From: Candidatus Beckwithbacteria bacterium
GTDB lineage: Bacteria > Patescibacteriota > Microgenomatia > UBA1400 > UBA1449
Direction of reading: 5' to 3'
NCBI GenBank assembly: GCA_012797845.1
Contig: JAAZOH010000019.1
Coordinates: 1-43,660 of the forward strand
DNA length: 43,660 nucleotides
The translations under genes were made by a program, and so were the position numbers. Below, piece by piece: positions 1 to 43,660 of this stretch. The notes under the pieces were generated by a model that saw only the letters and a program-made list of their open reading frames with translations, was not told the DNA's origin and searched no databases. Within the stretch, counting starts at the first letter, position 1. Each line of letters begins with the position of its first letter.

Positions 1-53
1 GTTAAAACTACCATTAAAACCACTTGGCCTTGGTTTTTGAGATTTTGTTTCAT
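1..53 (-). CDS. PilX-like pilus protein, 5' end only (runs off the window)
   Basis: An ATG at 53-51 overlaps the stop of the preceding pseudopilin gene (TAATG), a typical sign of translational coupling. The readable start is MKQNLKNQGQVVLMVVL, a short polar stretch followed by a hydrophobic segment that lacks the GFTLxE processing site. This resembles the N-terminus of PilX-type minor pilus proteins, which often sit at the end of minor-pilin clusters. Only 17 residues are visible, so the family is inferred mainly from position and the hydrophobic start. Confidence 0.45.
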   Translation of the reverse strand, partial: MKQNLKNQGQVVLMVVL

Positions 54-595
54 TATTGATAGTTTCTCAAAACCACACTAGTAGAAAAAGTATCTTTTTC
101 TCCAGTAGGAGCAGTGAGATCAAAACTAAAATCAACCGTATAACGGTCTATACTACTTTTATAGCACGAAATGGAACAATTAGACAATGTGAAGTCAAAA
201 TTGGGATTAACAAGTGTAGTCATATTAGCAGGGGTTGTAAGCTCTATATTGGTATTATCTGTATCACCATCATTAACAATATCCTGTTCATCACATTCCA
301 GCACATATGCTTCTCGCTCTTTATTTTCATTTAAAATTGAAAAGGTAAGAGATGTGCCAGAAACCACTGGATCACCGCAGGCACTATCTGGAGTAATTTG
401 ACTTGCTACCTGCAATTTTCGCTGCACAATAGAGATCGCATTCCCACCTTCTTTTTTAAGATTCGTAATTGTCTTGGCTTTAGCATTATTGCGTACTATC
501 GAGGCCAAAACATTAACTGTGGCTCCCATAATCAGTGCAAAGGTAGCAATTACTACCAGCATTTCCACCAAAGTAAAACCTGAGTTTTTGTTCAT
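53..595 (-). CDS. Pseudopilin / minor type IV pilin (GFTLVE class)
   Basis: The 180-residue protein has a type III signal peptide: a short basic leader (MNKNS), the prepilin peptidase motif GFTLVEM and about 20 hydrophobic residues. The rest is probably a periplasmic or extracellular globular domain with several cysteines. By family knowledge, PilD would cut after the Gly and the mature protein would enter the inner membrane and the pilus. It lies among other pseudopilins and ends with a stop overlapping the next ATG. It is probably a minor (priming or adhesive) pilin, but the C-terminal part has no family I recognise. Confidence 0.85.
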   Translation of the reverse strand: MNKNSGFTLVEMLVVIATFALIMGATVNVLASIVRNNAKAKTITNLKKEGGNAISIVQRKLQVASQITPDSACGDPVVSGTSLTFSILNENKEREAYVLECDEQDIVNDGDTDNTNIELTTPANMTTLVNPNFDFTLSNCSISCYKSSIDRYTVDFSFDLTAPTGEKDTFSTSVVLRNYQ

Positions 596-598
596 AAA

Positions 599-991
599 CT
601 ACCATTTAGTAATAAAAGTTGTTTCTTTAACTTCATGAGAGCCCTTGACATCGTCCCACATAACTGTAACTACAACTTCATATTTTTCATTATCGCTCGG
701 ATCTACATTAACAGCCCTATCAATAGTAAAATCTATTTTATTTTCTGTGCTTGCATAATTGTTATTACCAATTGATGTTGTAAATTGTTCCCAAGTTTGA
801 GTATTTTTCATTTTTCGAACTAATTCAATTTCTTTTTTAGCCAAATATGTGGCACTTTGTCTGTTTTGGGCTAAATCAGACATTTGGACTGATTTGGTTG
901 ACATTAAAGCCAAAGTAATAAACACCATAGTAATTACAGTAATAGCAATCAAAAGTTCGATAATGGTTTGACCACGCTGTTTATTTACCAT
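599..991 (-). CDS. Pseudopilin with GQTIIE processing motif
   Basis: I start this 130-residue protein at the ATG at 991. The longer frame from 1024 would add 11 residues before the basic leader MVNKQRG and overlap the upstream gene much further. The signal is MVNKQRGQTIIELLIAITVI: the cut would come after Gly, Glu+5 is present, and Gln-Thr replaces the usual Phe-Thr. The gene overlaps the preceding pseudopilin gene by 11 bases, so translation is probably coupled. Its likely role is as a minor pilin of the PilV/GspI type, inferred from position and small size. Confidence 0.8.
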   Translation of the reverse strand: MVNKQRGQTIIELLIAITVITMVFITLALMSTKSVQMSDLAQNRQSATYLAKKEIELVRKMKNTQTWEQFTTSIGNNNYASTENKIDFTIDRAVNVDPSDNEKYEVVVTVMWDDVKGSHEVKETTFITKW

Positions 992-1487
992 CTTCTCTAA
1001 TATCTCCGAATTGAGTAATTTCAACTACTCTTGCCCCAGAGCTATTTTCGATAGAAAAAGTAAAACTAGTCCCTGAAGTTAATTCTCTAGTTACTGATTC
1101 AAATTCGACTGTCGTACCAGATATAGCTTTAAAAATTGTTCCTTTACTTAAAGTTCCGGTTTTTGTTGTAGGACTACTAGTGATAGTTGGTGGAGTTTTT
1201 CCATCCGAACAAATTGCATTGATTTGGTAACCACCCGTACCATCAACGAAAGAAAAGATATAACTTACTAAAACTTCATCCGCAGTACAAATGTCTTTTT
1301 TGCCTAAAAATGCATTTTGCTGCGCTTCAGTTAAAGCAATCAAAGCATCTTTATATGATTTTTTGAGATTTTGGTCTTCCTGGATCCGACCATACGCCAT
1401 CATACCAACCCCCATCATCAGTCCCATAATGGTCATCACTACAAGTAATTCGATCAGGGTAAAACCTTGAGAATTGGACAGTTTCAT
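981..1487 (-). CDS. Pseudopilin (GspH-like)
   Basis: This 168-residue protein starts MKLSNSQ and is followed by GFTLIELLVVMTIMGLMMG, a textbook prepilin cleavage site and N-terminal helix. The remaining ~130 residues are Thr/Ser/Gly-rich, as in the beta-sheet domain of GspH/FimT minor pilins. It follows another pilin gene by 14 bases and overlaps the next by 11, so it belongs to one minor-pilin operon. The exact minor-pilin class is an inference. Confidence 0.85.
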   Translation of the reverse strand: MKLSNSQGFTLIELLVVMTIMGLMMGVGMMAYGRIQEDQNLKKSYKDALIALTEAQQNAFLGKKDICTADEVLVSYIFSFVDGTGGYQINAICSDGKTPPTITSSPTTKTGTLSKGTIFKAISGTTVEFESVTRELTSGTSFTFSIENSSGARVVEITQFGDIREDGK

Positions 1488-1501
1488 AGTAAAAGAAGTT
1501 T

Positions 1502-1915
1502 CTAAGGATTATGAATACAATATGCATTACCTTCTGTACAACTCAAAGATCCACAATCTCCCAAAGCATCTTCTTGTTCTAAGCAAGTAAGTAGGGTATA
1601 ACGAAATGTATCATCTTGATTATAACCATAATCAGTTCTTTCAGTTGGATCACAAGGAATTTGCTCCATGTAGGTCGTTGTGCCACTTGCTAAAGGATCT
1701 CCACAATCTGGCAAACTCACCGGGTATTCTCCTTCATCAGCCCGGTACAATTCCAAAGCTCCTCTGATTTGCTCTAGATCAGCTTTACGTCTGGAATCAC
1801 GGGATTTTTTAGAAACAGTTTTATAGCTGCTCATGCCCACTGCCGATAAAATAGCGATGATAGTAATTACTACCATCAGCTCTATTAAAGTAAAACCTCG
1901 TTTGTTTGTTTTCAT
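1502..1915 (-). CDS. Type IV pilin-like protein (GspG-like), cysteine-rich
   Basis: Translation is taken from the ATG at 1915 (MKTNKRGFTLIELM...), because the basic leader then has normal length; an upstream ATG at 1945 would add ten residues. The 137-residue product has the motif RGFTLIE and a DSRRKADLEQIRGALELYRADEGEYP segment, typical of GspG/PilA pilins, in which the helix leads into the loop before the beta sheet. The last ~70 residues contain six cysteines, enough for three disulfides. The family is well supported; major versus minor pilin cannot be decided from sequence. Confidence 0.85.
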   Translation of the reverse strand: MKTNKRGFTLIELMVVITIIAILSAVGMSSYKTVSKKSRDSRRKADLEQIRGALELYRADEGEYPVSLPDCGDPLASGTTTYMEQIPCDPTERTDYGYNQDDTFRYTLLTCLEQEDALGDCGSLSCTEGNAYCIHNP

Positions 1916-1923
1916 ACGGTGAT

Positions 1924-2346
1924 TTATTGTAAATTTACTACACAAAACATATCCCCACTATTATCATCCAAGAAACCAGTTGCGCTGTCACCACCATAAT
2001 TACCACCACCTGCTTTTAAGCTTCCACACAATAAATAATCTCCACCATTGTAAACATAAGTATAGTCACTATCATTAAATTCTTTTTTAGGAACACCTGA
2101 TGGAAAATAATCTGCTGTATCCAACTCTGTTATTAATTCGGCTGTTGATGCTGGATAGGAATTATTTACTGAATAATAGGTTTCTAAAGCTTTTTGAATC
2201 TCTTTAATTTCAGAAATGGTCTTTCCATCACTACCTCGATCTAAAGATTTGCGAAATGAACTCATTCCCACCATAGCTAAAATTGATAAAATGGTAATTA
2301 CTACTAATAACTCAATTAAGGTAAAACCTTTTTTAGATGCCAACAT
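1924..2346 (-). CDS. Type IV pilin-like protein (GspG-like)
   Basis: The start at 2346 (MLASKKGFTLIELL) gives a standard short leader; the frame is open to 2412 but that extension lies inside pilD. The 140-residue protein has the prepilin motif KGFTLIE, a hydrophobic helix and the pattern KEIQKALETYYSVNNSYP seen in GspG-type pilins. It overlaps the end of pilD by 14 bases, so the two are probably translated in sequence. The C-terminus has two cysteines. It is probably a structural or minor pilin of the same pilus. Confidence 0.85.
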   Translation of the reverse strand: MLASKKGFTLIELLVVITILSILAMVGMSSFRKSLDRGSDGKTISEIKEIQKALETYYSVNNSYPASTAELITELDTADYFPSGVPKKEFNDSDYTYVYNGGDYLLCGSLKAGGGNYGGDSATGFLDDNSGDMFCVVNLQ

Positions 2347-3145
2347 AAGATAGCCATATATACTCACCAAATAGTTTGGCAAGCAACATGCCTCCAAGTA
2401 AAAATGGGCCAAAAGGGATTGCTGATTTCATGTTTTTTTTGCCCATTGCAATCAGTATGACACCCATGATTGCTCCGGTCAAGAAAGCAATAAACATAGC
2501 TACTAAGACCCATTGCCACCAACCTAAAACCACTCCAATAAAAAAAGCTAGTTTTACATCTCCAAAACCAATTCCTTTTCCCTGAGTAATCAGATATAAA
2601 AATAGAAAAAAGCCCATTAAACCTAATCCTGATAGTAAAAATTCCCAACGACCAGTAATAAAAAGCCGGCCAACTGCCACAATTGTACCGCTAATAATTA
2701 GAGAGTCAGGTAAAATTCCCAATCGTATATCAATAATTGCTAAAGCCAAACTGATTGAGAAAATAAAGAGCCAAAACCCTAAAACCACAAAGCTAAAAAA
2801 GCCTTCCATCTGCTGAAAAAAGGCAAAACGTCCCAGTAGCCAATAAACCCAAACAAACTCCAAGCCAACTACCAACTCAACTAAGGGATAGCTTGAAGAA
2901 ATATGTTGTTTACAAAACCGGCATTTGCCTTTAAGTAGCAAATAAGAGAGTAGGGGAATGTTGTCATACCACTTGATTTCTTTTTTGCATTTTGGGCAAC
3001 ACGACCGGCCAATGGCCCATTCTGGTATCCAAGCTTTTAATCCTGTTTTTTTACCTTTGCTTTCATGAGTTTCCCGATAAACTACTACATTTAAAAAGCT
3101 TCCAATGATTAATCCAAAAATAAAAAGTAGTAAGTAAACCAACAT
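2333..3145 (-). CDS. pilD: Prepilin peptidase / N-methyltransferase (PilD)
   Basis: This 270-residue polytopic membrane protein begins with a hydrophobic segment and LIIGSFLNVVVYR, the conserved start of the family. A cytoplasmic loop carries two CxxC pairs (CPKC and CRFC), the zinc-binding domain of bifunctional PilD enzymes. The catalytic aspartates of this aspartic protease family are visible in IIDIRLGILPD and in GIGFGDVKL (GxGD). It processes and N-methylates the pilins encoded around it. The length matches full PilD rather than the short peptidase-only form. It lies downstream of the main pilin, separated by a terminator. Confidence 0.95.
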   Translation of the reverse strand: MLVYLLLFIFGLIIGSFLNVVVYRETHESKGKKTGLKAWIPEWAIGRSCCPKCKKEIKWYDNIPLLSYLLLKGKCRFCKQHISSSYPLVELVVGLEFVWVYWLLGRFAFFQQMEGFFSFVVLGFWLFIFSISLALAIIDIRLGILPDSLIISGTIVAVGRLFITGRWEFLLSGLGLMGFFLFLYLITQGKGIGFGDVKLAFFIGVVLGWWQWVLVAMFIAFLTGAIMGVILIAMGKKNMKSAIPFGPFLLGGMLLAKLFGEYIWLSYVGI

Positions 3146-3215
3146 AAAATATAAAATTTCTTAATAAACTTAAAATCTCTAGTATTTAGATTAACAGAAA
3201 ATCAGAGTTTCGCCA

Positions 3216-3243
3216 ACAAAAAACCCAGCCGAAGCTGGGTTTT
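3216..3243 (-). terminator. Intrinsic terminator after the main pilin gene
   Basis: The stem ACCCAGC (3223-3229) pairs with GCTGGGT (3234-3240) across the loop CGAA. On the minus strand a run of T follows (complement of 3218-3222). It lies between the pilin at 3267-3875 and pilD. It probably makes the main pilin the most abundant message and lets only part of transcription reach pilD and the minor pilins. The A/T flanks are near symmetric, so it could also stop plus-strand transcripts. Confidence 0.8.
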
Positions 3244-3266
3244 ATTTTAATTTGATTCTTTCAAAA

Positions 3267-3875
3267 CTAATCTGTTTGAGCACAAAGCATACATTTAACA
3301 CCACTATCTCCAGTAATACTCCATTCTGCAGAACTAGCAGTACAGTTAGTACCAGCTGTAGGATTCGTTAAAGCAGTACAAATACCAGTACCATTATCAC
3401 AGCCGGTCATTGTTTTATAGTCAAAACCATTATATTGAACACCAGCTGCTGTGAAGCCAGCTCGTGCTGATTTTGATGCTGGTAAATAACATCCCCAAAA
3501 GCCACTACTTCCATCATAAGCTCCAATATATAAATCACTGGCAGGAACTTTATTAGATATACTAGTTTTTAATTCTCCTGCTGTTACTAAATTAGCAACA
3601 TAGCCAGTAGTAGTCACATCAGTAGTATCATGACGATACATATTGGTAACAGCAGTTCCAGCTGCTCCCCATGGATATTGTTCTGTTGTTAATTCATTTC
3701 TCTGTACAGCATTTATAACATCAGCAACGGTTTGTTGATATCCGCTATCTTTGGCTTTATTCATCTGTTCAATAGGATTAATAGCCGCCAATACTGCCAC
3801 AGCCAAAATACCAATGATAGTGATAACGATTAATAACTCAACTAGAGTAAAACCTCGGGAAGACTTGTATTTCAT
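3267..3875 (-). CDS. Type IV pilin, probable main structural subunit
   Basis: This 202-residue protein has the leader MKYKSSR, the processing motif GFTLVELL and a long hydrophobic helix ending AAINPIEQMNKAKDSG, a signature of PilA/GspG-like pilins in Gram-positive and CPR bacteria. The surface domain is rich in Gly, Ala and Thr and has six cysteines, including a C-terminal CMLC. It follows pilC directly and is itself followed by a terminator, the arrangement expected for a highly expressed subunit. That it is the major pilin is an inference from this position. Confidence 0.85.
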   Translation of the reverse strand: MKYKSSRGFTLVELLIVITIIGILAVAVLAAINPIEQMNKAKDSGYQQTVADVINAVQRNELTTEQYPWGAAGTAVTNMYRHDTTDVTTTGYVANLVTAGELKTSISNKVPASDLYIGAYDGSSGFWGCYLPASKSARAGFTAAGVQYNGFDYKTMTGCDNGTGICTALTNPTAGTNCTASSAEWSITGDSGVKCMLCAQTD

Positions 3876-3943
3876 ATACTTTTAAACCATTAGGCTTATT
3901 ATTCCTAAAATGGCAAGAACTTATTACTACTATAGTGCCTCAA

Positions 3944-5146
3944 TTAAAACTGTGATGTCAAGTTGTAAATTGGCACAATAATCGAAATAACCATTACTCC
4001 CACTCCAATTCCAAGTATTACAATCATAGCCGGTTCAATAGCGCTGGTTAAAGCTTTCAAAGCCAAAAGCGAATCTTTTTCATACTGTGAAGCAATCCGG
4101 TCCAGCATTTCATCTAGTCGGCCGGTTTCTTCACCGACTGACATCATTTGAATTACTGCGTCAGGGAAAAAAGCTTCTCTGGCAAAGCTACTTGATAAGG
4201 TCATGCCTTTTTCAACTGTAGTTGTGGCTTTTTCAATACCGTTCCGATAGACCGAGTTACTGGAAATTTGACTCACCACCCCTAAAGAATCAACAATTGA
4301 TACTCCGGATTTAATTAGTAGCGCTAAAGTACTAATTACTGTGGTAGAAATAACTTTGTCCAACAATTCCCCAATATACGGAATTTTTAAAGTAACTTGA
4401 TCAAATTGTTTTTTACCTTCAGGACTCTTCAGCCACCAAACTGCTCCAGCCACCAAACTAGCAATAATAATCAAAAAGAAGTACCACTTAACTCTAATAA
4501 ATTCAGAAACTCCCAATACAATAGAAGTCATAATAGGTAGATCAGCATCAAACTCTTCATACAAAGAACTCATTTTAGGCATCACAAAAAAGACCATAAT
4601 AATTCCCACCCCAATCATAGCTAGTGTCACAATAGCCGGATACATCATGGAAGATTTCACTTTTGACGTAAATTCCCGTTGATTTTCCATGCTTTCAGCC
4701 AGTCTGGTTAAAACCTCACCCAAGACTCCTGCCATTTCTCCAGCTTTAACAAGCGATAAGTAGAGTGGGGTAAAAACTTCGGGGTGAGACTGCATAGATT
4801 TATACAGTGTTTGCCCACCTTCAATCCCTGCGCTGACATCTGAAATAACTTTAGACATAGCTGGCTTAGTTTTTTTCTGTAAAAGTTGCAGCGCACTTGT
4901 CATTGGCAAACCGGCATCAATCATCGAGGCAAATTGACGAGTAAAATGAATAATATCGGTTTGGCTCACATGAGAAAGGCGCATGCTCAGCTGATATTGC
5001 ATTTTGCTTTCCTGATCTTCAAGACTGGTAATAAGTAGGCGTTTACCACGCAAAATATCGACAGCTTGCTGTTTAGTTCTGGCTTCAACTACTCCCTGAA
5101 GCCGTTCGCCATCTTCTTTAACTGCCTGATATAAAAATACTTTCAT
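3944..5146 (-). CDS. pilC: Type IV pilus inner-membrane platform protein PilC
   Basis: This 400-residue protein has two repeated GspF/PilC domains: a cytoplasmic FTRQFASMIDAGLPMTSALQLL motif near residue 90, membrane helices around residues 165-190 and 215-240, and a second copy near residue 265 (ISTLALLIKSGVSIVDSL) with an Asp-Glu-Met-Leu-Asp segment and a final helix. It anchors the PilB and PilT motors in the membrane. The gene starts two bases after the pilT stop, so the two are co-transcribed. Confidence 0.95.
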   Translation of the reverse strand: MKVFLYQAVKEDGERLQGVVEARTKQQAVDILRGKRLLITSLEDQESKMQYQLSMRLSHVSQTDIIHFTRQFASMIDAGLPMTSALQLLQKKTKPAMSKVISDVSAGIEGGQTLYKSMQSHPEVFTPLYLSLVKAGEMAGVLGEVLTRLAESMENQREFTSKVKSSMMYPAIVTLAMIGVGIIMVFFVMPKMSSLYEEFDADLPIMTSIVLGVSEFIRVKWYFFLIIIASLVAGAVWWLKSPEGKKQFDQVTLKIPYIGELLDKVISTTVISTLALLIKSGVSIVDSLGVVSQISSNSVYRNGIEKATTTVEKGMTLSSSFAREAFFPDAVIQMMSVGEETGRLDEMLDRIASQYEKDSLLALKALTSAIEPAMIVILGIGVGVMVISIIVPIYNLTSQF

Positions 5147-5148
5147 AA

Positions 5149-6219
5149 TTATTTTTCACTGTCACCTTTTAGGTGCCGCATTAGTTCTTGTGGTCGCAAA
5201 CTCCACTGTTTCGCAACTTGAATATCTAACTTACCCCGACCAATTAAGTCAGCCATATAGCCTTCGAGGGGAATCATACCTGACTCTTGTGAAGTTTGAA
5301 TAATATTGTCGATTAAGTGAGTTTTGCCCTCACGGATATTAGTTTTTACTGCTGTAGTTCCCAGTAAAACTTCTACTACCGGAATACGTCCACCAGTTAA
5401 TGCTGGTAAAAGTCGTTGTGAAACCACTGCTTCCAATGTATTAGCCAGTTGCATTCTAATTTGGTTTTGTTGGTGAGCGGGAAAGACATCAACAATACGG
5501 TCAATTGTTTGTGAAGCCGAGTTAGTATGCAGCGTCGCAAAAACCAAATGGCCTGTTTCAGCAATAGTTAAAGCCGAAGCAATAGTTTCATAGTCCCGCA
5601 TTTCCCCAATTAAAACTACATCTGGATCTTCCCGAAGCACGCTGCGCAAGGCAATTTTCCAAGAGTGCGTATCTTGCCCAAGTTCACGTTGAGAAATAAT
5701 TGATTTTTTATTGCTATACATATACTCAATTGGGTCCTCGATAGTCACAATATGATCGGCTCTGGTCGAATTGATTTCATTGATCATAGCTGCCAATGTT
5801 GAGGATTTACCATGGCCAGTCGGGCCAGTCACCAAAATCATGCCTGATTTTAGAGAGGTTAAGTTGTGAAAAATATTAGGCAATTGCAACTCATCAAAAC
5901 TACGAATTTTGGTAGGAATTAAACGCAGTGCCGCAGCAAAACTATTACGCTGAACATAGGCATTGACCCTAAAACGTGCTAGGTCACCTAAGCTTATGGA
6001 AAAGTCAATTTCTTTATTTTGTTTTAAAAATTCTTTTTGAACTTCGGTCAACATTGAAGAAACTAGGGTTTTCAAAAGTTCAGGCGTGAGTGTTGGCGCA
6101 TCCTCAATAGCTCGTAACTCTCCATCAATTCGCAACATGGGCTTAGAATCATTGATTAAATGAAGATCAGAAGCGTTTTTTTGGACAGTAAGCTGGAGAA
6201 GTTCTCGTATAGTTTGCAT
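5149..6219 (-). CDS. pilT: Pilus retraction ATPase PilT
   Basis: This 356-residue secretion ATPase has Walker A GPTGHGKS at residues 132-139, the Asp box around IEDPIEY, a Walker B region GEMRD at 205-209 and the His box ATLHTNSA. It lacks the zinc CxxC pairs and the long N-terminal domain of PilB, and the N-terminus (LLQLTVQKNASDLHL) is that of PilT. It should power retraction, and thus twitching or DNA uptake. The His in place of the usual Ser within the Walker A loop is a mild variation. It lies between pilB and pilC. Confidence 0.95.
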   Translation of the reverse strand: MQTIRELLQLTVQKNASDLHLINDSKPMLRIDGELRAIEDAPTLTPELLKTLVSSMLTEVQKEFLKQNKEIDFSISLGDLARFRVNAYVQRNSFAAALRLIPTKIRSFDELQLPNIFHNLTSLKSGMILVTGPTGHGKSSTLAAMINEINSTRADHIVTIEDPIEYMYSNKKSIISQRELGQDTHSWKIALRSVLREDPDVVLIGEMRDYETIASALTIAETGHLVFATLHTNSASQTIDRIVDVFPAHQQNQIRMQLANTLEAVVSQRLLPALTGGRIPVVEVLLGTTAVKTNIREGKTHLIDNIIQTSQESGMIPLEGYMADLIGRGKLDIQVAKQWSLRPQELMRHLKGDSEK

Positions 6220-6254
6220 AGATAAATAAATATAATTTAATAATACGGTTTATT

Positions 6255-7964
6255 TTAGGTTTGTGCTACTCGCATTACTTCTTCTAGAGTAGTAACACCT
6301 TCTATAGCTTTTAGATAGCCGTCGATTTCCATGGTAATCATGCCATTTTCAATAGCAGCTTTTTCAATTTCTGAAGTTGGTTTATGAGCAATTGTTAAGG
6401 CGCTAATCTTTTCAGTTACCTGCAAGACCTCATAAATTCCGATTCTTCCTGCATAGCCAGTATCATTACAAGCTTGACAACGTCTTCCTCTGTATAATTT
6501 AAAATCCGGAGTATCATAACGATCAAAAAGTGGTCCTAATTTTTTACGCAGTCCATCTATAACTTCCTTGGGTGGACTATATGCTTCTTTACAACTTGGG
6601 CAAATTTTTCGCACCACCCGTTGACCAGCAATACAATTGACTGCTGAAGCCAATAGGAAAGGTTCTACTTCCATGTCAATTAAACGAGGCAAGGCTCCAG
6701 CAGCTGAATTGGTATGCAGCGTAGAAAAGACTAGGTGACCCGTAAGAGAAGCTTGAATTGCTAGCTCAGCTGTTTCGGTGTCCCTGATTTCGCCGACCAT
6801 CACAATATTGGGGTCTTGTCGCAAAATAGACCGTAATCCCGAAGCAAAAGTCAGACCAGCTACTGGGTTAATTTGAACCTGATTGATACCTGGCATCTCA
6901 TACTCAATTGGATCTTCCAAGGTAATAATATTGACTTTGGGCGTATTAATTTTATAAAGAGCCGAGTAGAGTGTAGTCGTTTTTCCTGAACCAGTTGGAC
7001 CAGTAACCAAGATAACTCCATGAGGAATTTGAATAGCTTCTTGAAAATTCTTTAAAGCCCGACCACGTAAACCCAAATCTGGTAAATCAGGCACATTACC
7101 GCCTTTTTTCAAAAGCCGCATTACGATTTTTTCTCCATGAGCTGTTGGTAGGGATGATACCCGCAAATCAACTTCTTGATCATCGCTGCGAAAAGAAAAA
7201 CGGCCATCCTGAGGGATTCGTTTTTCGTCAATTTTCATTCTGGCTAAAATCTTGATCCGAGAGATGACGGCATCATGCACATTTTTAGGCAGTACTAATT
7301 TTTCGTGCAAAATCCCATCCAACCGATATCGCACTCTGGTTTTATCTTCCATCGGCTCAATATGAATATCCGAAGCTTGAGATTTCATAGCAAAGCTTAA
7401 AAGAGTAGTTACAATCTTGGCAATTGGTGCCTCCTGAATAACATCCTTAATTGTATTTTCATCAACTACCCGAGTATTACTTTGAGCAGCTTCTTTGACA
7501 GCTGCATCAATTTGAGAAGATAATCCTTGGGAATAACGTTCGCTAATTACTTGTTTAATATCCTTAGCTACTCCAAAAGCCGGCGCTACTTTACATTGCG
7601 ACTTACGCTCTAAAAAGTCTATTGCTGTCACGTCCAGTGGATTTTCCATAACCACTTCTAGTTTTTTTTCAGCTGGATCAAAAGAGTAGGGGAAGACTAT
7701 AAAACGCTGAGCCACACTTTGGGGTACCAAAGTCATAGCCTGAGGATTACTCCCGATTTGGGTAATGTCAATAAAAGGGATATTGTTAATAGCTGCCTTA
7801 GCTTCGACTAATTCTTTCTCAGAAGCTAAATTGCGGTCACGAATGATTTCTTCCTGATCTTTGCCAGTATTAACTTCTTCGGTTTTGATAAAATCGTAGT
7901 TGGTTTGAGTTAGAACTTGCTTAGCAAGTAAGATATCAGCTAGGGTTTTATTACTAGTATCCAT
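6255..7964 (-). CDS. pilB: Pilus assembly ATPase PilB
   Basis: This 569-residue protein has an N-terminal GspE/MshEN domain (residues ~1-150), the motif QASDIHIEP near 196-204, Walker A GPTGSGKTT at 322-330, the Asp box LEDPIEYEM, Walker B GEIRD at 391-395 and the His box STLHTNSA. Two CxxC pairs (455-458 and 496-499) form the zinc site typical of extension ATPases. It is the first gene of the minus-strand pilus operon. No Shine-Dalgarno is obvious before its ATG. No pilM, N, O or secretin gene is present in this window. Confidence 0.95.
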   Translation of the reverse strand: MDTSNKTLADILLAKQVLTQTNYDFIKTEEVNTGKDQEEIIRDRNLASEKELVEAKAAINNIPFIDITQIGSNPQAMTLVPQSVAQRFIVFPYSFDPAEKKLEVVMENPLDVTAIDFLERKSQCKVAPAFGVAKDIKQVISERYSQGLSSQIDAAVKEAAQSNTRVVDENTIKDVIQEAPIAKIVTTLLSFAMKSQASDIHIEPMEDKTRVRYRLDGILHEKLVLPKNVHDAVISRIKILARMKIDEKRIPQDGRFSFRSDDQEVDLRVSSLPTAHGEKIVMRLLKKGGNVPDLPDLGLRGRALKNFQEAIQIPHGVILVTGPTGSGKTTTLYSALYKINTPKVNIITLEDPIEYEMPGINQVQINPVAGLTFASGLRSILRQDPNIVMVGEIRDTETAELAIQASLTGHLVFSTLHTNSAAGALPRLIDMEVEPFLLASAVNCIAGQRVVRKICPSCKEAYSPPKEVIDGLRKKLGPLFDRYDTPDFKLYRGRRCQACNDTGYAGRIGIYEVLQVTEKISALTIAHKPTSEIEKAAIENGMITMEIDGYLKAIEGVTTLEEVMRVAQT

Positions 7965-8048
7965 GGGCAGAATAGTTTTTTCATCAACAAACCACCATCA
8001 GAAGTGGTCTATCTTAAAATCATTATCCTTTTAAATGAATGTCTCGTC

Positions 8049-8077
8049 AACATGTTTTCTACATGTTGTGGCATAAT
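8049..8077 (+). promoter_or_regulatory. Inverted repeat next to a -10 box, between pilB and holB
   Basis: AACATGT (8049-8055) and ACATGTT (8061-8067) form a perfect 7-bp inverted repeat with spacer TTTCT. Five bases downstream is CATAAT (8072-8077), a fair -10 box, and the holB ATG is at 8090. The repeat occupies the place of the -35/spacer, where a dimeric regulator could bind, and lies in the divergent pilB/holB region. Both promoter and operator are inferred from sequence only. Confidence 0.4.
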
Positions 8078-8089
8078 ACAAAAATAAAT

Positions 8090-8812
8090 ATGCATAGTTA
8101 TCTACTCAGTGGCTTCCCACTTTCACAAGCTAAAACCAAAATAATTGCATTAGCAGGTATTGCTATCACTCCAGATCAGCTAGAAACCCATCCTGACATT
8201 ACCTGGGTTAAACCCGAAATCAATACTAAAACCACTACTCAAAAGGCTTCGATTAAGATTGAAATTATTCGACAATTACCTCAAATAGTCAATAAAAAAC
8301 CATTTGAGCTACCCAAACAGCTATGTATTATTGACCAAGCCCAAACTATGACTACAGCTTCTCAAAACGCCTTGTTAAAAATTCTGGAAGAACCCGGAGA
8401 AGATACACTATTTTTTTTATTAACCAGTAATCATCAGCAACTGCTTGCAACTATTCAATCTCGTTGCCAGGTTTTAATTGCTGGTAAAACAGGGAAGCAA
8501 GACTTAGATTTTGAAACTATTTGGCAAGAACTTATTAGTCTTCATAAACAAACTATTGGCCAAAGATTAAGTGTTATTAATAACTATAGTAAAGATCGAA
8601 ATTCAGCCCAGCAATGGTTAGCTAGCACTATATATACGCTGCGTTGGCAACTACAACAAAACTCCTCTGACTCACCAATCAATCTTACCGTATTGCTTAA
8701 AAATCTAATTAAGGGTCAGCAAGATATAGCCGGTAATGTGAATATAAAACTGGTTCTAGACCAACTTATGATTGCTTGGGACCAGGAGGAGCTTGACTTG
8801 GAAGGGTTTTAA
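8090..8812 (+). CDS. holB: DNA polymerase III delta-prime subunit (clamp loader), minimal
   Basis: The 240-residue protein is read from the ATG at 8090 (MHSYLLSGF); a frame extension to 8039 would run through the inverted repeat and -10 box. The central part, LCIIDQAQTMTTASQNALLK followed by ILEEPGEDTLFFLLT and LLATIQSRCQVL, matches clamp-loader delta-prime/DnaX proteins: the DEAD-box-like Asp, the LLKxLEEP motif and sensor 1 SRC. No P-loop is visible at the N-terminus and the zinc cysteines are absent, so it probably cannot bind ATP. It is shorter than the usual ~330 residues. It stands alone upstream of gyrB. Confidence 0.8.
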   Translation: MHSYLLSGFPLSQAKTKIIALAGIAITPDQLETHPDITWVKPEINTKTTTQKASIKIEIIRQLPQIVNKKPFELPKQLCIIDQAQTMTTASQNALLKILEEPGEDTLFFLLTSNHQQLLATIQSRCQVLIAGKTGKQDLDFETIWQELISLHKQTIGQRLSVINNYSKDRNSAQQWLASTIYTLRWQLQQNSSDSPINLTVLLKNLIKGQQDIAGNVNIKLVLDQLMIAWDQEELDLEGF

Positions 8813-8840
8813 ATTGTATCCTTCTTGCGTTAGATTTTGA

Positions 8841-10919
<2,079 letters not shown>

Positions 10920-10966
10920 CAAATAAATGTTTTATTGATTGCTCTTTTAAGAATTGCAAAAGCTAA

Positions 10967-11277
10967 ATTATAAAATTTTTTGTTTTATAATCGCTTTTTT
11001 AAAAAATAGTCAAGAAACTGTTTTTTGAATTCATACAACATGTCATCGCAATGTTTGCTGCCTTTCTGAGAAGGCAAGTTCGATGACATAAATGAAAAAA
11101 ACTGTTTCCTGAACATTTTTTAATTTAAGCGAGAGTTTTCTTTTGTCAATTTCTTTTGCGGCCAAAAGAAATTGACGTATGCTTTATAAAGCTAGAACTT
11201 TTACAAAGTTCTATTTATAATAGCCAAGTTTAGTTTAGAAATAATTATTAAAAATACATTCCCAAGCCTGCGGGAAT
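10967..11277 (+). promoter_or_regulatory. Hairpin-dense intergenic region and leader of hppA (377 bases without a gene)
   Basis: In order: ATTATAAAA/TTTTATAAT (10967-10991); a compound element at ~11010-11113 with outer arms AAGAAACTGTTTTTT and AAAAAACTGTTTCCT, middle stem TGTCATCG/CGATGACA and inner stem TGCCTT/AAGGCA; a perfect 14-bp stem with loop CGGC (11145-11176); the palindrome GCTTTATAAAGC (11181-11192); TAGAACTTT/AAAGTTCTA (11193-11213); CTATT/AATAG (11211-11223); and ATTCCC/GGGAAT (11258-11277). The first may end gyrB. TATAAT at 11216-11221 could be a -10 box. A strong Shine-Dalgarno AAGGAGA (11284-11290) follows for hppA. I found no match to the fluoride riboswitch consensus. Confidence 0.6.
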
Positions 11278-11296
11278 AAAACAAAGGAGATTTCAT

Positions 11297-13324
11297 ATGA
11301 TGAATATCCAATTAGTAGCGCTTTTTGTTGCTCCGGCTACAGCCATCATCGCTTTAGCCTATGGGTATTACTTAACCAGGCAAGTAATGCAGGAGCAGGA
11401 AGGCTCAAAAAAATTACAAGATATTGCTAAAGCTGTCCGTGAAGGTGCTATGGCTTATCTTAAACGACAATTTAGTGTCATTATTCCTTTTATGATTGTT
11501 TTGGCAATCCTGCTATTTTTTGCCATGGGTTCCCATATTGCCATTACCTTTTTATTGGGGGCAGTTTCAAGTGCTGTTATTGGTTATCTTGGTATGTGGG
11601 TGGCAGTTCATGCTAATGTTCGCACTGCCAACTCGGCTTTAAAAGGTCTTAACCCTGCTTTAAAAGTTGCTTTTGGAGCTGGAGCAGTCAACGGAATGTT
11701 GGTCGTTGGTTTGGGTCTAATGGGTGTTTCCTTAATCTACATGTGGTCTTACTTTAGTTATCACTTGGTTGGCGATGAAGCTGTAGCCAAACATGCTACT
11801 GATGTTTTGGTTGGCTATGGGTTTGGCGCTGCTTTGATTGCACTGTTTATGCGGGTAGGCGGCGGTATTTTTACCAAAGCTGCTGATGTTGGTGCTGATT
11901 TGGTTGGTAAAGTTGAAAAAGGTATTCCTGAAGATGATCCGCGTAATCCAGCCGTAATTGCTGATAATGTTGGCGATAACGTCGGTGACTGCGCTGGTAT
12001 GGCCGCTGATGTCTTTGAATCATATGAACTAACGGTAGTAGCTGCCATGATCTTGGGCGGTCAAATGTTTGGTTTAAAAGGTGTGGTTTTTCCACTACTA
12101 GCTAGAGCTGCTGCTATTTTGACTTCAATTTTGGGTTCATTTTTTGTTAAAGCTAGAGAAGGTGAGACCAATGCTATTTTGCCTTTAATTAGAGGTTTCG
12201 TGGTTTCAGCAATTTCCTCTGTAGTTATCTTTATGGGTTTGGCAATTTATTTGCTTGAGGAAGTCAAAGCTGGGTATGCAGCCGTAGCTGGGATCGTAGG
12301 TATGCTAGCCTTACTGTTTATTACAAAATACTACACCGGACCAGGTGAAAAACCAGTAGTGGAAATTGCTAAGGCTTCAGAAACCGGCGCAGGTACCAAT
12401 CTTATTACTGGCATGTCTTTTGGTATGGAATCAACTTTTGCCTCAACCTTGGTCATGATTGCCGGTATTTTGGTTGGCTATAGCTTGCTAGGTTTTTATG
12501 GAGTTTCTTTAGTCGGGATGGGTATGCTGGCAACAACCGGTATTATTATGGCTTTAGATACCTTCGGACCTATTGCCGATAATGCTCAGGGTATGTGTGA
12601 AATGGCAGGACTGTCTGAAAAAGCTGCCAAGGTAACCAATGGTCTTGACGCTGTTGGTAACACTACCAAAGCCTTGACCAAAGGTTTTGCCGTTGGTTCG
12701 GCTGTCATTGCTGCTAGTTCACTGTTTGCAACTTATTTTGAAGAAACTGGATTAAGTTCAATTGATATGGCTAATCCTAAAGTTTTTGTCGGTGTCTTAT
12801 TCGGTGCTGCTTTGCCATTCTTATTTAGCTCAAGGCTAATGAAATCAGTTGGAGTTGCAGCTTACGAAGTTATTAAAGAAGTGCGCCGTCAATTTAAAGA
12901 AATTAAAGGTATTATGCAGGGTAAAGCTACTCCCGATTATTCTAAGGCCGTGGAAATCGTGACCGCTGCTGCTCAAAAAGAGCTAGTTTTACCAGCCACT
13001 ATTGTAATTACTGCTCCGGTTTTCGCAGGCCTTCTAGGTGCTGAAGCATTAGGTGGCTTTTTAGGCGGGGCTATTGCCTCTGGTCTTATGGTTGCTCTGT
13101 ACAGCTGTAATACTGGTGGAGCTTGGGATAATGCCAAAAAATACATTGAGGATGGCTTTTTTGGCGGTAAAGGCAGTGAAGCTCACAAAGCCGCTGTGGT
13201 TGGTGACACCGTTGGTGATCCTTTAAAAGACACCTCTGGACCAGCTCTTAATCCTATGATGAAAATCATTCAGATTGTGGCTTTGCTGATTGCCTCTTTA
13301 GTTGTTACTACTTTTGGCATGTAA
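11297..13324 (+). CDS. hppA: Membrane-bound proton-pumping pyrophosphatase
   Basis: This 675-residue protein has about 16 membrane helices. It hydrolyses pyrophosphate and pumps H+ (or Na+). The active-site motifs are visible: GIPEDDPRNPAVIADNVGDNVGD, then DTFGPIADNAQGMCEM, and DTVGDPLKDTSGPALN near the end. In GNTTKALTKG the Lys-Ala-Leu-Thr is the form known from K+-independent enzymes (Ala and Gly occur at these sites in K+-dependent ones), so an H+ pump without K+ need is likely. A strong Shine-Dalgarno lies six bases upstream. ppa follows by 14 bases, so the two are probably one transcript. Confidence 0.96.
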   Translation: MMNIQLVALFVAPATAIIALAYGYYLTRQVMQEQEGSKKLQDIAKAVREGAMAYLKRQFSVIIPFMIVLAILLFFAMGSHIAITFLLGAVSSAVIGYLGMWVAVHANVRTANSALKGLNPALKVAFGAGAVNGMLVVGLGLMGVSLIYMWSYFSYHLVGDEAVAKHATDVLVGYGFGAALIALFMRVGGGIFTKAADVGADLVGKVEKGIPEDDPRNPAVIADNVGDNVGDCAGMAADVFESYELTVVAAMILGGQMFGLKGVVFPLLARAAAILTSILGSFFVKAREGETNAILPLIRGFVVSAISSVVIFMGLAIYLLEEVKAGYAAVAGIVGMLALLFITKYYTGPGEKPVVEIAKASETGAGTNLITGMSFGMESTFASTLVMIAGILVGYSLLGFYGVSLVGMGMLATTGIIMALDTFGPIADNAQGMCEMAGLSEKAAKVTNGLDAVGNTTKALTKGFAVGSAVIAASSLFATYFEETGLSSIDMANPKVFVGVLFGAALPFLFSSRLMKSVGVAAYEVIKEVRRQFKEIKGIMQGKATPDYSKAVEIVTAAAQKELVLPATIVITAPVFAGLLGAEALGGFLGGAIASGLMVALYSCNTGGAWDNAKKYIEDGFFGGKGSEAHKAAVVGDTVGDPLKDTSGPALNPMMKIIQIVALLIASLVVTTFGM

Positions 13325-13338
13325 AAATTGAGGACTGT

Positions 13339-13845
13339 ATGGCAAAAAAAACCATAGTTGATATTATCATCGAAATTTCATCCAGCTCTTCAGTTAAGTA
13401 TGAATTGGATGAAAAAACTGGCAGGATCTATGTGGATCGGTTTTTACCAACTCCCATGGCTTATCCGGAAAACTATGGTTTAGTAGAACATACACTTGGC
13501 CAAGATGGTGATGCTCTTGATGCCTTAGTTTTAACTTCCGAACCAGTGGCTCCAGGCACCTGGATCAAGGCTGAAGTCATTGGTATGTTGGCTATGGAAG
13601 ATGAAAAGGGTGGAGATTGTAAACTAATTTGTGTTCCGGCTACTCGCAGTATTGATGCTGAGTTTGGGCCTTGGACCAAATTATCTGATGTTCCTAGACA
13701 TCGTTTACATCGAATTGAGCATTTCTTTGCTCACTATAAAGATTTGGAAAAAGGTAAATGGGTCAAGATCAAGCGTTTTGCTAATAAAATAGAAGCCTTA
13801 AAAGAGCTTAAAAATAGTCAAGATCGTTTTAAACAAATAATTTAA
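13339..13845 (+). CDS. ppa: Soluble family I inorganic pyrophosphatase
   Basis: This 168-residue protein matches family I pyrophosphatases: a YELDEKTGRIYVDRF segment, YPENYGLVEHT, the metal-binding signature DGDALD (normally DxDPxD; Ala replaces Pro), and a further DVP/HRIEHFFAHYKDLE region. It would be a cytoplasmic, Mg2+-dependent enzyme that drives biosynthesis by removing pyrophosphate. It lies 14 bases after hppA with GAGG as ribosome binding site. The membrane and soluble enzymes therefore compete for the same substrate from one operon. Confidence 0.95.
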   Translation: MAKKTIVDIIIEISSSSSVKYELDEKTGRIYVDRFLPTPMAYPENYGLVEHTLGQDGDALDALVLTSEPVAPGTWIKAEVIGMLAMEDEKGGDCKLICVPATRSIDAEFGPWTKLSDVPRHRLHRIEHFFAHYKDLEKGKWVKIKRFANKIEALKELKNSQDRFKQII

Positions 13846-13878
13846 TATTAAACGACATAAATTTGTAAAGAAAAAAAC

Positions 13879-16506
13879 ATGGCAGAAGATACCAATAAAC
13901 CAGTAGAAACAAATGGGGAGCCAAATCAGGCTTTGCAAAAAAACGTGGTTAAAGATACTGAGTATGGCAAAATTTTCCCAACCTCGATTACACAGGAGAT
14001 GGAAAAATCCTATCTAGATTATGCCATGTCTGTTATCGTGGCCAGAGCTTTGCCGGATGTTCGCGATGGTTTAAAACCAGTACACCGCCGGATCTTGTTT
14101 GCCATGCGCGATATGGGTCTGACCTCTAAAGCTGCATACAAAAAGTCTGCCAGAATTGTAGGAGAAGTTTTGGGTAAATATCACCCTCATGGCGATCAAG
14201 CTGTATACCAAACGTTAGTGAGACTAGCTCAGGATTTTTCCATGCGCTATCCCTTAGTCGATGGTCAGGGTAACTTTGGCTCAGTTGATGGTGATAGTGC
14301 TGCTGCCATGCGGTACACCGAAGCCAAACTGGCCAAAATTGCAGATGAGCTATTGGAAGATCTTGATAAGGAAACGGTTGATTTTGTCGACAATTTTGAT
14401 GGGTCTCAACAAGAGCCTTCGGTTTTACCAGCCAAATTGCCAAATTTGCTTTTGATCGGTTCTGAAGGGATTGCGGTCGGGATGGCTACTAAAATTCCAC
14501 CACACAACTTGGAAGAGGTGGTTGATGCAATTAAAACCTTGGTTGCTAAATCCCAAACCACTCCAACTCAAGCTGATCCCAAAACTATCGAAACTACTGA
14601 GCCAGATCAACTCACTGGCGGTTTTGTTTCTGAAGTTACTATTGAAGAGTTAATGGGCCATATCAAAGGTCCTGATTTTCCAACCGGGGCTAATATTTAT
14701 AATCCCAAAGACATCCGCGAAGTTTACCTTTCTGGTAAAGGCAGGATTTTGATGAGGGCTACTACTGATATCACTGAAGTTAAGGATAAATCTAGGATCG
14801 TCATTACCGAAATTCCATATTTGGTCAACAAAGCCAAACTGATCATGAAAATTGCCCAGCTGGTTAAAGATAAAAAGATTATTGGCATTTCTGATATTCG
14901 GGATGAATCTGACCGCAAAGGCATGCATGTCGTGATTGAGCTCAAAAAAGGCAGTCGGCCCAAATCGGTTCTCAATAATCTTTTCAAACATACTGAGCTA
15001 CAAACCAGTTTCCCGGCTAATATGGTGGCCTTGGTCGATGGCACACCTCAGTTGTGTAATTTGAAAATGATGCTGACTGAATATATCAAACATCGTCAAC
15101 TAGTGGTTGTTCGCCGCAGTCAGTATGAGCTGCGGGCTGCTAAACTCCGAGCCCATATTTTAGAAGGTTTAAAAATTGCTCTAGATAACCTTGATGCCGT
15201 TATCAAAACTATTCGCGAATCCAAAGACAGTGATACCGCTCGGGCTAATTTGATGTCCCGCTTTGGCCTGACCCAAATCCAATCAGAAGCTATTTTAGAT
15301 ATGCAGCTGCGCCGGCTTTCAGCACTTGAACGGCAAAAAATTGAAGATGAGTACAAAGCCATTAAAGAAACGATTGATAAACTAACCTTACTTTTACAAA
15401 ACCCCAAACAAATTTTAGAGGTCATTATTGCCGAACTGGATGGACTTAAAGAAAAATATAAAAGCCCCAGGCGGACCAAAATTCATGGCGCTCTAACTAC
15501 TATTTCTGAAGAGGATTTAGTACCCAATGCTCCAATTTTAATTACGGTAACTAAGAGTGGCTACGTAAAACGGATTCCCCGCGATACTTTCCGTTCTCAG
15601 CGCCGCGGCGGCAAAGGCGTTTCTTCCATGGCTACCAAAGCTGAAGATGAGATGGCTTTCTTATTAACTGCCAACAATCATGATGATGTTTTATTCTTTA
15701 CCAACAAAGGCAAAGTTTTCCATCTCAAAGCCTACGATTTACCCGAAGGTAGCCGCCAAAGCAAAGGCCAAGCTGTCGTTAATTTGATCAATATTGATAG
15801 TGGGGAAACGGTTAAGTCTATCATTGCCATTCCTGATTTGACTAAAACTGGAGGGTTTTTGGTCATGGCTACTAAACAGGGTTTGATCAAAAAAACCACT
15901 TTAGATAAATATGTCAAAATTAAAGTCAACGGTTTGACTAGTATCAAATTGGATCAAGGCGATCAGCTAATTTCTGTCAAAACTACTTCTGGTGATGATC
16001 AGGTTTTTATCGTCACCCACAGAGGTAAAGCCATTCGCTTTAATGAAAAGGATGTCCGTCCTATGGGTCGAGCTACCAAAGGTGTTAAGGGCATTAATAT
16101 CAAACCTGATGATTATGTGGTTACTATGGAAACTTTCCCGTCTAAAGAGAACAGACCCGATGATGGTCGCAAAAAATACTTTAGAGACCTTATGGTTGTC
16201 ACCGAGCGGGGGATTGGCAAACGTACTCCGGTCCATTTATTCCCATTGCACAAACGTGCTGGAGTAGGTGTCAAAGTGGCTAAGCTTAATGCTAAAACTG
16301 GTAATATTGTCTCAGCTGAGTTAGTCACTCCAGAAATTTCTCAGCTGATGATTACTACTAAAAAAGCCCAAATGATCAAGTTGCCACTGCGCAATATTAA
16401 GCAACTGGGTCGCAATACTCAAGGCATTATCCTCATGAGGTTTAACAAAGAAGGCGATAGCGTGGCCGCCATGACTTGTATCGGTGAAGAAGAGAGCGAA
16501 GAGTAG
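13879..16506 (+). CDS. gyrA: DNA gyrase subunit A
   Basis: The 875-residue protein begins after a 33-base gap from ppa. The catalytic core has the winged helix with [18 protein letters not shown] and the active-site Tyr in [11 protein letters not shown], then the coiled-coil tower. The C-terminal beta-pinwheel begins with the GyrA box QRRGGKG (in [12 protein letters not shown]), which marks it as gyrase and not topoisomerase IV ParC. It pairs with the gyrB product to introduce negative supercoils. An N-terminal extension of ~40 residues ([15 protein letters not shown]) precedes the conserved start and is probably disordered. Confidence 0.97.
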
Positions 16507-16512
16507 AATAAA

Positions 16513-16600
16513 TTGCGCAACTTGACTTCCAGTTTTATAATCCCAATTAGATTTATATCAAAATAAAAATTATTCTCATGTAATTGAAATAATTTTATTT
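16513..16600 (+). promoter_or_regulatory. Promoter and long inverted repeat upstream of the nuclease-like gene
   Basis: TTGCGC (16513-16518) and TATAAT (16536-16541) are separated by 17 bases, a good promoter. Downstream, the arm AAATAAAAATTATT (16561-16574) pairs with AATAATTTTATTT (16588-16600) with a single bulged base. The pair lies in the untranslated leader, ~20 bases before the ATG, and could be an RNA hairpin or an operator. Confidence 0.5.
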
Positions 16601-16618
16601 CACAGAGAGAAACAAGCT

Positions 16619-18037
16619 ATGCATATGAAAAAACAAATATTTACAATCGGATACGAAATACCAGGCAACAGTGATAATTATTTAAATTTTTACAGTGATT
16701 TATCTTTAATGGACGCTGATATTTTATTGATTTCGCCAGAATCTTTATACCCAAGTGAGAATTATGGGAATTGGATTGATTTTTCTTCAGGAGGAGGTTG
16801 CTACAATGTTCCAACATCAAGTGAATACGAAAAAAAAATAATTCACCTTCAAAAAGAAATAACAGATTTTTTGCAATCTGGGAAAAGTGTTTTTATTGTT
16901 TTGTCCAAAAAACAAAGCCACATGCTTTCTTCTGGTGTATCTCACCCCAGAAAAGGGGAAAGCTTACACAAAACTTATACAAAATCTAATTACGATTTTT
17001 TACCAATCAGTATTGGCACATTAATATCCGCCTCTGGAAAACATATTTGCTTTTCAGGAAATCCGACTTTCAGAAATTTTTATAACTCATTCAAAGATAA
17101 TTTAGAATACAAACTTTACGTAGAAAATCCAAAAGAAGTTGATGTTGTTTTTACTGGTAAAACAAAAACGAAAATATTAGGAGCTATTTATAAGATTGGC
17201 ACTGGATATTTAATAACGCTTCCAATGATCACCTTTAATGAGGAAGAGTTTACAAAAACAAAAAAAGGTGTGGACGGTGAAAAAGAAGAGGTTTGGAACA
17301 AAAAGGGATTGATTTGGGGCAGCAACTTTATCCAATGTTTAATTGAAATTGATAACAAACTTACCAATAATTCAGAAAAAACAACAGCACCAGAGTGGGT
17401 TTCAAAAAAAGAATTCATAAGCATGAAAGAAGAAAAGTTGCTTAAGTCAATTAGCAAGAATAAGAAAAAAGTTTTAAAAATTAAAGAAGAAAATGAGAAG
17501 CTGAAAATAGAACTTGAAGAGGAGATAACATTAAAGGATTTATTATTTGAACAAGGTAAACCACTTGAAAATGCAGTCATAAAAGCTCTTAAAATACTCG
17601 GCTATCAAGCTGAAAATTATGATGATGGTAATTTAGAAATGGATCAGGTTATTACAAGTCCTGAAGAACATCGATATATTGGAGAAAGTGAGGGGAAAGA
17701 TAGTAAGGATATTAATGTAACTAAATACCGGCAATTGATTGATGCATTGAATGCAGACTTTGCTAGAGACGAGGTAGAAGAAAAAGCATTTGGCATATTA
17801 TTTGGAAATCCAGAAAGATTTATAGAGCCAAAAAATAGAAAGGTTGATTTTACAGCAAAATGTAAAACTGATGCAAAACGAGAAAAGATTGCGTTAATTA
17901 AAACTTCAGATTTATTTTTAGTAGCAAAATATCTCCATGAAAATAATAATAAAAAATTTAAGAAAGAATGTAGAGAGGCAATTCATTCTCAGCTAGGAGA
18001 ATTGGTTAAATTTCCTGAAATTCCAAAGAAAGAATGA
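16619..18037 (+). CDS. Unknown protein with C-terminal PD-(D/E)XK-like nuclease domain and coiled coil
   Basis: This 472-residue protein has three parts. Residues ~1-245 form an alpha/beta domain (FTIGYEI..., DADILLISPES, GYLITLPMIT) that recalls the class I glutamine-amidotransferase-like fold without an obvious catalytic Cys-His-Glu. Residues ~262-312 are a Lys/Glu-rich coiled coil. Residues ~313-460 look like a restriction-endonuclease fold: helix GKPLENAVIKALKILGYQAE, then E340-x-D342, and GESEGKD with E358-x-K360. The domain may cut DNA or RNA, perhaps in defence. It is more AT-rich than its neighbours and is the only gene here ending in TGA, which suggests transfer. A housekeeping role cannot be excluded. 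Confidence 0.7.
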   Translation: MHMKKQIFTIGYEIPGNSDNYLNFYSDLSLMDADILLISPESLYPSENYGNWIDFSSGGGCYNVPTSSEYEKKIIHLQKEITDFLQSGKSVFIVLSKKQSHMLSSGVSHPRKGESLHKTYTKSNYDFLPISIGTLISASGKHICFSGNPTFRNFYNSFKDNLEYKLYVENPKEVDVVFTGKTKTKILGAIYKIGTGYLITLPMITFNEEEFTKTKKGVDGEKEEVWNKKGLIWGSNFIQCLIEIDNKLTNNSEKTTAPEWVSKKEFISMKEEKLLKSISKNKKKVLKIKEENEKLKIELEEEITLKDLLFEQGKPLENAVIKALKILGYQAENYDDGNLEMDQVITSPEEHRYIGESEGKDSKDINVTKYRQLIDALNADFARDEVEEKAFGILFGNPERFIEPKNRKVDFTAKCKTDAKREKIALIKTSDLFLVAKYLHENNNKKFKKECREAIHSQLGELVKFPEIPKKE

Positions 18038-18072
18038 AGGGTTTTGGTTTGTTAAATTTAGTCTGTCAATTT

Positions 18073-19023
18073 CTAATTACTGTTTTCTTTCTTCCCATGA
18101 AATTGCTCATGGACTTTTTTAAGCTGGGCATTGGTTACATGTGTATAAATTTGCGTCGTAGCAATATTTTTATGACCCAGCATTTCTTGGACACTGCGAA
18201 GATCGGCGCCATTTAAAAGTAAATCAGTTGCAAAGCTGTGCCGAAGGGTGTGTGTGGTTGCATCGACTGGTAGCTTGGCTCTACGTACGTATTTTTTTAT
18301 AATTCGCTGCACACTGCGTTGGGTTAGCCGCATTTTCTCACCTTCGTATTCTTCTTGTTTGCCCCTTGAGTAGCGGATAAAAAGTGGCTTCCAACTATCT
18401 TCCCGTTGTTCCAAATATCGGTTCAGCCAATCAGCAGCTGACTCTGACAAAAAAACCACTCGCGGTCTCCTCCCTTTACCAATCACCCCAAACTCTTTGG
18501 TCTCCAAATTGACCTGATCGCAGTTTAAGTTAATCAGCTCAGACACCCGCAAGCCAGTAGAAAACAGTAATTCCAAAATTGCCTTATCTCTCAACCCTAT
18601 TTCGCTTGATAGGGTAGGCTGGGATAGCAAGCGCTCCACTTGCTCACGATTTAAAAACTTCAAAGATTTAGCATCATTCTTTGGCAGCTCAATTTTTTCC
18701 GGTGCCAAAACTTTAACATCATTTTTAATTAGCCATTTGAAAAACGATCGCAGCGCGATCACATAGTAGCTCTGAGTGCTCTTCTTGAGTGGTAAGCCAT
18801 GATCATCAATAAAGCGTTTTAAATAAAGACGGTATTCGCGAACAGTGTCTATATCAATACTTTTTACTGATATGACTGCGTTTTTTTGAGCATCCAGCCA
18901 ACTGGCAAAGCGCTCGAGATAGATTCGGTAATTGCGAATAGTAAGGGGAGAGGCATTCTTTTCCAATTCCAAGTACTCTAAGAACAGCTCAATTTGGGTT
19001 TTTATATCAAGACTTTTTTTCAT
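18073..19023 (-). CDS. xerC: Tyrosine recombinase, XerC/XerD family
   Basis: This 316-residue protein has an N-terminal SAM-like domain (residues ~1-100) and the catalytic domain with the conserved Arg in STGLRVSELINL, HxxR in HTLRHSFAT, the second His in MLGHKNIATT and the nucleophile Tyr in TQIYTHV. Length and motifs fit chromosome dimer resolution enzymes. Many CPR genomes have a single Xer protein, but an integrase role cannot be excluded next to an accessory-like patch. It converges with the nuclease gene (35-base gap) and points away from a 1.4 kb gene-free tract. No dif site could be named. Confidence 0.88.
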   Translation of the reverse strand: MKKSLDIKTQIELFLEYLELEKNASPLTIRNYRIYLERFASWLDAQKNAVISVKSIDIDTVREYRLYLKRFIDDHGLPLKKSTQSYYVIALRSFFKWLIKNDVKVLAPEKIELPKNDAKSLKFLNREQVERLLSQPTLSSEIGLRDKAILELLFSTGLRVSELINLNCDQVNLETKEFGVIGKGRRPRVVFLSESAADWLNRYLEQREDSWKPLFIRYSRGKQEEYEGEKMRLTQRSVQRIIKKYVRRAKLPVDATTHTLRHSFATDLLLNGADLRSVQEMLGHKNIATTQIYTHVTNAQLKKVHEQFHGKKENSN

Positions 19024-20453
19024 TAGCAGTCAAAGTTAGAAACTGACAATATGAGTAGTAAGAAATATTTATTGATATACTAATAAAATAGAGCAATCAC
19101 CTACTGTAAAAAAGCCGAAAACAACAGATGTGGATCAGAGTAGGCTTCTCTAATTATGTATTTTTAATAGTATAAATTATTTTATTGTACGACATAAAAT
19201 AAAACAAGCAGCAAAAACAATATCTAATAAAAATGAAAAAGTGTTCTTATATTAATTAAAATAAATAATAAAAAAATTAATTCAACATATTGATATTTGT
19301 TTTTAAAAACTATCACAACAAAAAGGGTTGAGTTTCTTATAGCTTCAAAAAGCAAGAGGCTCATTTTAAAAGACCAAATTACATCAAAACAACCTACATA
19401 GACACATACAGAAAACGTGTCTACAGCATGTATTTAACTAATCGTTCCAAAACTTGTTTTTGATGTTTAAGAAATCATTTTTGGTTGATATATCAGTTTT
19501 ATATGGCTAATACGCAATGAGAGCCATTCTAACGCATGCAAAGTTTTTCAATGATTAACTAATCATCAAAAACAGATAAAAACCTCTGTAAAAAAAGTCT
19601 TAAGTGGGGTAGACACACACTTTTACGGCTTTTTATACAAAGTTGGCAAAATGTAGTATCAAAACAAAAAGAGCAGTTATGTGAATTTTGCACATATCTG
19701 TAAAAGGGGAAATAAAAAAATTTAAAAAAAATTAAAAATTTTTCTAAAAAACACAAAAATTGAGCTGCTCTCTGCTACTTCCATACTCTATGTCGTTTAA
19801 GTTATATTGTGCGACACAATAGCTTGGAAACATTTTAAATACATACAACTAAGCAGAGTGGTTAGATCGTTTTAACATATTTACATTCGCCAGCATGGCA
19901 CTCATGAAATCTTCTCTTCCTTTAGTCTATGCCTCTTATTTTTAAGTCTTGCTAAGAAGGTTTAAGCCTTGATAGATTCAAAGTTTTCCACAACTTAAAT
20001 CCAGTCCATAAACAGAGTCTAGTAATATATACAAACTATATCATTTACTCTGTTAAATATCTACGAATATTTTCCCAAAAACATAGGTATTCAGCAGTCA
20101 AATTGTTTTGCTGCTAAAATTGCTTCCGTGAAAAGTCCTATAACTTTATGTGAAAAATATCATTCTCTGTTTATTATGGGACTATAACTGGTGACAGAAA
20201 TCTGTCTATCCCCTCTACTCTGCCTGGATATATCTAAAAATTTTATTATGGAAAACCAATTATATCTGTTATTAAAATTTTCTCTTGAGTAATTTGATTT
20301 TGTTTTTACATTAAAATAATAATATGGCTTTTGGATAGCATTGTTATTTTCATCAAGATCTACTCTGTTTTTAGACGCAAAAATTATATGAGGTGTTCTC
20401 GAGGACGAAACTATTTTTTATACTTTTATTCCTCTTGTAGTAAAATCATCTTA
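19024..20453. other. 1.43 kb very AT-rich tract without a convincing gene
   Basis: No frame on either strand has a plausible protein; the longest, on minus at 19559-19756, is low-complexity. Visible structure: TTATTTTAT/ATAAAATAA around TGTACGAC (19177-19202); TAGACAC/GTGTCTA (19399-19423); ATGATTA-AC-TAATCAT flanked by T and A runs (19551-19566), which may be a two-way terminator; ATTGTG/CACAAT around CGA (~19806-19820); GACAGA/TCTGTC (20193-20206). DnaA-box-like words are isolated (rc TGATCCACA at ~19129, TTTTGCACA at ~19686, TTTTCCACA at ~19983). I saw no tmRNA, RNase P or SRP consensus. It may be a degraded element or hold unknown RNA. Confidence 0.55.
20418..20446 (+). promoter_or_regulatory. 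Promoter of the PhzF-like gene, near-leaderless
   Basis: TTATAC (20418-20423) and TAAAAT (20441-20446) are 17 bases apart. The ATG at 20454 lies eight bases beyond the -10 box, about where transcription should start. No Shine-Dalgarno is present. Confidence 0.4.
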
Positions 20454-21119
20454 ATGAATATAGTCAACGTTTTTACAGATAAATTAGGTAAATATGGTAA
20501 TCCACTTGGCATAATTATTGATGAAAAGAAATTCTTTAATAAAGTCAAACGACAGCAAATAGCATTAGCAAGCGGGTTTAGTGAGATCGTATTTATCAAT
20601 AATATTCAAAAGAGAGATATTAGCATCTTTTCTCCACAAAGAGAGATTCCTTTTGCTGGCCATGCTGTAATAGGAGCAGCTTATTTTTTAGATCAAGAAT
20701 ATAAAAAGCCAGTTAAACAACTTATTAGCATGAGAACTAAAATCAAAACATGGGCAAAAAATAGACTAATGTGGGTTAGAGGTGATTTATCAATTACCCC
20801 TCCATGGAATCTTGAACAAGTAGTTAATACTTTACAGCTTGAAAAAATTACCGTTAAACAAGCATCTTCTAAAAAACATACACTAATTTGGTCTTGGATA
20901 GATAAAAACAAAGCCATTATTCGTGCTCGCACTTTTGCCTCTGATTGGGGTATTTCTGAAGATGAGGCTAATGGATCAGGCGCAATGAAATTAACTATTA
21001 AACTAGGTCGGGATTTAACAATTCATCATGGTCAAGGTTCAGTTATTTATACTAAAATATCAACAATATCTGGTTTTATAGATCTTGGTGGTAGGGTCAG
21101 GGTAATTAAAAGGGAATAG
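20454..21119 (+). CDS. PhzF-family isomerase/epimerase-like protein, short
   Basis: I start at the ATG at 20454 (MNIVNVFTDKLGKYGNPLGI); the frame is open to 20331 but that part is AT-rich without family similarity. The 221-residue protein has PhzF hallmarks: the NPLGI start, the catalytic Glu region SGFSEIVF, FAGHAVIGAA, and near the C-terminus RTFASDWGISEDEANGSGA. The family has two diaminopimelate-epimerase-like halves and is usually ~280 residues, so this one is shortened in the middle. The substrate is unknown. It borders the gene-free tract and is read from what looks like a near-leaderless promoter. Confidence 0.8.
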   Translation: MNIVNVFTDKLGKYGNPLGIIIDEKKFFNKVKRQQIALASGFSEIVFINNIQKRDISIFSPQREIPFAGHAVIGAAYFLDQEYKKPVKQLISMRTKIKTWAKNRLMWVRGDLSITPPWNLEQVVNTLQLEKITVKQASSKKHTLIWSWIDKNKAIIRARTFASDWGISEDEANGSGAMKLTIKLGRDLTIHHGQGSVIYTKISTISGFIDLGGRVRVIKRE

Positions 21120-21147
21120 ATATTTATCTTTTATTTTAAATTTATCT

Positions 21148-21948
21148 CTATCCTCGCCACCGAGCAATAAATAAAACAATTAGAAGCACCGCAATTCCTA
21201 CTCGAAGATATTCAAAAGCAGTCTGGCGAAACAACCTTCCTACCAAAGCTTGCTGTATAATACCTAAAATCACATAAAAGACAGTAACTAAAAAGAGCGA
21301 AGCAATAATGATGGTGACCGGCCACATACTAATGATCATAGCCATTTGTCCTAAAATAAATGTCAGAATAAGTGAATATGACAAGGTTTTTTTGCTCAGC
21401 TTATCTTCTAACTTGGCTGACCAGACTCCTTGTAAAACTAGCGGAAATGAAGCTAGAAGCACTAAGCCAGCGTTATACCATGGTTCCAATTTGTAGGAAA
21501 AAATAGTATCGTACAACAGAAAAGCTACAAATAACGTCAGGACAAAGCCTAAGGCTTGCGCTGCCCGCAGTAGTTGAATAGTTCGCAAAGCTGCTACAGT
21601 AAAAATATTTTCAGTCAGAAGCAAAGCATACATTCCAATCCCAAAAAGAGCCATGAAAGCGAGTCGAATAACAAGCCGTTCCGGAAGAAGGAAATAGAAT
21701 AGATTAATAGAAGCGGTAAAAAAGGTTGGTAAAATTAGCGCCATCACCCAGCCGATTTTCCGAATATCTTCTTTTAAACTCCAAATTGAAAGTAAAACAG
21801 TAATCAGACTTAATCCGGCAATAGCTCCGTAATGGTAAATACCTTGAATCTCCTGAATAAACAATAGGCCGAAAGAAAGAATAGTGGCACTGATAACAAA
21901 TTTTCTTCGTTTGGAAAGATAAAAGATACGTTTAATTTTTTTGAGCAT
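21148..21948 (-). CDS. Polytopic membrane protein of unknown function
   Basis: Read from the ATG at 21948 (MLKKIKRIFYLSKRRKF), the 266-residue protein has a basic N-terminus and about eight hydrophobic helices, ending LLIVLFIARWRG. The larger frame from 21984 would lie deeper inside yebC. The overlap with yebC is 17 bases, so translation is probably coupled. I do not recognise the family. Similar polytopic proteins without known function are frequent in CPR genomes. There are no charged motifs typical of transporters or enzymes. Confidence 0.75.
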   Translation of the reverse strand: MLKKIKRIFYLSKRRKFVISATILSFGLLFIQEIQGIYHYGAIAGLSLITVLLSIWSLKEDIRKIGWVMALILPTFFTASINLFYFLLPERLVIRLAFMALFGIGMYALLLTENIFTVAALRTIQLLRAAQALGFVLTLFVAFLLYDTIFSYKLEPWYNAGLVLLASFPLVLQGVWSAKLEDKLSKKTLSYSLILTFILGQMAMIISMWPVTIIIASLFLVTVFYVILGIIQQALVGRLFRQTAFEYLRVGIAVLLIVLFIARWRG

Positions 21949-22663
21949 TGTGGAAAATCCTTTGCACATCATCTTGATCATCAACGATCTCTAGAAAATG
22001 CATAAAGCGCTCATAAGCTTTCTCTTCAAGATTAATATAGCTGCTTGGAACCATAATCACATCGGTGTCCAAAATTGTATAGCCAGCTTTTTCAATATTC
22101 TGAGCAACGCTATGTGTGCCATTAGCCTCAGTAATTACCGTTAATTCAGCTTGATTATCATTTTGAAAATCTTCAGCTCCCAAATCAATGAGCTCTAGTT
22201 GAATTTCTTCAATATCCTTATCTTCAGGCAATTTAATTTTGACTATCCCCTTTTTAGCGAAAAAGTAGCTGGTCGAACCGACTGAACCAAACACACCTTC
22301 ATTTTTCTCAAAAGCTGATTTAATTTCTGAATTAGTCCGGTTTTTATTGTCAGTCACACATTCTACCATCATAGCCACTTTTCCAGGTCCAAATCCTTCG
22401 TAGGTGATTTCTTCATAAGAAGCTCCTTCTATACGACCAGCTCCTTTATCAATTGCCCGAGCTATATTTTCTTTAGGCATATTCTCTGCTCTCGCCTTTT
22501 CAATCATCAATCTCAACTTGGGGTTAAATTCCGGGCTATCACTACCTCCTTCACGAACCGCAATGGCAATAGTTTTAGAAAGACGGGAAAAGATTTTGCC
22601 TCGTTTGGCATCATTGATACCTTTAGCATGTTTAATAGTCGACCATTTAGAGTGTCCAGACAT
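21932..22663 (-). CDS. yebC: YebC/TACO1-family protein
   Basis: This 243-residue protein starts MSGHSKWSTIKHAKGINDAKRGKIFS, the nearly invariant N-terminus of the family, and continues with the GSDSPEFNPKLR, IARAIDKGAG and EGFGPGKVAMMVE motifs. YebC proteins bind translating ribosomes and ease synthesis of proline-rich stretches; some were earlier described as transcription regulators. That is known of the family and not shown here. The promoter TTGGGA-17-TATAAT overlaps that of the divergent TPR gene. The stop overlaps the start of the following membrane protein gene. Confidence 0.95.
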   Translation of the reverse strand: MSGHSKWSTIKHAKGINDAKRGKIFSRLSKTIAIAVREGGSDSPEFNPKLRLMIEKARAENMPKENIARAIDKGAGRIEGASYEEITYEGFGPGKVAMMVECVTDNKNRTNSEIKSAFEKNEGVFGSVGSTSYFFAKKGIVKIKLPEDKDIEEIQLELIDLGAEDFQNDNQAELTVITEANGTHSVAQNIEKAGYTILDTDVIMVPSSYINLEEKAYERFMHFLEIVDDQDDVQRIFHNAQKN

Positions 22664-22737
22664 AAAAATTCAAAAGCTAAAACGAAAATTGAAAAATGTA
22701 TATTTTTCCTTTTTCGCCTTACGTTTTGTCCTTACCT

Positions 22738-22778
22738 ATTATATCGCTCTTGACAAGGAATCCCAAACTCAGTATGTT
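22738..22778. promoter_or_regulatory. Back-to-back overlapping promoters for yebC and the TPR gene
   Basis: On plus, TTGACA (22750-22755) is followed after 17 bases by TATGTT (22773-22778). On minus, TTGGGA (22766-22761) is followed after 17 bases by TATAAT (22743-22738). The -35 boxes lie inside each other's spacers, so polymerases should exclude each other. The TPR gene's ATG at 22787 is nine bases past its -10 box, so its message should be nearly leaderless. Confidence 0.55.
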
Positions 22779-22786
22779 GGTTGTCA

Positions 22787-23425
22787 ATGACAAGCAACCT
22801 CTCTGCCGCCGCTATCTACAAAGCGCTCAATAATGAGTGGTCCGAAGCCATAACCCTCAACGAACAAATTATCTCCGAAGATCCAAAAAACATTGACGCT
22901 TTAAATAGATTAGCTCAGGCTTATATCCACCTGGGTGAAATTGCTAAAGCCAGAAAAATCTACCAACAAGTTTTAAAACTGGATCGGCTTAATCCGATTG
23001 CTAAGCGCAATCTGGATAAACTAAAAGATTGTAATGGCAATGGCAAAATCCATTCCTCCTCCAGTACCAAAACATATAATTTTATTGAAGAACCAGGAAA
23101 AACTAAAGTTGTTAGCCTAGTTCAAATTGGTGAACGTCCTACGCTTTCTATTCTTAATGCTTGTTTGGAATTGGAAATGAAAATCAGAAATCAGTCAATT
23201 TGTTTGTACCACGATAAAAAATATGTAGGCCGACTACCGGATAATTTTGGTAGGCGTTTAATTTGGCTTGTCAAACGTGATAATCGCTATGAATTTTTTA
23301 TTAAATCTATTGACCCCCAAAAAGTCTCGGTTTTTATTAGAGAAACTAAATGTAGTTTAAAAAATAAAAATCACCCTTCTTTTACTGCTCCAGAAAAACA
23401 AACTCGAGCTGGAACTGCTAATTAG
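22787..23425 (+). CDS. TPR-repeat protein with a conserved C-terminal domain
   Basis: The ATG at 22787 is chosen over a TTG six bases earlier. The 212-residue protein has about two tetratricopeptide repeats (residues ~8-80: EWSEAITLNEQIISEDPKNIDALNRL... and HLGEIAKARKIYQQVLKLDRLNP), then a linker and a C-terminal beta-rich part (YHDKKYVGRLPDNFGRRL, RYEFFIKSIDPQKVSVFIRE). The TPR part should bind a protein partner. The C-terminal part has no family I can name. It is transcribed divergently from yebC and ends convergently, overlapping the next minus gene by eight bases. Confidence 0.75.
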   Translation: MTSNLSAAAIYKALNNEWSEAITLNEQIISEDPKNIDALNRLAQAYIHLGEIAKARKIYQQVLKLDRLNPIAKRNLDKLKDCNGNGKIHSSSSTKTYNFIEEPGKTKVVSLVQIGERPTLSILNACLELEMKIRNQSICLYHDKKYVGRLPDNFGRRLIWLVKRDNRYEFFIKSIDPQKVSVFIRETKCSLKNKNHPSFTAPEKQTRAGTAN

Positions 23426-24437
23426 ATTTATTAAAAAATCGCTGCCAAAAATCTTCTCCGATTACAATTTCAATATCAGCTGCTGATCCTTTTGTCTGAA
23501 CTGGATGTTCATTGATTTTTAGGCCTAAATATTTTGCGATTTTTGCGATTTTATCTTTATTTACTGATTTATTATTGATAAAAAGAACTGATGTTTCTAC
23601 TGGCTTGTTTTCTTGACGCACTCCTATGACCTCAAAACCAGAATTAGCTACAATTCGCTTTAAAGCCTGTCCTAGTCCAACGTGGTCAGTGCTATTAAAA
23701 ATTTCCCACCGCAGAGATTGGTTCAGATATTCCGGCTGAGCCAGTTCCCGCAACACCCATTCATCAAGCAGATCGTAATTAATTTGATACACTTTGGAAC
23801 CATCTGGTAAGGTGGTCAACTGATAAGCTCCGGTTTGGCTCAGATCAACAGTTTTTACCTGATCACTTCGCATATTACGCAGTAGTAACCAAATTCGAAA
23901 CAAGTCCCAACTACTCAAATTTGTACTAGCTCGTTTAGTTAAAGCTTTAAAAACTAAGTTAGAAAACGTGGAGCTTTGTACCGAGCTAACAATATAACCG
24001 TCAGTTAAGCTACCTAAAAAGATCGTCATGGTTTGACTAGTCAATTTCCCGACTGGAATTTTTTCCTGTTTAGCCAATCTGACAATTTTGCTAGCCTGGT
24101 AATCAGCAAAACCTTTAGCTACTTGAACCATAGCATTATCTGGAAAGGTAAGTATTAAAACTTCTTCTAACTCCGGATTTATTTTGACATAAGAAAGCGC
24201 CTCACCTTGCACTAAACTTAAATTAAGTTGTGATTGGCCATCCCAAACCGAGAAACGTAAATTATTCCATAGTTCAGCTAGACAAAGCACCATGATCACT
24301 CCAATCAATACAAAAAAAATAGTTTTATTTTTTTGAAAATAATAACCAGGAGCAGGCAATTTTTTAGAAAATTTGGCAAAAATTGCTTGAGTTTTTTTGA
24401 AGTTGTGACGCTTTTTCCGGGCAGAAAATTTGACCAT
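23418..24437 (-). CDS. Membrane-anchored protein with a LytR_C-like C-terminal domain
   Basis: This 339-residue protein has a basic cytoplasmic N-terminus (MVKFSARKKRHNFKK), one membrane helix at ~40-60 (FFVLIGVIMVLCLAELW) and a large outer part. The last ~85 residues (GLGQALKRIVANSGFEVIGV, ETSVLFINN, ADIEIVIGEDF) resemble the LytR_C domain usually found after the LCP catalytic domain of cell-wall polymer ligases. The LCP domain, with its conserved Arg and Asp residues, is not evident here. It may be an envelope-binding protein. It lies downstream of tgt. Confidence 0.6.
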   Translation of the reverse strand: MVKFSARKKRHNFKKTQAIFAKFSKKLPAPGYYFQKNKTIFFVLIGVIMVLCLAELWNNLRFSVWDGQSQLNLSLVQGEALSYVKINPELEEVLILTFPDNAMVQVAKGFADYQASKIVRLAKQEKIPVGKLTSQTMTIFLGSLTDGYIVSSVQSSTFSNLVFKALTKRASTNLSSWDLFRIWLLLRNMRSDQVKTVDLSQTGAYQLTTLPDGSKVYQINYDLLDEWVLRELAQPEYLNQSLRWEIFNSTDHVGLGQALKRIVANSGFEVIGVRQENKPVETSVLFINNKSVNKDKIAKIAKYLGLKINEHPVQTKGSAADIEIVIGEDFWQRFFNKSN

Positions 24438-24478
24438 ACTCTATCTTAGCAGAATATAAAAACCTGAGTGAAAAGAAA

Positions 24479-25624
24479 TTAGGCAGCAATCTTGCTTCGT
24501 AATTCCTCACACAGCCGAATCATAAAGCGGACATTATGAATGCTAGCCAGCCGATAAAACAGTAACTCTTTAGCTTTGTATAAATGATGCAAGTACGCCC
24601 TAGAATATCCAGCTCGGCAAGTCATACAATCACAACCTTCTTGAATCACGCGTTTGTCAGTTTTGAATTGAGAGTTGCCAATTTGCAATCTACCTTTGCT
24701 ATTAAACTCTGATTCAAAATGAATCTGGTCAGCTGAACCAACTTTAAAACTACTACCTACTAACTTACCATGATACAAAGCTCCATTTCTGGCTAATCTA
24801 GTCGGCGCTACACAATCAAATATATCCGCTCCTGCCAAAGCCATAGCTACAATATCTTGAGGATCCCGTCCTACTCCCATCGCATAAAATGGTTTATCTT
24901 CTGGAATTTTTGCTTTGACCCAACTAATGTGCTCAACAGTTTGATCCATGAAATAACCAACTGAAACTCCGCCAATAGCAATACCTGGTAAATCTTGATC
25001 TGCAATAAAGGCAGCACTGTCCTGACGTAAGTCTTTATAATTGCCACCTTGAATAATGCCAAATAAAGCCTGATTACCAGGTTTTTTCTGCCATTCTTTT
25101 TTACAGCGCACCAACCAGCGATGTGTTCGATCCATCGCTTCTTTTACATAACGTTTGCCTTTAATAGGCGTACATTCATCAAAGGCCATAATAATATCAG
25201 CTCCTAAGGCTTGCTGAATTTTGATAGAACTTTCTGGCGTTAGGCGGTGAGTGCTGCCATCAATATGTGATTTAAAAGTTGCTCCGTCTTCATCAATGGT
25301 GGATAATTTGCCTGCTTCAGCCCCTAAACTAAACACTTGGAAACCACCACTATCTGTTAAAACTGGCCGGGGCCAATGCATAAAATCATGTAGGCCTCCT
25401 AATTTTTTGACAGTTTGTTCTCCTGGCCGTAAGTGTAAATGATAGGTGTTGCCTAAAATAATTTGAGCTTTGGCTTCCAAAAGATCCTGGGAAGAAAGAG
25501 CGCGGACACTACCTCGTGTACCAACTGGCATATAAGCTGGAGTTTTAATCACCCCATGCGTGGTTTTAATCTCTCCTGCTCGAGCTGCACATTTTTTGGC
25601 TTTAATGGTAAAAGCAAAAGACAT
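24479..25624 (-). CDS. tgt: tRNA-guanine transglycosylase
   Basis: This 381-residue enzyme exchanges guanine-34 for a 7-deazaguanine base in Asn, Asp, His and Tyr tRNAs. It has the substrate-binding DSGGFQVFSL, GGVSVGY, the catalytic Asp in DIFDCVAPTRLARNGA, and a C-terminal zinc site (CDCMTCRAGYSR with a following His pair). Length is normal. No genes for preQ1 synthesis are in the window, so the base may be salvaged. The gene lies in a minus-strand run with the pseudouridine synthase, lspA and lgt. Confidence 0.95.
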   Translation of the reverse strand: MSFAFTIKAKKCAARAGEIKTTHGVIKTPAYMPVGTRGSVRALSSQDLLEAKAQIILGNTYHLHLRPGEQTVKKLGGLHDFMHWPRPVLTDSGGFQVFSLGAEAGKLSTIDEDGATFKSHIDGSTHRLTPESSIKIQQALGADIIMAFDECTPIKGKRYVKEAMDRTHRWLVRCKKEWQKKPGNQALFGIIQGGNYKDLRQDSAAFIADQDLPGIAIGGVSVGYFMDQTVEHISWVKAKIPEDKPFYAMGVGRDPQDIVAMALAGADIFDCVAPTRLARNGALYHGKLVGSSFKVGSADQIHFESEFNSKGRLQIGNSQFKTDKRVIQEGCDCMTCRAGYSRAYLHHLYKAKELLFYRLASIHNVRFMIRLCEELRSKIAA

Positions 25625-25666
25625 AGTGTATTTAAAATAAAATGGAATATCAGTTTTAATTTAGAC

Positions 25667-26401
25667 CTACGATTCTACTTCAGATAAGATACTTAAACAA
25701 GTTTGTAAATCTTCAGCTAATCCACTTTCAAACACAACTTTTTCTCCGCTTCTGGGATGAAAAAACGACAACGACTTAGCATGCAAAAATAACCTAGGAC
25801 ACCATGTAAGGTCAGCTGACAAGCGTTTACCTAAGTAGATGGGGTCAGACACAATTGGAAATCCTAAGTGCGATAAATGAACTCTCAATTGATGGGTTCG
25901 GCCAGTTTTAGGCCAAAGATTAAGCAAGGTAAATAGTTCTTGATTACGACTAAAATAATTGGAAACTTGATATTTAGTTCTGCCCATCTTCCCATCAACA
26001 GCTATGGTAAAACGACGGCGATTAAAAGGGTTGCGTTTTAGAGGCAAATTGACAGTCCCTTCTCGGAGAGTCATGTTGCCATGAACTAAGGCTATGTATT
26101 GTTTTTGAGTTTGGCGTTTTTTAAATTGTTGCTTAAGGTTTAAAAAAGTTTCAACATTCCTGGCTAAAACCATCACTCCCGAAGTTTCTTTATCAAGCCG
26201 ATGTACTACTCCAGAACGGTTAGTAAATTCTTGTATTTCTGCTTGCCTGGATTCATCATTCCCAATTTCTAATCGATGAGTTTCTTCCATCCAATCTTGA
26301 ATAGTTGGCTCTTTGACACTTTCAGCCCGATTAACCACTACCCCAGCTGGTTTGCTAATAATAACAATATAATCATCTTGAAATAGGACTTGTATATCCA
26401 T
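25667..26401 (-). CDS. rluD: RluA/RluD-family pseudouridine synthase
   Basis: This 244-residue protein has the family active site HRLDKETSGVMVLARN with the catalytic Asp, the KPAGVVVNRA motif near the N-terminus, and the RTHQLRVHL segment. An N-terminal S4 RNA-binding domain, present in RluD and RluC, is absent, so the target could be rRNA or tRNA; the symbol is a family-level guess. It starts three bases after the lspA stop and appears co-transcribed with lgt and lspA. Confidence 0.88.
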   Translation of the reverse strand: MDIQVLFQDDYIVIISKPAGVVVNRAESVKEPTIQDWMEETHRLEIGNDESRQAEIQEFTNRSGVVHRLDKETSGVMVLARNVETFLNLKQQFKKRQTQKQYIALVHGNMTLREGTVNLPLKRNPFNRRRFTIAVDGKMGRTKYQVSNYFSRNQELFTLLNLWPKTGRTHQLRVHLSHLGFPIVSDPIYLGKRLSADLTWCPRLFLHAKSLSFFHPRSGEKVVFESGLAEDLQTCLSILSEVES

Positions 26402-26404
26402 ATA

Positions 26405-26812
26405 TTATTTTTCTTTTATAGATTCGGTTTTTTCTTGTTTAAACTCTTTGAGACTAATTGCAATTACTCCAATTGTAATCAGGCTGTCAGCCAGATTAAA
26501 CACCGGAAATTGCCAAATTTGTATAAAATCCACTACTCCACCATACAGTAAGCGATCCAAAATATTACTCAAGCCAGCCGCTACAATTAGTAGCAACCAA
26601 AACGAACCTAATACTTTTTTCTTTAGAGAAATTAGCAAAACTCCTAAAGCTACATATCCAACCCAACCAGGCAGAATGCCCAAAACTCCATGCATGTTGA
26701 TAAAAACTAGTTTTGGTAAGTAATGAAGCACTAGTTGCTTACTAGTTTGATCAAGGCCAATAATAAGCAAAACAAATAGGATGGAAATGATGAGTTTAGA
26801 AGGCTTTGGCAT
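26405..26812 (-). CDS. lspA: Lipoprotein signal peptidase (signal peptidase II)
   Basis: The 135-residue form starting at 26812 (MPKPSKLIISILF) fits the family; an alternative ATG at 26836 overlaps lgt by 17 bases and adds eight residues. Four membrane helices are present. The two catalytic aspartates lie in GLSNILDRLLYGGVVDFI and FPVFNLADSLITIG, and the DQTSKQLV motif follows helix 1. It cleaves prolipoproteins after Lgt has lipidated them, and lgt is directly upstream, so this is a lipoprotein maturation pair. No clear lipobox protein is encoded in the window. Confidence 0.92.
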   Translation of the reverse strand: MPKPSKLIISILFVLLIIGLDQTSKQLVLHYLPKLVFINMHGVLGILPGWVGYVALGVLLISLKKKVLGSFWLLLIVAAGLSNILDRLLYGGVVDFIQIWQFPVFNLADSLITIGVIAISLKEFKQEKTESIKEK

Positions 26813-26819
26813 GATATTA

Positions 26820-27731
26820 CTAATTTTTGACATCATGACCAGCTCGTGCTCTAGAAAAGCGGCGTTGACGTTGGCGGGGTTCGTAGGGATTCATAGGCTG
26901 ACGGATTATCTCGCTTTGATCTGATTTAGAAACAAGTGGGATTTTGTCCAAAATATCATCATGGGTTCCGCTTCGCAGCCAAAACATAAAAGCCACAACG
27001 AGAAGGTAAACACATAAGATAATTTGATACCAGGAAAAAATAAAAACCTGTTGCATATGACTTGCAGCAAAAAAATCTAAGGCAAATTGGCTCACGCCAA
27101 CAATAAGTAAATAGGTCAACCATAAAAAGCCTGGTCTGGCTTTACCCCGACCATCCTGATACCAGGAAAATAAGCGATAGCGTTTATCCAACCAAATTAA
27201 TAAATAATACGTGAATATCAAAATTCCTACTTCATAAAGTTGAATAGGATGGCGTCTACCATCAAGGCCTGGAAAGCCAATCCCCCAAGGTAAACTAGTT
27301 TGATGACCTACATATGAACCATCCAGAAACTGGCCAATTCTCACCAGCAATTGAGCAGAAACAATTCCAAAAACCGAAATATCAGCCATTTCAAAAAACT
27401 GCCATTTCTTTTTTTTGGCAACTATTGCTCCAATATACATTGCTCCTAATAAAAATCCCAACCAGGAAAAGCCATTGGAGTACGTCAGATCAATCCAACG
27501 CACTAGTCTGAATCCAAAATTAGGAAAATTAAGAAGAATATATAGCAAACGACCTCCCACCAATCCTCCAAAAAAACTTAAGAAGATAAAATCAAAAATA
27601 TCATCATCACCCATATGTTCTTGTTTGGCTCGCCGCCAAATATGGAAGCTGCCAAAAAAGAAAGCTAAAGCTAGGAAAAAACCAAGACTGGAAATAGTGA
27701 ATGGTCCTATAGAGGCTAATACTGGAAACAC
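26820..27731 (-). CDS. lgt: Prolipoprotein diacylglyceryl transferase
   Basis: This 303-residue membrane protein has seven or so helices and the Lgt signature: VRIGQFLDGSYVGHQTSLPWG, followed by the conserved HPIQLYE. The Lgt signature normally reads GRIGNFINGE; here Gln and Asp replace two positions. It transfers diacylglycerol from phospholipid to the lipobox cysteine. The C-terminal tail (~40 residues, rich in Arg and Gln) is longer than usual. It is the first gene of a minus-strand run with lspA, the pseudouridine synthase and perhaps tgt. Confidence 0.93.
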   Translation of the reverse strand: MFPVLASIGPFTISSLGFFLALAFFFGSFHIWRRAKQEHMGDDDIFDFIFLSFFGGLVGGRLLYILLNFPNFGFRLVRWIDLTYSNGFSWLGFLLGAMYIGAIVAKKKKWQFFEMADISVFGIVSAQLLVRIGQFLDGSYVGHQTSLPWGIGFPGLDGRRHPIQLYEVGILIFTYYLLIWLDKRYRLFSWYQDGRGKARPGFLWLTYLLIVGVSQFALDFFAASHMQQVFIFSWYQIILCVYLLVVAFMFWLRSGTHDDILDKIPLVSKSDQSEIIRQPMNPYEPRQRQRRFSRARAGHDVKN

Positions 27732-27812
27732 AGTTTTTCAAAAATTAATAACCAGGCTAGATTATAGCTAATTTGACAGCATGCGCCAATCCTTTCTACA
27801 ATAGAAGCTCGG

Positions 27813-27897
27813 TTGCATATTTAGAGTGTCACGGTATAATGCAATCTTTGCTTGATAGATATTATTGATTTAGCTAGTAGTTTTTTAAAATTACTAG
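27813..27897 (+). promoter_or_regulatory. Promoter and leader hairpin of the small membrane protein gene
   Basis: TTGCAT (27813-27818) and TATAAT (27835-27840) are 16 bases apart. In the ~65-base leader CTAGTA (27874-27879) pairs with TACTAG (27892-27897), with inner TTTT/AAAA pairs. No ribosome binding site is clear before the ATG at 27910. Confidence 0.5.
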
Positions 27898-27909
27898 TAC
27901 ATAACACTC

Positions 27910-28368
27910 ATGTTGCTTACCCCTCACATATTTTTAGGCCTGTTTTTTATTGCTAAATTCCGGCCAGAAGTCGCTGTCTCTGCAGCCTTGGTTAGTCATT
28001 TTCTCTTTGATTACTTCCTCCCCCACTGGAATCCTCATTTATTTACAGAGATGAAAAAAAATGGAGCGTTATCTCAAAAAACAAAATTAATTATTGCTGC
28101 AGATGTATTAGTAAGTGTGATTAGCGTTTTGGTTTTTATGTCTTTGGCTTTACCAAATTTGACTCAAGCTTTTTATATTGGCCTCACTGCTCTTTTTGCA
28201 GTGCTGCCTGATTTGATTGAAGCTCCGTTTTATCTTTTAAAACTCAATGGTATTTTTAGAAAATTTGTCGAATTTGAGCACAAAAATCAAGCCACCGCCG
28301 GCCCTCTCTGGGGTAATGTTTCCCAAGCTTTAGTAATCATTGTTTGTCTTTTGGGAATGCTTTCCTAA
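27910..28368 (+). CDS. Small membrane protein, YdjM-like (metal-dependent hydrolase superfamily) candidate
   Basis: This 152-residue protein has about four hydrophobic segments. An early HIFLGLFF, then SHFLFDYFLPHWNPH with several His and Asp residues near a membrane helix, and a later VLPDLIEAP recall the YdjM/DUF457 membrane proteins thought to be metal-dependent hydrolases. That link is a judgement from motif spacing and is not certain. It is divergent from lgt and convergent with efp, with a 9-base gap. Confidence 0.55.
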   Translation: MLLTPHIFLGLFFIAKFRPEVAVSAALVSHFLFDYFLPHWNPHLFTEMKKNGALSQKTKLIIAADVLVSVISVLVFMSLALPNLTQAFYIGLTALFAVLPDLIEAPFYLLKLNGIFRKFVEFEHKNQATAGPLWGNVSQALVIIVCLLGMLS

Positions 28369-28377
28369 AACAAATTC

Positions 28378-28938
28378 TTATTTTGCCCGCTCCACATAAG
28401 CCCGATCTTCAGTCGAAACTCTGATTTTTTCGCCTTGTTTGATAAAAAGTGGAACCCGGATTTTGATCCCACCAGTCACAGTAGCATCTTTGTACATATT
28501 AGCCGCACTATTACCTTTGACCCCTGGATCACATTCGAGAATTTCAACCACAACTTTAGGGGGGATTTCGATACTTAAAGGTTTTTCATCCCAATAAAGG
28601 ACATTGTACGTTTCCCCATCTTGTAAAAAAGCAATTTCATCTCCCATTTGGGAAGCTTCAATTTCAATTTGTTCAAAAGTCTGTGGATCCATAAAGTTTA
28701 GAGCTTCATCCTCTTTATATAAAAATTGCATCGGTTTTTTTACTAAACTTACTTCTTCAAAACGGTCTGAGGGGGCAAAAGTTAGCGGAATGACATTGCC
28801 AGTTACTAAACCTCGAATTTTAAGACGTACATCGGCACTGCCTCTGGCCATATGAGTATGTTTATAGCTTAAAACCCGGCAAGGTTCGTCATTGTATTCA
28901 AATAAAGTATTGACTCGAAGATCAGTTGCTTGGATCAT
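28378..28938 (-). CDS. efp: Elongation factor P
   Basis: This 186-residue protein has the three beta-barrel domains of EF-P: the KOW-like N-terminal domain (RVLSYKHTHMARGSADVRLK), the middle OB domain (MDPQTFEQIEI) and the C-terminal OB domain ending GEKIRVSTEDRAYVERAK. It enters the ribosome E site to rescue stalls at proline runs. Arg-32 occupies the loop tip where the modified Lys-34 of E. coli EF-P lies; Arg there is known in rhamnosylated EF-P, but no EarP-like gene is in the window. The Shine-Dalgarno GGAGGTAAT is strong. Confidence 0.95.
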   Translation of the reverse strand: MIQATDLRVNTLFEYNDEPCRVLSYKHTHMARGSADVRLKIRGLVTGNVIPLTFAPSDRFEEVSLVKKPMQFLYKEDEALNFMDPQTFEQIEIEASQMGDEIAFLQDGETYNVLYWDEKPLSIEIPPKVVVEILECDPGVKGNSAANMYKDATVTGGIKIRVPLFIKQGEKIRVSTEDRAYVERAK

Positions 28939-28940
28939 AA

Positions 28941-29006
28941 TTACCTCCAGAAAAAGCTATTCCCGCTCAAGCGGGAATCTATAGAACTAGTAATATTTGT
29001 ATTCTA
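28941..29006 (-). promoter_or_regulatory. Promoter, leader hairpin and ribosome binding site of efp
   Basis: An extended -10 box TGGTAGAAT reads on minus with TAGAAT at 29006-29001. The leader contains a perfect 8-bp hairpin (28959-28966 with 28971-28978, minus sequence ATTCCCGC/GCGGGAAT, loop TTGA). The Shine-Dalgarno GGAGG lies between it and the ATG. The ATTCCC...GGGAAT stem also occurs just upstream of the hppA Shine-Dalgarno. Confidence 0.5.
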
Positions 29007-29028
29007 CCACTAATTTTAGTAATTTTTC

Positions 29029-29037
29029 TGATAAAAT
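29029..29037 (+). promoter_or_regulatory. Extended -10 promoter upstream of tRNA-Leu
   Basis: TGATAAAAT (29029-29037) is an extended -10 box. Transcription should begin near 29044, close to an ATG at 29042, and continue through the broken tRNA copy into the tRNA-Leu gene. The 9-mer also precedes hisS on the minus strand (36469-36461). Confidence 0.5.
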
Positions 29038-29060
29038 AGCTATGTTTGAAGTGAAAAATT

Positions 29061-29123
29061 GCCGAGGTGGCGCCTGCCCGCCTAATTGTTTTGTAAAACA
29101 AAACTTTTGGCGGGGAATTGGTA
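29061..29123 (+). pseudogene. Partial tRNA-Leu 5' copy split by a palindromic insert
   Basis: GCCGAGGTGGCG (29061-29072) equals the first 12 bases of the tRNA-Leu at 29157. GGAATTGGTA (29114-29123) equals the next part of the D-arm region. Between them is a ~41-base insert that folds on itself: CCCGCC (29077-29082) with GGCGGG (29109-29114), and GTTTTG (29088-29093) with CAAAAC (29099-29104). The rest of the tRNA is missing. An overlapping frame from 29042 to 29149 codes for 35 residues with CRGGACPPNC; it could be chance. Confidence 0.6.
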
Positions 29124-29156
29124 AATCTCATCAAACATTAAAAATGTAAGGTAAAT

Positions 29157-29242
29157 GCCGAGGTGGCGGAATTGGTAGACGCGTAGGTCTCAAAAACCTA
29201 TGAGGGTCACACCTCGTGCGGGTTCGATTCCCGCCCTCGGCA
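29157..29242 (+). tRNA. tRNA-Leu (anticodon CAA)
   Basis: The acceptor arm GCCGAGG (29157-29163) pairs with CCTCGGC (29235-29241), followed by discriminator A. The D-arm has AATTGGTAGACG; the anticodon stem TAGGT/ACCTA holds the loop CTCAAAA, so the anticodon is CAA (reads UUG). There is a long variable arm and the T-arm GCGGGTTCGATTCCCGC. CCA is not encoded (the sequence continues CTAAT), so it must be added by a nucleotidyltransferase. Confidence 0.95.
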
Positions 29243-29266
29243 CTAATATTTAATTTAAAAATAAAT

Positions 29267-29512
29267 ATGACACATGAAATGCTTCAAAATAGTAGTTCAT
29301 TAAGAGGTCTATTGTCCCAAGCTATTGAAACTTTGCTTGCGGGGGCATGTTTGAAATTTTTGGGAAAACAAGGCTTAAGTCGTGATGAACTTATAAAGTT
29401 ATTAGTTCCTGATCCGAACAGTCAAGAGTCTCAATTAATAGATCCTATAAGCCAAAGAGTGGTAAATATACTTACGTCACAAAGTCAAAACCCTCAAATT
29501 TCACACAGTTAA
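29267..29512 (+). CDS. Small hypothetical protein (81 residues)
   Basis: The ATG at 29267 starts 24 bases after the tRNA-Leu; the frame extends upstream into the tRNA but that part cannot be coding. The protein (MTHEMLQNSSSLRGLLSQ...) is mixed helix-forming and polar, with one hydrophobic patch (IETLLAGACLKFLGKQG) and no recognisable motif. It probably shares the tRNA transcript. A hairpin TGTTTT/AAAACA lies downstream (~29534-29549). Reality as a gene is moderately supported by the sharp start after the tRNA and ordinary amino acid use. Confidence 0.5.
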   Translation: MTHEMLQNSSSLRGLLSQAIETLLAGACLKFLGKQGLSRDELIKLLVPDPNSQESQLIDPISQRVVNILTSQSQNPQISHS

Positions 29513-29576
29513 ATATTAAAATTACATCAAACAATTTTTACTTGTTTTGAGAAAACAGATTTTAGAGCTATTTACT

Positions 29577-30377
29577 TTATTGACTACTTCCTTGAAGCTC
29601 AGAAGAAATTTGTCTAAAGACATCTCCCATATATTGCATTGCTGTTCTACCAGCAAAAACAGGAGCTTGTTGCCCCATTTCTACAGGAATATAAACATAA
29701 GGGCGATGATGATTTGATAATTGATCTCCAAAAGCATTGGGACTTAGTACTGCCCATATTCCGGATATTTTAATTTGACCATACTCATCACATACAGGCT
29801 TACCATCTTCACCGATTTGGTATGCAAAAACGATATGTTTGGTATGTCCTCCAAGATCACCATTTTCTGAAAATAAAGGATTCTGGGATTTTTCTCTTTT
29901 TTCAACTAGCAATGGCATTGAGTCAGCTGAAGGCTTTTTATGGACAATAAAAAAGTTGTCTCCTGGTTCTAAACCCTCAGTAGCTAAAGCTTCATTTTGT
30001 GAAGCTGAAAGAGACTTCGAAGGAGCAATGATAGTTGCATCATCAAAATTTATATCCTCAGGACAAAATACTCTGAGACTGAGCCCTTGTTCTTGTAAAT
30101 CACCATTAATATAAGCTTGATTACTCTGTTCAGGGCTGTTGAGAAGCTGCTCGGCAACTTTTCTCACACTCTCTAAGTACATTGCTTCAGATTTTTGTTC
30201 TGGTGTCCAACCTTCCTCCTGAGCCTCTGCTACTGATCCTTGCGGCAAAGCTAGGCCAGCAGCAGCTCCTGCAACAATCGCAATTCCTTTTAAAAAACCT
30301 CGCCTTGATAATCCTTTTGTGTCGGGAGTATCACTAGTATCAGGTGAATTATCTGGAGTATTGACCATATGTTTCAA
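29577..30377 (-). CDS. Exported protein with a twin-arginine signal
   Basis: This 266-residue protein has a clear Tat signal: SRRGFLKG at residues 24-31, a hydrophobic stretch (IAIVAGAAAGLALP) and an AxA-like cleavage site (VAEA before Gln) near 52. The mature part (EGWTPEQKSEAMYLES...) has no family I recognise; it contains a few aromatic and His residues (NHHRPYVYIP) and could bind a cofactor, which would explain Tat export in a folded state. It lies ~50 bases downstream of dnaB on the same strand and converges with the 81-residue gene. Confidence 0.65.
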   Translation of the reverse strand: MKHMVNTPDNSPDTSDTPDTKGLSRRGFLKGIAIVAGAAAGLALPQGSVAEAQEEGWTPEQKSEAMYLESVRKVAEQLLNSPEQSNQAYINGDLQEQGLSLRVFCPEDINFDDATIIAPSKSLSASQNEALATEGLEPGDNFFIVHKKPSADSMPLLVEKREKSQNPLFSENGDLGGHTKHIVFAYQIGEDGKPVCDEYGQIKISGIWAVLSPNAFGDQLSNHHRPYVYIPVEMGQQAPVFAGRTAMQYMGDVFRQISSELQGSSQ

Positions 30378-30427
30378 AATTTTTTAATAATATATAAGAT
30401 AGTATCATAATAACAAATTTGTAAAGC

Positions 30428-31768
30428 TTATTCTTCCGATTCTTTGGTACTTTCTCCACCCTGTCCTTTTTCCATACCATAAAACCTGATTCGGTCGCCT
30501 TTAAAGAAAAGGTTAACAGTCCGCAATGGACCGTTTCGGTGTTTAGCAATTTTTAAAGACACATTTTCTAAATTTTCATCATCAGTTCGATACAAAAACA
30601 TCACCACGTCAGCATCTTGTTCAATAGCTCCGGACTCCCGCAAGTCAGCTAACTGCGGTTCTTTGGTACCACGCGATTCGACCGCCCGGGAAAGCTGGGA
30701 TAAAGCTAAAATCGGGATTTTTAATTCTCTAGCTAGATTTTTTAAAGATTGGGAAATTTCGGAAACTTCCTGAACCCGACTTTCATATGTTTTAGTACCT
30801 ACCGCTAACTGTAAGTAGTCAACCATGAGTAATTTAACATCATGTTCTAGCTGCAAACGCCGGGCTTTAGTCCTCATTTCCATCAGGTTAATTCCTGGAG
30901 TATCGTCAATAAAAAGTGGCGCTTCGGCTAGCCGTCCATAGGCTTCTGAAATCCTGGCAAAATCTTGTTCTTTTAAATTGCCGGTTTTAAGCCGCCAGGC
31001 ATCAATGTCAGCTTCGGACACGATCAGACGGTCAACTAGCTCTTCTTTACTCATTTCTAAAGAAAAAATTCCTACTGGAATTTTAAAATTAACGGTAATA
31101 GCTTGGGCCATATTGAGTGAAAAAGCCGTTTTCCCTACCCCTGGTCTGGCCGCCAAAATCAGCAAGTTACTGGCCTGCATTCCCGCCAACGTACTATCCA
31201 GATCCTTAAAACCAGTCGGCACACCTCGTAAACTCCCAGCTTGTTTATGCAGTTCATCCAATCTCTCAAAACTATCTGCCAACGCATCTTGAATCGGAGT
31301 AAAGGTCCGGGATAAATGTTTTTGGCCTAAAGCAAAAATTTCCCGTTCAGAAGTATCTAAGACTGTAACCGCATCTTTACCTTCATCATAAGCCATTTCA
31401 ACAATGTCTGAACCAATTCTGATTAATTCCCGTTTATTAGCTAAATCTTTGATGATTTTGGCATATTTTTCGCTGTGAGCTGCAGTAGCAACTTTTTCGG
31501 CTAAAAGCGTCAGGTATTCTTCGCCACCAACTTTTTCCAATTGCTTTTGTTTTTTTAGCTGTGAGGATAACGTAATCAAATCAATCGGATCCCGCTCTTC
31601 AAAAAGCTTGAGCATGGCTGTGTAAATATATTGGTGAGCACTGGCATAAAAATGATCAGCCAGTAGTAATGAGCTAATATTTACAATGGCATCTTTATCA
31701 ATAATCAGAGCTCCTAATAAAGATTGCTCGACCTCGTGATCATGGGGTGGAACTTTAGATCCTGGCAT
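30428..31768 (-). CDS. dnaB: Replicative DNA helicase DnaB
   Basis: This 446-residue protein begins VPPHDHEVEQSLLGALIIDKDA, the N-terminal DnaB domain, and has the RecA-like domain with Walker A ARPGVGKTAF, the motif SLEMSKEEL, Walker B LLMVDYLQL and the arginine-finger region LRESGAIEQDADVV. It is the ring helicase that unwinds DNA at the fork. Length is normal. It follows the MBL gene by 26 bases and precedes the Tat-exported protein, but functional links to either are unknown. Confidence 0.96.
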   Translation of the reverse strand: MPGSKVPPHDHEVEQSLLGALIIDKDAIVNISSLLLADHFYASAHQYIYTAMLKLFEERDPIDLITLSSQLKKQKQLEKVGGEEYLTLLAEKVATAAHSEKYAKIIKDLANKRELIRIGSDIVEMAYDEGKDAVTVLDTSEREIFALGQKHLSRTFTPIQDALADSFERLDELHKQAGSLRGVPTGFKDLDSTLAGMQASNLLILAARPGVGKTAFSLNMAQAITVNFKIPVGIFSLEMSKEELVDRLIVSEADIDAWRLKTGNLKEQDFARISEAYGRLAEAPLFIDDTPGINLMEMRTKARRLQLEHDVKLLMVDYLQLAVGTKTYESRVQEVSEISQSLKNLARELKIPILALSQLSRAVESRGTKEPQLADLRESGAIEQDADVVMFLYRTDDENLENVSLKIAKHRNGPLRTVNLFFKGDRIRFYGMEKGQGGESTKESEE

Positions 31769-31794
31769 GAGTATGAAGTTTGTGTGGCAGTAAG

Positions 31795-32445
31795 CTAACT
31801 CTTTCTTTCTAATACAACTACTTCCAATTCTTCAGGCAAGCTAGTACTGTTAATCACCAAGCGTTCTTCCTGTTTTGGTTCAATTTCCATTTCTTTTAAA
31901 AATGTTTCTACACTATCCAGCTGGGCAAATTCTGGAGCTAGTCCTGCTTGTTGATAATGCATAGGAATGACAATGCTTGGCTCCAAAGTTTTGATAATCT
32001 TTTTAGCCATTTCTGCTCCAATAGTTTGGTGATTTCCTACTGGGATCAAAAGAATATCGGTATTTTCCAATTCTTCAATTTCTTTTTTAGTCAGTTCCCG
32101 ATTGAGATCGCCCAAATGGCAAAGGGTTAAGCCACCTTCGGTTTCAAATTGAAAAATAATATTGGGGTCAAAAGTAGCTTGTTCATCTTTACTAATTTTA
32201 CTTCGTATTCCTTTAATCATCACTTCTTTAATTTCATATTCCCCTGGCCCATCAATAATAAAAGCATTTTCATTTTTGATACCTTCTCGAAAATCATGGT
32301 TTTGGTGAGCATGAGAAATAGTGACAATATCAGCTTCGGTTTTGGGGAATTTTAAGCCAACATTTTTAGCAAAAGGATCAGTCACGATGGTAGCGGTAGC
32401 GGTTTTAATCTTAAAACTGGAATGACCTAAGTAGGTAATCTGCAT
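31795..32445 (-). CDS. MBL-fold (UlaG/UPF0173-like) metallo-hydrolase, altered metal motif
   Basis: This 216-residue protein has the metallo-beta-lactamase fold typical of small UlaG-like enzymes: MQITYLGHSSFKI, TDPF, ISHAHQNHDFRE and later LCHLGDLNREL and IPMHYQ. The canonical HxHxDH is HAHQNH here: Asn replaces the Asp that holds the second metal. The other metal ligands (His, Asp in GDLN, His in MHY) seem in place. It may bind one metal or act on another substrate. Substrate unknown. It lies upstream of dnaB, apparently co-transcribed. Confidence 0.75.
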   Translation of the reverse strand: MQITYLGHSSFKIKTATATIVTDPFAKNVGLKFPKTEADIVTISHAHQNHDFREGIKNENAFIIDGPGEYEIKEVMIKGIRSKISKDEQATFDPNIIFQFETEGGLTLCHLGDLNRELTKKEIEELENTDILLIPVGNHQTIGAEMAKKIIKTLEPSIVIPMHYQQAGLAPEFAQLDSVETFLKEMEIEPKQEERLVINSTSLPEELEVVVLERKS

Positions 32446-32710
32446 AGTGAGCTCATTTTAACATACGTTTTTAACGGTCTTAGAGTATCAGGTTTGAGCT
32501 GCCTTGACAATAGAGAAAGCGGGTGTTACATTCGGCACTAGATTTGCTGTGAAATAAGTTGATACAAAAACGAAGTGGGTTTGCTAATTTTCAAGGCATG
32601 CAATTTTGATAGTACTTGAACATTGGTACTTGAAAAATTACATAACGATGAAAATTAGGAAAAAAACGAGTTTTTGTGTCATTATTTATTTTACGGCAAA
32701 TCTAGTAATT
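32446..32710. other. Divergent intergenic region with a 9-base direct repeat (265 bases)
   Basis: GTACTTGAA occurs at 32612-32620 and 32626-32634, with a spacer of five bases, a possible binding site about 80-100 bases before the exported-protein gene. TTGACA (32504-32509) followed by TTACAT (32526-32531) is a fair promoter candidate with a 16-base spacer. No small gene, tRNA or terminator was found. Confidence 0.4.
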
Positions 32711-33151
32711 ATGAGGAAAGAAATTTTATTAGCCATTGGAATCGGTGCTATTTTAGGACTGGTAGTAACATATGGTATTTATACTGCCAACAAAGCTATT
32801 ATCAACAAACAAGCTGGTTTGAATCCTCAAACCACTACTATTCCTACTCCAACACCAGCTGCTCAAGAACAAATTAAGTTGGAAGTTGATGAGCCACAAA
32901 GTGGCATTGCCGTTGATACTGCTAAAATTACCATTACTGGAACTACTACCCCTGAAGCAATCATAGCCATTGTAGCTGAAGGCGAAGACTATCTTGCACA
33001 AGCTGATCAGGCTGGTTATTTTAGTCAAGAAATTACGCTTATCAAAGGTGCCAATACGGTCACTGTATCTGCCTCAGATGGTGAACTGGTTTCTCCCAGT
33101 CAAACCATTCAAATCGTGTACAGTACCGAGCTAAACAGTGAAGAAGAATAA
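32711..33151 (+). CDS. Membrane-anchored Ig-like domain protein
   Basis: I start at 32711 (MRKEILLAIGIG); the open frame continues to 32606 but the upstream part is AT-rich and unlikely. The 146-residue protein has one membrane helix at ~5-25, a Thr/Pro-rich stalk (TTTIPTPTPAAQ) and a domain of ~85 residues (ITITGTTTPEAIIAIV, SQEITLIKGANTVTVSASDGE) that looks like a bacterial Ig-like fold. It is likely a cell-surface or pilus-associated structural protein. The next gene begins five bases after its stop. Confidence 0.65.
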   Translation: MRKEILLAIGIGAILGLVVTYGIYTANKAIINKQAGLNPQTTTIPTPTPAAQEQIKLEVDEPQSGIAVDTAKITITGTTTPEAIIAIVAEGEDYLAQADQAGYFSQEITLIKGANTVTVSASDGELVSPSQTIQIVYSTELNSEEE

Positions 33152-33155
33152 CATT

Positions 33156-33962
33156 ATGAACAAATTGCTATTTATTTTACTCATTGCTCTGATGATTGCA
33201 TTGTTTAAGCCTCAACTGAGTCTAGCTCAGGAAAACACCAGTACTAAGTCTGGAGATATTGAAAATCAAGAGGTTTTAGACAAAATTAAAGAGCGTATTG
33301 AAGAAAATATAACAGGCACTAGCAATAGTCATAGTGCTACAGACAGTGCCACTCCAACTTGGTATGGCAGTTTTGGGACTGTCACTACAACTGGTAATAA
33401 TAAAATTGTGGTCCAAAATCAAGCAGCTCAAAACACTGAAATTTTATTTGATCAAAATGTTGAATTGGTTTTATTTAAATCAGGTGTCGGTCGGTCGGAA
33501 ATCACAGCTGATGATATTGAAACTGGTTGGTTTGCGATTGCCATGGGCAAAACTATAACTAACAACAAAAATTTGCTAGCTCAACGCATTACCTTTACTC
33601 AAGATTTTGAAACTCCTGCTAAAAGTCAGGTTGTTGCTGGCAAAATAACTGAAATTGATGAAGAAGCTATGACCATTAGCAATGGGAAAACTTATGCCTT
33701 AGAAATTCCTGAAGAATATAATTTAAAAATAAAAGGAGTTGATAGACCTAATTTGGAAGATATTAGTATTGATGATCGGGCTGTAGCGATTGCAACTGTA
33801 GCTGATTCTGAAGACAAAGAAGGTGAAAAAACCTATACATTGAGAGCTGTTTATATCATTCCAAGTTTGAGCAATCCATTAGCTGAAGAAAACCAAGTTG
33901 AAAATGAAGCTACTGCTTCAGCTAAAGAAGCAACAAAGTCAGCTAAACCAAAAGAAAATTAG
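33156..33962 (+). CDS. Exported protein with DUF5666-like beta-domains
   Basis: This 268-residue protein starts at 33156 (MNKLLFILLIALMIALF), a signal peptide cleaved probably after LSLAQ. The mature part has repeated short beta-domains (GSFGTVTTTGNNKIVVQN; AGKITEIDEEAMTISNGKTYALEI) that recall the DUF5666 family, and a C-terminal Glu/Ala/Lys tail. It is co-transcribed with the preceding Ig-like protein (five-base gap) and overlaps the next minus-strand gene by four bases. The function is unknown; DUF5666 is a judgement from repeat shape. Confidence 0.65.
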   Translation: MNKLLFILLIALMIALFKPQLSLAQENTSTKSGDIENQEVLDKIKERIEENITGTSNSHSATDSATPTWYGSFGTVTTTGNNKIVVQNQAAQNTEILFDQNVELVLFKSGVGRSEITADDIETGWFAIAMGKTITNNKNLLAQRITFTQDFETPAKSQVVAGKITEIDEEAMTISNGKTYALEIPEEYNLKIKGVDRPNLEDISIDDRAVAIATVADSEDKEGEKTYTLRAVYIIPSLSNPLAEENQVENEATASAKEATKSAKPKEN

Positions 33963-35188
33963 TCTTTCTTCTCGCTTTTTTCTTTCCCGTCTTCTTTGTT
34001 CTTTTTTTCATCTTCTGTAGCTTTTTCTTTTTTATCTTCACTATGCTCTTCTTTCTTTTCATTCTTAGGCTTAGATTTTAGCTTGCCAGTAGCTCTGGTG
34101 ATCATTTTATCCAACGTTAGTGGTGCAGCTAAAGAGATTAGCTCTAAGGTAAAAATGGATAGTTCAAAAGCCGAAGGAATTTGGTTGGTAATAAAGTAAG
34201 CTCCCAACCCTACTAAAAACGAACTAAAGAGTGTGGTCCGAAACATTTCTCTTTGCGTTAGATCGATAATTTTTTCAGGAATATTGCTTAGCTGGGCTAG
34301 CTCAGTTTTGCGTAAAATATTTTGCCAGCCATGCCAAAATAGTGTCAAAAAGGTCATTACAGCGGTAACGGTATTAAGCGTTCGATTTGCTACTGCTACA
34401 CTCCCAGAAAAAATCGATAGTTCAATTCCAGTAGGAAAATTACGGGCTAAATACCAAACTAAAATAAAAATTGGCAGTAAAAAACCATTAGCCATGGAGA
34501 TAATTTTAGGTGGCTTATATGATTGATTATTTTTCCGGATCATGCCTCTTACTACCCTTCTAAGAAGCAATATTCCTAGTAACCCTAGCCAAACTAATAC
34601 AGCAATACCAAAACCAAAATCTTTACTGCTTGTGATATGCGGGTATGGGAGCTTAAAGAAAATATCTCGAATTGGATACGTAGGATATGGTACAAAATCA
34701 TAAAGCTGATTGGCAGGAATAGCCCTGGCATAAAAATCAGTTAAAAACAGTTTTCCAATAGAAACATAAGAAATCAGTTGGACAAAAAAATCCAGCGAGT
34801 AAAACAGTACTAACTTACGACCTTGGGTAAAATTTTGGTGAAATTGGTATTGTTGTTGTTCTTGGGTTTTAATATCCTCGAAGGTTTCCACAAATTCTTT
34901 AATATTATTTGAATTAAGTACATAGATAATCCGGAATGGGATTAGTAGAATTGTTTGAAAAACTCCCAACAAAACTACCGAAATCCACATGCTTTTAGTG
35001 AAGCTATAACAGAAAAATAAGAAACTGGCATAAAACCGGAACGTCATGCCAGACAAAAAAGCATAGATCAGAAACAGAATGATAATTGCAGTCAAAATAC
35101 CAGACAGGGATGGCATTCTTTTGGAAAAACGTAATGAGCTACGTTTGACCACTGCTCCTGGATTTTCACCGTACGTAGGGTCTGTCAT
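33959..35188 (-). CDS. Large polytopic membrane protein of unknown function
   Basis: This 409-residue protein has about eight membrane helices (first at ~30-50, GILTAIIILFLIYAFLSG). The C-terminal ~45 residues form a Lys/Glu-rich, charged tail (KSKPKNEKKEEHSEDK). I do not recognise a transporter motif. It starts three bases after the hisS stop on the same strand, so it is probably co-transcribed with hisS, and its end overlaps the plus-strand gene. It may be a cell-envelope protein of CPR type. Confidence 0.7.
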   Translation of the reverse strand: MTDPTYGENPGAVVKRSSLRFSKRMPSLSGILTAIIILFLIYAFLSGMTFRFYASFLFFCYSFTKSMWISVVLLGVFQTILLIPFRIIYVLNSNNIKEFVETFEDIKTQEQQQYQFHQNFTQGRKLVLFYSLDFFVQLISYVSIGKLFLTDFYARAIPANQLYDFVPYPTYPIRDIFFKLPYPHITSSKDFGFGIAVLVWLGLLGILLLRRVVRGMIRKNNQSYKPPKIISMANGFLLPIFILVWYLARNFPTGIELSIFSGSVAVANRTLNTVTAVMTFLTLFWHGWQNILRKTELAQLSNIPEKIIDLTQREMFRTTLFSSFLVGLGAYFITNQIPSAFELSIFTLELISLAAPLTLDKMITRATGKLKSKPKNEKKEEHSEDKKEKATEDEKKNKEDGKEKSEKKD

Positions 35189-35191
35189 AGT

Positions 35192-36433
35192 TTATTGTTT
35201 CAGCTTAGTAATTGCTTCTTCCAAAGTAGTAGTAACTTGTTCACCGTTGCTTAAGTTTTTGAGCGTGACTGTATTTTGAGCTACTTCTTCATCACCTACA
35301 ATAACTACATACGGAATCTTTTTTTGGTTGGCTAGCTTGATTTGTTTACCAATATTATCAGTTGTTAAAGAAAGTTCTGCGGATATGTTTTGAGCTCGTA
35401 ATTGTTGACATATTGTTAGTGAGTATTTCTGTAAATCTTGATTAAATATAGTGATAAATACTTGTGTACTACTTTTGTTCGATTCGAAAAAATTGTTTTG
35501 TTTAACAAGCTCAACTATTCGATCAAAACCTAAACCAACTCCAACCGCTGGTATTTCAATTCCTCCCAGTTGTTTAATCAAATTGTCATACCGACCACCA
35601 CCACCCAAAGAACTACTATAAGCTTTAGATTTAATTTCAAAAATCATTCCTGTATAGTAGTCTAAACCACGAGCTAATGTCGGTTCAAAGACTAGATTTT
35701 GTTCTGGAATACCTAAGTTTTGAGCAGCTACCATAATGGCCTTCAAATTGTTAGAAGGGCTAGCTTTTTGAATTTCAGTTAATACTTGTTCTGCTTTCGT
35801 TTTTTCTAAACCCTTAGCTGTAAGCTCAGCTACAACTTCTTCAGGTTTTAGCTTATCTAGTTTATCAATACTCTGAGTAATACTGAAAATATCTACATTC
35901 ACAGATGTAAAAGCCTGTAGAACTTGGAACAACACTTGTCGATCATTAATGGTAATTACAGTATCTGCAAACCCCAGGTTTTGAAAAATATCAAAACAGC
36001 AGGCCAAGATTTCTGCATCCGCTAAAGGACTTGTGCTACCGTAGATATCAAAGTCACATTGAGTAAATTCTCTAAATCTCCCTTTTTGTGGCTTTTCGGC
36101 CCGAAAGACATTTTGAAGCTGGTAACGCCGAAAGAAATTAGGTAGCTTCCCCTGATATTGAGCCAGCAACCGAGCAGTAGGTACTGTTTGATCATATCGT
36201 AATGCAATATCTCGTCCACCTCGATCTTTAAACTGATATACAAGTTTATCGGCTTCAGCACCATACTTACCCAGCAGAATTGAAGCATATTCTAAAGTAG
36301 GGGTTTCTAAGGGTTCAAAGCCAAAAAGTTCACAGCTTTGTTTAACCTTAGCTGCTACAAAATCTCTAACTCGTTTATCTTCTGGCAAAAAATCCCGAAA
36401 ACCCTTTAGGGTTTGTAAATTATTTTGTTTCAT
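35192..36433 (-). CDS. hisS: Histidyl-tRNA synthetase
   Basis: This 413-residue class II synthetase has motif 1 (KGFRDFLPED), motif 2 (FRAEKPQKGRFREFTQCDFDIYGS), the histidine-specific LARGLDYYTGMIFE and motif 3 (AVGVGLGFDRIVELV), followed by the anticodon-binding domain (IPYVVIVGDEEV). It charges tRNA-His. An extended -10 box and ribosome binding site (AAAGGA) lie directly upstream. A 52-codon gene and a T-box-like leader that may sense uncharged tRNA-His lie further upstream on the same strand. Confidence 0.96.
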   Translation of the reverse strand: MKQNNLQTLKGFRDFLPEDKRVRDFVAAKVKQSCELFGFEPLETPTLEYASILLGKYGAEADKLVYQFKDRGGRDIALRYDQTVPTARLLAQYQGKLPNFFRRYQLQNVFRAEKPQKGRFREFTQCDFDIYGSTSPLADAEILACCFDIFQNLGFADTVITINDRQVLFQVLQAFTSVNVDIFSITQSIDKLDKLKPEEVVAELTAKGLEKTKAEQVLTEIQKASPSNNLKAIMVAAQNLGIPEQNLVFEPTLARGLDYYTGMIFEIKSKAYSSSLGGGGRYDNLIKQLGGIEIPAVGVGLGFDRIVELVKQNNFFESNKSSTQVFITIFNQDLQKYSLTICQQLRAQNISAELSLTTDNIGKQIKLANQKKIPYVVIVGDEEVAQNTVTLKNLSNGEQVTTTLEEAITKLKQ

Positions 36434-36460
36434 AGTTTTCCTTTATTACTTTTCTAATAG

Positions 36461-36469
36461 ATTTTATCA
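36461..36469 (-). promoter_or_regulatory. Extended -10 promoter immediately before hisS
   Basis: On minus the sequence TGATAAAAT has TAAAAT at 36466-36461. Start of transcription would be near 36455, leaving a short leader with AAAGGA. Just upstream is a hairpin CGTGT/ACACG (36480-36494). This would let hisS be expressed independently of the leader RNA further upstream. Confidence 0.45.
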
Positions 36470-36526
36470 GAAATAACGACGTGTGGCCTACACGCTGCTG
36501 GTTCCTTGCAGATGTAAGCCATATTT

Positions 36527-36685
36527 TTAATCATCACTTGGCCTTAACCTATCAATAGCTATTGGTTGTTTTTTATCAGCGTCATCTTCATCTTGTAATA
36601 TTTCATTTTCATCATTTTTTCCAATGGTTTCTCCAGTTATTCGATCAATTACGATAGGAATCACTAATTCTGATTCTCTTTCCAT
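36527..36685 (-). CDS. Small acidic protein (52 residues), unlisted gene
   Basis: A short frame begins at an ATG at 36685 and ends in TAA at 36527. It has an excellent Shine-Dalgarno, AAGGAGGTG, eight bases before the ATG. The product starts MERESELVIPIVIDRITGET and ends IAIDRLRPSDD, with the word PI(V/A)IDR twice and an acidic middle (DEDDADKK). It contains no His, so it is not a His-rich leader peptide. It lies between the leader terminators and hisS. I know no family for it. The strong RBS and ordinary codon use argue for translation. Confidence 0.6.
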   Translation of the reverse strand: MERESELVIPIVIDRITGETIGKNDENEILQDEDDADKKQPIAIDRLRPSDD

Positions 36686-36706
36686 ATTTTTTCACCTCCT
36701 TTTTCC

Positions 36707-36769
36707 AACTAAAAAAGCCTCCGCTCTCTAGTTGCTATTAAATTAATAACAAACAGAGAACGAAGGCTT
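36707..36769 (-). terminator. Second terminator-like hairpin in the hisS leader
   Basis: On minus, AAGCCTtCGtTCTCT pairs with AGAGAgCGgAGGCTT over a long AT-rich upper stem (TATT/AATA), and TTTTTT follows. It lies ~22 bases before the small gene's ATG, too close for a separate promoter, so readthrough or antitermination is needed to make that gene. Confidence 0.65.
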
Positions 36770-36785
36770 ATCTATGCTTTTTTAG

Positions 36786-37050
36786 GCAAAAAATAAGGAC
36801 CTCCGCGGTCCCATCTCTTTTCTCATTAGCTATGAACTAATGAGCGCTTGGTCCCGCCTCCACCCTTTCGGACGACAACAGGTGTTTATTTTATACGGCA
36901 TAAACCTCTCCGGTCTCGATTTTGCAAGACAGCGCTCAAGTGCCTAACGTAGTTTCGATTACTATCGAAACGAAGTGGCATTTTCTTAAATCCTGGATCG
37001 TGACTCCAGTACAAACGCTTTTACTATTTACTTATGAAAGTATTATATCA
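36786..37050 (-). promoter_or_regulatory. T-box-like leader RNA with promoter and terminator upstream of the 52-codon gene and hisS
   Basis: The minus strand has an extended -10 box TGATATAAT (37050-37042); RNA starts near 37035. Stems: CTGGA/TCCAG (36993-37009), GTTTCGAT/ATCGAAAC (36952-36971), a closing stem AGCGCTCA/TGAGCGCT (36931-36938 with 36841-36848), and CTCATTAG/CTAATGAG (36822-36844) that competes with it. The end carries UGGGACCGCG (36813-36804), closely matching the T-box core UGGNACCGCG. The N is G, as needed for a tRNA with discriminator C, such as tRNA-His. GGACC/GGTCC (36811-36797) then forms a terminator followed by TTATTTTTT. A standard stem I with a His specifier was not clear. 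Confidence 0.6.
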
Positions 37051-37088
37051 TAAACTTTGATTTTACCCTTTCAACTAGCGTATTTTTC

Positions 37089-37097
37089 TGTTATAAT
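37089..37097 (+). promoter_or_regulatory. Extended -10 promoter of rpmE, near-leaderless
   Basis: TGTTATAAT (37089-37097) is a perfect extended -10 box. The ATG at 37108 lies 11 bases past it, so the transcript should begin only a few bases before the start codon. No Shine-Dalgarno is present. Confidence 0.6.
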
Positions 37098-37107
37098 TCC
37101 ACTTTGT

Positions 37108-37452
37108 ATGAAAGCCAAAATTCATCCCAACTACAAACATGATGTCACGGTGACCTGTGCTTGCGGCAATACTTTTTTGACTGGTTCAACCATGGATAAA
37201 ATTACTGTCGATATTTGCAGCCTTTGCCACCCCTTTTATACTGGGGAAATGAAGTTTGTGGATACTCAGGGTCGGGTGGAAAAATTCCAGGCTAAAATGG
37301 CTCAAACTAAAGGTCAAAAATACGTTTCCAAGAAAAAACGTAAGCAAGCTGAACTATCTGAAAATCAGGAAGATTTATCTCCAAAATCTTTGAAAGAAAT
37401 GATTCAACAGCAACGAAAGTCCAGCAAAAAATCAGTTTCCTCTTCTCAGTAA
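37108..37452 (+). CDS. rpmE: 50S ribosomal protein bL31, with C-terminal extension
   Basis: Read from 37108 ([15 protein letters not shown]), the 114-residue protein contains bL31 with the zinc motifs CACGN and [10 protein letters not shown]. The frame is open to 37057 but that would cross the -10 box. The usual length is ~70 residues; here ~45 extra basic and Ser/Gln-rich residues follow (KKKRKQAEL... and [11 protein letters not shown]). It precedes prfA, a common neighbour in bacteria. Confidence 0.93.
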
Positions 37453-37470
37453 CTAATTCTAATTCTCAAT

Positions 37471-37510
37471 CTTTTGCCCAAAACTAAGTATGTGTTTTGC
37501 TAGGCAAAAG
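37471..37510 (+). promoter_or_regulatory. Strong hairpin between rpmE and prfA
   Basis: CTTTTGCC (37471-37478) pairs with GGCAAAAG (37503-37510), and inside it CAAAAC (37479-37484) with GTTTTG (37494-37499), with a three-base bulge CTA on one side. It ends eight bases before the prfA ATG, so it may hide or expose the ribosome binding site (GATAGG). It lacks a T run, so it is not a classical terminator. Confidence 0.55.
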
Positions 37511-37518
37511 ATAGGTTT

Positions 37519-38451
37519 ATGACAACTATTGATATTCCAGATTACCTAAAACCTCAACTCGAAGCTCTAGAAGCTAAACTAGCGGAAACTAAAGCCATGC
37601 TAGCTGATCCAGAGCTGGCCCAAATGGCAGAAGAGGAAATTAAAAACCTTGAAGCTCAAAAAGAAGCTCTGCTTCAAGCTACTAGCAGCAACAGTAGCGA
37701 TGATGAAACTGAAGAAGGTCAGGAATTTAATCCCAATACGGCTATTTTGGAGATTCGGGGTGCGGCTGGCGGTGAAGAAGCCAAAATTTGGGCAACTGAT
37801 CTATTGCGCATGTATGTCCGTTTTGCTGAGATAGACGGTTGGAAAGTCGAATCACTTGATGATTTAGTTTTAAAAATTAAAGGCCAAAATGCCTATACTC
37901 AGCTGCAGTATGAGTCTGGTGTTCATCGCGTCCAGCGGGTACCGGTCACGGAAAAAAATGGCCGGATCCATACTTCAACTGCTACGGTTGCTATCTTACC
38001 TATTGTTCCTAAAACTCAAATTGAGCTCAATCCTAATGACTTAGAGTGGTCATTTTCCCGCGCCGGCGGTCATGGTGGTCAAAACGTCAACAAAGTTTCT
38101 ACTGCAGTTCGCCTGACCCATAAACCAACTGGGATTGTAGTTTCTTGTCGTCAAGAAAGAACTCAAATGCAAAACCGCCTCATTGCTGAAGATCTACTTC
38201 GCTCTCGACTCTGGGAAATTGAAGAAGAAAAACGCTTGTCAACAATAAGTTCGCAGCGTCGTGGTGCCGTAGGTCGTGGTGATCGGTCTGAAAAAATCCG
38301 CACCTACAATTACCCTCAAAATCGGGTCACTGACCATCGGATTACTAAGTCATGGTATGATTTGGAAAATATTATTGATGGTCACTTAGAAAAAGTGATT
38401 ACAGCTTTACAAGAAGCAGATCAGGAGGAAGAAACTATTTCGCAAGCATAA
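37519..38451 (+). CDS. prfA: Peptide chain release factor 1, shortened
   Basis: This 310-residue protein has the codon-recognition region [14 protein letters not shown], in which PVT is the PxT motif of RF1 (RF2 has SPF), and the catalytic [16 protein letters not shown] with GGQ. It releases peptides at UAA and UAG. The usual RF1 has ~360 residues; here the N-terminal domain is ~50 residues shorter and starts with a coiled coil. It agrees with stop codon use in this window, where almost every gene ends in UAA or UAG. Confidence 0.93.
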
Positions 38452-38452
38452 T

Positions 38453-39685
38453 TTATTGCGTATCTGCTTCTCCCAGTGTTACAGTTGTGGTTTTCTTTTC
38501 ATCCCCACGATAATATTCAACGCTTACCTTTTCCCCAGATTTCATCTGACTAATCAATTTCGCTAGTCCGCCATCGGTATCATTAACTGATTTGCCATTC
38601 ATTTTAGTAATAATATCGCTTTGCTTGAGTCCGGCTTTGGCGGCTGGAGTACCATCAACTACCTCAACTAAGTAAGCTCCTTCAGGAATTTCGTTTAAAA
38701 TCGCCAAATCTCGGCTAATCATTTTGTACTTTACTCCCAAAAAAGCTCGATCAAATTTACCAGTTTGGTTAAAGTTATCAATGGCTTCTTTAATAACGTT
38801 AATAGGGATCGCAAAAGAGACATTTTCAGCGTTAGTACTGGTAGCTACATTAACCCCAATCACCTGACCGGCTGAATTGAGCAGTGGACCTCCAGAGTTC
38901 CCAGGATTGACCGCTGCATCGGTTTGGATCACATTATCTAGCTGTTCGGTGCTAATCCCAAAACCATCACCAGCCGTAATACCCCGACCTAAACCAGAAA
39001 CTACCCCAGTTGTGACTGTATTGCGAAACTCGCCCAGAGCCGTACCAATGGCAATCACAAATTGTCCTACTTGCAGCTTACTAGAATCACCTAGTGGTAA
39101 GGGAGCAATATCAGTAGCACTGGTTTGTAAAATAGCTAAATCTAAGGTTGGATCTCGGTAAATTTTTTCTACTTTGTATTCTTTATTGTCAGTGGAAATA
39201 ATTTTGTAAGTAGCATCAGTGTCAGAAACGACGTGTTTATTGGTCACAATCAAACCATCTTTACTGACTACAAAACCAGAGCCAATATCTTGCTCAATAT
39301 TTTGCTCTTCAACTTGTGGTTGCTGTTGCTGTTGCGATCCAAAAAAACCAAAAGGGTCAAACATACTACCAAATGGATTGCCCGTTACTACTCGCTGAGT
39401 TTTTTTAATACCAACGGTTATAACCGAAGGAGAGGCTTTTTTAACCACATCAATAGTTAAAGAGTCTTCATTGACCACTTTTTGGATTAGTGGCTGAGAC
39501 GCATCACTACTCTCACTGCCCTTGCTTAAGATTTGCTTTACTTGAGTTGGCAAAACCTGATCGAGATAGGGATCAATATACAAATAGCCAAAGCGGTTGA
39601 CTACAATGCCAGCCAAAAGTCCGATGACTAAAATCAGAGCTGCTAGAGGTAGCGATATATTAAAATGAGAATTTTGCTCAGTCAT
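38453..39685 (-). CDS. htrA: HtrA/DegP-family serine protease with one PDZ domain
   Basis: This 410-residue protein has an N-terminal membrane anchor (LAALILVIGLLAGIVV at ~15-30), then a trypsin-like domain with the catalytic His in VTNKHVVSD, Asp in DPTLDLAIL and Ser in GNSGGPLLN, followed by one PDZ domain (LVEVVDGTPAAKAGLKQSDII). It removes misfolded proteins outside the membrane. A Gln-rich loop (SQQQQQPQVEEQ) precedes the protease domain. It converges with prfA with a one-base gap and follows rplI. Confidence 0.95.
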   Translation of the reverse strand: MTEQNSHFNISLPLAALILVIGLLAGIVVNRFGYLYIDPYLDQVLPTQVKQILSKGSESSDASQPLIQKVVNEDSLTIDVVKKASPSVITVGIKKTQRVVTGNPFGSMFDPFGFFGSQQQQQPQVEEQNIEQDIGSGFVVSKDGLIVTNKHVVSDTDATYKIISTDNKEYKVEKIYRDPTLDLAILQTSATDIAPLPLGDSSKLQVGQFVIAIGTALGEFRNTVTTGVVSGLGRGITAGDGFGISTEQLDNVIQTDAAVNPGNSGGPLLNSAGQVIGVNVATSTNAENVSFAIPINVIKEAIDNFNQTGKFDRAFLGVKYKMISRDLAILNEIPEGAYLVEVVDGTPAAKAGLKQSDIITKMNGKSVNDTDGGLAKLISQMKSGEKVSVEYYRGDEKKTTTVTLGEADTQ

Positions 39686-39718
39686 AACGCTCTAATATAA
39701 CAGGTAACTATGAAGATT

Positions 39719-40126
39719 TTATGAAGTCACTACTTCTAAGGTAATAGTGGCTTTGGCTTTACCAAATACTAAGGTCTTGGAAAAACTACCCAATTCTTTG
39801 ATAGGATCAGCTGGTTCTACTTCAAACGAATCTTTAATTTTCAGTTCTTTTTTAATTTGTTTTTTGTCGATACTACCATAAAGTTCCCCTTCTTCGTTGG
39901 CAATAGCCTTAATTTTAAACGTTTTGCCATCAAAGCTTTGAGCTAATTTTTTTTGTTTATCTCCTTCAGTTTTCTTTTGTTCAACCTTTTGCTTAGCTTT
40001 TTGTGCCATCTGTTTTTTGATCTTATCGGTCACCATAACAGCTAATCCCTGAGGGATTAAATAGTTTAAAGCATAACTGTCTTTGACCTCTTCAATTTGA
40101 TTAGTTTGTTTGATAAGTACTTGCAT
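39719..40126 (-). CDS. rplI: 50S ribosomal protein bL9, shortened
   Basis: This 135-residue protein has the bL9 N-terminal signature in reduced form: MQVLIKQTNQIEEVKDSYALNYLIPQGLAVMVT, about six residues shorter than usual at the first loop, followed by a long basic helix and the C-terminal domain (KTFKIKAIANEEGELYGSIDKKQI). bL9 is reported missing from some CPR lineages, so its presence here is useful for placement. It lies between ctp and htrA, near rpsR/ssb/rpsF as in many bacteria. Confidence 0.88.
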   Translation of the reverse strand: MQVLIKQTNQIEEVKDSYALNYLIPQGLAVMVTDKIKKQMAQKAKQKVEQKKTEGDKQKKLAQSFDGKTFKIKAIANEEGELYGSIDKKQIKKELKIKDSFEVEPADPIKELGSFSKTLVFGKAKATITLEVVTS

Positions 40127-40135
40127 AGATTTTTC

Positions 40136-41524
40136 CTATTTTAACACTTCTTTAGCCGCTTTAGCCAGTTGCACATCAACTGTCGGCTGTTTTTTATCCA
40201 GCTCAATAGTGATATCTGGCTCCAAACCTTTTTCATGCACCCAAGTTCCTTTAGGCGTCAGCCACCTGGCAATAGTAATATGAAGCCCAGCTCCATCAGC
40301 AAAATCACCGGAAGATTGGATAATTCCTTTACCAAAAGAAGTGGTTCCAATCAGTTTAGCCCGGTCTTGATCTCGCAGCGCTCCGGCTAAAATTTCTGAG
40401 GCAGAAGCACTCCCACCATTCATTAAAACCACCAATGGCGTGGTAAGTAGTCGACCTAAACGTTTGGTCGCAAATTCTTTATCAGATTCAATTGAACTTT
40501 CCTGTTTTACTACCACAGAATTCATGGGTAGAAATTCAGCCGCTAAATTGACAGCGCCTTGCATATATCCACCCGGATTGTTGCGAATATCCAAAACAAT
40601 ACCCCCTACTTCATCACCTTTTTCTAAAATTTTAGCTACTGATTCATCCCATTGTTCATCAGTTAATTCCCCAAATCTGGATAATTTAAGATCAGCTACT
40701 AATTTACCACTAGCAGTAGCTTCGGTCGTAAATTGACCATTAATAACCTGGCCAAAAGCTACTTCAACTGAAGGGACGATGATTTCTTCTCGCTTGATTG
40801 TCACTGTGTACGGTTCAGACTCATCTTTATGCAGCAAAGTTAGAGTAACTTCAGTTCCTTCTTTGCCTCTAATCATTTCAACTGCATCATTGATGTTAAT
40901 ATTGTACGTTTCTTCATCAATACCTTTAGCCTTATCAGTAATTTTTAAAACATAGTCTTCAGCTTTAACTCCAGCTTTTTCAGCTGGCATTCCAGAAATA
41001 GGAGCAATAACTACAATTTGGTCTTTTTTATAACCTAACTGAATACCAACTCCATAAAATTGGCCGCTTAAATTTTCTTTGGTAGTTTTATTTTCTTTGG
41101 GAGGAAAAAAGGCTGTATACGGATCATCAAGTGAGGCTGTCATGCCTTCAATAGCTCCATATACCATTTTCTGATAATTGATACGTTCTTTAAAAAGAAA
41201 AGTTCTTTCTAGTTCATCCCAAACTTCCCAAAACATAGTCATGTCGACATTTTTATTAGTTGGTTGACTACGATCAATAGTTTGCGTTCCCGCTACTGAT
41301 TCTGTGACCTCTTTGCCAGCTACTAACGCGTACACACCTTTGACCGAACGAATCTGATGATTGCCTAAAAACCAACCACCTGCTCCAACCAACATTATGA
41401 CCACAAGAGTTAAAGCAGTGTTGCGAATAAAACGCAAGGAAATAAGATTTGATTTATTAGGCATAAAACCTTCTTTTTTTTGACCTACAGTAATTTCGTT
41501 GCTTACTAGTTTGGTTTCTGACAT
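40136..41524 (-). CDS. ctpA: Carboxy-terminal processing protease (S41 family)
   Basis: I start at 41524 (MSETKLVSNEI), the second in-frame ATG; the first at 41536 adds only four residues. The 462-residue protein has a membrane anchor (~residues 33-50, NTALTLVVIMLVGAGGWFL), a PDZ domain (VIAPISGMPAEKAGVKAEDYVL) and the S41 catalytic domain with the Ser in NGGSASASEILAGALRD and Lys in GTTSFGKGIIQ. It trims or degrades exported proteins from their C-terminus. It lies between the barrel-domain protein and rplI. Confidence 0.93.
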   Translation of the reverse strand: MSETKLVSNEITVGQKKEGFMPNKSNLISLRFIRNTALTLVVIMLVGAGGWFLGNHQIRSVKGVYALVAGKEVTESVAGTQTIDRSQPTNKNVDMTMFWEVWDELERTFLFKERINYQKMVYGAIEGMTASLDDPYTAFFPPKENKTTKENLSGQFYGVGIQLGYKKDQIVVIAPISGMPAEKAGVKAEDYVLKITDKAKGIDEETYNININDAVEMIRGKEGTEVTLTLLHKDESEPYTVTIKREEIIVPSVEVAFGQVINGQFTTEATASGKLVADLKLSRFGELTDEQWDESVAKILEKGDEVGGIVLDIRNNPGGYMQGAVNLAAEFLPMNSVVVKQESSIESDKEFATKRLGRLLTTPLVVLMNGGSASASEILAGALRDQDRAKLIGTTSFGKGIIQSSGDFADGAGLHITIARWLTPKGTWVHEKGLEPDITIELDKKQPTVDVQLAKAAKEVLK

Positions 41525-41562
41525 AGTTTTGCGCAACCCCCTATTCTACCACGCTAGTTGGA

Positions 41563-42228
41563 CTACAAAATATGGAGGATTTTATTGGCACCATCAATCT
41601 GCAAAGCTCGCTTATGAAGCAAATTGAGGCTGACATCTTCAGAAAATAGTAGCACACCAAGATGGATTTTGTTTTGAACCTTAGCAAGTTGAGTTTCTGC
41701 TTCTGTATCTGTAGCTGCAATTATTATGCCAGCCACATCAACTGCCGAAGCCTGATAAAAGAGTTTAAGTGATGGAAAAGTATGAAACAGCAAAATTTTA
41801 CCGTGCCATTCCGAGCTCATCGTACTAGTCTCAGATAGGTCTTTAATAAAAAAGCCTTCGCCAGCAGCGGAACCAAAACCGGCTAAAGCCGGGATTTCCT
41901 GAGAATTTGTAGGAACTTGACGTTGTTTGGGCTTATCTTCTTCAATTTTTTCTTCAGCTAATCGTTCTACTTCTTGATCTGCTTGGGATTCAACGTAAAG
42001 TACTCCTTTTTGATCATCAATACCAACTATTTTCCCAGAGACCGGAGATTGAATTTGGGTTTTGGAAAGACCAAGTGTTCCGGCTTTTTTTGCCAAAACA
42101 GTATCCTGATTGATTATATCGCCAATATGAACCAGTAAAAATGTATTGATCTGATTGGGAGCAATATGTAAAGGCTTGGCAATTTCAATTGCCAACTGTT
42201 GGGCAAGGTTTGGCGCAGATTGACTCAT
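41563..42228 (-). CDS. Hypothetical protein with a lipoyl/barrel-sandwich-like domain
   Basis: This 221-residue protein has an N-terminal region resembling a barrel-sandwich hybrid or RnfC-like fold (LLVHIGDIINQDTVLAKK, IQSPVSGKIVGIDDQKGVLYVE). The lysine for biotin or lipoyl attachment seems absent. After an acidic linker comes a ~110-residue alpha/beta domain with no family I know (VDVAGIIIAATDTE). It starts 24 bases after the rpsR stop and is probably part of the rpsF operon. The function is unknown. Confidence 0.6.
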   Translation of the reverse strand: MSQSAPNLAQQLAIEIAKPLHIAPNQINTFLLVHIGDIINQDTVLAKKAGTLGLSKTQIQSPVSGKIVGIDDQKGVLYVESQADQEVERLAEEKIEEDKPKQRQVPTNSQEIPALAGFGSAAGEGFFIKDLSETSTMSSEWHGKILLFHTFPSLKLFYQASAVDVAGIIIAATDTEAETQLAKVQNKIHLGVLLFSEDVSLNLLHKRALQIDGANKILHIL

Positions 42229-42252
42229 GAATAGCTAATTTGTATCTAATAC

Positions 42253-42495
42253 TTATCGTTGGCCAGAAACAAAGGGAAGCAGAGCTAAATGACGAGCTCG
42301 TTTCACTTCTCTAGCTAGCCGACGTTGGGTTTTAGCTGTTAAACCAGTTCTGCTTTTAGGCATGATTTTGCCTCGATCACTCAAATATGGAGCGAGTTCT
42401 TCCGGTTGTTTATAAGTCGGCTGAGTGCCGGCTTTAACAAACGGATCATTGGTTTTAACTGGCGGCAGCTTCCGTGGCTTACGTTTTTTTTGCAT
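42253..42495 (-). CDS. rpsR: 30S ribosomal protein bS18
   Basis: This 80-residue protein has the bS18 signature near the C-terminus ([37 protein letters not shown]) and a basic N-terminal leader. The CxxC zinc motif of some S18 proteins is absent. It follows ssb by ~70 bases and, with rpsF and ssb, forms the classical S6-SSB-S18 cluster. Confidence 0.95.
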
Positions 42496-42567
42496 AATAG
42501 TTTTTCTCCTCTTTTAATTAAAGAGTTATATTTTAACTTCTTATTATTTATCTCAAGTTCTAATTAC

Positions 42568-43167
42568 TTAGAATGGGATGTCATCAACATCAATGTCTTC
42601 TGATTTCTTCCCACTAACTTCTTCTTTCACTTCCTCCTCAGCTGGGGCGGGAGCAGCTTTGTCTTCAGTTTTAGCTGAAGCTTTGGGAGCAGCTTCGCTG
42701 GCCGCATCATCAACCTGGACTTGATCAGTAGCAGCTGCACTATCATCTACTACTGGAGCAGGAGCTGGACTACTAGCTACTGGAGTAGTTCCAGCAGTTT
42801 CATCCTCTCCTTCAGCACCACCATCTCGGTGACGGTTGTCCAAAATAATCATGTCATCAATCACAACTTCGGTAGTTTGGCGGTCTTGACCATCTTGGGT
42901 CTGCCAATTACGAGTTTGCAATCTACCTTCAACATAAATTTTTCGGCCTTTAAATAGTAATTGACTGCAAAGCTCAGCTAATTTATTCCAGGCAACTAAA
43001 CGGTGATATTCAGTTTCTTCTTGTCGTTGACTGGAAGAGTCGGTCCAAGATCGATTGGTAGCCAAACCAATAGTACAAACTGGGGTGCCTTGAGGTGTAT
43101 AACGCAGTTCAGGATCTCGGGTCAAATTTCCGATCAATTGAACTTTATTTAAACTTCGTGCAGACAT
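42568..43167 (-). CDS. ssb: Single-stranded DNA-binding protein
   Basis: This 199-residue protein has an OB fold at residues ~5-105 (LNKVQLIGNLTRDPELRYTP, EYHRLVAWNKLAELC, KIYVEGRLQTRNW), then a long Ala/Pro/Glu-rich disordered linker and the acidic tip DIDVDDIPF, which recruits partner proteins. The Shine-Dalgarno GGAGG lies before the ATG. It sits between rpsF and rpsR. Confidence 0.96.
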   Translation of the reverse strand: MSARSLNKVQLIGNLTRDPELRYTPQGTPVCTIGLATNRSWTDSSSQRQEETEYHRLVAWNKLAELCSQLLFKGRKIYVEGRLQTRNWQTQDGQDRQTTEVVIDDMIILDNRHRDGGAEGEDETAGTTPVASSPAPAPVVDDSAAATDQVQVDDAASEAAPKASAKTEDKAAPAPAEEEVKEEVSGKKSEDIDVDDIPF

Positions 43168-43186
43168 ACTGCCTCCTTTTATTTTT

Positions 43187-43281
43187 GTAGTAGAGTTTTA
43201 TACTCGTCTACTACCTAACTATGTGTACTCCTTACCTTTTAGATTCTGGAGTTAGTTATTTTGTAATAATAGCTATTATTA
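43187..43281 (-). promoter_or_regulatory. Three inverted repeats in the rpsF-ssb gap
   Basis: GTAGTAG (43187-43193) pairs with CTACTAC (43208-43214), ACTCC (43227-43231) with GGAGT (43248-43252), and TAATAATAG/CTATTATTA is an uninterrupted 18-base palindrome (43264-43281). They lie in a 128-base gap between rpsF and ssb. The first ends shortly before the ssb ribosome binding site. They may set the ratio of the two proteins by termination, processing or repressor binding. Confidence 0.5.
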
Positions 43282-43295
43282 AAATAGCACAAGTC

Positions 43296-43562
43296 TTAAT
43301 CAACTTTCACTATCAAATGGCGCAAAAGCTCTTCTTCAAGCTGGATTTTTTGCTCAAGTTTTTTGATCTGATCAGAGTCAGCTTCAACTATTAGATGTAA
43401 ATAGGTAGCTTCGGTTCGTTTAGCAATCGGATAAGCCAGTGACTTTACTCCCCAATTATCTTTTTTGGCAATGCTAGCCCCAACCGTTTCGATGTAATCG
43501 GTCAGTTTTTTAGCCATGTTTTTATTATCTTTATCAAAAATAAAAGTTGCTTCGTATTGCAT
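43296..43562 (-). CDS. rpsF: 30S ribosomal protein bS6
   Basis: This 88-residue protein has the bS6 fold pattern: MQYEATFIFDKDNKN, then KLTDYIETVGASIAKKDNWGVKSLAYPIAKRTEATYLHLIVEAD, and a final LLRHLIVKVD. It pairs with bS18 in the small subunit. It is the first gene of the S6-SSB-S18 cluster. Confidence 0.94.
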   Translation of the reverse strand: MQYEATFIFDKDNKNMAKKLTDYIETVGASIAKKDNWGVKSLAYPIAKRTEATYLHLIVEADSDQIKKLEQKIQLEEELLRHLIVKVD

Positions 43563-43632
43563 AGATGTTCCTTTAATAACAATAATTAGGCTTATTTTAA
43601 ACTAAATTTTGCCCAAGCGAAATAACCTTTGA

Positions 43633-43641
43633 ATTATAACA
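43633..43641 (-). promoter_or_regulatory. Extended -10 promoter of rpsF
   Basis: On minus TGTTATAAT (43641-43633) is a perfect extended -10 box, the same 9-mer as at rpmE. TTGTTT (43660-43655) lies 16 bases upstream as a fair -35 box at the edge of the window. The leader to the ATG at 43562 is ~65 bases. Confidence 0.6.
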
Positions 43642-43660
43642 TTACATTGAGGAGAAACAA

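Follow-up and report, generated by a model that had tools for sequence, protein, structure and literature searches.

The window, by which we mean the whole 43,660-nt stretch of contig JAAZOH010000019.1 that was analysed (assembly GCA_012797845.1), comes from Candidatus Beckwithbacteria bacterium (Patescibacteriota/CPR, Microgenomatia), the genome of which, labelled G000, comprises 1.28 Mb in 46 contigs. Between positions 37080 and 36430 of the minus strand lie, in this order, a candidate promoter, a ~310-nt leader, a 52-aa ORF and hisS. The initial annotation had described a T-box-like core upstream of a small gene and a histidyl-tRNA synthetase gene. That core, TGGGACCGCG, is found exactly where it had been placed (36813-36804, minus strand), the small gene corresponds to the 52-aa ORF, which matched no Pfam family, and the synthetase 3′ of the leader is HisRS. 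The features are listed below, with helix numbers, pairing percentages and two-sided changes taken from alignment A2, a set of 22 leaders described further on.

37042..37074, minus: candidate promoter, read from the sequence, with TATAAT at 37047-37042 preceded by TGA (extended −10 type) and TTGAAA at 37074-37069, which is 21 nt off
36993..37009, minus: specifier hairpin (minimal Stem I), CUGGA-GUCACGA-UCCAG, with CAC at 37002-37000 in loop positions 3-5
36931..36992, minus: insertion arm separating the specifier hairpin from stem II; it is lineage-specific, and most relatives in alignment A2 lack it or have a different one
36913..36930, minus: stem II-like hairpin, GUCUUG-CAAAAU-CGAGAC (helix 3: two-sided changes in 5/5 pairs, 95.5% paired)
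36884..36912, minus: stem IIA/B pseudoknot, CGG 36912-36910 with CCG 36898-36896, and GUUUAU 36905-36900 with AUAAAC 36889-36884
36853..36882, minus: helix with the invariant UGU/GAG motif (helix 6: 92% paired, 6 pairs with two-sided changes)
36822..36844, minus: Stem III, CUCAUUAG..CUAAUGAG (helix 7: two-sided changes in 8/8 pairs, 74% paired; −9.2 kcal/mol)
36755..36818, minus: antiterminator, helix A1 AGAGA 36818-36814 with UCUCU 36759-36755, helix A2 GCGGAGG 36806-36800 with CCUUCGU 36766-36760
36813-36807, minus: T-box bulge UGGGACC, between helices A1 and A2
36788..36812, minus: T1 hairpin GGGACC/GGUCCU with a U-rich tract, its 5′ arm being the T-box bulge; also returned by an unsupervised terminator scan
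36711..36769, minus: T2, a canonical terminator followed by U6, its 5′ arm being the antiterminator 3′ strand, as in ordinary T-boxes
36527..36685, minus: 52-aa ORF, acidic, with a strong Shine-Dalgarno sequence, directly behind T2
35192..36433, minus: hisS, the presumed regulated gene (PF13393, 1.1e-40)

A promoter scan paired TTGAAA with an overlapping TATGAT, and this pairing was not above chance expectation. The specifier hairpin consists of 5 bp and a 7-nt loop, in which a U precedes and a purine follows the CAC triplet, and its predicted layout is that of a tRNA anticodon arm. The initial annotation had found no clear standard Stem I with a His codon and had suggested a divergent or minimal class, a guess that proved right: the standard Stem I is absent, and its place is taken by a minimal one with the specifier in a 5-bp hairpin. 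The His codon is nonetheless displayed, and was missed because it is not placed in an internal bulge. By reading rather than by structure, the AGAGA/UGxRA elbow-binding double T-loop motif is absent from the Stem I region, and the hairpin ends in the specifier loop. A base resembling the GA motif of a K-turn was seen in leader L187 and in a glyS leader, helix 1 is only 41% paired in alignment A2 as aligned, and the motif is not clear in the window.

Downstream of the hairpin, helices 4 and 5 of the pseudoknot are 94% and 84% paired in alignment A2 with covarying pairs, the window's own pairs having been read by eye. The UGU/GAG helix is a candidate counterpart of the S-turn helix, a role that is inferred. 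Stem III is flanked by AAGCG on its 5′ side and AAAA on its 3′ side, likewise by inspection, which meets the RRRxG/AA criterion, and AAG.G is conserved in alignment A2. The leader contains no short ORF rich in His codons, as a his leader-peptide attenuator would, and its first ribosome-binding site lies 3′ of T2; there is no sequestration of a ribosome-binding site, and U-tract terminators stand instead.

The position of this ribosome-binding site, which is strong and belongs to the ORF immediately behind T2, together with the start of hisS 278 nt past T2, would suit a reading in which the T-box mainly controls the 52-aa ORF while hisS is transcribed from its own promoter. However, the related L016/L186 leader has a small ORF of unrelated sequence in that position, and it is hisS or other his genes that recur downstream in relatives, which makes control of the ORF improbable as the main function.

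Inferred specificity for tRNA-His

The genome's own tRNA-His (G000:C39:38660-38732) has the anticodon GTG, G-1 and discriminator C73. The discriminator, which had been predicted from the bulge, is complementary to the bulge G, and the CAC in the apical loop of the specifier hairpin complements the GUG anticodon. Leaders of this kind with CAC precede hisS, hisG, tRNA-His and histidine-racemase-like genes, and the same scaffold with CGC, searched for without regard to genes, occurs before argG, argF and argH. The variable base of the bulge is G in 39/39 CAC leaders and C or U in all 17 CGC leaders (P = 1e-14, for sequences that are related and not fully independent). A wider comparison took in 37 short leaders for ten amino acids, selected for lacking a long Stem I and for having a gene that could be assigned; a hairpin loop held the cognate codon in 32 of them, against 20.7 expected with shuffled labels, and none of 20000 shuffles did as well. 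Full loop-loop pairing of the 7-nt loop with the anticodon loop was considered and rejected: the tRNA-His loop, CUGUGGA, gives three codon pairs and two possible G-U pairs. The evidence supports the original proposal of a tRNA-His-sensing T-box before hisS in a CPR genome, and we are close to certain that the leader is a T-box specific for tRNA-His.

The mRNA of E. coli ThrRS carries tRNA-like arms to which the enzyme itself binds, and a hairpin with anticodon-arm geometry upstream of hisS could be taken for a comparable site at which HisRS binds its own leader. Such autoregulation is very unlikely here, given that the loop carries the codon CAC and not the anticodon GUG, that the same leaders stand before hisG and tRNA-His, with a CGC version before arginine biosynthesis genes, and that it would account neither for the UGGNACC bulge nor for the agreement of that bulge with base 73.

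Several gene arrangements behind these leaders were recorded in passing. In L184, L191, L192, L194, L196, L204 and L222, the His T-box is followed immediately by a tRNA gene, with hisG after it; the tRNA gene of L184 was confirmed as tRNA-His, and the other six were read by eye only. In an arrangement of the L184 type, the switch would control the same tRNA that it senses. DapF-like proteins are encoded in the His T-box operons of L177 (2690-3529, minus strand), L190, L213 and L214, and the L177 protein matches histidine racemases best in NCBIfam (CntK, Fusobacterium type), at scores under the cut-offs of these families. Amino-acid racemase genes also stand behind the Trp-type leaders L102 and L163. 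The gene behind the His T-box of L185 resembles that of histidine ammonia-lyase (hutH), which is odd for a simple starvation-induced switch.

Homologous leaders and covariation

A 13-base pattern, GGAGTCACGATCC, was found in 7/88 genomes of the order (1 with a reversed-pattern control) and in 48/374 genomes sampled in the class (3 with the reversed pattern), mostly in such leaders. A T-box core followed 123-194 nt 3′ of the pattern in 39 of the 53 loci read, a set that includes a few genomes or records counted twice. Five CAC pattern matches (L182, L221, L229, L232 and L233) were dropped as chance occurrences without leader context. The core expected to be conserved in relatives is so, UGGGACC being present in 39/39 cored CAC leaders; the CAC lies in an apical hairpin loop instead of an internal bulge.

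The covariation that had been sought in the stems is present. Over the 52 pairs of alignment A2, 88.6% of cells are paired and 33 pairs are changed on both sides. The covariation score of 0.390 compares with 0.151 in shuffles and no more than 0.198 when partners are slid. One of the aligned sequences served as the source of the structure, so that the share of paired cells is biased in its favour. Of the pairs in the specifier hairpin, the search pattern leaves only the outer two unconstrained, and each of these is formed in 47/47 leaders, by CG, GC, UA or GU at one and UA, CG or GC at the other, whereas the next pair outward is formed in 1/47. Antiterminator helices 8 and 9 are 97.3% and 98.3% paired across the 22 leaders, with two-sided changes in 6 pairs, and T2 is 100% paired, with such changes in 3. 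R1, a covariance model of the decoding domain made only from leaders of other genomes, matched 36852-37022 of the minus strand with 50.4 bits and E = 2.5e-9 over 190 kb.

At the curated gathering cut-off of the Rfam T-box model, RF00230, which is 93 bits, no T-box was reported in the window, and with the threshold dropped the leader was matched weakly, at 19.2 bits; the standard Rfam tool alone would not have settled its identity. The close HisRS relatives with upstream sequence showed the core in only 1 of ~50 Microgenomates loci. This rarity, the indistinct base of Stem I with its K-turn and the hutH gene behind L185 count against a functional tRNA-His T-box, as do the low RF00230 score and the insertion arm, and the last two are what a degenerate T-box that has lost its function might show. 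Against such decay, none of the switch helices is broken in the window, where they differ from those of relatives in a compensatory way, and codon, bulge base and tRNA all agree, so that loss of function has very little to recommend it. Although a single 10-mer is expected about once per megabase, the chance meeting of a terminator hairpin with an accidental UGGGACCGCG is refuted by the homologous leaders in many genomes, and also faces a fold far better than that of shuffled sequences (z = −6.0, 0/100) and the E value of the independent model R1.

Among named genomes, the relatives of HisRS, at about 45-61% identity, belong mostly to Microgenomates (Roizman-, Beckwith-, Gottesman-, Woese-, Levy- and Daviesbacteria); together with the homologous leaders that many genomes in the class contain, they rule out a contaminating Firmicute contig.

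Terminators and proposed mechanism

The GGACC/GGTCC hairpin and T run that had been noted over the core are real and conserved. This hairpin, T1, has its stem at 36811-36807 / 36801-36797 in the window and recurs with a U tract in 37/39 cored CAC leaders. In L207, L213, L223 and L226, it forms through an alternative, longer pairing, GACCGC/GCGGUC, which suggests selection for the hairpin and not for the core sequence alone. T1 was not seen in the inspected Gly, Thr, Pro, Ser, Ile, Trp or Arg leaders and seems, from these sequences, to be particular to His leaders. It cannot be the only terminator, as the initial annotation had taken it to be, since the second, canonical one at 36769-36711 is longer and paired in all 22 aligned leaders. 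That T1 is itself a working terminator we hold somewhat likelier than its being idle, termination there being inferred.

The antiterminator and T2 are mutually exclusive, as 36766-36755 is common to both, and both covary. Folding energies of −9.4 kcal/mol for T1, −32.5 for T2 and −9.3 for the antiterminator alone fit a default-off switch that needs tRNA to turn on. Taking together the elements, codon, tRNA-end match, exclusive helices, conservation and gene targets, for which sequence and covariation provide the support, we read positions 37022-36711 (about) of the minus strand as a putative T-box riboswitch with a minimal Stem I that senses tRNA-His and terminates transcription, at a probability of roughly 0.9. 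That it acts on hisS by transcription termination is probable; no experiment bears on this, and a hisS promoter downstream of the leader is not excluded.

In the mechanism we propose, the nascent leader would show CAC in its 7-nt loop (GU-CAC-GA) for pairing with the GUG anticodon of tRNA-His, a binding that is inferred. The pseudoknot and the UGU/GAG helix would then probably dock on the codon-anticodon duplex, replacing the missing elbow-binding end of Stem I, and this docking is again an inference. If the tRNA is uncharged, its 3′ CCCA could pair with UGGG of the bulge and stabilise antiterminator helices A1 and A2, which would capture the T2 5′ arm and open T1, and RNA polymerase would continue through the small ORF to hisS. 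A tRNA charged with histidine would misfit at its 3′ end, and T1, partly formed of the bulge itself, or T2 would form and transcription would stop; this dependence on charging is inferred as well.

T-boxes elsewhere in the CPR

The initial annotation had held that T-boxes are not typical of CPR, which the surveys contradict. RF00230 matched 34 of 53 close relatives of the order at E <= 1e-3, with 8 genomes over the curated cut-off, and 86 of 287 genomes across the phylum at E <= 1e-5, with 9 over it. Among the control genomes, only Bacillus, Lactococcus, Corynebacterium, Thermus and Deinobacterium were positive in these two surveys. Given the matches over the cut-off, annotation of the Rfam type would already list some CPR T-boxes. 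Our search, limited to open-licence literature and thus weak evidence of absence, found no paper on T-boxes in CPR, and the switch type, widespread in the group, is apparently undescribed. Long-Stem-I T-boxes also occur (e.g. L087-L091).

Genome G000 itself contains two further T-boxes with the codon in an apical loop, L001 before glyS with GGC (G000:C25:4657-4842, minus strand) and L002 before thrS with ACC (G000:C29:20319-20502, minus strand), which have better Rfam scores than the His leader and UGGA bulges that match U73 of the genome's own Gly and Thr tRNAs. A tRNA-Gly(GCC) is absent among the typed tRNAs of G000, though the glyS T-box shows GGC; five longer matches are untyped, and the assembly is in 46 contigs. 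Outside the class, R1 gave two matches, L266 (before a hisG-looking frame) and L267, both with the UGGGACC core and without the U-tract terminator T2. The antiterminator 3′ strand of L266 is complementary to a ribosome-binding site, and translational forms therefore probably exist too.

Five leaders (L201, L205, L208, L215 and L275), which sit before hisS or tRNA-His, combine a CAC decoding domain with an intrinsic terminator and lack TGGNACC; L199, L200 and L230, also without TGGNACC, look degenerate. The decoding domains of L215, L205 and L208 score 98.8, 93.7 and 74.7 bits with R1, in the range of complete leaders, which argues against decay. Separately, an extra intrinsic terminator lies between decoding domain and core in L153, L172, L165, L240, L254, L085, L148 and others, and in some of these the strand just before the terminator is a possible pairing partner of the UGU/GAG helix at its 3′ strand; a partner search for upstream terminators in other leaders gave suggestive, mixed results. 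The core-less leaders and extra terminators suggest the hypothesis that, in this lineage, binding of the anticodon may by itself be read out. We can offer only tentatively, as a possibility that we would not bet on, that the CPR hold a T-box lineage of their own, in which the anticodon is read by an arm-shaped hairpin without elbow contact and coupled to terminators, and which has repeatedly yielded core-less leaders (the five above, with L199 and L200 degenerate) that read the level of tRNA-His regardless of charging.

Comparison with known systems

Descriptions of T-boxes present them as regulators in Gram-positive-like bacteria, and the transcriptional ones as generally dependent on a long Stem I for gripping the tRNA elbow. 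Here, a large uncultured phylum of small genomes uses T-boxes widely, often without the elbow grip yet with terminators. The leaders offer a natural minimal tRNA-sensing module, in which evolution has swapped codon and bulge base together (His to Arg), so that the minimal requirements of a transcriptional T-box become directly testable, and they allow regulons to be predicted in organisms about whose gene regulation hardly anything is known.

The window leader shares with transcriptional T-boxes of the RF00230 kind the UGGNACC bulge with N matched to tRNA base 73, the opposition of antiterminator and terminator, a Stem III with flanking purines, the IIA/B pseudoknot, and a synthetase or biosynthesis gene downstream. 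Unlike them, it has no long Stem I and no AGAGA/UGxRA elbow motif, it carries its specifier in a hairpin loop, and it adds a UGU/GAG helix after the pseudoknot and the terminator-like T1 that uses the bulge. The His-specific T-boxes of Lactobacillales, Listeria and others were found in Firmicutes with the RF00230 model (PMC9413887); the window leader resembles these in His specificity and his gene targets, but falls far under the RF00230 cut-off and belongs to a CPR genome. In a 2020 review (PMC7583486, citing Sherwood 2015), an ultrashort Stem I with an apical-loop specifier is tied to translational T-boxes of Actinobacteria of the ileS type. These are like the window leader in having a short Stem I without the elbow motif, an apical-loop specifier and a retained pseudoknot, and they differ in phylum, element order and codon; they sequester the ribosome-binding site, whereas the window leader ends in U-tract terminators. 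Judged by the core features tested, the leader belongs to the T-boxes, and for each established sub-kind there is one defining feature that it does not show; its short apical-loop Stem I coupled to terminators is a new combination.
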